Below, piece after piece: positions 1 through 64,000 of a DNA stretch of 64,000 nt. Every line of letters begins with the position of its first letter. Positions within the stretch are counted from its first letter, which is position 1. The notes beneath the pieces are model-generated. The model was given only the letters and a program-made list of their open reading frames with translations, was not told the origin of the DNA and ran no database searches. The translations under genes and the position numbers were made by a program. The stretch comes from Mesodorylaimus sp. YZB2_4. Its lineage: Eukaryota > Nematoda > Enoplea > Dorylaimida > Dorylaimidae. Location of the stretch: assembly GCA_030248295.1 (NCBI GenBank), contig JASANH010000875.1, forward strand, positions 87,244-151,243, written 5' to 3'.

Positions 1-1853
1 GATGCCACAAGTCCTTCGAGTCGTTAAAATTCTTTTCAGGTTCCAAGCCCGCACCCAGTTCGAGAAGTTGCACAGAAGGTAAGGTAGCCAGAGCACTCGT
101 TCAGGAGGCGTCCTTGTTACAAGTTTATTAAACACTACTGTGTGAGCTGTAAATGGTTTTGATTATCGAGGTGAAACTTTGGATTCCAAAAAGTCGACTT
201 CAATACATCAGTGACTCATGCGGATCAATTTGGCCCGTTAGCATGTTCTACGATTTTCCGGCAAATATTTGTAAACGAGCGCCCCTTTTTTTGAATACTG
301 GAGACTAGGGGCGGTGAAACAGGAGCTTTCATTTCAGGGCAGCGGATAGGTTCGCCCTTCACAGATCTGTTTATCTCCCGCTAGTTTATGCAGAAACGCT
401 CCTCCGTTTGTCCTTCCTCAAGCTGATCTGTTAACGGAGGATCGAAGACTTATAGCAGGGCTCTGTTCTCACCTGTGTTTGAGGGATATCAGTCTTGTTT
501 AAATCTTTAAGGATTGAAATGCGGAGAATCAGAAGAGTACCCTGACTTAGTTTCAGAGTTGGCCTTTCCCTAATAAGGCTTCTCTATCTGCGCTGCGTGT
601 CGTATGGATGAAGCATTGAGTTGAAAGTATGGGCGTGGCGGGAGTGAGTTTTTTGGTTCCGCTCCCGCCCACGCCCGCCTGAGCGTCGTATGCTCCCACC
701 CAATCCCGCCCGCGGCTCACCAAAATCACTTTCGCTTACCGCCCGCGACTTTTCCTGCAAGACATTCCCGCTCACTCACACCCGCACTTTAGAAAAACAT
801 GCCCACTCCCGCCCATGAGACAAAAGTCACTCCGACTCCCGCCCGTCCGCAGAGCAAAAGCTATTAAAATCACAGGTACTCTGTCTTAATGCGTAATACC
901 AGCCAAGTAGATAAAACTCACAAGAAATTCAAGGCATAAAAACCAAACTGCCACAAAATCAAGACATTTCAAAGCACTACTTCTTAAAAGTAAAAGGTCA
1001 TCAACATTTTTGGATTCACTTGAGACTGCAGCTTGCATTGTCAAACAGCACAGTTAGACAAAGCACAAATGTGGCGGGAGTATAACGTTTTCGGCGGGAC
1101 CCACACCGCTCCCGCACCCTTGTTGCTTCACTCCCGCTCCCGTCCGTCATTTTTGGAGTCTGCCCCTTCCCGCCGCGGGTCGCATGGACACTCCCGCATT
1201 TGCGACAGCGGCGCACGCCCCTAGAAAGCTCCAATGCGAGAATCTAAAGCAAACATTGAATCTCCTGGTTGGAAACATGTCACTCCCGATAATAAGTCCG
1301 TTGATAAACCCAGCTTCCCAATGGCAATCATCCTTGTCGAACTTTATGTGGGCGTATGAAGTACAAGTGTCCGACATTCTCATCGATGCCACCACCATTA
1401 TTGAGGTGTCCGACTTTCACGTCATTGCCTTCCGCACATGCCATGTCTTTGTCACAGTCCATGACGCTGTTCACGTTTAGTCACTATGGCAATATTGGTA
1501 TGCCTCTCTATTCACTTTAATGACTGGTGTTGGTCTTTGTCCTTTCCGGCTCCCCTCGATGGCTGAAGGAGGGCGAATGAAAGTTACTTTTGTCAAAAGA
1601 AGTTCAGGCGCATGTTTTGTGCTCAAGATCGACAGCATGCCAGCATGGGCCGTTTCATCAGCGTCTCATAGAATAATCAGGCGAGACCTGGCCTGGCAAA
1701 GTCTTGGGTTGATGTTTTACGTGAAAGATTTCGTTTCCCTCAATGTGTATTCAAGGTGTGCTTTACCTAGCTGTACCGATATGAAGTTCTGCAAAGATAT
1801 CTGATCTGTCCTCATTATGCAAACCAAATCATTTTTAGCCCCCCCCTCCAGCA
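1..1853. other. Intergenic, no gene recognised
   Basis: No reading frame here resembles a known protein and none shows a convincing exon pattern. The stretch contains two cytosine-rich low-complexity tracts (listed separately) and otherwise mixed sequence. A pyrimidine-rich stretch ending in AG lies just before the first scramblase start at 1854. Confidence 0.6.
635..1205. repeat. Degenerate CTCCCGCCC-rich tracts
   Basis: Two blocks (about 635-860 and 1075-1205) carry many imperfect copies of CTCCCGCCC or CTCCCGCTC, with the reverse complement GGCGGGAG near 640 and 1073. They are separated by about 210 bases of AT-richer sequence. The copies are scattered with irregular spacing, so this is a low-complexity region and not a neat tandem array. 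Short open frames across it are products of the repeat. Confidence 0.6.
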
Positions 1854-2692
1854 ATGGACATGGCTCAGTATTCAACGTCTCAACCTCAAAATGGTCAGCT
1901 CTATCCCGAAATACAACCAACACAAACCTCTGGCTATCCACAACCGCTCTTTGTATCTCCTGCACCAGAAAATCGAGCACCCATACCACCCGTCATGCCA
2001 GGCCTTGAGCCACTGATAAATGCTCAACAGTTGATTGTTAAACAGAAAAAAGAAATGTTGGAAGTATTTACTGGCTGGGAAGCGAATAATAAATACGAAA
2101 TTTATTCCGAATCTGGTCAACTAGTCTACTTCGCTGTTGAGGATACCAGTGGTTTATCACGCTGCTTTTTCGGTGATGATCGTCCATTTTGCATCCGAAT
2201 TTTTGATGGGCAACGACGTCCACTGGTTGTTTTGACAGCCAATGTGGACTGCTGCACTCAACAAGTCAGCGTACAAGTACCCGAGGGCAATGAAATGGCC
2301 ACCATTTACAAGGAGTTCGCTTTCATGGCGCCATCATTCTTCATCAAGGATAACGCTGGGGCGGTCGCGTTCAAAATAAAATCTCCAATGACAGCTGCTC
2401 TGGGCTCTTTCCGTGATGTGAAATTCGATATTTTAGCAAGTGATCAGAATACGGTGGTTGGTGAGATCTCGAAGAAGTGGGGTGGATTCATCCGCGAGGC
2501 ATTCACCGACGCTGACACATTTGGTGAGATCAAGAGTGGGCGGGTAATTGGTCTACGTTCATGCCTTTCATTTCAGGCATAAGCATTCCAGTCGAAATGG
2601 ACGTCACGTGGAAAGCAGTTCTGTTGGCTGCTTTGTTCCATGTAGATTTTACTTTCTATGAAAAAGCAGCAAACAAAAACCGCCATCATTAA
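1854..2692 (+). CDS. Phospholipid scramblase paralogue 1
   Basis: Predicted phospholipid scramblase, which moves phospholipids between membrane leaflets in a Ca2+-dependent way. Two exons, 1854-2523 and 2577-2692, separated by a 53-base GT..AG intron that splits the Gly codon of the TFG motif; the join gives 261 residues. After a short Pro/Gln-rich N-terminus come the family hallmarks: GLEPL, KQKKEMLEVFTGWE, RPFCIRIFD, the DADTFG Ca2+-binding-like segment near residue 220 and a C-terminal hydrophobic helix (WKAVLLAALFHVDFTFYE). The cysteine cluster seen in vertebrate PLSCR1 is reduced to a CC pair. Position 12 of the Ca2+ segment is Glu, where copies 2 and 4 have Asp. An acceptor-like CTCCAG lies 2 bases before the ATG, so an upstream leader exon or trans-splicing is possible. 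First of four copies on this strand. Confidence 0.93.
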
Positions 2693-2994
2693 CCATGATG
2701 AATGTAGGACAGTCTATCAGAGAAATATGAAAACTGTCAGATATCAGTGATGTATCTAACGATAGCATTAGCTTTAGATTTGTGCGTGCCGTGTGCTGGA
2801 GCCGTATTTTTTGTTGGCCCTTAATGCCTGGCTTATTATCACTGGTGGATGCACTCATCACGCTGCTCCCTACTTACATCTGTCATTCCATGAAGAGTCT
2901 TCTTGCGGATAGATGCAGAGTAGCATAAGGCAAATGCGGTAAGGGGCAGCAGCAAACGCGGTCAGCAGCAGGTAATCTGAAAACTTGTATACGA

Positions 2995-3165
2995 TTGGAC
3001 AAGGGTGGATAGGTTGTGCACCCTGTCAGTGTTCGACAGCCGGCACTGTCTGTTCGTTTAGCTTTCGTCCGTTCACTCACGATGCAGGGCACCTACTGGG
3101 GACGGTACCCTGTCCACTGTCACCCACGGCCTGACGCGCAAGGTCAGCACGTCGGGCCGGTCACC
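2995..3165 (-). mobile_element. Truncated SINE-B-like copy
   Basis: The sequence GTGCACCCTGTCAGTGTT and the following about 150 bases match, with many changes, the tRNA-unrelated body of the element at 34095-34385 (GTGAGCCCTGTCAGTGTT there). The tRNA-like head is missing; it is cut off before the adjoining SINE-A copy. Assigned by eye from shared blocks. Confidence 0.45.
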
Positions 3166-3230
3166 CAGCACGTTGACTCCTGTCACCAGCAATTGAACAT
3201 GGGACGCAACTTGCTACCTTTAAATACCTG

Positions 3231-3392
3231 GGTCGTGGCCTAGCGGGTTAAGGCGTCTGCCTCTCATGCTGGGGCGCACTTCCAGGGGAGGGTTCGACTC
3301 CAGCCTCGGCACAAAATGATTGTCAAATATGTGTTCCTTAGCCATCGAGTGCGCTGTATGGTGCTTGGCTATGGACTGATAGATAAATGACA
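3231..3392 (+). mobile_element. SINE-A copy, tRNA-derived head
   Basis: Head of about 80 bases with a polymerase III A-box-like TAGCGGGTTAAGG and B-box-like GGTTCGACTCC, and a long variable region as in class II (Ser/Leu type) tRNAs. A tRNA-unrelated body follows (GATTGTCAAATATGTGTTCC, then GGTGCTTGGCTATGG). The same head and body recur on the opposite strand at 13321-13479, and the body end at 49326-49371. The shared non-tRNA body argues for a SINE and against a tRNA gene. Confidence 0.75.
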
Positions 3393-4982
3393 TCATAGAA
3401 GGTGCCGCTACAAGCTTTCTTTGGGGATTTGAGTTTGAAGTTGATCGCGCTCGAGACATCATCTATAAAAGTAAGGTGCCCTTCTGTGCAACACTGTAAT
3501 AGTCAAGAATCCATTCGAATTATTCGGGTGTCCGATTTGGAAATTTCTATCCGCAATATATGTGGATCCTGATCTCTTTACATGGATTTCGCTCAACTCC
3601 ATTGTAAATCCATGTGATTTCAAACTGGGATCAACGAGAATTCCTCAAAATTCGTGGACCCATCTGGACTCCGGGCGATAAAGCATTGAATAATGTGAGT
3701 CAGTACTGTTTTCTCGGAATCTACGCAATGTTTGTCCTTACCTGTTCTTGAACCTACCGTTACCCGGTGCCACCACTCAGATGTGTAATGGCCACCTAAG
3801 AAGCCTACTGCGAGTTGAAACACACCACTCAACTTACGCAACAGCTCTGGTACCCGTGAACCAAAGCTGATCCAAAGCGCTCCAACGGTCAGGGGCTATG
3901 CCTTGAGAAAGCCCTTGTCCCAAGCCGTTCGACTGACTGTAAGGGTATCTTGTGTGGATACTAAACGTTAGTCGAGGTTACACGGATAGAAAGGCCAGTG
4001 AGAGAATATGTGAGAAGGTCGCGAGCAGGTCATAGCCAACAGGAAGGGTTAGGCGTCGGTAATGCAAATGAGAGCTGGAGGTGATTGAGTGTGTTGGTAG
4101 GAAGTGTTGGTAGGAAGCGTATCTATCGGCAGTGTGTGGATGAGGAGTAAATGAAAGGCGGTCGCTCCCTTGTTGGCTCACATCTCTTACACGACCACTT
4201 GAAACTGCAACGCCGACTCGGTTCCACACACGTCGCCCCGCTAGTCGCCTCACAAATCGCCTCTCGCCTCGCAACACCGTCTCAATTCACTGCAACCAGT
4301 GAAATACGAGGAGGGCGATTCAACACATTGAAGCGACCAAACCGAACCGAATCCTTTCCACTCAACTCACTAAACTGTACAAGAGAGAAATAATAGTTAG
4401 AACAGTCGTATCTATGAACTTCCCTTCGCTTTGTGAATCTGTTTAATCATCCTGGTAAGAATGAACAATTGATGATGCGATGATTTATTAAAATCGAAAG
4501 TTATCAGAACCAAATTATGCCTAGCAAATATTTCCTTGTGCTGTCGATAGACCAGATTTGTAATATTCATGTTATTTTTCGTACAGTGCTGTAACAACTT
4601 TGTGGCTCAAAGCGGCCGTGATTTTGTTGCGCGCTGATCGTGCCCCTGACAAGGAAGAGCTTAGCGATTGATACTCCACATATACTGTATGTGAGACAGA
4701 TCTACGGCACCGAAGCATTCTTGGAGTGTTGGGGCTGTGCCACTTTCTTCTAGTCTATCGTCTGCGTGTGAAGATATTATGCCTGGCATCATGCTGTATT
4801 GCAAGATTCGCAAATTCTTGGATCTACCTCTCACTGAGGAGAATAAAAAGTGTTCAGGCAACTTTTTTGTGCGAAGTAACAATTTGGTCTTGTAGAACTT
4901 TTCTGCTGAAACGAATTGCAAATTAAAAACTTCCTCTTCGCTGGCTAAAATAAGCAGCCCGATTTGACTATCACAAACATTT

Positions 4983-5025
4983 TAGACTCCTAGACTTTCT
5001 CCTAGACCTCCTAGACTTTCTCTAC
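4983..5025. repeat. Short CCTAGACTTTCT tandem run
   Basis: Three to four imperfect copies of a roughly 12-18 base unit containing CTAGACTTTCTC. Too short to interpret. Confidence 0.5.
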
Positions 5026-6133
5026 CTTTGATGAATACTACTTTCAAGAATATGGCCATAAATATTCGAATTTGGCGCCTCGAATGTTTGTGAGCTTATA
5101 GCACTGAGCGAGATCTCTGCTAAGTGGCGGGAACACTACTTCGCTAATGATGCTGATCTCCACGGTGAAATCCAGAGGAATATACTGTATCTACCCTCGG
5201 AGTGCAATAAGACCTGTATCCGAAAGGACTTGTGTATGACTGGGGCCTGCAGTTTTCAAAATTTTGTCATATGCATGCGAGTAGGAGATTGAAGGCTTGT
5301 CCCTTGCATTCGTTCAGTCTGATGACGTGCCCCCTTCTTGAATCATTTCGGCCAAAACATGCCAAAGGTATGCTTCCCCATTCTGATTGAATCACCTTTC
5401 TGTCTACCTTTACGCCCCAGTATTGTATTCATATACGTGTCCGTCACGCCCTGCAAGCATTGCTAGCTCGAAGAATTAATTGTGGGGCTGATCGTGAGAA
5501 AAGCTCATATTGCTACTTTCGTCTCTTTATCCTTTCTATGGCAGCACCAGGTAAGGCCCAACATGCCTCACCATCAGTCATGACCGAAGTTTTGTCAAGT
5601 TCTCGCTGATACTGTATCTTCATATTGGAAGAGTTTATTGCTCTAATTGGCGGTATCCATCAACTCACATCGTCTCACGTCTGTTACCAGTCAACCAACT
5701 CTTCCAGCAGGCATTCATCATCGCAAGCATTCTTTTATTATCTAATAGTTACCTGGACACCTAATGTACGGCTTATGGGCCTTACAGCTGGTTGCGCTGG
5801 ATATGCCCTCGCGCCAACCGATCGATAAAATAGCAAGAACGTGGTACAAAGGAGGCAAACCTGCCAAACGAGTAGGTAGTACCAGCTCGTTTCAGCCGGT
5901 TTTGCTGAAGGAGACGGCGAGTTCGCACGAGCGTTGTAGATAGACAAGAATCCGTACTGGCATCGTGCGAATGCTGCCTAGATATTGACGCGAATGTTTG
6001 CTCATGCTGCCTTTTTTCTAGTACTTTACGAGTACTCTGATTGTCATCGTAATAATCCTTTTCTCTCTTGCCCCGCCCACTGTGTTGATAAAACAATTCA
6101 TCTTTCAGCTCGGACAGAGATATTACAATAATT

Positions 6134-6928
6134 ATGGCCCAGTATTCAACGCAACCTCAAAACGTCAATTTTTATCCTGGGCCACCAGCACCAGGATATG
6201 GACCGAACCCTGGATATCCTCCCCCCGCCGGCTTTGCGCAACCAACTTTTACCAGCCCTGCTCCAGAATATCGACCACCCATGCCATCAATGGTACCAGG
6301 ACTGGAGCCATTGATATATGCGCAACAGCTGATCGTCAAACAAAAGAAAGAAATGATGGAGATCTTCACGGGGTGGGAAAGGAATAATAAATACGAGATA
6401 TATAGTCAGGCTGGTCAGTTGGTCTATTTCGCAGCAGAAGATACCAGTGAGATGTCACTTTGCTTCTTCGGCGAAGATCGCCCCTTTTGCATACGAATTT
6501 TCGATGGTCAGCGCCGCCAGGCCATTGTTTTACGGGCCAATGTGGACTGTTGCACCCAGCAAGTGTCTGTCGAAGTGCCCGAGGGCAATTTGGTGGCCAC
6601 AATTGAAAAAGAGTTCGCCTTCATGACGCCATCATTCTACATTAAGAACAGCCAAGGCGCAGTCATGTTCAAGATCAAGTCACCTATGTCGGCCGCCTTG
6701 GGTTCATTCGGTGATGTCAAATTCGATATTTTGTCAAGTGATCGGCAAACAGTGGTCGGCCAGATATCCAAGCAATGGGGTGGTTTCTTCCGCGAAGCAC
6801 TCACTGATGCTGATACATTCGGGTTGAGTGTCCCAGTGGATATGGATGTCAGCTGGAAAGCAGTCTTGTTGGCTGCCTTGTTCCATATCGATTTCACTTT
6901 CTACGAAAAAAATAACCGAAATCGATAA
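6134..6928 (+). CDS. Phospholipid scramblase paralogue 2
   Basis: Single exon, 264 residues. It has the same core as the 1854 copy: a Pro/Gly/Tyr-rich N-terminus (GPPAPGYGPNPGYPPP), GLEPL, KQKKEMMEIFTGWERNNKY, RPFCIRIFDGQRR, a CC pair in ANVDCCTQQ, MTPSFYIK, KQWGGFFREA, the DADTFG..P.DMDV Ca2+-binding-like segment and the C-terminal helix. It lacks the intron that copies 1 and 3 carry in the TFG codon. Closest in the window to copy 4. A TTTCAG acceptor ends 25 bases before the ATG, suggesting a 5' leader intron or spliced leader site. The Pro-rich N-terminus is typical of scramblases and may bind SH3 or WW partners (family knowledge). Confidence 0.94.
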   Translation: MAQYSTQPQNVNFYPGPPAPGYGPNPGYPPPAGFAQPTFTSPAPEYRPPMPSMVPGLEPLIYAQQLIVKQKKEMMEIFTGWERNNKYEIYSQAGQLVYFAAEDTSEMSLCFFGEDRPFCIRIFDGQRRQAIVLRANVDCCTQQVSVEVPEGNLVATIEKEFAFMTPSFYIKNSQGAVMFKIKSPMSAALGSFGDVKFDILSSDRQTVVGQISKQWGGFFREALTDADTFGLSVPVDMDVSWKAVLLAALFHIDFTFYEKNNRNR

Positions 6929-8689
6929 TATACAGGACAAAAATTTGAGTAAATTTAGTGCCTCCTGATAACAGAGCGTTGGCACGGCTTATACCTGAAG
7001 TAATTACAGTATCCTGGTATTCTTAGCACAGTATGCAATTGCTGTAATTATGTGCTGTAACTACTTTAGTGCCGTTCTGGTGTTTCGTGTTCATTGTAAA
7101 ATTACTGCAGATTTCAGCGCAACTTGGTGGCATAACCCATTTTTGTCGAGTCTACTTACCTTTATTTGTAAAATGTCATCACGCATTATCATGGATCCAG
7201 ATCAAAAAGAGATGTTCACTGCTTCGAAGTAAAGGTTTATTGCAATTTTTCTTAGCGATATTACAGAAAATAGCACGACCGAATATTGATCGATTTTTTC
7301 TTGTGATATGTTTGCACAATTGTGCATGCATAGTGCTTTATACTAGCTAGGCTGGCCTGGTGTTGGTCAGGGCCTGCCTCTTATAAGCAGTCAGTTCTAT
7401 TGTAGTTTTGCGCCTTGTCGTCCTCTCTGTTCTCTAATATGAAAGCAATTAGCAACATTCTAAATCTTGAAAGATTTAAATTTTTAAACAAAAGACAATT
7501 TTTCAACAAACTTTAGAACTTTTCCAAGAAATCTGTATGGCTGTGAAAAATAACGCTTTTTCACTTCATTTTTTAGGGAGCTTCAAATAACCCAGTTGGG
7601 GTCATGAATCTTCGATAAGGCCCCTAAATTGCAGTAGAGCCTTTCCTTAGTTTGAGAAGATTACTGGACAGTACCCACGTAAATATATCCCAAGATTTTC
7701 CAATGGTTGCGTTATGTCCCTATGCTCAAAGACTCAAAGTACCCCCAGTCCGGCTTATTCGGCGGACACCCATGTACGGCCAATACATAAAATATCTCTT
7801 TGGCTTTTTCTAGTGACCTCGTCCGTTCACGTTGGCTCAGGTTTCGCTTTTCCGTCGAATAGCCCAGATGGTTCAGAAACTTGTTTCCTGTAGGACGGCT
7901 AAGCGTGCTGGCTACTAACGCGACCGCAGACCGATCTTTATCAGGTATGCATAACGGTTCAAATTGGATCCGCAACAGCACTCATTTCGATTTTCCAACT
8001 GATATGAAAACACTGGCATGCTGCTTAATATTACGTGGTTATCGATCGGGGTGACTGCGACTGTAGAGTTCATCAAAACTTACAGCACGCCTTCCTACTG
8101 TTTATTTTCTTGAATATTTGGAGTCAAAAAAGCTCATTAAAAAGCTGTGAGCATGGACTGAAGACACAAGAAGGTTTTAAAATATCATTGGATCTTGGAG
8201 CATTCTCAAGGAATGAAAGGGGCAGATGAGTGGAAACGAAATGATGGTATTTAATGGGTAAGGAAAAGCAAAAAATAGCAGAAGAAAGATGAGGGTAAAA
8301 CGCGCTGTTTCTTTGCTAAAGGACAAAGAACGTCAGTCGTCTCATTGAAGCCTGCTCCTGTGTGGCCGACTAGTAACTGACCATTGCTCGCCTTTCAGCC
8401 CCGCAAACACGCCTTACAATATTCAAACATCATATGCGCGCTCGATATTCAAATCCCTTTTGCTTAGAATCCTCATAATTCGAGACACTGCCATAACTGA
8501 CCCACCAGAGGCGTGGTGTACTGAGCTCGGTATGCGTTGAGGTACTGCACACTGCGGTTCAACCGGGTTTTGCCCTCACGGTGTGAAAACAATAAAAATA
8601 TAAACAGATCCCCTGGCATTTTGCATCAACATCCCACACATTCTCCCCGTCGTCCTAAAAGTGTACGCACTGCTCACTTTTGTGCTGGA

Positions 8690-8850
8690 GCTTTGGCGTG
8701 CCCATACCAACGTGGTGTGCCGCGGTTGTGTGGTGCAGTGCTTTGGCGCTTGTCCCTGAATTGTTTGGTAGCGAGCGCCTAATCTCAGTCAGGGTTTAAT
8801 CCCGACTGAGGTCGGTTTGCAAACCGTGAACCTTCGCTGGGCTTGACCCT
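8690..8850 (+). mobile_element. SINE-B copy
   Basis: The block from GTTTGGTAGCGAGCGCCT through GGTCGGTTTGCAAACCGTG matches the element at 60905-61110 (GGTTTGGTAGTGAGTGCCT ... GGTCGATGCGAACCATA). It contains a degenerate B box (GGTTTAATCCC). Copies are diverged, so borders are approximate. Confidence 0.55.
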
Positions 8851-8954
8851 GCCTGAGGTAGGTGTCGTCTTTTACCGTCGAGAAACTCTGGACGATTGGC
8901 TGAACACCAGGAGCCTTCTAAACCAACCCAACGCAACGTTTGCTCCAAGATGAT

Positions 8955-9115
8955 CTCATCTGGAGACGATATAAGTGTTGTCAAGCTGTCGTGTTGTGAC
9001 CAGCCTGTGAGGCCTAGCCTGGCGACCGAAGTCGACTGCAGCAAGGCAAGTCTTGCGATTACACCTGCGGCTGAAACATCAACGCGAGGGGCTGACGATT
9101 CCAAGCCAGGTTGCT
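8955..9115. repeat. Dispersed repeat C, copy 1
   Basis: About 160 bases align to 26860-27000: ACCGAAGTC, GGCAAGTCT, GAAACATCAACCGAGG-like and CCAGCCAGG blocks occur in the same order. Family unknown. It may be a SINE-like or longer element fragment. Confidence 0.55.
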
Positions 9116-10185
9116 ATGGCCTACCAGGAACGAGGGTCACAGCGTGGCCAGTGTGCCGTTTTTTCAACATCCCTCCTTTTTGCTGGCCTTCCCCTGATAA
9201 CTTATCTAAAGAGTCATCAGGCTCCCATGCACGGCATTGATGCATTGGTGTCCATATCAGCGCGCTCCAAAGTTGAAATCTATAATTCCCAGATCGACGT
9301 ATCACATTTGTCGTTGGTTGGCGGCTACGAAGAGCTCAATCATGTTTCCGACTCCAGGGCTACTTTTTATCCTTTTTCCAAAGTCTCCTGAACACGTAGC
9401 TGATCAAGCGATAAATGAACAATGATCTTGTACTTCATTTTTCTTGTGTTTGAAGTCCCCGTGCACGCCGACTCTGTCATTTTTTGTTTTTCGATTTATG
9501 ATCAATCATTGAATGCTTAGCAACAATCGAAATCTGCCAAGACTTTGTGGCGGTAAATCAGAGATAGAATACTCTCTTCAGTTCAGACCACCCCATTTCA
9601 GTTGGGTACTGGTAGCTGCTATCTCTTTTTATGCTGAATATCAAATTTTAGAGTTCAAAATTAGTTGGCCAAGTTGAACTCGAAAATTTTAGTTTCTATT
9701 TTTTTACTTTTTACGTTTCAGCTTTGAAAGGAACTAAAAAGGGCACGGTGGAAGGCATTCTGAACTGTGGGGAACCAAAAGTTTCTATAGCTCTGAAAAA
9801 TCATATTAGTTGCGAGCGAGCTAGCCTTTTGCGTAGATTTCTTGAACGAAGGTGGAGCCTACTGTATTTGACGTCGCTCAACTTGACTTTTCAGCGGACT
9901 CACACTCAGTGTATTTGAGGAGGTCTTTTGAAAGGGTGGGCAAGGTGGTTTCAGCTTGGGGACTGACCGTGCAGGCTAGCTTAGAGAGGTCTGGTAAATT
10001 TTGTGTATAATTAGTGTGTCCCTTCACCATCAAGTGTGCATGCCTGCCTTCGTTGATGTGCTTATGAGCATGGCGGACTTCGCGGCTATCAGAAAAGCGC
10101 TAGCTAAATTTTCTTCAAACTCTAGACTACCTACTGTGCATGGGAGGTGAAAAATGATTCCTTTTTTAAGCTTGCCAGCGTGCCC

Positions 10186-11093
10186 ATGGATCACCATCCC
10201 AATCGGCCGGTAGAATTTCAACAGCCTGTAGCGCCGGTGCATGGGATGGGGCCAGCTGGTTATCCAGCACCTGGATATGGTCCTGGTCGCTATCCGCCAT
10301 CAAGGTCATTTGGATACGCCCCCTCGGGCTCTCCCCCTCCAATACCGATCGTTAATCGACCACTTTTCACCACCGCACCAGAGAAATACGCTCCAATCCC
10401 AGGAGTGGCGCCTGGTCTCGAGCCGCTTGTGCGAACTCGATTGCTGATGGTGAAGCAGAAAACAGAAGCGCTGGAAATGTTCACGGGGCTTGAAAGAAAT
10501 AACAAATATGAAATATTCAACCAATCTGGTCGTCTTATTTACTACGCTGCCGAGGACACCAGCGAAGCTGCTTTATATTTATTTGGCGAGAATCGTCCAT
10601 TTTGCATCCGAATCTTTGATGAACAACGACGCCAGATCATCGTTCTCAATGCCAATGTCAATTGCTGCACTCAAGAAGTCACAGTGCAAGTGCCAGAAGG
10701 CACTGTGGTGGCTGTGATCGACAGAGACGCAGCCCTGGTCACACCATCATTTTACATAAAGAACACCGCCGGCGCAATCATGTTTAAAATCAAATCACCA
10801 GCAGCAGCAACCTTTGGCTCGTTCCATGACGTGAAATTTGACGTCTTCGCAAACGATCAAAAAACCGTAGTCGGCCAAATATTTAAGCGATTTAGTGGAA
10901 TTGTGCGAGAAAGTTACGGCGACGCTGACACATTCGGTAAGAATCCCTTACGATTAGACCTTTTTCTGTGATGAATTTTACTTCTTTTTAAGGTTTGACT
11001 TTTGCGAACGACATGGAGGCCATGTGGAAAGCGGCTTTGTTGGCTGCGTTGTTTCACATCGATTTCACATTTTATGAAAGGGGTTCAAAATGA
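10186..11093 (+). CDS. Phospholipid scramblase paralogue 3
   Basis: Two exons, 10186-10936 and 10993-11093, with a 56-base intron at exactly the same phase-1 position in the TFG codon as copy 1; 283 residues. Start chosen at MDHHPN, the first ATG of the frame. The N-terminus is Pro/Gly/Tyr-rich, and the core is conserved (GLEPL, FTGLERNNKYEIF, RPFCIRIFDEQRRQIIVL). This is the most diverged copy: the usual GW is GL, MTPSF is VTPSF, and the Ca2+ segment reads DADTFGLTFANDMEA, having lost the Pro and the second acidic pair present in copies 2 and 4. The C-terminal helix (WKAALLAALFHIDFTFYE) is intact. Scramblase identity is clear; whether Ca2+ response is kept is open. Confidence 0.92.
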
Positions 11094-12261
11094 TCTTCGC
11101 GTATTTTTTACGTTCGACACTTAGCTCCAAATCGTGTAAAGAAGTGCACTCCAGAATCGATGGCGGCATATTGAAAAAAAATATGATCCACATTTTAGTG
11201 GGGGGGGGGGGGGGCATCCAAAATTTTTGACCCCCAGCACAAATGTAAAAAATTCTTGATTGCAGGGAATCTCTGAGAAATGAAAATTTCTACTGCTACC
11301 GTAAATAATTTAGATTGCTCTCCTAAATTTTGGCTGCCCCTACAAAACGCGAGTGCTGAATCTGAATTTGATGTCTTTTTCAGTATTCTGGCATCGGTTC
11401 TACAGTGCACTTCTTTCTTTGCAAATTTTTGCAACTGCTTTTAAAGGACGACGCTAAACTCTAGTTTTAGAAGATGAGACACGCAACTTTTTTCTCTAAG
11501 CCGAAACACAGTCGTTTGTTTGAATTTTCTGAAAGCTAGCAAAAGTTGCCATTGCTCGTCAGATACATACTGTACATCCCTCCAATCTGCTGTCTTGGCA
11601 AAAATGAAACTCAATTTCCTGGATTCATTAAGTTACTGAAGTAACATGCTGGCGCGTGATCTAGTTTATGTTCTCTCAAATACTAAAAGCATGAGCACTG
11701 AGTAGGATTCGAACTCGCACCCCTGATGTTTTGTATTAGACAGTCATCACCTGAATCATTATTTCTAAATTATGCTTTCGTTTTTCTTCCGAGTGCATGT
11801 GAGAAGCGGTTACTCGCTTCCAAGGTGGGAAGCTCATAATAATCGTGAGATGACAATTCTGGCAGACCGTGGATGGTATTTTCTGTCTGGCGTTTAGTGT
11901 GAGAGTTGCAAGGATATTTGCGTGGCAGACCCCTAAAAGTCAGAAATACCGCACATCATTCCCATGCGTTTAAGACTGTGTGGTACCTTTCTCGCCCTCT
12001 TCTTGCTATCTACCATTCACTTCCTCTTGCTTGGTTTTGCATCTTACCATGGCTCTTTGTGATAACATATAAAGATAAACCGAGCTGACGATGAGTGTTC
12101 CATTTATCATTCTCATACTCATATAATACTTATCTCTCTAGCAAATACATGCGCTCAAGGAGCGAGAGACACGGCAAAAATATACATTGAAAGCGCAATA
12201 TAGAAATGTCAGAATGAAAACGTGAAAAGCCTCCAAAAACAGTCTCAGCGAGCACAGCATT

Positions 12262-13270
12262 TCACAAAAAGGTCGAAAAATGCATGAAGCTTTCCTTATA
12301 TGACTCAGTCAAGTGCTGTGCAACAACCAGGTGATGGGATTCGCATGTACGAGCACTAGCACGAAAATCAGATTTGTGACTAAAACGGGCGTTTCCAAAG
12401 TCATGAATATCATTATAAAATTTATAAAACTGAGCCAGTTTCAAACGTTTTCTCCTCTCAAAAAGCGTGGACCAACCAGCTTTACCCAAGGCATTAAAAA
12501 AAGAACCGGTAAAATCATACTAAGCCACATCATACTACATGTCTAGCCTAAGCGCATATCTATTAGCACGTTCCAAGTGGTCAATATCAGACTTTAAAAC
12601 AGGATCCCATTCCTCGGAACCATACACCAGAGCCCAATCAATCCACACATCACGACTTATCATTCAATTTACTAGGAATGATAATCTTCAGCTGCCTATT
12701 TAAACAATATCAACAAAACAAAAAATCTGCTAGAGCCCAATCAATCAATGCACACTTCACCACTTATTATTTAATCTACCAGAAATAACAACGCTTAGCT
12801 GCCAATTTGTACCATATCAACAAAACAAAAAATCTGCCAGAGCCCATTAACTAATCCACACTCCATCATTATTCAATCTACTAGATTTGATCTGTATTCC
12901 AAAATTGATCTTATTCACGAATCATAGATTTTCATAAAAACAGGAGGAGGTTCCTGTTTCCCCAGTTTCCTTCTAAGTGCATCAATCATTGCGTTGCATC
13001 GAGGCACTATGCCACATACAGTATGTATATGTTCAGTGAATTTCATATACGACGCGAAAAAACACCCGCAAATATTTTACCGAGTGGTACCAGGTCAAAG
13101 TTTGCCCACACACTTGCAAATTTGGCAGATCGATTTTCGAATGACTATATCGAAATAAAATCATTTGCGATTTGGCAGTGTTGAAAGTTAGCCCAGGAGA
13201 ATCGATCCAGTCTGAGATGAAGTTAATAGCAGGCTGTACCAGATGTTGAGCTTCTGTCACATGTAGATAT
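12262..13270 (-). mobile_element. Decayed non-LTR retrotransposon (LINE) ORF2 fragment
   Basis: On the - strand, frames at 13260-13033 read like the end of a reverse transcriptase domain (AINFISDWIDSPGLTFNTAK, then VKYL). Near 12640-12550 comes ALVYGSEEWDPVL..DIDHLERANRYALR, and at 12489-12262 LGKAGWSTLFERRKRLKLAQ with a FYKFYNDIHDF tail. These are the standard thumb and post-RT motifs of Jockey/CR1/I-type elements, in the expected order. Stops and frameshifts separate the parts and a tandem repeat (12628-12885) interrupts them, so the copy is dead. Confidence 0.8.
12628..12885. repeat. About 105-bp tandem repeat inside the LINE remnant
   Basis: The block beginning AGAGCCCAATCAATC and containing ATATCAACAAAACAAAAAAT recurs about two and a half times with a period near 105 bases (AGAGCCCA at about 12630, 12734 and 12839). 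Copies differ at many positions, so the duplication is not recent. Confidence 0.75.
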
Positions 13271-13320
13271 GAACATCATATGCATCCGCCAATGTATCTG
13301 TAACCACCTACAGTATATCA

Positions 13321-13479
13321 TTTCATGCTTTATCCCTAGCCAAGCACCATAAGGCGGACTCGAGGGCTGAGGAACACATATTTGACAATCATGTTGTACC
13401 GAGGCGGGAGTCGAACCCTCCCCTGTGAGTGCGCACCCAGCGTGAGAGGCAGACGCCTTAACCCGCTAGGCCCCGGATC
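13321..13479 (-). mobile_element. SINE-A copy, tRNA-derived head
   Basis: Reverse complement of the 3231-3392 element: head with TAGCGGGTTAAGGCGTCTGC and GGTTCGACTCC, then GATTGTCAAATATGTGTTCC and GGTGCTTGGCTAGGG. Here the head is better preserved. It ends with GATAAAGCATGAAATG. Confidence 0.75.
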
Positions 13480-14628
13480 ACTAGTATAAAGTAGGCATCA
13501 CTTGAACTAGGTTTGATTCTGGGATTATGGGGCGGGGAGGGGCGAGACAAGTGCGTGAATACGACGTTGTTTTTCATGATAACGTAAGAGAATAGGTCAA
13601 ACTAGACAAGTTATGATACTTATATTTCCTTGAACGCATTCTGCATGGCATGCACTCTGGTTTGACGAAAAATTTGAATTTTTTTAACGTTGCTTACTGT
13701 ATTATGAAATTATGCTCACAAAAGTGCTGTGTAACAGGTGATTTTAAAAATTTTGCATCAGTTTTTTGTCACACAGAATTTGAGTTTTGTGGTCGAACGG
13801 GATAACTTTGCGAAACTTTGAAAGTAGATTTACTAGAATAAAGTTGGAATTAAAAGTCTGTCATTTCTGGAGACATACAGTATGAAAATGAAGCTGAATC
13901 TGATGACACTAGCAACATTGCTGCAGTACTCTGAATTGCGCAGGTGATAATTATTTAGATAAAATGCGCCTGCGAGAGCAATTCCAGTCTCGCGAAAAAA
14001 TGTCAAAATTTGAAACAGCTTTATTTATAATTGTAAGACTTATGACCGGGGGGGGGGAGATTTCAGAGTAAGATGGTACTCGGCTGCGGAACTTCACGCT
14101 AAGTTTATTATGGCATAGACAGTTCAACAGTGAATGCCAATGACAGTGCAAGAATTTCAAGATTATGTACTGGTTCAGGGCCAGCACGACATGACATTCA
14201 GGCCTAATCTGGCCACCTCATGTCTCTTCATGCTTAATACACTAAAAATTGATTGACGTCAGCCTCAGCCCTAGAAGTCCTGTAGGCTCGAGTAAATAAA
14301 TGAATTAATCAAAAATCAAGTTTGCATGTTGAGAACAAGAAGGTCGGATCGCTCATTCTCTCGAAGACCTACTTAGGCACTTTGTCAAGCGCCTTAGCGA
14401 AAAATCTTGTCCACATATAAATTTATTAAGCTTCTGTTCGCCACTCTAAGGCACCTACGAAAAATGACGTTAATCCTACCCGTAATTGGTTGCTAGTGAC
14501 AACGTTATGTGTCACGGCTTGCAATTAATCGCAGCAGAAAAGGCTACACCCACGAAAGACACGAAGCTGCCGATCAAAAATTGCAAGCACGATTTGTCCC
14601 TTCATTTAGTATACATAGTCGGAGGGGA

Positions 14629-17545
14629 ATGGCTAGTTGCCCAGTCCGGGCAGAATCCGCTCGAAGCATACAAAGTTCTTGGAGCCAAAAACGTATTTGG
14701 GCGTCCATAACTGGTAAAAATCAATCGATTGCGAAAAATTTGAAATTAATTTTTTTGACTTTTTTGCCCCTCTCCGTGGTGGTCGGCTTGTGTGCGAAAA
14801 CCTTATTGACTGCAAATGCTGACATCGAATCAATCACACGGGTTGAACAGAGTGTGAAGAGGAGTCAAAAGATCGGAAGCTTGGTTTCAGCATTATTAAA
14901 CGAAAGGGGCCTCAAATGCCAGTTTTTGGCACGCAAAGATGCGTAAGTGATACTTTTACCTGCTGCGCCCCATTTTCACCTGGGATTTCATATCATTTCC
15001 GTTGAAGAAGTATCTAAAATCCTTCAGCATTTGCTTATAGATCGGATCAATACCTACAGCGCGTCGTATTCGAGGCCGAACAAGCCACAGATGACATTCT
15101 GTTTGCGGTGCAGCCTATCCTGCCACAATCTCTTACTAATTTATGGCGGTCAGTGCACGAATTCCGATTCAATCTGCGAACACAGCAAGTCTCATTTACT
15201 TGTGGGGATGTAACAAGGTAAATGTTTATGATTCACTGCGTCAAAGCAGATATACTCCTTCTTTCTAGCTGGTACTCGAACATTACCTCCATACTAATAA
15301 AAGAGTGCGCATCACCTCTCACTAATTCCGACGATACTGGTTCATTCTGGACATCCTACTTCGCTTACAGCGCTGTCATAACAGCTAAGGATATGCTTGG
15401 TATGCCTGATGTTTTCTTATTAGCACGCAAACGAGCTCGGTGTGCCGCATGATATACGAGATCGTTGCAACGGTGTTTTGCTCAAATTATTGATTACCAA
15501 AGAACAGAAACACAAAGTTTTTCGCAAATTGGATATTTTCTAAAAATTTATTATACCCTGAACATGACTCCTCATTGCAGGACTGCAAAGAGCCCTTGGT
15601 TCGAGTTTTTTTTCATACGCTGCGCTCAGTCCAAAGAACTTTGTGGATTTTGCAGGTGAGTTTTCGTCTAATTTTAATTTCTAAAGTTTTTCATTCAATT
15701 GTTTGTCTTTTTTTCGGCTTTCACTTTATATACAAACAAGAAATATTGACGAAAATTCTTTTTAACGCCGTCATGTTTCTTCAAAAAACAGCACTATGGG
15801 CAGGGTTATTGTTGAGTTGAGCGCGCGAATTCAAATTTTAAATCTGAAATATGAATGCTGATGAAGTTGGCATCGTTAGTTAGTTAAACTTTCAGGAAAC
15901 GATGGAGCTGCAAGCGCATTATTGGACAGCATAGCATTCACTCTGAGTAAACCAGTCTCACTTCTCTACTCGAACCTAACCAACACCAACAGTGGTCTGG
16001 TAGAGCATATTCGGAATTCAGTCGACCTCATCTACTCGAATAGCACAGGCACAACTGAACCGCAATCAAGTCTGGCCTGGTTCACCGACATGTCCGACTA
16101 TATCGATCGTGTCATCCAAAGTGTCGAAGTATTCCTCCGCGACGACATGTCCAAGAGTACAGTCGAGAAAAGACGAGCGCGAAAACTTGAATTCGATGCT
16201 ACTTTGGTAACCGTCGTTTTGGTGATGATTATCAGTCCAATATTCGCACTCTGGTACGCTATCGGATCCAGACGCCTGATCCAGCGAATTGGACATCACA
16301 TGCAAATAATGCAGGAACAAAAATCCTTGCTGACAATTGAAAAGAAAAAAGGTCATTTGCTGCTTTGCCAAATGTTACCTAGACAAATAGTCGAGGCGTT
16401 GGCTGCAAATGCACCTGTGAATCCTGAGTTATTTGAAGAGGCCACAATACTCTTCAGTCGCGTCTACGATTTTGGGGATTTAGTAATAAAATGTGAGCCA
16501 GTCCAGGTAAGTTCATGCCATTTTATTGCACTTCGATTATTGAAGTTTCCCTGTGGAAGGCGAAACTTGGGTTCAGTAGGCACATTCGACGGTGGCAAGC
16601 TCAAGTCGGCAAACTTACTGTAATTTTTAAGTTGTATCTCACGATCAGCACATCTTTCACCTTTTTCCAAATATCTTGCATTACTACGTGCAGAAACGCT
16701 TCAGAGATCGTGCAAGCCAGAATCATAAGCACGTAAATATAATCAGTTTCACCTGTGCAAAATAAAACACGCAAGTCTGAGCCGTCATTTCAAATATTTC
16801 GTACTGCAAGAAAGTAGCCTTTAAACAAGGACTTTGGCGCATATTCGAAGGGGAGAAACTTTAAAGCAAAAATGTTGCGTAACTGGTCGCTTTCAGGTGG
16901 TAACATTTCTCAACCAGCTCTACACAATGTGTGACGGCATCCTAGATCAATATGATGCGTACAAGGTGGAGACTATCGGCGACACGTATTTAGTGGTCAG
17001 TGGTGCACCCAAAAGGAATGGACTGCAACACAGCGCTGAGATTGCTACCATTGCGTTGCATGTTATGATGGGTGCCACTGAATTGTCAGTGGCTGGCTTG
17101 GCTGGTGAGCAAATCCGATTGGCCGTAGGTATTTGCACTGGTAAGATCATCAGTATTTCTGGTTGGAGCAGACGAAATAGAGGCTGTTTTCAGGACCTAT
17201 TGTGGCTGGTGTGATGGGAGTCAAGAACCAACGCTATTGCCTGTTTGGCGACACAGTGAATACTGCATCGAGAATGATGTCTTGCGCGCCTGGTAATATC
17301 TCCATTTTTTCCAATTCGGGTTTCAGGAAGTTATTCTCGTTTTTTTAGCATCACGCATTCAACTCAGTCCCAGGGCTGCTGAGCATCTAAACACTTACCA
17401 CAGAAAGCAATTCGTGACACGTCCTCGGGGCACGATAGAAATCAAAGGAAAAGGCACGATGAAAACGCATTGGCTTGTACGAAAAGAGGGATTCCCTTTT
17501 TCGATATCTCTGGAAGAAAAACCATTTGAAATTCGCGTTGACTAA
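14629..17545 (+). CDS. NIT-domain membrane guanylate cyclase
   Basis: Eight exons (14629-14942, 15041-15217, 15269-15399, 15581-15655, 15896-16506, 16897-17140, 17194-17292, 17349-17545) join in frame to 615 residues. Layout: membrane segment about 39-60 ([17 protein letters not shown]), extracellular NIT (nitrate/nitrite-sensing type) domain about 65-325 with LLNERG and [10 protein letters not shown] motifs, second membrane segment about 335-355, signalling helix about 360-410, class III cyclase 413-600. Guanylate-type residues are present: [24 protein letters not shown]. There is no kinase-homology or haem domain. Oddity: the first metal-binding Asp of the usual FSD motif is Arg421 ([10 protein letters not shown]). 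Known NIT cyclases make cGMP in nitric oxide or related signalling; the ligand here is inferred. A TTTAG acceptor ends 20 bases before the chosen ATG. Confidence 0.88.
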
Positions 17546-18051
17546 CGCTTGCAAAGTGCGAAACCTAGTCTGATACCTGGAGAGACGAGTTTTTTCTCCA
17601 CACCTGGCGCAATCACTGCGCTGGATGAAGAACAATAATGGCGCCTGTTATGAACTCTGTATACAGCAGTATCAGGAGTGATATCAGTGTGAACGTTTTC
17701 GATGTCGTATATCAAGTAATGACGGCTTTTTTGCTCACTCTTATGTATGAGACATGGCGTTTTTTGTAAGAAACTTTTACTCTTACAGAGCTTGGAAAGG
17801 AAGACGCTTAAAAATTTCACTCAAGACTTTTCGAAGCGGCCTTGAACAATTTTTGCGGGGTTGCCTAGAGTTCCCACAGGTGCGCGATGAAGAAGTTGCG
17901 CTGTGTTTGCCTATCGAACCGGTGTTTGCCTACCTGGCGAACAATTCGAAGGCTTTCTTCTGCTTGTGGTTTTTTAAGCGCAGGTAAGAAATCGAGTCAG
18001 AAACAGCCCAGACATTAAACATGACACATCGATCACACCGCAGATCACACC
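17546..18051. other. Convergent intergenic spacer
   Basis: About 500 bases between the cyclase stop (+) and the VWA gene stop (-). It should contain both 3' ends; I see no further gene or repeat. Confidence 0.5.
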
Positions 18052-19590
18052 TCACTTCTTGGACTTCTTGCCTGGCACCAGCTTCTTTTGTGAGCTGGCA
18101 CTTTTCTTGTCCGACGATTTGCTCATTCCAGACTTGGACTTGGGCGACTTGGATTTCGAAGCTTTTCGCGATTCAGGCTTCTGTTGACTGCGCAGACTGG
18201 CCGACATTTGCGCATCTTTCCCAGGTTTCTTACCGGCTTGCTGGAGCGCAAACGACTGAGCCGTCCCTTCACCCTGACTGTACAAGCTGGCGGCTGTGTT
18301 GTCGTCTTTACCAGGCTTCTTGCCAGTTTGTCCAAGAGCGAACGATTGCGCCCCTCCTTGACTGTACAAGCTGGCCGACATGTTGGCATCTTTGCCTTCA
18401 ACTTTCTTTCCAGGCAACATCTCCGATTTGGCCCGGCTCGATTTCGTCGCTTCCTTCGCGGACTTTTTCTTCAGCAGTTCTTTCTGCTTCTGTTCCCTTT
18501 GCCTGCGTCGTCGGACGCGGATGGCGACAAACACGACGATGGCGATGAGCAAGAGCAAGCCGATCAGCGTGCAGATCACGATCAAAGCGATGCCACGACC
18601 CGTCAGCTTGCCCTCGTCATCATAGATGCCCTTGGGGCCTGGCTTGGCTCCGCCCGGGCAAGGAGTGGGGCACTGGATGAGTCGCGATTTGGGGCACGTT
18701 TTAGCCACTTCTTTGAATGCTTTGAGCGCGTCACTCGATCGGCTCACGTTTACTTGACCGCACTGATCAGATCGGCACGAATTCTGCGCCCACGGCCATG
18801 CTTGATCGCACACGGAAGTGCACGCTTCTTTGTCGCAGCTGGCCTCGCTGGCAGACGGTTTTGTGTTTTTGCATTTGGAGGCATCGCCGAACGAAGTGTA
18901 TGGACGGATCCAGTGACCCTTGCATTCTTCATTGGCTTCGAACTTGCAGATCTCCTCGAAATGGCACACCAGACGCTGAGGGATGTCCGTTTTCAGTTTG
19001 TCGAAGTCGGCCGTATCGAAGACTTGTGTTGGATCGCCAGTCAAGTTGGTGACACGTTCCCCGCCGATCGTGTGATTCCACGGATCAAGCATGGCGTACA
19101 CGATGATCCCGCGTTTGTGCAAAGCAGCGGCCGCGGTGACTTCGGACGGGTGTAGACGAGCTCCAGTCGTCGTGAACAAGATGATCAACTTGGCCACGCC
19201 GAATCGAGCGCCAGCGAAGACGGTCTTGGTAGCTGCGTTCAAAGCGAGCGGCAAGTCGTAGTAGTTGTAGTCGGTCCGCTTGATCGTCGCGACTGTCAAA
19301 TCGCGCAGTGTGGCTTCCTTGTCTGTCAATTCAGACAGCACTTTCGAGTCGCTGTTTTCGTAGACGATCAGCCCGATTCGACTGCCATTGTTTCCTTCCA
19401 AGGCAAAATGATCCGGAATCGAACGCACGCTTTGCCAAGCCCGCACTCGCTCAGATTCAGCCATCGAGTCAGAATCTTCAATGATCGAGACGATCTCCAG
19501 AGGAATGGCGATTTTCTCAATCCCGTAGACGATGACTGAGAAGCAGGAGATCAGCAAGACCACCAGAATCGACGTCAAGCTAGCTTTCAT
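18052..19590 (-). CDS. VWA-domain single-pass membrane protein
   Basis: Intronless, 512 residues. Signal peptide 1-23; von Willebrand factor A-like fold about 28-205 (LEIVSIIEDSDSM, then RIGLIVYENS and AKLIILFTTTGARLHP); a Cys-rich spacer 209-311 with about 15 cysteines; transmembrane helix 333-357; then a basic tail starting RVRRRRQREQKQ. The tail holds about three copies of a roughly 30-residue unit (ASLYSQG..AQSFAL..GKKPGKD, from 399, 428 and 458) and ends in Lys/Ser-rich sequence. The metal-site motif is ExSxS (E38, S40, S42), not DxSxS, so metal-dependent ligand binding may be altered. Coding GC and third-position GC look higher than in neighbours. It may be an adhesion receptor; I know no named orthologue. 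Confidence 0.85.
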   Translation of the reverse strand: MKASLTSILVVLLISCFSVIVYGIEKIAIPLEIVSIIEDSDSMAESERVRAWQSVRSIPDHFALEGNNGSRIGLIVYENSDSKVLSELTDKEATLRDLTVATIKRTDYNYYDLPLALNAATKTVFAGARFGVAKLIILFTTTGARLHPSEVTAAAALHKRGIIVYAMLDPWNHTIGGERVTNLTGDPTQVFDTADFDKLKTDIPQRLVCHFEEICKFEANEECKGHWIRPYTSFGDASKCKNTKPSASEASCDKEACTSVCDQAWPWAQNSCRSDQCGQVNVSRSSDALKAFKEVAKTCPKSRLIQCPTPCPGGAKPGPKGIYDDEGKLTGRGIALIVICTLIGLLLLIAIVVFVAIRVRRRRQREQKQKELLKKKSAKEATKSSRAKSEMLPGKKVEGKDANMSASLYSQGGAQSFALGQTGKKPGKDDNTAASLYSQGEGTAQSFALQQAGKKPGKDAQMSASLRSQQKPESRKASKSKSPKSKSGMSKSSDKKSASSQKKLVPGKKSKK

Positions 19591-21722
19591 TTTTTCACGC
19601 TTTTACGCTTTCACTGCTGGCTGAATTTCAACCCAACCGCCAAGCATGAAAACAAGAGAGAGAATGCGAATGCCCGCGGATCAGCCCGAACGCTGGCGCA
19701 GATTGCTGTACTGTGCTTAGTGCAGTGTAAAGTTTATTAGAACACATTATTCCTGAGTCTGTTGGTGTTGTGCCGCTTGGGGAAGGGGCCTGGAATTCTT
19801 GGGGGTGAGGCTCTAGTATATAGTTGCTTCAGTAGGGAGGAGCCAGGGCGGTGTAAGAGCTGGCCGCCGAGAGAGATCGGCGCTCTCCCTTGCTCTTTCT
19901 CACTCGATTCGGGTTCATCTGTTTTGTTCTGAATTTGTGGGGAGCCACCCTTGTGTTGTCCACCCCATTGGCAGAACTGTGGGGGCAGGCCAGGCGCCAG
20001 CCAGGGACCTCGATTAGCATACTATCAAAGGGCCTCTGCGGTCGTCGTTCCCTTTGGTTCTTACTGGAAGAGTCCAGGAGTTGACTCCACGGCAGGTGCT
20101 TGGTTCGTCTGCGGATTTGACTGTATGTAAGATCTAGGACTGTTGAGAATCGTCGTGCATTGTTGTGCTTCGTAAAGGATCCTCTGGTGTTGACTTGGGT
20201 CTTTACTGCGCCATCGACAGTGGAACTGTTCGCCAGCGTTGGCAGCTTAGGACCAGGTGCATTCGACCAGCAGCCAGGCTAGCGTTGCACAGAGCAGTTG
20301 CAGGCACCCTTGGGAGGCGCGGCGAACACGCCTGAGCGGTTTGTTGAGGAATCGGGGTCTTAGTGATCGATACGCTGCAGGAATAAGCCTTTCTACCAGG
20401 CTTGGGCTATTGAAGACCTTGGACCTCTCGCTTGTAAGATCATCCTGAACCCGCCGGTACGAGAGCGAAGAAGAGCTGTCGCACTCTCGCAAACAACACT
20501 CATAAAACTGGGATAACGATCCCTGGTCAATATTATGTATTTCGAGCAGGTCCCGGGCAGGAAAACTTCATGATTGTGCTTGAGGGGGGACTTTCCAGAG
20601 GGATTAAAACGTGCAATGCATACTGAATGCAAGTTCTAATTGTGACAAGTCAATAGATGGCAGGAAAAAGGTCGCACGATCGCAAGATTGCAACAAAAGA
20701 ATCACAAGGGTGAAAAAGTCGGGTCGAAAGATTGATGGCTCAAAATATAACTTGGTGTATGTGGCGGAGCGAAGACTGATTGAACAATGGTTGCAATAAA
20801 CGCCATAGATTTTACATTCTATCCTGAAATTACCTCATCGTACTATTGAGGGCTGCGCGAAAGCAATATTGCATATACCAATCCTGCCCGTCGAAAAAAA
20901 TCAAAATCCGACTAGGACCGTCGCTGCTGTCACGTAATGTAATAAAAACTGTTGGCAGCCGCTCCATAATAGATTGGTGGAAGTTGGCCTTGCACGGCAG
21001 CTGACAACCCAGCCGTCACTGCACCAATTTTAAGTTCTACTTACAGTACCTTAGAAGGACGATTTTACTACTAAAGTAAGTAGTCTACAGAGTATGTGCT
21101 GTGTCTGGGTCTGCACTCATGAAATCCCTCATTTTCAATAGTATAGGCATGGCCAAGCCTGTAGACTAATTGCTTTTAACCAGACATATGCGCAAATATC
21201 GATTTAGAGATCTCTCGTATTTAATCACTTGATTATTTTAGTAATCAACTTTTTAGGACGTGACGTATGGATGCCACTGCTTTTCACTTCTATCTGCGTC
21301 ATGTGAGCATGTGCACCATGGCAGCGCAACTCCCTTATCGCTCACATCATCCATGGTCAACAGGTTAATTACACGATTGTTCATCGCGAACAATCGGATT
21401 GGTGCTAGCTTTTACCTGGCGCAGGAGACCATTGGTTACCTATCATTCGCTCTGGCGACATGAACTGGTTGCTGTTTCTTCGCCTCTGATCAATAAGCAG
21501 ACGGGAACTGAAACGAGCTATGTTGGATTTGCACATTCGAAGCCTTGGTAAATAGGTTAGTGCCTAAAATATAGATCAGTCGGGCGGCTGTGAGGCGTAG
21601 TAAGAGTAGGTCCTGCTATTTGGTGTGGCCTTCATTGGGTATAGGGCTATTTGGCGCTACAGCATGTTTCTTAGACAAAGTTTCTTTTAGTTTCCACTTT
21701 TTAGGAACCAGAAGCTGTTAGA
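19591..21722. other. Intergenic, no gene recognised
   Basis: Contains GC-richer sequence at 19740-20500 and AT-richer sequence after 20600. I see no recognisable domain, no tRNA and no clear repeat. A TTTTTAG acceptor ends at 21704, 19 bases before the next scramblase start. Confidence 0.5.
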
Positions 21723-22577
21723 ATGGACCAAGAGCCCATTGAGCTTCAGAATGACCATCTTCGCCCATCTACAGCCCAACCGGCAGGGTATTCTGTTCCT
21801 GGTCAACCACCAACGACCCCTATTGCAACAACACATCCGGATATCCATATTCCAAATCCCCCATCACACCCTGGCCCCAAAACACCAAACTCGCATCCTG
21901 AACCTCTGTTCACACCAGCCGCTCCTGAACATCGGGCACCTATCCAATCGATCACGCCTGGCCTCGAACCGTTGCTCTCCGCTCATCAGTTATTTGTGAA
22001 GCAAAAAAAAGAAATGTTGGAGATATTTACAGGTTGGGAACGAAATAATAGATACGAAGTTTACAGTCAGTCTGGTCATTTGATTTATTTTGCTGCTGAA
22101 GATACAAGCGAACTATCGCTTTGCTTTTTCGGCGAAAATCGACCGTTTTGTATTCGAATTTTTGACGATCAACGTCGCCAAATCATAGTTCTGAATGCAA
22201 ACGTAAATCTTTGCACTCAACAAGTGCGTATTCAAGTGCCAGAGGGCAACGTGGTGGCCGTGATCGATAAAGAGTTCGCCTTCATGACGCCTTCATTTTT
22301 TATCAAAGATAATCAAGGCAATGTTATGTTCAAAATCAAATCACCAGTATCAGCTGCTCTTGGATCCTTCAGTGATGTCACGTTTGATATCTTATCCAGT
22401 GACCAGATTACAGTGATCGGTCAGATACAGAAGCAATGGGGTGGTTTTCTACGCGAGGCATTCACCGATGCAGATACATTCGGTCTGACCATTCCAACCG
22501 ACATGGACGTCATTTGGAAGGCCGTCTTGTTGGCTTCGCTATTCCATATCGATTTCACTTTCTATGAACAAAGCTAA
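21723..22577 (+). CDS. Phospholipid scramblase paralogue 4
   Basis: Single exon, 284 residues. The N-terminus of about 75 residues is Pro/His-rich (PGQPPTTPIATTHPDIH) and longer than in copy 2. The core matches copy 2 closely: GLEPLLSAHQLFVKQKKEML, IFTGWERNN, RPFCIRIFDDQRRQIIVL, AFMTPSFFIK, KQWGGFLREAFTDADTFG, P.DMDV and the C-terminal helix. The CC pair is LC (ANVNLCTQQ), so one possible acylation site is lost. No intron in the TFG codon. It lies about 10 kb from the other three copies, past two unrelated genes. Confidence 0.94.
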   Translation: MDQEPIELQNDHLRPSTAQPAGYSVPGQPPTTPIATTHPDIHIPNPPSHPGPKTPNSHPEPLFTPAAPEHRAPIQSITPGLEPLLSAHQLFVKQKKEMLEIFTGWERNNRYEVYSQSGHLIYFAAEDTSELSLCFFGENRPFCIRIFDDQRRQIIVLNANVNLCTQQVRIQVPEGNVVAVIDKEFAFMTPSFFIKDNQGNVMFKIKSPVSAALGSFSDVTFDILSSDQITVIGQIQKQWGGFLREAFTDADTFGLTIPTDMDVIWKAVLLASLFHIDFTFYEQS

Positions 22578-23477
22578 GGATATCAATTCCGTGCATCTGA
22601 ACCTGTCTTGCGATGAACTGGGTACCAATGCAAGAACTAGGCCTTTTGTGCGCTTATTATATACAGCATGATAATTGTGAGCATTCTATGCTGATCCCGT
22701 TAGTGTCATGTTTCACCAAACTCTGCGAACTCGAGGCATATCATCCCGGGGTGTCTAACACTTCCCATTATATCGTGTTTTATGCGAAGTATGCTAAACC
22801 AACCTTTTATCATTTTATTTAACGTGTCGCATGTCTGACTGCATTATAATAATCCTGTGTTATGTTGTATCAGCTGCAGGAAAAGCTGCCCGACCCAGCC
22901 CAGGTCGTAATTATCAAAAAGTGTCTTCTGTGGCATCAATCAGGGAAACCATTGTCAACGTATGACTCACAAGGGCACATCGCCAACCGTTAAGTCGAAC
23001 TTTGGAAAACTGAAAATTGTAACATGTTCCTGGGTGCGAAAGAAAGCTCTGTGCAAAATAGTAGAGGTTTCTGGCCGACTGGTCAGCAGTGGTCTGTGCT
23101 TAAAACAGTGAAGTTTTTCAATTCTTCTGGTTTTGGGGGGTTTTTCAGGAAAAACCCCAAACCAGAGCGTTGAAAGCTTAAACTCGAAACTCGGAACCCA
23201 AAAACCGAGTTTGGAGAGCTAGCATGAACCGATCTAGCGGGTGGATCGGTTCCCAATCCGATTCAACTGCTGGATCAGCCAGATCAGCACCTAAAATTTT
23301 TCTCGCTTTATCTGCTAGGAAATACTGAAGAAATGGACACTCTGATGAGAACGTCCTGGTTTTTGTCTCAAATCAGCATTTGATCCCACTTTTAGGCGCT
23401 GTTTAGCTACCCCGTCTTCGGAGTCGTGTGATAGAGACTTACAGCGAAGAAACAGGGCAGGTTGGTGAGGCCTCATT
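22578..23477. other. Intergenic, nothing recognised
   Basis: About 900 bases after scramblase copy 4. Contains GC-skewed short motifs (AAACCCAAACC-like) but no gene or repeat family I can identify. Confidence 0.5.
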
Positions 23478-24514
23478 GCTAACTACCTTATCTGCTAACT
23501 AATATCTGCTAACTAATATCTGCTAACTAATATCTGCTAACTAATATCTGCTAACTAATATCTGCTAACTAATATCTGCTAACTAATATCTGCTAACTAA
23601 TATCTGCTAACTAATATCTGCTAACTAATATCTGCTAACTAATATCTGCTAACTAATATCTGCTAACTAATATCTGCTAACTAATATCTGCTAACTAATA
23701 TCTGCTAACTAATATCTGCTAACTAATATCTGCTAATAATTCCCCAACTAATATCTGCTAACTAATATCTGCTAACTAATATCTGCTAACTAATATCTGC
23801 TAACTAATATCTGCTAACTAATATCTGCTAACTAATATCTGCTAACTAATATCCTGCTAACTAATATCTGCTAACTAATATCTGCTAACTAATATCTGCT
23901 AAACTAATATCTGCTAACTAATATCTGCTAACTAATATCTGCTAACTAATATCTGCTAACTAATATCTGCTAACTAATATCTGCTAACTAATATCTGCTA
24001 ACTAATATCTGCTAACTAATATCTGCTAACTAATATCTGCTAACTAATATCTGCTAACTAATATCTGCTAACTAATATCTGCTAACTAATATCTGCTAAC
24101 TAATATCTGCTAACTAATATCTGCTAACTAATATCTGCTAACTAATATCTGCTAACTAATATCTGCTAACTAATATCTGCTAACTAATATATTCTAACTA
24201 ATATCTGCTAACTAATATCTGCTAACTAATATCTGCTAACTAATATCTGCTAACTAATATCTGCTAACTAATATCTGCTAACTAATATCTGCTAACTAAT
24301 ATCTGCTAACTAATATCTGCTAACTAATATCTGCTAACTAATATCTGCTAACTAATATCTGCTAACTAATATCTGCTAACTAATATCTGCTAACTAATAT
24401 CTGCTAACTAATATCTGCTAACTAATATCTGCTAACTAATATCTGCTAACTAATATCTGCTAACTAATATCTGCTAACTAATATCTGCTAACTAATATCT
24501 GCTAACTAATATCT
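23478..24514. repeat. 14-bp satellite array (CTAACTAATATCTG)n
   Basis: More than 70 near-perfect head-to-tail copies of CTAACTAATATCTG. Rare variants occur: an interrupted unit near 23735, a one-base insertion near 23853 and near 23900, and CTAACTAATATATT near 24186. One orphan unit lies at 24811-24826, about 300 bases past the array. The homogeneity indicates recent expansion or ongoing homogenisation; the assembled length may be an underestimate. Confidence 0.97.
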
Positions 24515-25262
24515 GATTGTCGCGACTCTCGCGATAATGACCTTTCCTTCTTCTCATCGAATCATCACCTCACCTCTCAACTCAGTAACCTTTCTTACGG
24601 CTCTTCCTGAAACAATCCATTTTCCCACATGCACATTCTAGCGCACTCTCTGCTTCTAACCCAAATAGATTTCTTTTCCTATCCGCATTCCACTCTCTTC
24701 AGCTATTCTGTGTCCATATTAGCTGTAGGATGATACTCGTATTTTAGTGTGCAATAAAAGACTGGCGAGATTCAGCTGTGGTCTCTTCTGTAGGGAAACA
24801 TCGCTACACTGCTAACTAATATCTGCGGTCATATTGACAAATTTAACATCATACGAGAAGAATTTCTTGGAAGAGCCTCGGTCCAGCAGGAATATCATTC
24901 ATTCGAAACATGCAGAATTCAATTTTTCCGGTGCAGTCACATGTGATTTACTCCAGACATGGCCCATTCTATCTGACCCTTTTTATCGACTTTGTTTCAG
25001 TTTTTTGCTTTCGTCTTTGAAAAGACTCCTTGAAAGTACTGACTGCATGGAATGCTCTGTACTGCCAGGCAACCCCATCTGTTTGGCATTCGCCCTGTTG
25101 CTTCCAGGATGACGAGGCGAGCACGTGTTACCTAAACGCCTGGCTAAGCTCGTATTAGTAAAACTGTTTTTCAGCTGAAACGAGCTTTTCTATTTCAAGG
25201 TCGATCAAACATTTGCTGCGCGTTTTTCATTCGGTCGTTCAAGCATCTGAGCAGAGTTAGCC
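24515..25262. other. Intergenic with orphan satellite unit
   Basis: About 750 bases between the satellite and the cytochrome b561 gene. It contains one isolated CTAACTAATATCTG unit at 24811-24826. The 3' end should include the promoter of the next gene; no motif stands out. GAGTTAG directly precedes CCATGG at the start codon. Confidence 0.5.
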
Positions 25263-27573
25263 ATGGCTGTGACTCAAGTAGAAAGTGTGGAAAGACCACT
25301 TGATAATCAAATCATGCGCCTATTTTGGCCGATTTTTATTTTTGCTGAAATATCAGGCGTGGCCGCTATTATACTATCCGGTGTATGGATGTCCCATTAT
25401 GGGCATTTCGAGTGGACACAAAAGGATGTCTTTAATTTTCATCCAGTCTTCATGAGCGTCTCGATGATATTTCTTTTTGGGCAAGGTAAGGTGAAAAAGC
25501 TTTATGGTTTGACTTTCAGCGGGCCAGGAATACAAGAATTTAAAACCCCCTGTGTGTTCCCATTTCCGCGAGTGTCTCGGATTCAGCGTGAGCTTTTTAC
25601 ACACGGCTAAAGAAACATGTGCTAGATCACTAGCTGTGCGCGTACATAGGGTTGCATGTGCTTGGGCTGGCCTAGGCTTAGGCTAGCTTAGACTTAGGCT
25701 TAGGCTTAAGCTTCCTCTGGGCTGCCTTGTGCGGGCTCGCAATATTTTGGTTAGCCGTGGCACTTCGCACTCGCGGATACGAGACACTCGCTGAATCGGG
25801 ACACAATCCCTAAAACAGTGCAAAATGTGTACAGCAGATTGTCCCAAAGGTGTATTCCCATTGCCGCCAGTGTTCCGATTAAGCGAGTGCTTTTTTACAC
25901 ACGGCTAAAGAAATATATGCGAGATCATTAGCAGCGCGAGTACATTGGGTTACATGTACTCGGGCGGGCTTAGGCTTAGGCTTAGGCTTCCTCTGCGCGG
26001 CCTTGTGCGGGTTCGCAATATTTTAATTAGCCGCGGAACTTCGCATTTGCGGATACGAGACACTCGCTGAATCAGGACACAATCTTGCCAAATGTGCACA
26101 TGGGAAGCCGTCTGATCCTTGAAGTTGCGTGCTGAAATATGTAGAGCTGACTCTACTCTCATCGAGTGGCTGCTGTATCCCACGAAGACTTGCTGATTCT
26201 CATGTGTCTTTTGTCCCGTATATTCTACTCTAAACAGTTCAGTACTTTGCCTTTCAGCAATCGTTCTATACCGCGTCCTTCGGTTCCTACCAAAAAGATG
26301 GTTAAAAATTTCCCATTTCTTCTTCCACCTTTGGATCATCATCCTGTTGTCGGTTGGACTGGCAGCCGCTTTTGATTCGCACAACTTCAGGAACATTCCG
26401 AATTTGTACTCCCTTCACAGCTGGTTGGGCTTGGCTTTGGTTACACTCTACATCGCACAAGTAAGCAACAGCTTTCTTCCCCCTTTCTGATTCTACATAA
26501 TATATACATTTGGTTTTTAGTTTTTGGGTGGAGTAGCAGTTTATTTGTTGCCGTATGCTCCGTTTAGTGTGCGAGTAGCATCGATGCCATTTCATCGCGT
26601 TTTGGGTATGATCATGTTCGGAGCTGCTGGAGCCACAGCATTGATGGGAATTACTGAGAAGGCCATATTCTCCTCGGGCCAGTAAGTGCCATCTTCTTCT
26701 CATGTTCAGTATGACCGCGTGCGCTGGACACTGACCAGCATGTATGGTCATTGCAAGGTCCATGGGCTCTCGCAGTACTTATTTCTTGGGTAAGTAAACC
26801 AGTTCGCAGCTTGATGGAAAAACATCGCATTTAGAGCCACAAGGGGACACAGGTACCGAGAGATTACAGACGAGTGTAACCAGCGCACCGAAGCGGCGGG
26901 AGATAGTCGAGACCGAAGTCTCTGACTGGAGGATGGCAAGTCTCGCGGCTATACCTGCCCTAGAAACATCAACCGAGGAGGTTGACGTCCCAGCCAGGGG
27001 AGCGTATCGATTACTCCCGACCGCCAGGGATGCTGGTAACACGAGTAAGCAGGCCATAAGGGCTCTGTTGATAATGGCCGATTAATGACGTTGCAAGTTT
27101 TATGAAATGCTCGCTATTGTCAAAAGATACTCGTAGGGGCAAAGTTAATTTTCATATTGCTGATAACGTTCTGCTGATCAGGCTCATCAGCTAACTCATT
27201 CCAACGCTAAGGTGATGCGGGCATGAGAGACTGAAGTCTATGGGACAAGAGCTCCGAACAGTTTATGTCTTTCTGAACGCTGCATGAGTGCCTGAAACGC
27301 GGTCTGAAGACATAACTCATGAAGACATAACTTGATAAAGTTGTATCCCCTTGCTCCGTCAAAGAGAAGCTTTTCCAGGCCCATACATAAGTCTTGGTTT
27401 GGCTTTTTACAGGTTTATTGACCAGATATATTTCCAGATGCTGGGTCAACCGCACATGCGCCGAAGCCGACCTGATCAATTGGTTTGGTCTCACTGTAAT
27501 CATGTACGTGGCGTCGATTCTATTTCTGGTGGCCACGCCAGACTATCGCCGACAGCCCTTGCCCACTGACTAA
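25263..27573 (+). CDS. Cytochrome b561 family ferric/ascorbate reductase
   Basis: Four exons (25263-25485, 26258-26460, 26521-26681, 27438-27573) join in frame to 240 residues, the usual length for the family. Six hydrophobic segments are expected. The four histidines that bind two b haems are in place: H60 (FNFHPVFM), H98 (ISHFFFHLW), H128 (LYSLHSWLG) and H167 (SMPFHRVLG). Known members pass electrons from cytosolic ascorbate across endosomal, lysosomal or plasma membranes, often reducing ferric iron or monodehydroascorbate. The first intron (772 bases) holds two MITE-like units with TTAGGC runs; the third (756 bases) holds dispersed repeat C. The last exon border (TTTCCAG before 27438) was chosen because it restores frame after the split Gln codon and gives a plausible final helix. 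Confidence 0.92.
25553..25805. mobile_element. MITE-like unit 1
   Basis: About 253 bases bounded by imperfect inverted ends: left TGTGTTCCCATTTCCGCGAG, right (reverse complement) TGTGTCCCGATTCAGCGAG, both continuing into TGTCTCG. Internal (TTAGGC)-type run at about 25674-25710. A second unit 46 bases downstream is clearly homologous. No transposase frame. Boundaries are by eye. Confidence 0.65.
25851..26081. mobile_element. MITE-like unit 2
   Basis: About 231 bases, homologous to the unit at 25553-25805 along most of its length (CACACGGCTAAAGAAA, GCAATATTTT, GGATACGAGACACTCGCTGA). Its right end (reverse complement TGTGTCCTGATTCAGCGAGT) matches that of unit 1; the left end TGTATTCCCATTGCCGCCAG is more diverged. 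Internal run of three perfect TTAGGC units at about 25969-25987. Confidence 0.65.
26860..27000. repeat. Dispersed repeat C, copy 2
   Basis: Lies in the third intron of the cytochrome b561 gene and matches 8955-9115 in the same orientation: ACCGAAGTCTCTGACTG, GGCAAGTCTCGCGGCTATAC, GAAACATCAACCGAGGAGGT and CCAGCCAGG. Identity is moderate, so the copies are old. Confidence 0.55.
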
Positions 27574-28907
27574 ACTTCTGATGACATTCCGCATTTATCG
27601 TGTGATACCATAAATAGCTCCAATATCGCTTAGCTTTGCTCTTGTTTTTTTACTTTGATGTAATTATGCGATGAAGACATGATGTTCGACTGGCCACAAA
27701 ACCCCGCCATAATCCGCGTATAGTATGAATATCTGGTTTCGCTCTACGAGCGCCACCTGGTGGAGCATTCAAGCGAGGCTGGGCAAGCAAGCTAGTATGC
27801 CAGGTTCGTATTGTGCAGTGTTTATCCAGGTCCAAAGAGTTGCTAGACACAAAGGCTGAGAGGCTATAGCCACAAAACAATTTTAAAAGGTAGCAAGAAA
27901 GTGAAATGAATGAAGTAAGGGAGTACCTAATAGCCAGCATCCGGCCAATGCCGAGGAGTAGCTGTTTTTCACCTGGAGCGGAATCTCAGATATAAGCCTT
28001 TTTTCGAAAAGTTCCTGCATCGCTAGTGTACAGCTGACCACTGCTTCTTTGCAGAATTCGCGGATGGTAAACCAACAGTTGCTGATGTGTCCACTGTTCC
28101 TACCTACAGTACATTGCGTCGGTCTATGACCCATTCTTGGCACTCGCTACTCTCTCTCCGACAACAATTTTTAATCAAGAACATCCAAAAGACAGTCTTT
28201 AGAACTGGTCCTCTGCGTAATGCCCATAAGTAGATGCTATCGCTACATAATGCAAAGCACGCGTGATTATTCTGCCCAGGGCAACGACTCCTGACAAAGC
28301 GTATTACTGCTCGATACTGAATTCACGACCACGTGCATGTCACAAACCTCCAACCACGAATCGTCATTGCAATAACCCAAATCACTTCTGACATGGGCAT
28401 TGACGTAGTGATATTGGAAACCCGTCCAGTTCTGCCAAAATATGTGGTTGATGAGAGCAGTGCTCTTCGTTTTCTATGCCAGCCTTATTCGCCAGACGTC
28501 TGTACCCGCCCCTGGTCTCTCTTTACTGACTAGCCTGCTCTAAGTTACTGCGCTCTTCAACTGGCTCTGTTATTCCTCTTTATCAGCAGTCAGGCGGCCA
28601 GTCGAAAAACAAGCCTAACTTACGTTTAGTGCATCGAGTCCGCTTTTATCAAGTGACGCCTGGTGCCATTCATGTGTCAGCAAACTTTTTTAAAACGGGG
28701 AAATGCTATTGTCATCGGTCGTCCTTACGCTTCAAAAGTAAAAACTTCCTGTTGTTGCAGAAACTTATCCGCCTATCCTATCTTTGGTGAGCGCTTTAGT
28801 GAATAAAAGGAGGATTCTTAGCCGAAGCCTACCATTTACTTTGCCTCCACTCCCCCCTCGTCAGCTCTCCGTCCATTTTGATCACTGATCGCTTATAAGA
28901 TCAAGCG
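27574..28907. other. Intergenic, nothing recognised
   Basis: About 1.3 kb between the cytochrome b561 and SLC22 genes. No domain-like frame, tRNA or repeat was recognised. Confidence 0.5.
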
Positions 28908-30539
28908 ATGCCCGCAGATTTCGATGGAGTCCTTCAAGAGGTCGGAGAGTTCGGACGATATCAACGATTGATCGTATGGTTGCTGTGTGTGCCCACATGT
29001 TTCGTCAACGCCTTCAATGGATTCGTTTTTGTCTTCCAAGCCTACACGCCAGAATTTCGATGCCAATCTGAGGCAGCCTTGAATGCAAGTCTGACCGAAA
29101 ACGGAACCGAATTTAACGATCAGTGCTTTGCGGAAGATTTGGTAAATGGATCCTTGGTCCAATCACCATGTCACGGATATGTCTACAATCAAAATTATTT
29201 CCGAGCGACCTTGATCACGGATTGGGATCTGGTCTGCGATCGAGCTATAGTCTGGAAAAATGTGCTTAGTTTCCTGAACGCAGTAGCTATTGCTGGCTGC
29301 TTCTTGTACTCGTACATCCAAGATCGATGGGGTAGAAAGTCTTGTTTCCTTCTAAGCATTGCTGCCTACCTGTTTGGGGGCATTGCTTCCTTATTCGCCG
29401 GCAGTCCAATTTGGTTTACAGCCCTTCGAGCTCCGTGGTCCCTGGGTGGTATTTCGACTTGGAACATCGGCTATATTTGGGCATTGGAATACGTGGGACC
29501 GTCAAAACGTGCTTACGTCACGAGCGTGCTCAGTGTTTTGTATGGTGTAGCAGCCGTCTTCCTAGCCTTGCTGGCGTGGCTGAGTCCAACATGGGTTGAA
29601 CTCGGCCTTATGACCACAGTGCCATTCGTGCTTTTATTCACTTACTATTTCTTCATCGATGAATCACCTCGTTGGTTACTGGCCCAGGGTCGGAGAGCCG
29701 AAGCCGCAAAGACATTGCAGAAAATGGCCAGATGGGAAAACATGCCACCTTTGTCCTCAGAAACTCTAAAATCGTTACTGACAGAAAAAGAAACTGTAAA
29801 ACTACCAAAAGATATGGAAAAACCAAAACGGTGCGGAGGTTTGGTTTTGTTCGAGCTTTTTCGACAACACAACATTCGTTGGAAGACAGTCCTCATCACA
29901 TACACGTGGATTTCAATATCAGTAGTTTACAATGCTATTGCGTATAACGTGGAGAATTTGGGTGGTAATTTGTACGTTACCTACGTACTACAAGCAGCTG
30001 TTGAAATTCCAGCCAATATTCTTGTATTGCCAGCTCTGAATCGGTACGGCAGACTAGCACCATTATTCTTCAGTATGCTGGCAGCAGGCGTGTTCAGTTT
30101 CGGTGCAATTCCAGCTCAATTAGCAGCTGGCGAGTGGGGAGTCATCATGGCAGCTACAGCATCGAAATTTGCCATCTGCTTGAGTTATTGTTGCATCACG
30201 CTCCTGGCTGGTGAGCTTTACCCGACCACAGTGCGGGGATTGGGTACGGGTTTCAGTAGTGCTTTGGGTGATATGGGCAATATTTTCATGCCCTATATCG
30301 TACACTCGGCTACAGTCTACGAAATGTTACCTATGATCATTCTGGGAACCATGTCCGTCTTGGGAGCCTTGGGGTGCTTGTTCCTACCAGAAACAAAGGA
30401 CCAATATTTGCCTGAGACTGTGGACGAAGCTGAGCTGCACGGACTTGTGCGTATGGAAACATTCAAAAAGAATTGGGCGAAATTCTTCTATTGGACACGG
30501 CGATGTCGGAGTGTTGTGAGCACATCGGTGCCTAGCTAA
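28908..30539 (+). CDS. SLC22-family organic ion transporter
   Basis: Intronless, 543 residues, a major facilitator superfamily carrier of the organic cation/anion/carnitine (SLC22) type. It shows the long extracellular loop between helices 1 and 2, with several cysteines and N-glycosylation sites (NASL, NGT, NGSL). Also present: the loop-end motif LITDWDLVCDRA, the family signature DRWGRK, ESPRWLLAQGRRAEA after helix 6, and GELYPTTVRGLGTGF near helix 11. Twelve membrane segments are expected. SLC22 proteins move small organic cations, anions or zwitterions across the plasma membrane; substrate cannot be told from sequence. Lack of introns in a gene this long is unusual beside plexin or the cyclase and may mean retroposition or intron loss. 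Confidence 0.92.
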   Translation: MPADFDGVLQEVGEFGRYQRLIVWLLCVPTCFVNAFNGFVFVFQAYTPEFRCQSEAALNASLTENGTEFNDQCFAEDLVNGSLVQSPCHGYVYNQNYFRATLITDWDLVCDRAIVWKNVLSFLNAVAIAGCFLYSYIQDRWGRKSCFLLSIAAYLFGGIASLFAGSPIWFTALRAPWSLGGISTWNIGYIWALEYVGPSKRAYVTSVLSVLYGVAAVFLALLAWLSPTWVELGLMTTVPFVLLFTYYFFIDESPRWLLAQGRRAEAAKTLQKMARWENMPPLSSETLKSLLTEKETVKLPKDMEKPKRCGGLVLFELFRQHNIRWKTVLITYTWISISVVYNAIAYNVENLGGNLYVTYVLQAAVEIPANILVLPALNRYGRLAPLFFSMLAAGVFSFGAIPAQLAAGEWGVIMAATASKFAICLSYCCITLLAGELYPTTVRGLGTGFSSALGDMGNIFMPYIVHSATVYEMLPMIILGTMSVLGALGCLFLPETKDQYLPETVDEAELHGLVRMETFKKNWAKFFYWTRRCRSVVSTSVPS

Positions 30540-31621
30540 TATAGGACTGCGGGAACGTTGGGTGCGGAGTGGTCGCTTCGAAGATCGAGCGCACTTAAGG
30601 AAGGTTCTGGTTCATGTCGTTTGCTGTGCATTTTGTCTTAATTAGATTCGGCTCGCACCGCCATGTAATTTAAGTACAACGATGTGATATAGATGCTACT
30701 TCAATCAGTTCATTTTTATTAATCCAACTTTGGTCCCATTTTTCTTATCACTTTGGCTCTGCCACTCACGATCATCGCTTTGAATCCTTTCCTATCACTA
30801 TATTGCGGGATTTGCGCATTATTTGTTCTTTCTTATCAAAATGTTATCATTGATGGAAAATTTTAGGGAAAATTGAACGCAAGTTAGCTTTATGGTGATA
30901 AGAAAACACGAACCAGACGTAGATGAATCTTGGCGTGTTTTGACGAAACTCTGGAGCAAGCAAAACGGTGCGTTATCTTTGTCAGCAGCGCCTAAAAGAG
31001 ACGAAGGGTATAAGGACCGCGTTGACGTCATTCGATGTCTCTTTCGTTTCTTCCGTTTGCTAAAACTCAGCACATGTTGAAAAACAAAGTTTTATTGTGC
31101 TCATGTGATATAGATACAGAGCAGGATAGACTTATATATGTCACAGAGATATGTATAACATGATCATGCGTCTTCATATCATACCACTCCAAGTACGAAC
31201 ATTCGTCTGTCCGGATGTGATAAGCAATAATTATATAAACGTGACAGGACGGAAGCCAATCTCACGCCAATGTTGAGAAATTCTATCCCGTTATTTACCT
31301 GAATACTGATCCAAGTACGTAAACCTGAGGGGCTAGGGGGTAATTATCTGTCATGAGACACCCTCGTGATCAAAAGACTAGAATACTTTAGAACAAAATT
31401 TTCAAACTAGGCAGATCCATTACATGGGTTCAAAACTTGGGTCAAGCCTACTCGAACCATGGATAAAACTAGCGCATTCATAAATCTACCGTCCTAGTGC
31501 AGCACACAGTGCAGTAGTGTCCCCAATGTGTAAAGTGCTCGTGCTGACATGAGTGAGGTACAGAAGGTGGCGTGTTAACCAGACGAATTGAACGAGTCTG
31601 GTGAGTAGAGCCGATGCGATT
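30540..31621. other. Convergent intergenic spacer
   Basis: About 1.1 kb between the SLC22 stop (+) and the homeobox stop (-). Should hold both 3' ends. No other gene or repeat recognised. Confidence 0.5.
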
Positions 31622-32760
31622 CTATTCGTTCCGCTGATCGTCACTTTCGTTGGTGGAGTTCGACGATTGGTCGCTGGGCGTGTTGTAAGAACTTGAATCG
31701 CCGTTAGGTGTCATCATTGAACCATTGAAACCTGGTACAACGCACCACATTGGGGCTGGTGGTGGGGCGAAAGCGTACGCTGGCGGGTACATGAAACCTT
31801 GCCGATATATCTGTCGCAAATTGGCTGTCATCTGCTTCTTCCATTTCGTTCTGTATGCAGAAAAAAATATATCCGGCAGCATCAGGTCGCACGCTTCGGC
31901 ATGCAAAAAAGTAGGCGGGCCACAAGACACCGGTCAGATCAAACATGAGTAAACGTGGTTTTAGCTTGTCTGTTCCTTGTGAAAAAGTGTGAGAAAAAGA
32001 CGGACAGCATGCACTTACCCGCGTATTACTTACTCAAATTAATAATTGGAACAGACGGGCTGGAAACTAAGTACTGAGGAGGAACCAAAAAGCTCGCACC
32101 TCCGTTTTACCCGTCTTTTATTTTACAATGGCGCCCATATTCATGCAGTTCCCCGCCCGCTCAGCACGTAAACCTTACCTTCGGTTCTGAAACCATGTTT
32201 TCACTTGATTCTCCGTCAATTTCAACGATGTCGACAACTCTGTTCTCTTGTTGACCGTCAAATATTTCTCTTGCTAAAAGCGACAGTAACGCTATCTTAT
32301 CAGCGATTTGCCGAATAGCTTACCTGAAATTCATCCTCCAGCGTTTCCAATTGCTTGTTGGAGTAGGCCTGGCGTGGTTTCCGCTCAGTTCCAATCCGTC
32401 GATTGCCGCGTCCGTACGCTTTTTGACCTAGGTGATCAAAATGGAAGTTTGTTTCATCCAAAATGCGGGTCTACGCTTACCTCCGCCTCCGAAAAGCAGC
32501 TGCAAGTCGGCGAGTGTTGGTTGGATCACCGACGTTCGATTTGGTGGGTTCGACCCGAAAGAGAAGACACCCGCGGGGGGGAATGTTACGCCTGCATTAG
32601 CCAGGCTTAAACTGGGCATCATTTGAGAAGTTGGTTGAGAGGGAAAGGACCACGAATTAAGTTGACACTGGTGTGGGGCTGAATCACACGAAGGAGATGA
32701 ACTGTTCAAGTCGGAGTCGGGAATAGGGGTCTTGAGTAAATTATTTATAGAAAATGCCAT
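31622..32760 (-). CDS. NK-like homeodomain transcription factor
   Basis: Four exons on the - strand (32760-32481, 32427-32324, 32273-32179, 31850-31622) join in frame to 235 residues. The homeodomain spans residues 108-167 and is split by two introns: RKPRQAYSNKQLETLEDEFQ in exon 2, the third-helix region with VKTWFQNRR closing exon 3, and TKWKKQMTANLRQ in exon 4. Q50 and N51 of the recognition helix are present, so a TAAT-type DNA site is expected. The RKPRQAYS start and RTKWKKQ end recall the insect Lms and related NK-type ANTP-class proteins, but I cannot assign orthology. The N-terminus is Ser/Pro-rich; the C-terminus has YPPAYAFAPPPAP and a Ser/Asn-rich end. A developmental regulator by family. 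Confidence 0.9.
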
Positions 32761-33366
32761 AATGCTTTTGGCCTTCAGGCCGTTAGGCCAAGCCGGTTTC
32801 CCAGCTTAACGAATTCGTTCTGACAATATATTTATCGACGACCGTTCGCTTCAAACAGGCGACGTACACTGAGCGAATTACTGCTTTCCGCAGCTATTTG
32901 CACCTCAATTACGAAGTTGGCCGACAAGCATTAGAAGGTTCCCGATACGAGTCGAACGCTCTGTAATTATTGCCGTTCACCAATGACGTGTGTTCGACAG
33001 GTACGGAAACAAATGGTGCCATCGACACCGGAGGCCTCCAAGACCGATCGACGGACAGAAGACTAAGTCATAAGATCGATCATCCACATTGTCGTATCCA
33101 ATGCTAGAAGCTTCCCAGCAACTGCTTCCGGTCTCATCAGTGGGTGCGATAAGTACAAACCGATATAGGTGCTCCGTTCGCCGGTCTCCGCCTTGTTGTG
33201 TACAAATTAATGATCATTCCACTTGTTTTCCGTCAAAAGGGCGTTAACGTCGTGAAACATCGCTGCGCTAGAGCGATCACAAACCTTATGACATTTATAG
33301 ATCGTGCCAGCAACAGGATACACAAACTTACAGAACAATTAGCGACTGTGCCAAGTCTTACACAGG

Positions 33367-33585
33367 ATGTCAGGTGCTCCGGCGAGAATCCCTCCAGAAA
33401 TAAATTGTCGGTACGTGCATATGTACAAATTTATCTCCTGTCGGTCACGTCTATTTGCAGATACAAAGCAGGATGTTGGAGCAACAAGTTTCCGTTGGAA
33501 CAAAATAAGGGAAAATATTTATTCGGGCAAGGCCCGGCGCTGTACCCAAGCTCCGAGAATCGCTTTAACAGTTCAGCCGCATGAA
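33367..33585 (+). CDS. Possible small gene, unknown
   Basis: ATG at 33367 opens MSGAPARIPPEINC, followed by a GTACGTG donor at 33411 and a TTTGCAG acceptor near 33462. The join gives RYKAGCWSNKFPLEQNKGKY and a stop (TGA) about 25 codons later, roughly 55 residues in all. Other frames just downstream also look protein-like (PIDELYAQTVPSMAQTYQQA, and FVPAGQYGALYQDYPYP near 33820), but I could not join them in frame. It could be part of a larger gene whose structure I cannot resolve, or chance. Confidence 0.25.
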
Positions 33586-34094
33586 ATGGGGCCTAGCGGA
33601 GAAACAAAGCCAATCGATGAATTATACGCCCAAACTGTCCCTTCTATGGCGCAAACATATCAACAAGCATACGGGTAATCCTTAGCATGATCAGCATCGT
33701 GGCACATAAGCTCTTTCGTTCCCTCATGGGACAGACCCCTTTAAATTTGGCTTGCAAGTACCTCTAAAGTATGACCTTATTATCAGGACGCTTGTTTCCA
33801 GTCTCAAAACTTTGTTCCTGCTGGACAATATGGTGCCTTGTATCAGGACTATCCTTATCCGAAGATCGCCTGCTCGCCGTATTGTCACCATGTATCACAT
33901 GGCCACCCTGTATGTAGCTTGCCAGTAAAACGCGAAAGGGTACCGAATCGAATTACCTGACGGCACTTAAAGGTTGCTCATTGGGATGAAAATTTCTTGG
34001 CCGCATATATATGGCAAGCCATTCTATCCTATATACCGCTTGCCATCGGCTAAAATTTTCAAAAACAAGATTCAATCCCAAAACCACTGTATTC

Positions 34095-34385
34095 CATGCT
34101 TGGCAGGCGCAGGACAACGCGACAGACCGAAGTCAGTGTTGGACGATGGTGGATGGGCTGTGAGCCCTGTCAGTGTTATACAGCAGAGACTGTCTCTCTA
34201 CTTGGAGCACCTCCACGGCACTAGGTACTCCGACGGCTTTGAGTGCGAGGTCAGCGAGGGTTTATGGTTCGCAAACCGATCTGCATCGCCAGGAATCGAA
34301 CCCGTGGCGATCTCCATTGTACATCACGCTGATCCAACTGCACCAACCACCCAGCATCGACCAAACTGGGAACCACCGCAGCCGC
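34095..34385 (-). mobile_element. SINE-B copy with tRNA-like head
   Basis: On the - strand the head reads GGTGCAGTTGGATCAGCG with the B box GGGTTCGATTCC, followed by ATCGGTTTGCGAACCATAAA and a body ending CACTGACAGGGCTCACAGCC. The GGTTTGCGAACC block is shared with copies at 8690-8850 and 60905-61110. No acceptor-stem pairing fit for a real tRNA. Confidence 0.6.
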
Positions 34386-34603
34386 TCAATGGAACATTTT
34401 GTTAAGTTTATTTCGCCTTTGAATTTTAAGAATTGTGTCGAACTGGAAACAGTCATGCCTATTCTGCATGCGGAACCAGGAAACAGGATTCCTCCGCAAA
34501 GGAGTCGGAACAAACGATTTGCAAACGTTATTGGTTCGTTATGGCAACACCACCGATTCTGAAACAGTACCGATGTGAGCGATACGTTGTGGCGATTCAA
34601 CGT

Positions 34604-35141
34604 CAACACCGCCCGTCCGTTGTTGGACTCGCGAGGTCAGCAATTGCCCCATCCTTACCGGGCGCCTCCATATTTGCTAAGCAGAAAGCGTTAACCTACT
34701 CACTTGAGCAATGCCTTTAAAAAACTCTTTACAGCGATAATTTCATCATCCCAGAAACAAACAAAGTATGAGGAAATTGGAGTTTGTGGGATCAGTCTCG
34801 AGATACCCATATCAGCTATATTTTTTTCCTCATGTAGTTGTATGTTCTTTGAAGCTTTCATGCTAGCTAATACCCGAAGCTTTCGCAAGGGCTCTAATCT
34901 GACTATGCTCTTACTGATTGTGAGAGAGCCACGAGAAGTTCCACCAAGAAGAAAATAAATGAAAAACCTGATTTAATGGCAACTAATCAGAAGTCTTCTT
35001 AGCGATCGAAGTGGCAAGAATGGCCAATGGGTTAGGAAAAATGGACGCGGTCAGCAAGGCCCCCCGGGGTGGCGGGCTGTGTTGACAGCAAGTTTTTTTA
35101 AGTGCTGACCTCGCGAGTCCAACAATGGACGGGCGGTGTTG
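34604..35141. repeat. 39-bp inverted repeat, 460-bp spacer
   Basis: Arm 34604-34642 and arm 35103-35141 are reverse complements with one mismatch; the arms contain CTCGCGAGTCCAACAA and GGACGGGCGGTGTTG. No transposase frame lies between them, and flanking duplications were not seen. Could be ends of a small element or an old inverted duplication. Confidence 0.7.
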
Positions 35142-35804
35142 GCACAGACCCGCTGTGGCAACACCACACCAGTGAGTGTGAGGTGCATGAGCATGTACAA
35201 GTGCAACTGAATTGACTCCCTTGGTGGTCTGGCATCAGCCACTTTTCCTTCATGAAGCGTTCGTCCCGGCAGGCGAGCAAAATCTCGACCATATTTGGTT
35301 CAATTCGGAAGGGCAGATTAGCTCTGCGAGGCATGTTTCTACCCGCATAGAAAGAAATCGAGGCACTCTGATCGCTGCTGCTTTGGCAGTACTTCATGGA
35401 TCACAGCACTGTTTTGTTTTTATGGCCCTCGCCCTGGGTTTGCCACAACGAAACGCTCATCGTCATGTTGCCTCAGAATCGTGGATGTTGCAACAATGCA
35501 TTCTTAGTGTTGGCTAGGCTGAGGAGTGTTGCCATGTTGCACTAATACCACATGCAACATAATTCTTTAATCCAAAAACAATCCTCCTTTCCAAGAAACC
35601 CCCGCCAGGTCCGGCTATGGTAGACCTTACGCCGCCCCCAACAATCTACGAAAGTAAGACACAACCATAAAAGTTTATGGCCCGCGCGGTCAGGCTCTCA
35701 TTCCCGTTTTATTTTATTTCTTTCTTTTACCAACAGGACGTTTCCTTTTTAAGTTCCCGCCCGCCACCCTGCCCGAGGTGTCTAATGGTTTCGGACACGT
35801 GCGG

Positions 35805-36191
35805 TTAGACTAAAACAGTTCGCCATTGCCTTGAGCACATGATCAGCATATTTCTCCATTTAGGCTGTCGTTCGCGAGGAATCAACAACCCTAAAATCAT
35901 AAAGCAAAGAGATCTCAATTCTATTCCCCATCTCCCTGTGCTTGCACCTTCATTAGTAAAACATATTGTTTCGGGTATAGTCGAAATGGATGCGCATTGG
36001 GCAAAAAGGGCTTCGTCATTAGCGCAAATTGTCCGTAAAACGCTGGCCTTTGAGTCAGGGGTTAATTTAGGTCGTGCTAGCTGGCTAAAAGCTGAATAAT
36101 CATTAGGAATTTCTTCAATCCGAGGGGCTCCACGGGGAATGAAGAACAGAGGCAAACGGTGCGCTGGCCGGAAATGGCAATAGGCCATCAC
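35805..36191 (-). other. Open frame of 128 codons, status unknown
   Basis: The longest uninterrupted frame in the gap between the homeobox gene and plexin. The protein-like sequence (RIEEIPNDYSAFSQLARPKL) has no motif I recognise, no signal peptide and no clear splice borders. Chance or a retroelement fragment are both possible. Confidence 0.2.
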
Positions 36192-39100
36192 GCGGTGACC
36201 GAAAGGACGGGTTCGTCGACGATTAATTTCATTTTATTTGTTTTGCACCTTCATGCTGAGACGGGTGATTTGTTTGGTCACGGTTATAGTATCGGGGAGA
36301 GTCAGTCAAGGTCTTGGAAAATTCAAAAATATTTAAGAATAGAAGTTTGTTTAAATTTCCTTTTATGGCACTCCGCGGACAGCGTGCAGATGTTTGCAAC
36401 GAAAACCAGTTGGCCATCTTTGGATCAAGGCCATTTTTGGCCAACATTGACCACAGTTTGCGACTTTTCTGCTTCAAAATGGCCCTAATATTGCTGCAGC
36501 AACTTTCCGAAAAGTAACAACAGGTAAATCGACTCCTAGCTGATTCATGTTTCTGGTTCCCTGGATTAACGAAACACGCCTCCTTTGTCAACCCAACTGA
36601 ATGAATCTAGATTGCTCTATCATGTCGAGCTCGTGTTTCCACGTCAAACTTGCCTCGTGTTTGGTAGTTGTCAGTTGGCCTATAATTCAGTCATCACTCA
36701 CAAAACTTCTACACCGGAAGTTATTTTTGTAATTTGTGTCACAGGTGTGCTGTTCGTAGAGCCAATGCAATTTTGAAACCGTGTGGGCACGGGGCTGGGG
36801 TAGCTTCGCTGTAGTGATGCGCTGTGACCCTACTGGGGCTGTAATTTTGCAGGGTCTGACCTGCTGTATCTCCCCTTTCTGATCACAATCTCTCCATCGA
36901 CCGTTACATTCTCCATACCTGGATTGACTTTTCGGCGTGTGTTGACAGGCTCCGAAAAAGGAAATTAGGATTTTCCATCCAGCTCTTTTCCCATTAGGTT
37001 TTCTAATTTCGCGTCTTTCCTGTCCCTTTTTCCAATGAACTTGGCATCATTTCGTTCGTACGCGCTCATAAAAACTCTTAAGTACGCCTTGATTGATATA
37101 GGCGTCGTTCCTAATCCGTCTTTGCACACCTTCACGTGTCGTTTTCTCATTTTTTACCTCCCGCAGAGTTTCCTCATTTTCCATCTAAAGACAGGCTGCT
37201 TTTTATAGTCGAGCCTGGGCGACCGGCTTTGGCTCATCCTCACCATTGCCATGGTCGGCAAGGGCAGCTGCGTTTTGCCATAAGGATTTAGTGGCTATTG
37301 TTCGAGGCGAGGTCATCCATTTTGAGTGATCGTTAATCTTAGCACGCTTCGACATCTCGGCTCGTTTTGTGGTCGAGCACGTGGCCAGCATGGTCGGATG
37401 TCGGTGTCCGATTACGTGCAAGGTAAGAGATGCGCATGGGAGCCATTGACCCGTGGTCGAAGGATGTTCTCATCGTGTTACATAGATGAATGGTTTCATT
37501 TTTCCGCCAGCGATTGCGCAGAATTAGTTTCCATTTCTGTGCATGGCTTGGCTCGCTGCGCTTTGGTTTACCACTTGCTGCTCGAGAGCACTTGGCCCTA
37601 ATGAGTGACGGCCGGAGTGTCATTTACGCGTAATCAGATCGAGTGGTATTTGGGTGAAAGGTGGTAATCTTCGCGAAATCTTCTCACGATCGTGGCGAAA
37701 TCGCAGCCATTCTACTGTCGATTTCGGTTCGGTCCTCTGAGAAGCGTCGAACACTATTTCCTAAAAGGCTAGTTCTTGCGGAGTCTGACATCACCGGGAT
37801 GCATTTTCCTTAATCGACTTCTCGGCTATTCTTACCTCAATCTAGTTAATGCGTTGTCAAGGACTTTGCATGGTTGGCGAAGTGTCGTAGGTTGAAAGTC
37901 GTGTGATTCAGGTAGGGCTGGATCCATTTTGGAAAGTGTCTCCGGTGGTCATTAGCCACAGGTCACTCAATTCAGACTGGCATTACATATCTACGCTCTG
38001 TTGAATCTATTCAAATTGGGGAGTGCATGTCAATCGACACTTCTGGTTGTCGGTGAATGAGTGTGACAATATTTTCACAACTGCCTCTTGTTTATTCGAT
38101 GACCTTCCGTCCAAAAAAGAAGAGTTGTGGCCTGTCCATTGTCCATCATGGGGTGGTCTCCTTGACCGCGGGAACACCATACTTGGTCGGATTTTCGGTC
38201 TTTTGTCCTGTTGGACTCTTTGTTTGTATAGATGGCGAATCCGCGCCACCGTGCAGTAGTCAGTTTTTTGGTCGAGGTCTTAGTGGGTGTGGTTACGGGT
38301 AGGACCTACTGGCGAAAGCTTACTTTGCTATGCTTGCAATCCGCCTCTCCAAATTTTTTTCAGCGAAATTCCACGCCATTGTTTTTAAAGATAAGATGCT
38401 CTCGAGTTTTCTATTACAAGCTTCCCTTACATCATTTTCCGATGTTCTATTTTGACGGTTATGATTGATGGTGACATTTGCCTGCTTACTTCATAGAACT
38501 TCAACCCCCCTTTTCCTATCCGTCCACAGAGACGTCGTCGTGATGTAAAAAGCGGGCTTTTATCGAAATCGATTCCCGCCAACATAGCCTGGGATGTGAA
38601 AAATGGGATACGCTTCTTTTATGCTCAAGCCTTAGCGAGGTAACAAGCCGTGGAATGACACCCATCGGCTCAGCACGGCTCTAATAGCTTTTAGCACGGT
38701 TTTTTCCCAGGGCAAGCGTCGCCTATAAGTCTAGGTTTCCTCTCTTCCAAGCTCGATGAGCAAAAAGATACTGGAATAACAGCGACAAGTGAACAGAAAC
38801 AGTTGTCAGTCCTTGTTCAAGTTAGGATTTTCCAATGCACTTTTCGTGTCCCGAGGAGACGGATATGAATTCTATCTCGTTGGTTTATATATCTTGACGT
38901 TTGAAGAATGTTTGAAAGGCAGTGAGGAGGGTTTTGAGCAAAGAATGCATTCTCCTGAGCACTTGTGTCTGTCCATTTTTCTAAATAAAGATAGCGTTAG
39001 TAGAGCGCGACATTGATAAATAAGCTATTTAGCCAGAACGATCTCGATTTGCTCATAAGGCAGCCTCGAGAGGGTCATTCGCCTCGGATGTGGTGCGTTT

Positions 39101-41987
39101 TGAAACGGTTGTTAGCGCTGACTTGGAACAAATGGATCACTTGTATGACGTCTTGTCGCTCGGTGAACCGGGTTAACGATCCGTCTAAAAACCGTCTATC
39201 AGCAATGGACTAGAGCGTAGTCAAGGCTCCTCGAGTACGGTTGCTTGTGGCTATATGCCAGTTGGCACACTTGCCCTTTGTCTAGTCCCGATAGTTTATT
39301 TTTTAAATGAGGGTGACCATTTTCGATTGAACAGTCAAAAATAAGGAATTAGTTCAGGTTCATTGTGCTGCGTTTCGACCGTTTTTCAAGTCCATTTTTT
39401 AAAAAGCTGCTTTTACGTCAGTAGCGCGTTTCTTGGCAGCTGCCTGGCACAAAATTAATGTTCTTGTTCAGCTGCCTTTAGCAGTCTGTCGCGTTTGGAT
39501 GTAACAAGGGTCGTTTGTTTTAGGTATACAATGGCTCATTGGTTTTGTGGTTTTTATCTTGGCTAGTGCAGGCTTTGGTTATCTTTCAAGGGCACCCAAA
39601 ATAGCTAAAGTGCAGTGACTGATTTCTTTGGTTTTCTAAGATATTGACTGCATTCTTGACTTTGAGGAGATAGTCAGGCAGAGGAAGGACTTTGCAGCCG
39701 TGTAACTACACAGATTCCGTTTCTTCTCAGGGAACTACCTTTCTATACGGCGACAGGTCACATTATTGCCAATTTTATCAATTACGCTCGCTCGGACTCG
39801 TTGCACAAATTGAAACATGATGGTAATCTAATCGTATGGTACCCGACCCGGATTGGCCGTTCGCATCTCTCATGTTTACGTACCTTGGCTATTTTAACCA
39901 TGTTTGGCAATGTGCCGTCATGTGAGGTCGCTGGCACTGTGTTATCTCTGACCGCGAGCGTCGACCTGTCCAGAAAGCCAATGTCTGGGTATGCTGTTGC
40001 GGCAATCATCCAGTAGCCACGAGTCGCCAGTCATCCAGTCGCCAGAGGGGGCCTGGAACTTTGCCATCTGCAGTTCGCTGTAGTGCTGCAAGCTTTTCCT
40101 CTGTCACTGCCCACGATAAGATAGTATCTGTCTGAACGCATGCGCTATTGTCTTTCTTTGCACTGGCCAGCATCGAGCGGCAGGTTTTACCTTCGGCTTC
40201 TGTTAGTCCTATTACTCTGATTCCTAGAGGCATTTCCATTTTAGTTCTCCTTTGACGATGCGGTTTCTTCAAAGTCTCGTTTGGACGCTCGAGTGCATCT
40301 ACAGCTGCTTATTCGTCTCGTCGCCCTTCCCGCGAGATTTTCTGTTGCGACATAAACTTGGACTAATCGGTTTCAGCCCACTGCTCGGCAAGATGGAGTT
40401 AATTTGTTTTTGCTTGTTGACAAACTGTTCAGGGTCGCCGTCTGGCTAGCTTCGACGATTGCTGTTTTCCTACTCGCTGAGTAGTTTGGTCATTGAGTTA
40501 GTTTTTAGAGATTAGGTTTGGTCAATTTTGTGAAGTGGGTACTTTACTGGGCTGCATCGACCTCATTTGTTAGAAAATACACTCTTTTGAAAGTGAGACA
40601 TATACACTTACTGCCATGACGAGTGATTGATCCCGGACCTACTGTATGGCGATTTTAGTGATCAGCCTGTCCTTGCAGGGGGGAGGGGGTTCAAATGCTG
40701 AAAGTTTGAGTCAGAGTTTTGTCGACGAACGATGACCAGAATGAATTTCACTCATCAAAATGTCTTAGCAGAGGTCTTATGCAGGTATGGACCTTTTTCA
40801 AAAAAACCTAGTCTTGAAAGGTTTTTAGGCTGATATGCGGAGCATCCCATTCGTGTCGCGGACGCGGCATCATTTTTGCGCTCAGTTTCCTTCTACGGTC
40901 ATGCGGACGGGGAGGCCACCCGTATCGAAGTACCTACTTGCCAATCGTCGACCGAAGCTATCTCAATTTCGTTCAATTGATCCATGTCTCCTCGCCAGGA
41001 GGAGGGCTGGTGACATTTTTCGCATAGGTGAATTTGAACAAGTCTCCTTTTTTGGACTGTGTCTCGCTCACAAATGAGAAATATGCGTGCCCGGCGCGGT
41101 GTCAAGTCGGCTAGTCGTTTTCGATAATACGTATCCCGATGGAGTTTTCTTGTAGCCTGGGCTGGCAATGCGTGGTCGCTTTCTGAGACCATGCTATTCT
41201 TTATACATTTTCATATTTTTCTTTTCAATACGCCGCCGTGATGCGCGTCGCGCCAATGAAAAAGCATTCGAGCGTGGTCACTTGGGTGAATGCTAACGAA
41301 ATAAATAGGGATGGAGGATGAGATAAAAATGAGACCCACGCCCGTCTTGTCTGTCCTATTTCTTGTCTTTGCTCGACAATACTATACTTTTCTCCTCGAA
41401 CTCACTGTCCAATATCGAGTCCTCGTCCATGGGCGTCGGAGAAGGAAAACAGCTTCTTCCTTTTCACTAATAGGCAAAGCGAGACTATCAACCAGACGGG
41501 AGGTGAGAAACGAGGGCCGGCTCCTCGTTTACGCATCCACTCTCCATGCCGCAATGCTGGCTGCCGGAATCCTAACCATAATAGGAAGAAAGACTAAAGC
41601 GTCAGGTGCGTGGTTGCCTCGGTAGCCTTCGTGCTACCATCGGAAATCGGAGCTTTAGCTGGAGAAGACTCGTTACGTAGATGGACAAAGCAAGGAGCCC
41701 TGTTTCTCGTTCACCTTCTAAAGAGGATTGGTGTAGGCTGGCTGGACGAGGACCAGTCAAGATGGACCAATGCGGCGAGCACCAGAGAATTCTAACTAAC
41801 GATAAGCTGGACCCGACCTACTATGGACCAGCAGCTTCTAACTCATTCCCTCCCTAGTGTACTTTAGCTGCGATGACCAAACCTGTTCCAATCCTAGTCT
41901 GCTTCTATTTTATCGCTTTATGCAAATTTCTTCATTTTAGGTTCTCAAGTTCAATGACCTACATTGACTCCCATTGAACTGGGAAAT

Positions 41988-44900
41988 ATGGCCGTAGCCC
42001 TGTGGGTTATAGTCTCGTTTTTATTTCAACCAGTCAACAGCAAAGTCATCTCCAGATTTCAGTTGTCATCCAAAAATGAAGAATTTCAGCACTTGGTAAT
42101 CGACACCTCGACTGGTCGCCTTTACGCGGGTGCTACGAACGCTTTGTACCAATTGGACGATTACGGCTCGTTAGTGGCAACGCAAAGGCACCAGACTGGC
42201 CCCGAATTGGATTCGCCATTGTGTAATCATAATGGCGATTGCATTTTCTCTTCGAGTCTATCGAAAAAACATGTCTTACCAAATAAGACTCTGACAAATA
42301 ACTATAATCAAATTTTGCTCATCTATCCGTCCTGGAATGCATTAATCGCGTGCGGGACGTTGAAACAAGGATTGTGTACTTTGCATTATCTCGAGAACAT
42401 AAGCAAAACGTTTTCGAATTTGGATCGATCAATTCCAGTTGCAGCTAATCATATCAATGCAACCACGGTCGCTTTCCTCGGCCCAACCGTCGCGGGCTCA
42501 TCCGTCCTCTATGTCGCTACTACATTCACTTTCGATGCGTACAGAGACGCCTTTCCGGCCCTGTCAACCCGTACATTGTCCAAAGATCGCCTATTTCAAC
42601 TTTTAGATCCTGGCGATGTGATTGGTCAATCCGGATTGATGATCAGGAATGAATATCGATCCGATTTTCGAGTCTTTTATGTCGGTGGGTTTCATTTTGA
42701 AAATTACGCATTTTGGGTCAGTGTTCAACGAAAATCAGTTATCGATCCGAGTTCGGCGTACCAGTCAAAACTGCTTCGTGTCTGCCTGGACGATATCAGA
42801 TATGAAACGTACGCCGAATTACCCTTGGAGTGCTTGGGTCCCGATAATTCCCAGTATAATATTATGAAGTCATTTTACGTGGGTCGATTAGGACTGGTCG
42901 ATCAACTTGATGACCACGAGCAATACTTGGTGGGCGTATTCACCAAGGCATCGGATCCTTGGAAAGTCGATCCTAAACAACGATTCTTTCATTCAGCCAT
43001 TTGCGCTTTTTCGCTCAAAGATATCAAAGCTGCTTTTGTGCATAGTTTACAACGATGTAATACAGGAATTGGGAAATGGAACTTGCCACACTTCGGGTTT
43101 GACCAAAAGTGTCATAATGTAAGGAGTGCAATTTTAGGTGTGATTTAAACTTTTTAAAACACGCTTCTGATTTTAGATTTCGAGTCAACCACAGATGCGA
43201 CATCGGCCAGCAGATTCTTGCCAGCCGTTGCGTATCGGTGCAGAAATGCCAGCCACTAGCGCCGCCTTGATCACTTATTTTGGACCGCTGCTCACATCGA
43301 TCACGGCCGAAGTGATCGAGGATCGGACGGTACTATTTGTGGGAACGAATGAAGGGAAATTGAAGAAGGTACAGTTGGCTGGTTAGGAGTATCCCTGAAG
43401 TGTCATGCCCAACAGTGAAAGATGACTGTGTTGTGCATTCTCGCCCAACCTGTCCATCCTTCCCTTTTTCACCATCCACTCTTGCTGTTTCCGGTTCGAA
43501 TTTCATGTTTTCATTTTAGATTAATTTGCAATCAATCAAAAATGGCCGCGAATATGATCAGATTCAATTATCCGCGGACGACGGCCCAGGTGGGGTCAGT
43601 GGCCTAAGTGGCAGTAATTGGACGTCAGCTGCGACGACGGCTGCCGTTAATCCGGATATGGTGTTTGATTTGGCTCGGCGTCACCTGTATGTAATGACTA
43701 AGAATGAAGTGAGTAGAAATCCTTTTTCGTGTTGTTTACCCTCCGGCTTAGAAATGGCGTGTCTATGAATGATACTTATGTGTAGCTGCTGAAAGTGGCC
43801 GTTGACGCGTGCGAGTCTTACGAAACGTGCGACACGTGTTTGGCCAGCAATGATCCTTATTGTGGATGGTGTACGCTAGAGAATAGGTAAGATGGATTAG
43901 GAGATGGCAAAGGAAGGACACGAAATGGAGTCACTGCAGGCGGCTACAGTATACCAACCTGAAAAGGTGGATGGGTTTATAATAATATAGCAGTGAGACT
44001 CGTGTGGACTGTGATCGTTGATGCCAGTTCTGTTTCAGATGTTCGCGCAAGGACGAATGCCCTTTGTCCAATATCCAACACGGTTTCATTCGGACAAACA
44101 TCGAAGAAATGTCAAACCCCAGAGAAGCTTGTCCCAGAATAGATGTGCTCTCCCCCATGAACGCGTCGCTGCATGCACCTGCCGATAGTGAAGTCTCGCT
44201 GACGTTTAACATCCTACCACCGCCACTGGACGGCGCCATATATCGCTGCATGTTTGACACGACTGCTATCTCGGCTGTGTATATTTTACCAAGGACCTTG
44301 AAATGCCAGTTGCCCGCACTTCGCGACAGACCAAAACAATCGCGGTATGATGACTCGGATACGGACATGGTGCAGATGCAGCTGAAAGTATGGTCGAGTG
44401 CCGGCAGTACAGTCTTCTACGAGATCCCGTTTATGTTCTACGACTGTGGAGCGCATAGAAGGTAAGAGTGGGCGATGCTGTGGCGTCATGTTTTGTGCAG
44501 GCATGAGTTGTCTGTGCACGTCCTTGCGCACACAGTGGACTCCGCACATCATACGGGTATGCTTGCATAATGGGTAGCTCATCTTTGTGCCTCTCAAACA
44601 CACACTTCTTTCTAGATGCACGACCTGCGTGAGATCGCGATGGCCTTGCCATTGGTGTATCCTCGAGAACAAATGTACCGACTCGCCCGATCACTGTCTA
44701 GGCGACCATGCAACATCCACTCAGTATTCAGTATCACGCCACCACAAACACCACAGCTTCGATCACTCGGCTACCAGGCTTGGCGAACCTGTGCTTACTG
44801 TCAACCGAGAAGCCAGTCAGTGTCCTCACATCAACATGGACGACTTACCAGAAGTAGTTCTACCCAGTGGACAATCGTTCGCCATACGAATTCCTGTGGC

Positions 44901-47900
44901 CAATTTGGACAAGTTACCAGCATCGAACAAGTTCAACTCTTTGGAGTGTGTCACGACGGTTGAACAAGAGGAGATCAGAGTCAAAGGATTGTTGGCTGAT
45001 AATGGGAAAACAGTGACGTGCGAAAGCCATCAGGTAAGTGCATCTACCCCACTGCTAGACCAGTTATGCATTTTGTACTGTATTTCAGTACGTGTACAAA
45101 GGCAAATCGGGAACCATAATTGCTGATTTCTCTCTGCAAATTGGAACTGGGGCGATTATTGATCAGATGAAAGGTAAATTTGTTAAAGGAGCAAGTGCAC
45201 AGGGTCCACTCAATCTCTGACCAATCAATGTTTAGTCCAACTCTACAAATGCGAAATATTGGGGCCCGACTGCACCCGTTGTCGCAATGCGGATCGTCGT
45301 TATCAATGCGGCTGGTGCAACAATCAATGTCAGTACAGGAAATCGTGTCCAATCACAGCGTCCAGCGACAGCCTAATATGCCCTGCACCGACCATAACCA
45401 GCGTATCTCCACTCGCTGGCCCTGTGGAAGGAGGCACTCGAGTGGAAATAATTGGCTTCGATATGGGGGTGCGAAAAGAAGACGTGGAGGGGCGAATATC
45501 GATCGGTGGTCGAATCCTGTGCGATGTAACCGAGTACACATTGGCGGAAAGAATAGTAAGCGCAGTTTGTTTTATGGAAACCAGTGAGCGAAGGGCCGTG
45601 GTTCCGGCAAAAAGCTTAAAAGGGTCAGCCACCGGCGAGATTCGAACTCGCGGCCTCCAGTTCCCTACTATGTGTTACTAGACTGGCGCTCTAACCAACT
45701 GAGCTACGGCGGCCCTGTATCATTCAAGGCGGCAGCAGTAAGCCCCGCTAATTACTGCGGAGTGCTAACACAGATAGTGTCCAGCAGGTCTGCTGTGCTG
45801 CATTTGCGTGCATTCACCCAGATGTCGTGATTTTAAAATTAGCGCGTGCAAAATAGCAGCCGCCGGCGAGATTCGAACTCGCGGCCTCCAGTTCGCTTAG
45901 GCGCTTTAACATACTAGACTGGCGCTCTAACCAACTGAGCTACGGCGACTCTCATGCCCAATTTCCTACACTATTCTGCTGAGAGATTATAAAAATAGCC
46001 GAAAAAGGCTGGAGCGCTCGCAGTTGCCTCAGCTGAATGAGATCGCCTGGCTGGGACGACCTTGCTTGTGCAGCTTGCTGGCGATGTTTCTATCACAGTC
46101 GTAGGTGTGTGCCTTTTCCATTGCCAGTACCTGCACTTTTCATAACTCACCTAAACTATGTACAACACAATGTACGCATCCTTTTCAGCTTTGCGTAACT
46201 CGCTCCTCTCTAACCGGATTCGAAGGGCCGATCGAAATTCGAATATCCAACCAACAGCATCAAGTTGGACGATCAGAGCAAAGATTCAGATTCGTTCAAC
46301 CATTACTGGACGGGTTCCATCCAAATCTTGGCCCCCGATCGGGTGGTACGGAAGTCGTGATCAGCGGTGCCCATCTTCTCGATGCCTCAAAAACGGAAGT
46401 GTTGATTGGACCAGTGCCGTGTAAAGTTGACAGGTAAGAGCAGGATTAGACTTGTTTTCTAGAATTGCAGCCTCTTCTCTTTCAGGTGGAAATCAACATC
46501 AGAGAGATTGGTCTGCAAAACTTCGTCTTTGCACGAAGAAAAACGAACATTCAATGAACTGACAATATCCTTGGACCGCGCTAACCGAACATTGGTAGGT
46601 CGATTCGACTTCACACTTGATCCTCGTATCGCTAGCATCCAACCCTTGGTCACATTCATGAGCGGTGGTCGTCAGTTGGTCGTGCGTGGTCGATACTTGA
46701 ATTCAATTCAACGTCCGCTTATGTTCTTTATCGATCGCCAAAGTGGACGGTTAGCATCTGAGAACTCCATCTGTCAAGTGTTTAACTCCACTCTTATGCT
46801 GTGTCCCAGCCCTGCATTGCTTCCTAATCGAGTGAATCGATTAAATCGCCGAGCCTTGATGCCGCAAGAGGTCGAGTTAGACTCTGCTCTAGTACGGGAT
46901 GCGTTTGCGGGAGCCAGTGGCAACGTTATGGAGCAGCCGATGATGTCAGAAGTCAAGGATAGTCCAGTGGACCTATCACAATACGACCGATTGGCCATAG
47001 GATTTATTATGGATGATGTGGAATCGCTCAAACGGTTGAACGATTTTGTAGTCACTGTTGTTCCAGACCCGATCTATTACTCATTTCCCAATGGTCGCAA
47101 GTTCATTAATCGGGGCGAACCATTGATTTTGGAAGGTACTAATCTGAATTTATCCAGTTCGGACAAAGATGCGAGAGTCACTGTGGGTGGTGAATTGTGC
47201 TGGATTACTGTAATCGCTGCAACTCGACTTGTTTGCCAACCTCGGTTCGCAGAAATTGATGAACAGCGATCGAAATTTGCCACGGAGAATGTCCTTGATC
47301 CAGACGATATTGGTCCCTTGGTCATTGTCCGAGTTGGATATCTGGAATTCGTACTCGGTAGATTGGTCTATGACAATTCCGATTCCTCGTCCATGCTTTT
47401 AGCTGAAAGTGGAGGATCCGGAGTCTGGGACGCGACATTGATCGGAGCCGTTGTTGGTGTGTGCGTTTCACTGACTGCTGCCGCCATTGCGGCCATTGTT
47501 CTTTGGTGGAGAAGGAAAATGTGGAAAGCAGCGAAGGAATATGAACGTGTACGATTACAAATCGACTCCATCGAATCGAATGTACGTCAAGAATGCAAAC
47601 AGGCCTTTGCACAGTTACAAACTGACATCGCGGATGTGATCGCGTCTAGCAACGGCATACCATACCATTCGAAGGCCGTATTTGCGGAGAAGATATTGTT
47701 TCGCAACGACCTCAAATCTAGTATAGATTGGCACGAATATGATGAGATTCTGGGCGAGTCGATTTCTACGTTTCAAGAACTTTTGCACAACAAACAATTC
47801 TTATCAATTTTAATAGAAATTCTGGAAGAAGAGCACACTGTGGGCTCGGAAGATTGTGTCCATGTAGCTGGATTACTGACCGCATCGATGGCTGATGATT

Positions 47901-50661
47901 TGTTTGCATTGACCGATCTGATTTTCACACTGTTAGGGAAAGCCATTTTGGAGAGAACGTGTGGAAAATCGAAGCAGACGAGTAGACAAAAGCCTTCGAT
48001 TCTTGACTCGCTTCTGGTCAACTGGACAGCTTTGACCTCATATGATTACGTGATGGAATCTGGAACCGGGAACGCTTTGTTTTTCGTCCATAAGGCATTG
48101 AAATGCCAAATCGAGAATGGCCCCGTTGACGCAGCTACAGGCCACGCTCGGTACAGTTTATCGGAAGAGAACTTGATTAAGGATCAAATCGAATTCGAAG
48201 CAATAGTAAGCTTATCCCTGGATGGGGGCTGGGTCTTGGGGCTGTTAGCTTGGCGGATTGGCAGCATATAATCACCCAGCTCTATTCTGCTTTGTTCGTA
48301 CTAACTATAATCTGCGAATTTTAAGATGAATTGTAAGAAGAAAGGCAACGAAGATTTGAAATTGTGTTGCCTTTCTTCACGCAATCAACAGTAGTTGCAC
48401 AGTGGTTCTGATTGGTTAGGGCCAATTTGCCACTAATAAATCAGAAATTGATGAGCACGCAGGGCTAGTCCTGAATGCTACTGCGTTAGCAACATGAGCT
48501 TCAGATCGATACCTGCCTCGTTATTTGCAAAAATGCAAAATTTGTCCTGGTTTCACTCTGTCATGCTTTCAGACGCTTCGAGTCATCCCTCCATCGATGG
48601 ACACCGGCGACCCAGAAACACTTCCGTGTCGTGTTATCACATGCGACACAGTCAGCCAAGTCAAATCAAAAATTTTGGATGTCTTGTACAAGAATGCACC
48701 ATTTAGTAGTCGCCCATGCGTGGAAGATCTTGAACTGGGTATGTTGTAATTCTTGCTTATGGACTGCCTGCTTGGATCATAGTTTTTTCAGAGTGGAGAT
48801 CTCCTCACACCAGAACTGGCATATTCTTACAAGATGACTTATTCAATGGAATGGGAACTGCATCGTGCGCTGATCACTGGCGTCAATTGAATACGATCCA
48901 GCATTATGGAATCCTGAATAATGCCATTGTAGCCGTATTCGTCAAGATGAGGTCGAACTATCCGTTTGCAGGTATAGATATATTTTCGTGATCCGATACT
49001 CTGAAGTGTGAGTAGTTCCTGTGTAGGTTAGTGGTTGCGGTCTGACCCCTTGTCCACTGACTCGGTTCTAGGGGACTCTAGGTTTGGCTGCCATGCTGTG
49101 TGAGAAATCGCAATCCTGCTAGTATGCTATAGTTCTAGGGTTGTGCTGAGACCATTACGAGCCATAGCCCGACTTATACCACAGTCTCGGTAGCGGCCAT
49201 TCTCGATGCCAGTAGACTAGATATTTCCTCATCCTAGGCTCACAACAACCAAAGAGGACTGGTCAGGCTTACTATGCCTCAAGCACACACAACCATCACG
49301 CTGCCTTGGTCATGTCATGTCCTGTCATACTTTATCCATAGCCAAGCACCATGCAGCGCTTTCGAGGGCTTGGTTCGAATGTCTAGTAAATCCCGCTCTA
49401 ATCCTCCTCTTTTTCAGATGACTCCAACACGTACATGTCGATCAGTTCGTCCACGTATTTACTTTCTGGCTCCTCTCTGTCGAGCAGTTCCAGCCCATGC
49501 GCTAATGCCAACGCGCTGTCGAAGCCAAAACGGTACTCCAGTGCCAGCACACAGTGGCCTCGTCAATCGGAAAAGGCACTCGGATCAATCAGATATTGGC
49601 ATTTGGTCAAACCAATCGGACTCGATTCAGGGTGCATTTCGCCACGATCGAATGCTCACGTACCCGAAATCTACTTTACACGATTACTAGCCACTAAGGG
49701 CACTGTCCAACAATTCATCGATGATTTCTTCGCTTCCCTCCTTACCAAAGTCGATTCTTCATTTCCTTTGCCATTGAAATTCATGTTTGACTTTCTGGAC
49801 AACGAAATCAGTCAATCGGGGGCCAGCGATCCGACTCAAGTTGCGCAATCGTGGAAAACAAATATTTATTTCTTAAAATACTGGTCTCATCTGATTAAAA
49901 ATCTTGATTCACTGGTGGATGTTGAAAGGAAGCCGACTTTGGACACGTGTATGAAAGTGATAGATCAACTGTTGAGCGACATTTGTACATATCCTGAAGA
50001 ACGCCTAGGCAAAGACTGCCCATCGAATAAGCTGCTTTTCGCCAGAGATCTGCCCAAATATCGCCACATGCTAGCACGATTCTTGGCTGATGTTGGACGA
50101 CTACCTCGAGTCGATGAACATCAAATGAAATTAAAGATGTCCCAATTGTCAAAAACTCACGGACACGATCTGCACAATGCAGGAGCGGTGCAAGAATTGT
50201 TCACTTATATTGTTAGGTACAGACAACAGGTGAGTAAGCGAGCTGTGTCTGGTTTGTCCGGCCCATCTTGAAAACTGGTGCCTGTATCTCCCTCTTTCTG
50301 CCTTTTGGCTGTCACGACTAGGCGCTTTCAAGGGAAGCAAAGCAGGTTTAGCAGATATAGCACTGCACTTGTGCTATGTACAGTAGTCCTGCACGCCACA
50401 CGTACACGTGCAGTATGGACAGTGGAGGATCAGTAAGATCTGCCGTATGGAATCCCCTATGCACGCACGGGCTTGAGCACTTTTAAAGAACCATTAGCCC
50501 TTTTTTGGTTTATCTATTTTACCTGGGCCTGCAGCACCTAAAATTTCTGTTTTCAGGTCCTGGATGCTTTATCAGCAGATCCTCACGAAGTTGAAATGAA
50601 CTCGTTGAAGCAAAGATTCGAACGTATTTCCGGCTGGGCGGGTCGACAGTCTGTTGTATGA
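41988..50661 (+). CDS. Plexin (semaphorin receptor)
   Basis: Fourteen exons (41988-43118, 43177-43368, 43520-43708, 43786-43886, 44039-44461, 44616-45033, 45089-45173, 45236-45555, 46189-46433, 46486-48205, 48573-48738, 48792-48971, 49418-50229, 50557-50661) join in frame to 2028 residues. Order: signal peptide 1-18 (MAVALWVIVSFLFQPVNS), sema domain to about 500, PSI at 510-550 (CLASNDPYCGWC), PSI at 680-700, PSI at 852-880, four IPT/TIG repeats about 890-1330, transmembrane helix 1353-1376, then the split RasGAP-like domain with LLHNKQFL, GHARYSLSEENLIKDQI and PEIYFTRLLATKGT. Plexins bind semaphorins and remodel the cytoskeleton through Rap/Ras GAP activity. The C-terminus QSVV fits a class I PDZ ligand. 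Two tRNA genes sit antisense in intron 8. A TTTTAG acceptor lies 47 bases before the ATG. Confidence 0.96.
45627..45713 (-). tRNA. tRNA-Thr (AGU), 13-base intron
   Basis: On the - strand all arms pair: acceptor GCCGCCG with CGGTGGC (one G-U), D arm GCTC/GAGC, anticodon stem CCAGT/ACTGG, T arm GCGAG TTCGAAT CTCGC. The anticodon loop is CTAGTA..A with anticodon AGT and a 13-base intron after position 37, the canonical site. Lies inside plexin intron 8, opposite strand. A and B boxes are intact, so polymerase III transcription is likely. Confidence 0.93.
45858..45949 (-). tRNA. tRNA-Thr (AGU), 18-base intron
   Basis: Second copy, 144 bases from the first and nearly identical in mature sequence. 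The acceptor stem is GTCGCCG/CGGCGGC with one U-G pair. Same AGT anticodon and same intron site, but the intron is 18 bases and unrelated in sequence to that of the other copy. Also antisense within plexin intron 8. Confidence 0.92.
49326..49371 (-). mobile_element. SINE-A tail fragment in plexin intron
   Basis: About 46 bases match the 3' part of SINE-A (GGTGCTTGGCTATGGATAAAG on the - strand, with CCCTCGAAAGCGC before it). The tRNA-like head is absent. Lies in plexin intron 12. Confidence 0.6.
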
Positions 50662-52167
50662 ATATCAGTTCTCTCTGATAATCATTATTGCGTCCTTTTT
50701 CGTGCTCTCTGTACTGTACTGTAGTTTAGGCAGCCAGAGAAAACAGTTTTGTATCAGCATTTGTGCAGCGTATAATCTAGCAGCTAGTCGCAGGTCTCTG
50801 TCAGTGGTTTTTTTACATATTTGCTGCTCATTTTTTTTTTGCTGCTCATAATAGTCGTGTTAATCACTGGTAGTAATGACTGATAATCGTGATCACTGGT
50901 TGCACAATTACTCGAGCGTTATGTACGTGGATTCCAGAACATTCTCAAATGCGAAGCAGATCACTACAGGGAAACGTCTGATCATTCCAAAGCACACTTT
51001 TCAAGCGCCATCGCACCGCATCCGAGGAGTCGCAGTGGCTCTCGGTCAGTTGGTTAAAAAGGCCTTGGTCCCGCACTGCTTAGTCAGCAACCCTGACCGG
51101 GAGGCCGCAGTTCTGTTCAGGCTGAGGACGGCAGTTTAATAAGCCCGTTCGCAGAGTGGAAACCTGTCTTCGACGCCGATTTAGTAAGTCCGTCGCTGGG
51201 CTTTCACACCTGGCTTTGGGCGACTCACCCAGTACCGTCAAGTGGCGGACGCCTAACGAGTAGAGAATCAGCTCGAACACTAGTCCCTCCTAGGTCCCTC
51301 CTCTCGCCCAGTATCTTCCTAGACGCTGCTTACGATTGACTTGTGTCAAACACTATCTTCTCAACTTTTGTTGTCCTCTTCCAGCTTTTGTACGCAGTCA
51401 GACATGAAATGTCTCAATGTGCCTGCTTGAGGAAACAAAGCTGCTGGAACCTTGTTTGTGCAAATCTCTAGGAGACACCAGTCACGAATAAAGAAAGAAA
51501 AACTGCTTGCTGCCAGAAAACTCAAAGTTAATTGACTGACGCACTGACTCATTGACTCACAAGGCTAAAAAAAAACAGTTTACGACAACTGGCAAGAAGG
51601 AACTTTGTTTGTAATAGCTGATATGCACTTACTTTTAAATTTTTACATGTAGAACAGTACCAGGGCAGAGGCCATCAATCTGATTCTCATCTGGCTAGTC
51701 AACTCAGTGTACAAAAAACCTCTTTCCTCTCAACTCGGACGTCTGGTGTCATTTTGCTGTCTGTCCACCAATTTTCACTCTATCTTACGGGTCATCTAAC
51801 AGTATCCTACTTTTAATGAACGATTATAACACTGCTACTGATTGAGAGCAAAAGCCAAGTTCACAAAACTTTTTTCTAGCAAGTTAACTTGACGCAGTTT
51901 CTTTCTTCGTCCAATGAAACGCTGTGTGGTTGCTGACAGACCACAGGTGCTGACTCGGCATCGCCGAGTGGACATGCTGGAATGGAAGCACAAAGGTCGA
52001 ATATGAGTATCCGTACTACACACATATCTATATCTACAGGAGGTGGAGGTGGCATTGCCTATTGCAGTCACACTGTGCTTACAACACCCTCCCGCCCGCG
52101 CTATCAATTTTCCTGCTCCACTCTTTTCCACCTCCATGATGTTAACCTAAGGCAAGCTGCGGCAATT
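50662..52167. other. Intergenic with SINE-B-like copy
   Basis: About 1.5 kb containing the 3' end of plexin and a SINE-B-like element (about 51010-51275). Remaining sequence unremarkable. Confidence 0.5.
51010..51275 (+). mobile_element. SINE-B-like copy
   Basis: An A-box-like TCGGTCAGTTGGTTAAAAAG is followed by a diverged body. The later part (TCGCTGGGCTTTCACACC, CCAGTACCGTC, TAACGAGTAGAGAATC) matches the bodies at 8820-8850 and 61030-61100. Assignment to the same family is tentative. Confidence 0.45.
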
Positions 52168-55100
52168 TCAAGTGTGTTTCTTACGTAATAAGCTGGCCTT
52201 GCAAACTGTGTATTCACAGTCGTCATCGGCGCAGCAGAGGTCGATCACAGAGCATTCTGAATCATCTTGGCATTTTCGTTGAGCCTTGTCACAATTGGCT
52301 GGATTTGAGACTGCAGTGACATTTCGAACTGGGCAATATCGTCGTGTAGCATTAGAAGCTTGTTCGCCTAAAAAAGGAAATTCAGCTTCTGGCTCTGTTT
52401 TATGCACAGTACACCTACATATATTGGGCGTGGCTTGAAATGAAGAGGGAAATCGCTTTTAAAGCTATGAAACACTGATATGGCCAGGGAGAAATGGTTT
52501 CAAAATCAGCCCCTACACCGCTCATTTTTAATCAGAGTACTGAAGGAGCCAACCGCTCGGATCAAAGCTTTACACGAACACTGCTGACATGTTCAGAACT
52601 TTGCACCATCAAGTACACATGTCAGATTGGCATGCTATTCATCTATAGCCTTTCATCTACTCGTATGCCACCTGCTACACATTTTCAGGCTACTTGCACA
52701 CGGCTGCTTCACAGTCGATATCTGGACAACAAGATTCGCCAGTGGCGCAATCATCATCATAACTGCATTTTTTGAGGCTGCTATTACAACTCGCTGGTTT
52801 GCTAGTTGCGGGTTCCTGAGCCGGGCACATATGTGCTCGTGTCCCTTGAACATCTTGCGGTTGAGCTAAATACAAGCAGGGTTAAATTAGAGGCAATATT
52901 AAGCGTACTGTCTACTTCATGATCCAGCAGATGGTACTGTCAATGAGCCAGCACTTCGTGCTCCAGTTTGGGACGTGACGAATGAGGATGACGTATAGCA
53001 TAGATGAGCAAAGATGACTCCTGGATCATGCTATTAGCAACTTACGGAGCGCAGCTTTTTTGCACACGGCTGCTTCACAGTCGATATCTGGACAACAAGA
53101 TTCGCCAGTCTCGCAATCATCATCGTAGCTGCATTTCTTGAGGCTGCTATTGCAGTTTGCAGGATTTTTACTTGCTTTGGGGTCTCGACCTGGGCACACA
53201 TGTGCTCGCGCTTGAGCATCTTGCGGTTGAGCTTAATACAAGCAGGGTTAAAGTAGAGGCACTACGTATTATTGTACGTGCCGTCTGTCATACTTCTTGC
53301 TCCTGGTGGCCCTGGCAATGAGCCAGCTAGGATGCGACTTTAGAAAAAGTTTTCCCTTTGGCTTACATAAAAGAAACTTTGTACTCAGTAAGAGAAGCGT
53401 GTTGCCACATTCTTTGTTTTCTACTGGCTGAATGCACTGTTTGAAGAATAAAATAAGGAGCTGAGAGTATTTTCAACTTATTCCTTTTTTAAGAGCAGTT
53501 TTTTGGCTTCTACCGACAGCCTGCTACCCCAATTGATCAAGTGCACAAGAGAGGCAGATTCATTTTATTGTAATTCGCATCCTTGCGTCCTTGAGAAAAA
53601 TCAAAAACCAGACTAGAAAGAACTTACCCGTCGTGTGATTTGCTCGCAATGGAGGTACCACATTGTCAGAGCCAGGGACTTCTTTCGGAGGTACAATATC
53701 TGAGAAAAGAGGGTGCATCAGATGAGTGCATTGGGGAAGATTATGTCCATACCTGCCGGGAGGTTTATTGGTATTGGGGCCTCTTCACTACCAACTGGCA
53801 AGGGGAGAATAGCGGGCGTTCCTGTTCCAGTAGCATTAGTTTCTCCAGCACCCCCTGAGGAGCACAAAATTTGTATTCTAGCGCATGAAGAAGGGCAAGA
53901 AAACATACTCGGCTCTTGTTGAGTAGCAGCGTCAATGGAAGCTGAAATAAGTTAGTGAATGAGGTCCACTTCTCGCACTTAAATTTCCTGCTTACCCGCA
54001 TTGATGCGATCAGTTGGGGCGGACAAGACTGCTGAAATAAAAACAGTGTAGAGACGAAACGACAGCTAGAGTACAGTCTACGGCCATTCAATACTGACCT
54101 TTTTTGCACACGGTTGCTTCACAATCGTCATCGGCGCAGCACAATTCGTTAATAGGGCACTCAGCATCGTCGTTACAGGTCTTCAAGCTCTTGTTGCAAT
54201 TGGCGCGATCAGGCTTCGTATTAGGGTCCCGAGCGGGGCATACGTGATGTTCTTGAGTCACTGGAGTATTTTGAGGTTGAGCTAAACGGGAACAAGACGT
54301 CAAGGTCAACTGATAAGCACATCGTCTTTTGTACCTTCTGAACCTGAACTTGCTGGCAGTACTGCGCCAGCGTCACTTACTGTCACTTTTGAAGCTATAA
54401 AACAATATTATGATAAGAGACACAGTTTCAAAATCAGCCACCTACCCAGGTCATTGTCAGACTTCTTGCACACAGTTGATTCACAGTCGATATCTGGACA
54501 GCAAGATTCGCCAGCGGCGCAATCGTCATTGTAGCTGCATTTTTTGAGGCTGCTATTGCAGTTTGCGGGATTGGAAGTTGCATTAGGGTCTTGAGCGGGG
54601 CACGCATGAGTTCTGGGTGCTTTTGGTTGAGCTAAAAAGTACTAGCGATAAGATGATATGATATAAGCAATGATGCAAGTTTTCACACCAGATGATGATG
54701 ACGATGCTGGTGGTGAACCTAAAAAATGTACAATCAGATGATTTTAAAGAAATATCAGGCCACGGGAACTGACCAGCCTTGGAAGCTTGTTTGCAGATGG
54801 TTGCTTCGCAGTCATCGTCAGCACAGCACAATTCTCCTGATGCACATTCCGCATCGTCATTGCACCTCTTTTTATTCTTGTCACAGTTTGCTGGGTTTGG
54901 TTGGGTAGTCCGTGCTGGGCATGTTCCCTTTTCCACATTCTGTGGTTGACCTTGAATTGACTCGGCTGAAAGAAAGCAACAAAAGACTGTTTTGAAAGTA
55001 CGGCAATAGAAGAAAGAATAAAATGGATTACCCAGAGATGGCGACCCTTCCGTGCCTAGAGAAGGTGTTTCTGTACTTCGCAACGGGGGTACGACTTCTG

Positions 55101-56470
55101 CAGAAAAGTTGCAGTTAGAGCGTTTTCTCTGTGATTTTTACTGTAGATAAATATCTAGACCATACCAAATACAGTTACCGCCTTCTTGCACAATGTGGCC
55201 TCGCAGTTATCATCGGCGCAACACAACTCGTTAGTTGCACATTCAGCGTCGTCGCTGCACTTTTTTAAACTTTTGTCACAGTTGGCTGGATCAGGCTTCG
55301 CATTTGGGTCTCTCGCAGGGCAGGCCGAAGGAGATCTAGCAGGCGTAGCTAAAACAGAGAAGTAGGAGATTGCTTCTTAGATTGGTAAATGTTTAGAGCC
55401 CCTATCACCACCGCCAACCTCTGTTGGCAGTTCTGAAGTACCCTCAGAGTCAGACGGAGTGGTTGGAACCAGCTATTGGTGTCCCTGTCGCTACTTCGCT
55501 TGGACAACCTAAACCGTAACTTCATCAAAAAAATCCATTTATCACCTGAACACGCTGAAATGGTCTGAACACAGTTTCTCTCTTTATCGACCACCTTAAG
55601 TAAGGCGCAGTCGGCTGGGAGCTTTTCGTCTCCTATCGGGCACGCTATAAAATCATAATTTTTCTAACTTTGTGCTATTGTTGCAAATGCAATCATACTT
55701 ACGCAATAACTTATCCTTGCACACATTCTTTCCGCAAGGTGCATCAGGGCAGCACAGTTGTGTGATAGCACAGTCCTTATGAGTGGTACACACGCGACCA
55801 CGCAAGCCGCAGTCAAAAGGTGCCGTTTCGTTGTACAATGGGCAATAGACCCCTGGATTGAATGTGTTTTCCTGCTGAGTGGCCTCGTCGATAGATGCTA
55901 AAAATATAGAAGCTGTTAACTTTTACGCGTTGTTAATTGCCACTCAAAACTGTCATTGCGAGAAACTAAACTAGTTACTCGTACCTGCTGTTGTAATTCC
56001 TGGGCCTTCCGATGTTCCAGCACCTGAAACGAGGAGTGCGGTACCGACTACCTATTTTCAAACAATCATTTCCAAACCAGTTTTCTCCAACACCATCGTC
56101 ATGGTCAGACCAAGGTCAAGGGCCTGTTCAGAGTGGACCCAATGACTGCTCTGGTAAAGTTTCTTGCTGGGGTTCTAAGGCACTCGAAACACACTTGCAT
56201 CCACCAACTTACCCGTCTCAGGCTGTCCATCTCTACAAACCACGCCAATCGTATAACAGTTTTGGTCGGCTACCAAATTTTTCCTTAATGCACATCCAGG
56301 CGGTGGCAAATGCAATGGCCCTGACGACGGGCATACTACAATAAAGAGACATTTGCAAGCGCTGCCCGGTTTTGCATTATTTACGACTTACATGGAATTT
56401 CTTGGCCATAAATAACGCCTAATAATGAGACGCAAAAGAAAACATTTCGAAACACCCCAAGTCTTCTCAT
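52168..56470 (-). CDS. Secreted multi-WAP-domain protein
   Basis: Many small exons on the - strand. Start chosen at 56470, where MRRLGVFRNVFFCVSLLGVI forms a signal peptide (exon to 56392). Exon 56335-56213 and one at about 55640-55560 hold four-Cys half modules (CP..CAL..NC..C). Eight modules have the eight-Cys WAP pattern CP-C-C-x5-C-x5-CC-x4-C-x4-C, at about 55860-55700, 55350-55175, 54965-54774, 54631-54456, 54281-54100, 53232-53044, 52866-52690 and 52369-52168. Short Gly/Pro/Ser linker exons lie between them. Exon borders that I checked are phase 1 on both sides. WAP proteins are usually protease inhibitors or antimicrobials. The seventh module ends in TAG (52690-52692), so the eighth module exon may be an alternative end or dead. 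Confidence 0.8.
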
Positions 56471-57629
56471 TGCAGACGGATAATAATAGTTTAGTGCACG
56501 CGTTGGCCAGGAAGCAGCAGTTGCCACCAATCTTGATCTCACTAATGCCAACTGAGGAACTGTCTGTTTTCGATGGGTAGGTTTCGCCGACTCGCCTCCT
56601 CCTAACTTCGATGTGGGGCGGTTTTTTGGGTACCTATATGGCACGACCGGACTGCGATGTATTCCTTTTCGACACGCCGGTAGAGTCTCTTCTTTTGTAT
56701 ATTGAGTAAATCGAATACAGTCTTCGCGCCAGGGGGTCGTCGCGCAGACTGGAATCCTACTCGTAATCGAACCAATCATAAATAGACTGAAAACGAACAG
56801 ACCCAGTTTAAAAGTAAGAAGAGCCCAGATTTTTGTTGTTGTACGTAATTTAACTATTGTCTACTTTCGATGAACTACTCATGATGTCTTCGAGAATTAC
56901 TTACATTCCTGTGTTTGAATGCGCCCAAACATGGCCTGGCCAAGAGAAATAGGGAAAGGATTGTTGAAGATGAAAATCGGGTGCGGGCGGTTGACAGAAA
57001 AACTGGTGCATAACGTTACAAAGACAATATCTTATCAAAATCAACATTTTTATTTTCTTTGACGCAATATTACGGAGTCACGCTTTCTAAAGTTGACCAA
57101 CTTTGGATCATAAAAGGACCTGTCTTTCCGATGGACAGACTCACTAATCGTGAGAACAAGAACTGCAAGAATTTCACCATTTTACATGCTCTTCCCCCCG
57201 CCAACAAGTTGCTCTTGTCGTAACAGACGATTCCTGAATGTCAGAAAAGAACCTGTTTTTTGGTTTTCTAAACTCGAAAATCGAGTCATAAAAATTGTAC
57301 AGCACGCAAAGGTTCAGAACTGGAGTACTTGGACTCATCAATCATGTATCATCAAGAAGCCAGTCAAAACCTTGAAGACTTGACAAATTTCATATAGCTA
57401 ATATTGAGCAGTCCGACATGCCTTTTTGCATCTATCTTCGAGTAGAACAGCAGTTGTCGCTTTTTCATTTCCACTCGAAGGTTAGACGCGCGCCGGGTCG
57501 AGTTGAAGTGAGACGATATTTTTGAAGGTGTCGAAATTGCGAAATACTGATCTAAGGTGGCGAAAAGAGTGAAGAGTACTTTTGTTGATTAGACACGTTA
57601 TTCAGGAGTTTTATAGACACTAGAAGAGA
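56471..57629. other. Intergenic between two minus-strand genes
   Basis: Upstream region of the WAP gene and 3' region of the sulfotransferase gene. The WAP frame stays open upstream of 56470 but lacks a signal peptide there, so I take it as untranslated. Nothing else recognised. Confidence 0.45.
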
Positions 57630-58682
57630 CTACTTCAAAGTCCAATCGAAAGTACGATTTGTCAAGTCATAAAACAAGCGATTGAAAGGTGCGAAAAAAT
57701 TTCCAAGCTTTTCTTTCACTTGTTGACTAATGTTCACGTGCGGTCTGCCTTTCGTCTCGCCCAAACATTTCGCACCATCTCTCGGATGTCGATAACAATA
57801 AAATCCTTTAGTACTATTATAATACAATTGCTGAGCATCAATTTTATGTTGCAATCCAAGAAATGTTTCTACTTTTCGTAATTCGCTTAAAGGATCTTGC
57901 ACAAATCGATCACCATCCACTAAATGAATACTATCCATTGAAAAATAATTTAACCATCGACGTAAATGTTTGTAATAAAGACTATTCCGTACTGGTTTAT
58001 AACACGAACGTACACGACCAGTTCGCTGATCAATGACCATTCCTTCGAATGGTTCGTGAGGTTTGCCTTTGGCCATTTTTGTCATATGAACCTGAGTATA
58101 GTCGGACACCGTTCGTCGCACAGGTTCGCGCACAATCAATAATAAACGAATGCTATCATTCAATTTGAAAATACGTTCAGGTGCTAATGGATTCACAAAA
58201 TATGCTGGTGTTTTTTCTATAGTTACTTGATGTGGTAATGAGTAGGGCATACGACGCCTGTACCATTCTACTCCTTTCGCATAGACGTGATCACGATCGA
58301 AGAAATGTAATTCGTGATCAGCTGTACGAATGTCCGGGTGTAAATTAAGGAATTCTAATAGAGCTCTTGTCCCACATTTCCTGGCACCGATGATTATGCA
58401 TGCTGGGAGACGCTTCGATTCGCCTGGTAGACGGGGAAAGTCATTGGGGTGAGTGTCAGTCACGGAGTCCATGTCATCATCGTATTCGCCACGTGCCGAT
58501 TGTTGACTCCACTGATTCGAACTTGTTTTCTGAGGATTATTCGAGTCAAGATTAGATAGGGGACTAATATGGTGAACAGAATCATTGGGATGCCAAACAA
58601 AAAGGATAAGCGTGATAGACACGATAAATGCGGCGAATGTAATTATGGAACGTAAACGACGAAAGCACTTTTGCCATGTCAT
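57630..58682 (-). CDS. Heparan sulfate 3-O-sulfotransferase
   Basis: Intronless, 350 residues, a type II Golgi membrane enzyme. It transfers sulfate from PAPS to the 3-OH of glucosamine in heparan sulfate. Start at 58682 gives a short basic cytoplasmic end and a membrane anchor at about 13-30 (IITFAAFIVSITLILFVW). The PAPS 5'-phosphosulfate loop is IIIGARKCGTRALLEFL (K102), the 3'-phosphate site is LLIVREPVRRTVSDY, and the catalytic region has TIEKTPAYF. The family disulfide is present (GFYCYRHPRDGAKCLGETKG). The loop usually reads GVRKGGTRALLE; here the first Gly after Lys is Cys. The frame is open upstream to about 58870, so a longer N-terminus is possible but lacks a better anchor. Confidence 0.92.
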   Translation of the reverse strand: MTWQKCFRRLRSIITFAAFIVSITLILFVWHPNDSVHHISPLSNLDSNNPQKTSSNQWSQQSARGEYDDDMDSVTDTHPNDFPRLPGESKRLPACIIIGARKCGTRALLEFLNLHPDIRTADHELHFFDRDHVYAKGVEWYRRRMPYSLPHQVTIEKTPAYFVNPLAPERIFKLNDSIRLLLIVREPVRRTVSDYTQVHMTKMAKGKPHEPFEGMVIDQRTGRVRSCYKPVRNSLYYKHLRRWLNYFSMDSIHLVDGDRFVQDPLSELRKVETFLGLQHKIDAQQLYYNSTKGFYCYRHPRDGAKCLGETKGRPHVNISQQVKEKLGNFFAPFNRLFYDLTNRTFDWTLK

Positions 58683-59255
58683 GACAAGGCCTTGCTGGAT
58701 TCCACATGTCCACTCTGAGACCCCTTCGAATGTCCAACGTCGAGAATAGGCAACGATTTCTAAACGATAGATGCACGTGGATTTGAATTGGAAAATAGAA
58801 GAAAATAGCTCAAGGCGGTAAAGAGGATATAGCAAAAGAAAAACTGTCTTGACGTGTGGAAAAGTCAACAAAAATATTTGAGCTAAAAGCCGCGAATCTA
58901 ATTTCGCAAGTGGCTAGCACACGAGAAAATCTGGCCTGCCAATAAGCTTTTCTAAAAGGACCGCCCTTGGGAGACGGCTAAACTTACATGAGGATGTGAA
59001 ATGGGGCGGCAGTGAACTTTAAAGTTAAAACTAAAAGTACACAAGAAGGCGAGCAAGAAGCTTGCTTTTGCCTTCTGGCATTCTGGCCGTCTAGTCGAAA
59101 TCTCGAAATCTACGAGACGTGAGTATACGTATATTTCGTAAAAAGCACCCCATGACTACACAAACCTTCTTAGCGCCTTGCTGTGTCCGCCTATTAAAAC
59201 CGATTCGATCGCGAGACTGAGTCAAGGCAACGAAACCTTGGTTAGGTTGAATGAA

Positions 59256-59405
59256 ATGAACATTTCTTTCAAAATCCTACTCATACTTATTTTTTTCTCG
59301 TCTTTAAAGGGGCAGTTGTTCTCTAAGACAAGAAAATTCCAACCATCTCCGAAATCCTTCACTCAGTGCTTCGATGAAGTGGCCTGCACTCGCGTTAAAA
59401 GATAG
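59256..59405 (+). CDS. Possible small secreted peptide precursor
   Basis: A 49-residue frame opens with a good signal peptide (MNISFKILLILIFFSSLKG). The remainder, about 30 residues, starts with QLFSKTR and contains one Cys pair, QCFDEVAC (five residues between), then TRVKR and a stop. A basic KR end and a small Cys ring resemble neuropeptide or peptide-hormone precursors. I recognise no known family, and a frame this short can arise by chance. A further exon past an unseen donor is possible. Confidence 0.35.
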   Translation: MNISFKILLILIFFSSLKGQLFSKTRKFQPSPKSFTQCFDEVACTRVKR

Positions 59406-60904
59406 AAAATAAAAACGTAGATGTTTGTGACAGTTTTTGAGAATCCTTGCTTTGCACGCAGGCGCAACTGTCCCAAGGAAGTAAAGCTATGATGAGCATG
59501 CTAAAGCCCGGAGTAAATTGTCCGAGTGGCAGCTGCCAAGCATCAGCACGCGTTAATTGGGGCCTAGTTTACTTTCGGGCGCGTCAAAAGTGCTCCACAT
59601 CGAGACCCGTTTATTCTCCAAGAAATAACCTACACGATATTTTAGCTGGGTCCAGGACCCAACCAGAAGATGCATATGAGACAAGTAGAAACACGTCAGC
59701 TATCTGGTACCACTAGGCTATGTTCCAATAAATATGAGAGTCAATTTCTTCAAAAATTCAAGTCAGCTGCCTTCTCGTGTCGTGTTCGTCAAAGATTTCA
59801 AGCCATGTTATTGGCACCAGGCTAGCTCTGGCGCAAATGAGAGTGGAATCGTTGCCAACCACTCTGTTGTCATATTATGAGAACTAAAGCAAATATGCTT
59901 AGCGTATAATAGGGGGTATAAGATCGCGGTCGAAGTTAAGATCTTTCAGAACATAACACCCAGCAGCAACTATTGAAGACCTTACCTAAATGGCCAACTT
60001 TGTAAACACTTTTGACGCGCTCAGCCAAGAGTAATCGACCGAGACTTTGTTCAGAGTTCGATTCTTTCTTGACAGAATTGTCCCAGCTATGTTTAGCCGT
60101 GAGGGGACAGGAAAACACCGCCTAGCGAGCTTCCTGCTTGTAATTTATTCATTAAATACGTCCAATAGAGAGACGACAAATAAGTATAACGAACATGAAA
60201 TGACCAAGGGTTCGACGAATCAATCGACACGGATGTAACTCTGCATGTTTGATCACGACAGATGAGGATGTCATTCTCCACCTTTTTCCAAACCATGTCC
60301 ATCTCTAGGTGGCGTAACTGATCGGACTACCCGTACTAACGTTAAAAATAAGAACCTTTTTTGAAAGATGACCTTGGGCAAACAAATCATGGGATTTCAA
60401 ACGAAGCCCCATTCGTAGACGCCTATTTCTGGCCATTGTTGTATGTCTTCACAAAGTGCGCGGTCTCTCATTTCAAATACTGATCAGAAATAATCGGCGA
60501 CAGGCGCTGCTAATGCCACTGATGTCTGCATGTATTCCACCAGAAGGACACGAACATCATGATAAACATGTAAGACTCTGCAAATCTTCACTGTATTTCA
60601 TTAACTTATAACCCCGGGTCAGGTCAATTTTCAATCCTCAGGTGGGGCTTTATACAATGTAGGCACGCTCATGAAGGTACATGCACTATAGTCCATCACC
60701 GCTATATGTAGAGCATGGTCTTGGACTTTCGAGTTTCAGCATATGGTAGAAAATACTGTACATTGAAATCTCGATAGCTGGCATTGACTTCTCAGTCAGC
60801 CAAGCGCTCCCAATGATGATAAATGTTGTAAGACTTCTGCCAGAACAAATTTGCATCATGTGTGCCGAAATTTTATCGCCCCTTCTTGGTTATGTGCAGC
60901 AGGC

Positions 60905-61110
60905 GCTTCAGCGGCATGGCATGATGGGATGGCGCGGCCATGGAGAGGTTTGGTAGTGAGTGCCTGGCCCGTACGGGACTCGATCCTCAGTGGCGGAGGT
61001 CGATGCGAACCATACCCTCCTTGACCTTGCACGCCAGGCTGTAGATGACTTACTCAGGTACCGTCGACTCCGAGTAAAGAGAATGAAGCTAAACGAGTAA
61101 ACAGCCTCCT
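60905..61110 (+). mobile_element. SINE-B copy
   Basis: tRNA-like head with GGTTTGGTAGTGAGTGCC and the degenerate B box GGGACTCGATCCTC, then GGTCGATGCGAACCATACCC and a body through GGTACCGTCGACTCCGAG. Shares blocks in order with copies at 8690-8850, 34095-34385 and 51010-51275. Confidence 0.6.
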
Positions 61111-61857
61111 TCGAACAGGTTCTTCTCTGTGCAACATAGTACCCACGCTAGGCTGATGTGTGCGGAATATCCCACGCCACTTCCAATATCTGCGTGGGAA
61201 CTCTGTTGCCCAGAAAACAGGTTCAGAAAAGAGCTCACCCGCCTTGTCCGAGGAAGTCGGTGCCCAGTTCAGGGTGCCCTCTTATGGTCTTCAAGCGAAG
61301 ACGCACAGAGACACGATGCTGTGAGTGCTGGTCCCCCTACAGCCTTGCTTACAAGGTTCGATTGCTGGCCGGCTGGCTTTTGTAAAAAACCTGCTCATGA
61401 CGCATTGCATGGTGCGCAGATCGCTGTGGCGTAGTATGTCCTACGCCACAGCCACATCCACTGTCAAATGTTTATCACATAGCTTATTTACTCGAATAGA
61501 AAGATCTCAAACCCAATTTGACTTTCACGGCATACTCGTACACTTAGACATTGATGACGCAAAAGTTTCAGCAGCGTCTCCTAAACTTTCAATGCACCCA
61601 ACACATTCTACGGCAAACTCTTCAGCTGGGAAGAAACCGCTACGGCTGTCAACACTCGCAAATTCTGGGTGGTATCTTCTTGCGTGCAGCTTATGATTGC
61701 CAAAATCCACTTAGGAGAAGTCGACGTAATAAGAAGTAGCAAACAAACACGCACGTATACCTAAGCACAGTTGTCTGGTGTTGTCTTATCGGTAGCCGCG
61801 TGGTTTGTCTCGTCAAAGTCATCCAAGCGTTCCTGGTTTCTTCCACGACGAACCAAA

Positions 61858-63656
61858 ATGACTTCTAAATTGAAAGTTTTTCTCATATTTTCTTTTATTC
61901 TATCGCATTGTAAACATGCATTTGGCTTGAAAATTCTACTTTTCTGCCCAGGAGTGGGTCGAAGTCACGTAATTTTTAATTATAGACTAGCTGACGCGTT
62001 GATTCGTCGAGGTCATGAAGTGGTTATTTATAACTCGATAATTTCAGATGGCCTATCAGACTTGAAACCACCTGCAAATGTGAAAGAATTTCGTCACGAA
62101 CTGCCTGATTTGAACTTGAACAATGAAACTACATTTAGCACAGTTCGTCAATCCATTCAAGAAATGGTTTGGACGGATTCGTATTCGGCACGATTTCTTG
62201 GTTCCATCACAGCTATGTTCCAATTTGGTTATTGCGCTCAAATTTTAAGCCATTCGTGCAAAGCGGCTTTAGAAAATGAACATGTACTCAGAGACCTAAA
62301 AAACGAAAGATTTGACTTGGCACTGTCCCACAGCATGTTTTTTTGCCCGTTAGTTATCAGCGCAGCTCTGGGGCTGGAAAATATCGTCTTGCTAGCATCT
62401 AGTAATTCAATTTTTGACCACGTTGCCAGCACGATGGGCATTCCAATAATACCTAGCTACATACCAAATGCGTTGAGTGGATTTATGGATCGCATGGATT
62501 TCAATGCGAGGGTAGAAAATTTTTTGATTGATTTAATTTTCTTGACTCTCGCAAAAGTGTCTTTGAAAGCGGAGAAATTACTTTTACGAGAAATCAGAAA
62601 AACGCCTGCTGACATCGAAATATTAAAAAACCCGAATTTAATTCGCGGCTACCTCATTAATGGCGAACCACTCTTAATCTATCCCAGGCCTCATATACAC
62701 TCGATGCTGTTCCTTGGAAGAATGGATGGTGGCAGAGTATCTGAAAACCTTGATGAGATATTTGGCTTTGCCATTCTCTGTTGACATTTTTCCATGATTC
62801 CTTTCTTTTGCAGACATGGAAAGGCGTGGTTTCCAGTGGACGTGATGGCGCCATACTGTTCTCCTTGGGCACTATAGCGAATACATCCAAAATGCCCATG
62901 GAGATTAAGGTAGCCAGACGTATTTTTGGGGATTCTATCTGCTTTTTAAGCGCCCCTTCTTTATTTCAGCAAGCCTTTTTGGAAGCCTTTAAGCAATTTC
63001 CAACCTATAAAATCCTATGGCACCTGGAAGGCCAGCTACCAGTCGGAGTGGAATCTCAGAAGCACATCAGGATCGTATCATGGTTTCCTCAAAGAGCCCT
63101 GCTTTGTATGCAGTATACCTGGTTTTGCCCGTGAAAAAGGGCCTTTTGACGCCTTTCCATATTAGGGCATGGAAATGTCAGTTTGCTGATAACTCATGGT
63201 GGGTATAACAGCCTGGTCGAAGCCATTCAGACTGGCACACCCATGCTATTACTTCCACTTGTCGGGGATCATTATGGCAATGCAAAACGGGCAGTTCGAT
63301 ATGGCCTTGGGCTAGAGTTGCAGAAATCGCATATTAAAACAGAAGAGATCACGAAGAAAATGAAGGCTATTTTAAGCGATTCGAGGTGGGTAAAAGTTGG
63401 TCCCCTGCACACTATTTGCACAGAGAAGCATATGGAAGGTTTCAGGTACAAAACAAGGGTTCGAGCATTTGTGGATATTTTACAGGACAAGCTAGTTAAA
63501 AATGAGGACATCGTTGCGACACAGCTCGCCGCAATGTCCAGTAAGAAATGGCCAATAATTAGAGTTCGTTTTTTAAACACGGCTCAGAGATTATGCCTTG
63601 AAACCCTGGCGGCTTTTTTGCTGTTAGCGACCTTTTTAGTGATGTCACTTGTTTAA
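61858..63656 (+). CDS. UDP-glycosyltransferase (UGT family)
   Basis: Proposed exons 61858-62736, 62814-63105, 63166-63385 and 63446-63656, about 533 residues. Signal peptide 1-23 (MTSKLKVFLIFSFILSHCKH), then an acceptor-binding half beginning ILLFCPGVGRSHVIFNYRLA. The donor-binding half has GAILFSLGTIANTS, IVSWFPQ and the UGT signature end LLITHGGYNSLVEAIQTGTP. A hydrophobic C-terminal helix (LETLAAFLLLATFLVMSLV) fits an ER membrane anchor. UGTs add sugars to small lipophilic compounds in the ER lumen. The first splice site is uncertain: a GTATCT donor at 62737 keeps frame but drops an ENLDE-type segment that relatives usually keep. The last exon has a short tail after the signature compared with typical UGTs. 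Confidence 0.85.
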
Positions 63657-64000
63657 AAAGCTGAAGACCATAAAGTGTATGGAGAGCAATTTCCAGTTGC
63701 ATGGATTTACTCTGGTTTCCTAGTCTACTCAAGTTCTGTTGTGAATATAAGTTTGCTCTTGCTGATATCACCTCATGCCTATAAGTACAATGAAGTATAT
63801 TTTCAACTGGCTGGGACATCCCTTTGAGTTTTCGACAAGCGCCGATTCGATTTGCGGACTCTTCGTTTTTTAACAGTTAGGCCCTTGATCACCCATGAAG
63901 ACGTTCAGCCCGATGGAGAGCTAAACAGAGAGCGTGATTGTTACTATGTGCAAATGACTATGACCTTGGACCATGACCATGACAGACGATTGTGATGGCG
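63657..64000. other. Downstream of UGT, window end
   Basis: About 340 bases after the UGT stop; presumably its 3' region. Nothing else recognised. Confidence 0.5.

Follow-up and report, generated by a model that had tools for sequence, protein, structure and literature searches.

The window, the whole stretch of 64,000 nucleotides analysed here, corresponds to C223:87244-151243 in the 145 Mb, 1067-contig genome assembly of Mesodorylaimus sp. YZB2_4. Its forward strand carries, at positions 14629-17545, a gene of eight exons encoding a protein of 615 amino acids. When the start and stop were fixed and the other exon ends were left free by up to 6 bases around our guesses, exactly one splice combination gave an open frame, and all seven introns are GT-AG; the eight in-frame exons proposed in the first-pass annotation were thereby recovered. 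The features of the gene, in window coordinates and with transmembrane helices placed by eye, are as follows.

14629-14942, forward strand: exon 1, with the predicted start Met, the first transmembrane helix (residues 38-60), the start of the NIT domain, and conserved Arg93
15041-15217, forward strand: exon 2, NIT domain
15269-15399, forward strand: exon 3, NIT domain
15581-15655, forward strand: exon 4, NIT domain with conserved Arg211 (GLQRALG)
15896-16506, forward strand: exon 5, with the end of the NIT domain, the second transmembrane helix (residues ~333-355), the linker, and the start of the cyclase domain with FSR
16459-16461, forward strand: codon CGC of Arg421, at the first metal-ligand position
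16897-17140, forward strand: exon 6, with Glu461 (guanine) and Asp465 (second metal ligand)
17194-17292, forward strand: exon 7, with Cys533 (guanine), Asn540 and Arg544 (transition state)
17349-17545, forward strand: exon 8, the end of the cyclase domain with Lys583, and the stop codon

Pfam placed an NIT domain (PF08376) at residues 85-317 (E 1.5e-16; 62 bits against a cut-off of 24.9) and Guanylate_cyc at residues 409-594 (E 2.1e-52). The order along the protein is therefore helix, NIT domain, helix, linker, and C-terminal guanylate cyclase, with the helices recognised by eye, and this agrees with the architecture claimed earlier, including its lack of a kinase-homology domain. The Pfam list, taken to E 10 but thinned by the HMMER filters above approximately 0.1, contained no kinase family. 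HNOB was likewise not found in that list, and only the last 42 positions of HNOBA were matched (17.3 bits against a cut-off of 23.4), so that the HNOB haem domain and full HNOBA of a soluble guanylate cyclase are both lacking. The HNOBA tail, which exceeded the cut-off in two of five paralogues, is the linker helix. The excerpted text of PMC7400543 gives the same layout, with NIT between two transmembrane helices and a C-terminal cyclase, for animal NIT cyclases including those of Trichoplax and NIT-GC1 and NIT-GC2 of Platynereis, and a 2006 study pointed out NIT cyclases of insects and sea urchins that contain a signalling helix (excerpted text of PMC1592074). Platynereis NIT-GC1 is required for NO feedback in larvae (PMC10584369).

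NIT domains have two conserved interface arginines that are thought to bind the ligand, according to the same excerpt of PMC7400543. A profile built from the NIT domains of six of the nematode proteins gave a weak match to NasR (4akk; E 0.0079), in which Arg93 and Arg211 align with the arginines of NasR CERG and GQERALG. Since both arginines are kept, the predicted extracellular NIT domain probably responds to nitrate, nitrite, or a related anion. An exon-wise search of the genome for the NO synthase oxygenase family, in an assembly that may have gaps, was negative at both E limits used, 0.001 and 10, which weakens a reading based on NO; the control for this search was positive in 2 of 14 genomes, both of them bacterial, in a set holding no animals. 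Cyclases of the HNOBA type are present in the genome even though NO synthase was unmatched.

In class III cyclases the active site is built at the interface of two subunits. One subunit gives two metal-binding Asp residues, both of which are used in class III chemistry, and the opposite subunit gives the guanine-reading Glu and Cys, an Asn/Arg pair, and a Lys. In the window protein, Arg421 stands at metal position 1 instead of Asp, confirming the earlier description of FSR in place of FSD, and the alignment bore out the retention of the second Asp, Glu, Cys, Asn, and Arg (D465, E461, C533, N540, and R544), with K583 kept as well. Owing to Arg421, the protein does not have the two Asp per subunit of a self-sufficient homodimeric class III cyclase; it does have the guanine Glu and Cys and the transition-state Asn and Arg. 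Loss of the first Asp with the base-reading and Asn/Arg half present is the beta-type pattern. Soluble guanylate cyclase is a haem NO sensor without an NIT domain or membrane helices. Its beta-1 subunit shares the pattern; in our alignment, 6jt0_B retains, like the FSR proteins, the second Asp together with the base-reading and Asn/Arg half, but has Gly rather than Arg at position 1.

We then surveyed the cyclases of the genome. The PF00211 search gave 118 exon-level matches, and 45 stretches, at least one from each contig with a match and some of them short, were aligned together with the window gene (46 rows) using a spliced aligner written for the analysis, which recovered the same exons for the window gene. 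Where a stretch held two or more cyclase domains, the best one represented it, and a few matches lay outside the stretches (e.g. C265:74472 and C188:54634). The residue at metal position 1 was legible in 44 of the 46 rows: Asp in 36, Arg in 2, Lys in 2, Asn in 2, Ser in 1, and Val in 1. With Asp in 36 of 44 readable stretches, Arg is an exception. It occurs in the window gene and in one paralogue (L025), which lies on a separate contig, C474, and encodes Arg by a different codon, CGA, making a base-call error unlikely. Both FSR proteins lack the first metal Asp and the loop motif after it (RVYDF, RVDEF), and the other active-site residues (Glu, second Asp, Cys, Asn, and Arg) are present in all 10 instances across the two. 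As a separate observation, five guanylate cyclase loci (L023, L027, L028, L036, and L042) have Val for the guanine-reading Glu (KVVTIGDGYM or near) with Cys kept, and form one clade (100/98).

At least seven of the loci are NIT cyclases: the window gene, its upstream neighbour on C223, two genes on C474, and one each on C111, C180, and C17. The NIT domain was over the cut-off in all six that were scanned against Pfam, and the C17 gene has an NIT-like N-terminus by spliced alignment. Searched exon by exon across the genome, the NIT family reached only two of the seven loci (C111 and C180), and the remainder were found through their cyclase exons. In six of the seven models (the window gene and five paralogues), the exon bearing FSD or FSR is 611-617 nt long and the next two are 244 and 99 nt; the corresponding exons of the seventh, on C17, are 623, 247, and 99 nt. 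As to whether Arg is shared among NIT cyclases, a check suggested in the first-pass annotation, two of the seven in this genome have it and most do not.

Both FSR genes are preceded, on the same strand, by an FSD NIT cyclase gene, so that a paralogue with intact FSD, also suggested there as a check, is present upstream of each. The paralogue coordinates below are those of the aligned parts, and the true ends may extend somewhat further.

C474:29626-32673: FSD gene (C474a), 2.3 kb upstream of the C474 FSR gene and on the same strand, from spliced alignment
C474:35006-37823: FSR gene (C474b, L025), aligned part
C223:74170-77832: FSD gene, 24 kb upstream of the window gene and on the same strand, from spliced alignment
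C223:101872-104788, forward strand: the window FSR gene

Both FSD neighbours keep all six residues, including Asn and Arg. The PF00211 search gave no second cyclase match on contigs C111, C180, and C17, which hold three of the five non-Arg NIT cyclases, and the pairing of neighbours is therefore not general. The simplest history would be a tandem duplication into FSD and FSR genes followed by duplication of the whole pair. Between the FSD gene of C223 and the window gene, in an intervening stretch that was read except for 81001-87243, lie three tandem Scramblase open frames (window 1839-2582, 6092-6928, and 10126-10971, forward strand; E 4e-39 to 4e-56), and a piece in L011 resembles these by eye. 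On the other side of the window gene, 18052-19602 on the reverse strand is a single open frame of 516 amino acids that encodes a von Willebrand A domain (E 2.3e-8). By eye, its product also has what looks like a transmembrane segment and a tail rich in Lys and Ser in which SLYSQ-type units recur.

Elsewhere in the assembly, L056 (C73:253310-254674) is a COX1 of mitochondrial type within a 488-kb contig. Its frame stays open under code 5, with AGA/AGG as Ser and AAA kept at a conserved Lys, a usage that fits a protostome according to the genetic code tables. Further COX1 pieces are found on other contigs, which points to nuclear copies or a misjoin.

The cyclase tree was built from 37 of the 46 rows; nine that were partial, near-duplicate, or adenylate-type were dropped, and three other adenylate-type rows were retained. 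The seven NIT loci form one clade (100/99), within which the rows split into the FSR genes (window and C474b), the FSD genes (C223 upstream and C474a) together with the degenerate C17, and C111 with C180. Support for the FSR clade was 100/95 in the cyclase tree, 99/91 with nine motif residues masked, and 93/95 at full length. The group of FSD genes and C17 received 98/86 and 100/90 in the cyclase trees, and the full-length tree did not resolve the two FSD neighbours as one group. Because dS was saturated, pS and pN were compared and no dN/dS ratio was taken. Between the two FSR genes, pS was 0.79 (saturated) and pN 0.28 in the cyclase region, and the NIT region gave 0.80 and 0.42. The cyclase pN between FSR and FSD genes was 0.288-0.320, close to the 0.283 between the FSR genes, which could place the two splits at about the same time. 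Since the FSR pair is one clade even with the motif masked, its synonymous divergence is saturated, and the five other residues are kept, the Arg substitution appears to be old. The longer branch of the window gene (0.58 against 0.26 for the other FSR gene in the cyclase tree) could mean relaxed constraint. At only three positions, 223, 402, and 421, do the two FSR proteins agree on one residue while the remaining four proteins agree on a different one, counting columns filled in all six rows, with C111 and C180 entering from exon 4 on and C17 left out.

Other cyclases in this genome also depart from the full residue set. The HNOBA-type loci on C117 (L031) and C188 (L051) carry Lys at metal position 1, with the second Asp replaced by Glu; C117 retains the guanine-reading Glu together with Cys, Asn, and Arg, and C188, which was read up to the second metal position only, also retains the guanine-reading Glu. 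A third HNOBA-type locus, on C3, has both Asp and Ala for Asn, and two on C5 keep all six residues. By this pattern only, C188 and C117 would be beta-like and C3 alpha-like; the best PDB matches by score for C117 and C3 are natriuretic peptide receptor chains. Among the NIT cyclases, C180 (L022, C180:118000-127500) has both metal Asp and Thr/Lys (TVTTASK) for the catalytic Asn/Arg. The C17 gene (L043/L057, C17:365857-368695) has open frames, with Val at position 1, the second Asp changed to Ser, the catalytic Arg changed to Glu, and the first NIT Arg absent.

The soluble enzyme is not the only heterodimer to which the FSR protein can be likened. The fungal rhodopsin guanylyl cyclase NeoR/RGC1 is a membrane heterodimer with one working site, for which RGC1 gives the base-reading residues and NeoR the metal Asp (excerpted text of PMC12264004, as for the statements on NeoR and RGC1 that follow). 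NeoR is without NxxxR and has Thr and Lys instead, the same change as in the C180 NIT cyclase. The D379A change in RGC1 raised light-triggered activity ninefold, and this engineered loss is of the Asp that FSR proteins naturally lack; the sensor, however, is a rhodopsin, and both fungal subunits naturally keep metal Asp. Activity was not restored when Asn and Arg were put back into NeoR, which cautions that residue lists alone do not settle activity. Save for those stated in PMC12264004, the roles of active-site residues used here follow general knowledge of class III cyclases. Among receptor cyclases, ODR-1/DAF-11 of C. elegans has been described as an obligate heterodimer to which both monomers contribute essential residues (excerpted text of PMC5225109), a likeness that we draw by description and not by residues. 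The excerpted descriptions of animal NIT cyclases, compared with the window protein by description and not by alignment, mention neither a lost metal Asp nor an NIT heterodimer. Among the literature matches listed, no title or abstract opening concerned an NIT cyclase with a lost metal ligand or NIT heterodimers, nor did the excerpts of PMC1435932 and PMC11412693.

With moderate confidence, we interpret the FSR protein as a receptor-type NIT guanylate cyclase subunit specialised for heterodimers with one active site. Most receptor cyclases are described as homodimers, and ODR-1/DAF-11 has no NIT domain. The FSR subunit would give the base-reading and transition-state half, and an FSD partner would supply the metals. 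With the first Asp and part of the following loop lost, the metal site of the FSR subunit itself should not bind Mg-GTP. The candidate partner is most simply the product of the upstream FSD gene on C223, and C111 or C180 could also serve. Of the two sites of the dimer, one would then work and the other be dead or regulatory, as in soluble guanylate cyclase; as the second site could not bind nucleotide, release from the damping proposed for NeoR/RGC1 is predicted. A heterodimer had been offered as one option in the first-pass annotation, and it is strengthened by the half-site that the protein keeps and by the related split in the soluble-type cyclase loci of the genome. The heterodimer is not forced, since the FSD neighbours keep Asn and Arg and may work alone. 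Also against it, the C223 pair is 24 kb apart with scramblase genes between, and Asp465 would be superfluous for a pure half-site donor, although soluble beta-1 keeps this residue too. The lack of a neighbouring cyclase match on C111, C180, and C17, the near-equal pN within the FSR pair and between FSR and FSD genes, the longer branch of the window gene, and the unresolved FSD neighbours in the full-length tree count against it as well.

The other option of that annotation, a non-catalytic role, now seems less likely. The FSR protein would in this case pair with FSD cyclases to lower or gate their activity, or act as a decoy receptor, while giving no catalytic residue. The absence of the metal Asp and loop motif from both FSR proteins, the existence of a degenerate NIT cyclase on C17, and the long branch of the window gene fit such a role, but we judge it unlikely, as all 10 other residues were kept across saturated synonymous divergence whereas C17 changed two of five. 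A weakly or unusually active FSR homodimer, for instance with Asp465 alone holding the metal or with another nucleotide as substrate, is distinctly improbable: Asp465 and the full base-reading set are indeed present in both FSR proteins, but class III chemistry uses both Asp, and Arg brings a positive charge to the place of the metal. That the substitution reflects a faulty gene model, a misassembly, or a recent pseudogene is barely credible. Chance or artefact was rejected on the single in-frame splice solution, the exon pattern common to the paralogues, the Arg encoded by another codon on another contig, and the divergence pattern; a recent pseudogene was rejected because nonsynonymous divergence is low relative to the saturated synonymous divergence.

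Returning to the FSR protein as a heterodimer subunit, we tentatively suggest that NIT cyclases acquired a heterodimeric division of labour independently, with an FSR lineage for base reading and the transition state paired with FSD genes, and a metal-only C180 lineage resembling NeoR. The natural Arg might then shut the second site and leave a single-site receptor that is permanently disinhibited. A subunit that has long carried, in nature, the change found to be activating in engineered NeoR/RGC1 would serve as a test of whether the second site is regulatory in membrane cyclases, and the NIT cyclases, whose ligand is unsettled, would gain a combinatorial dimension.
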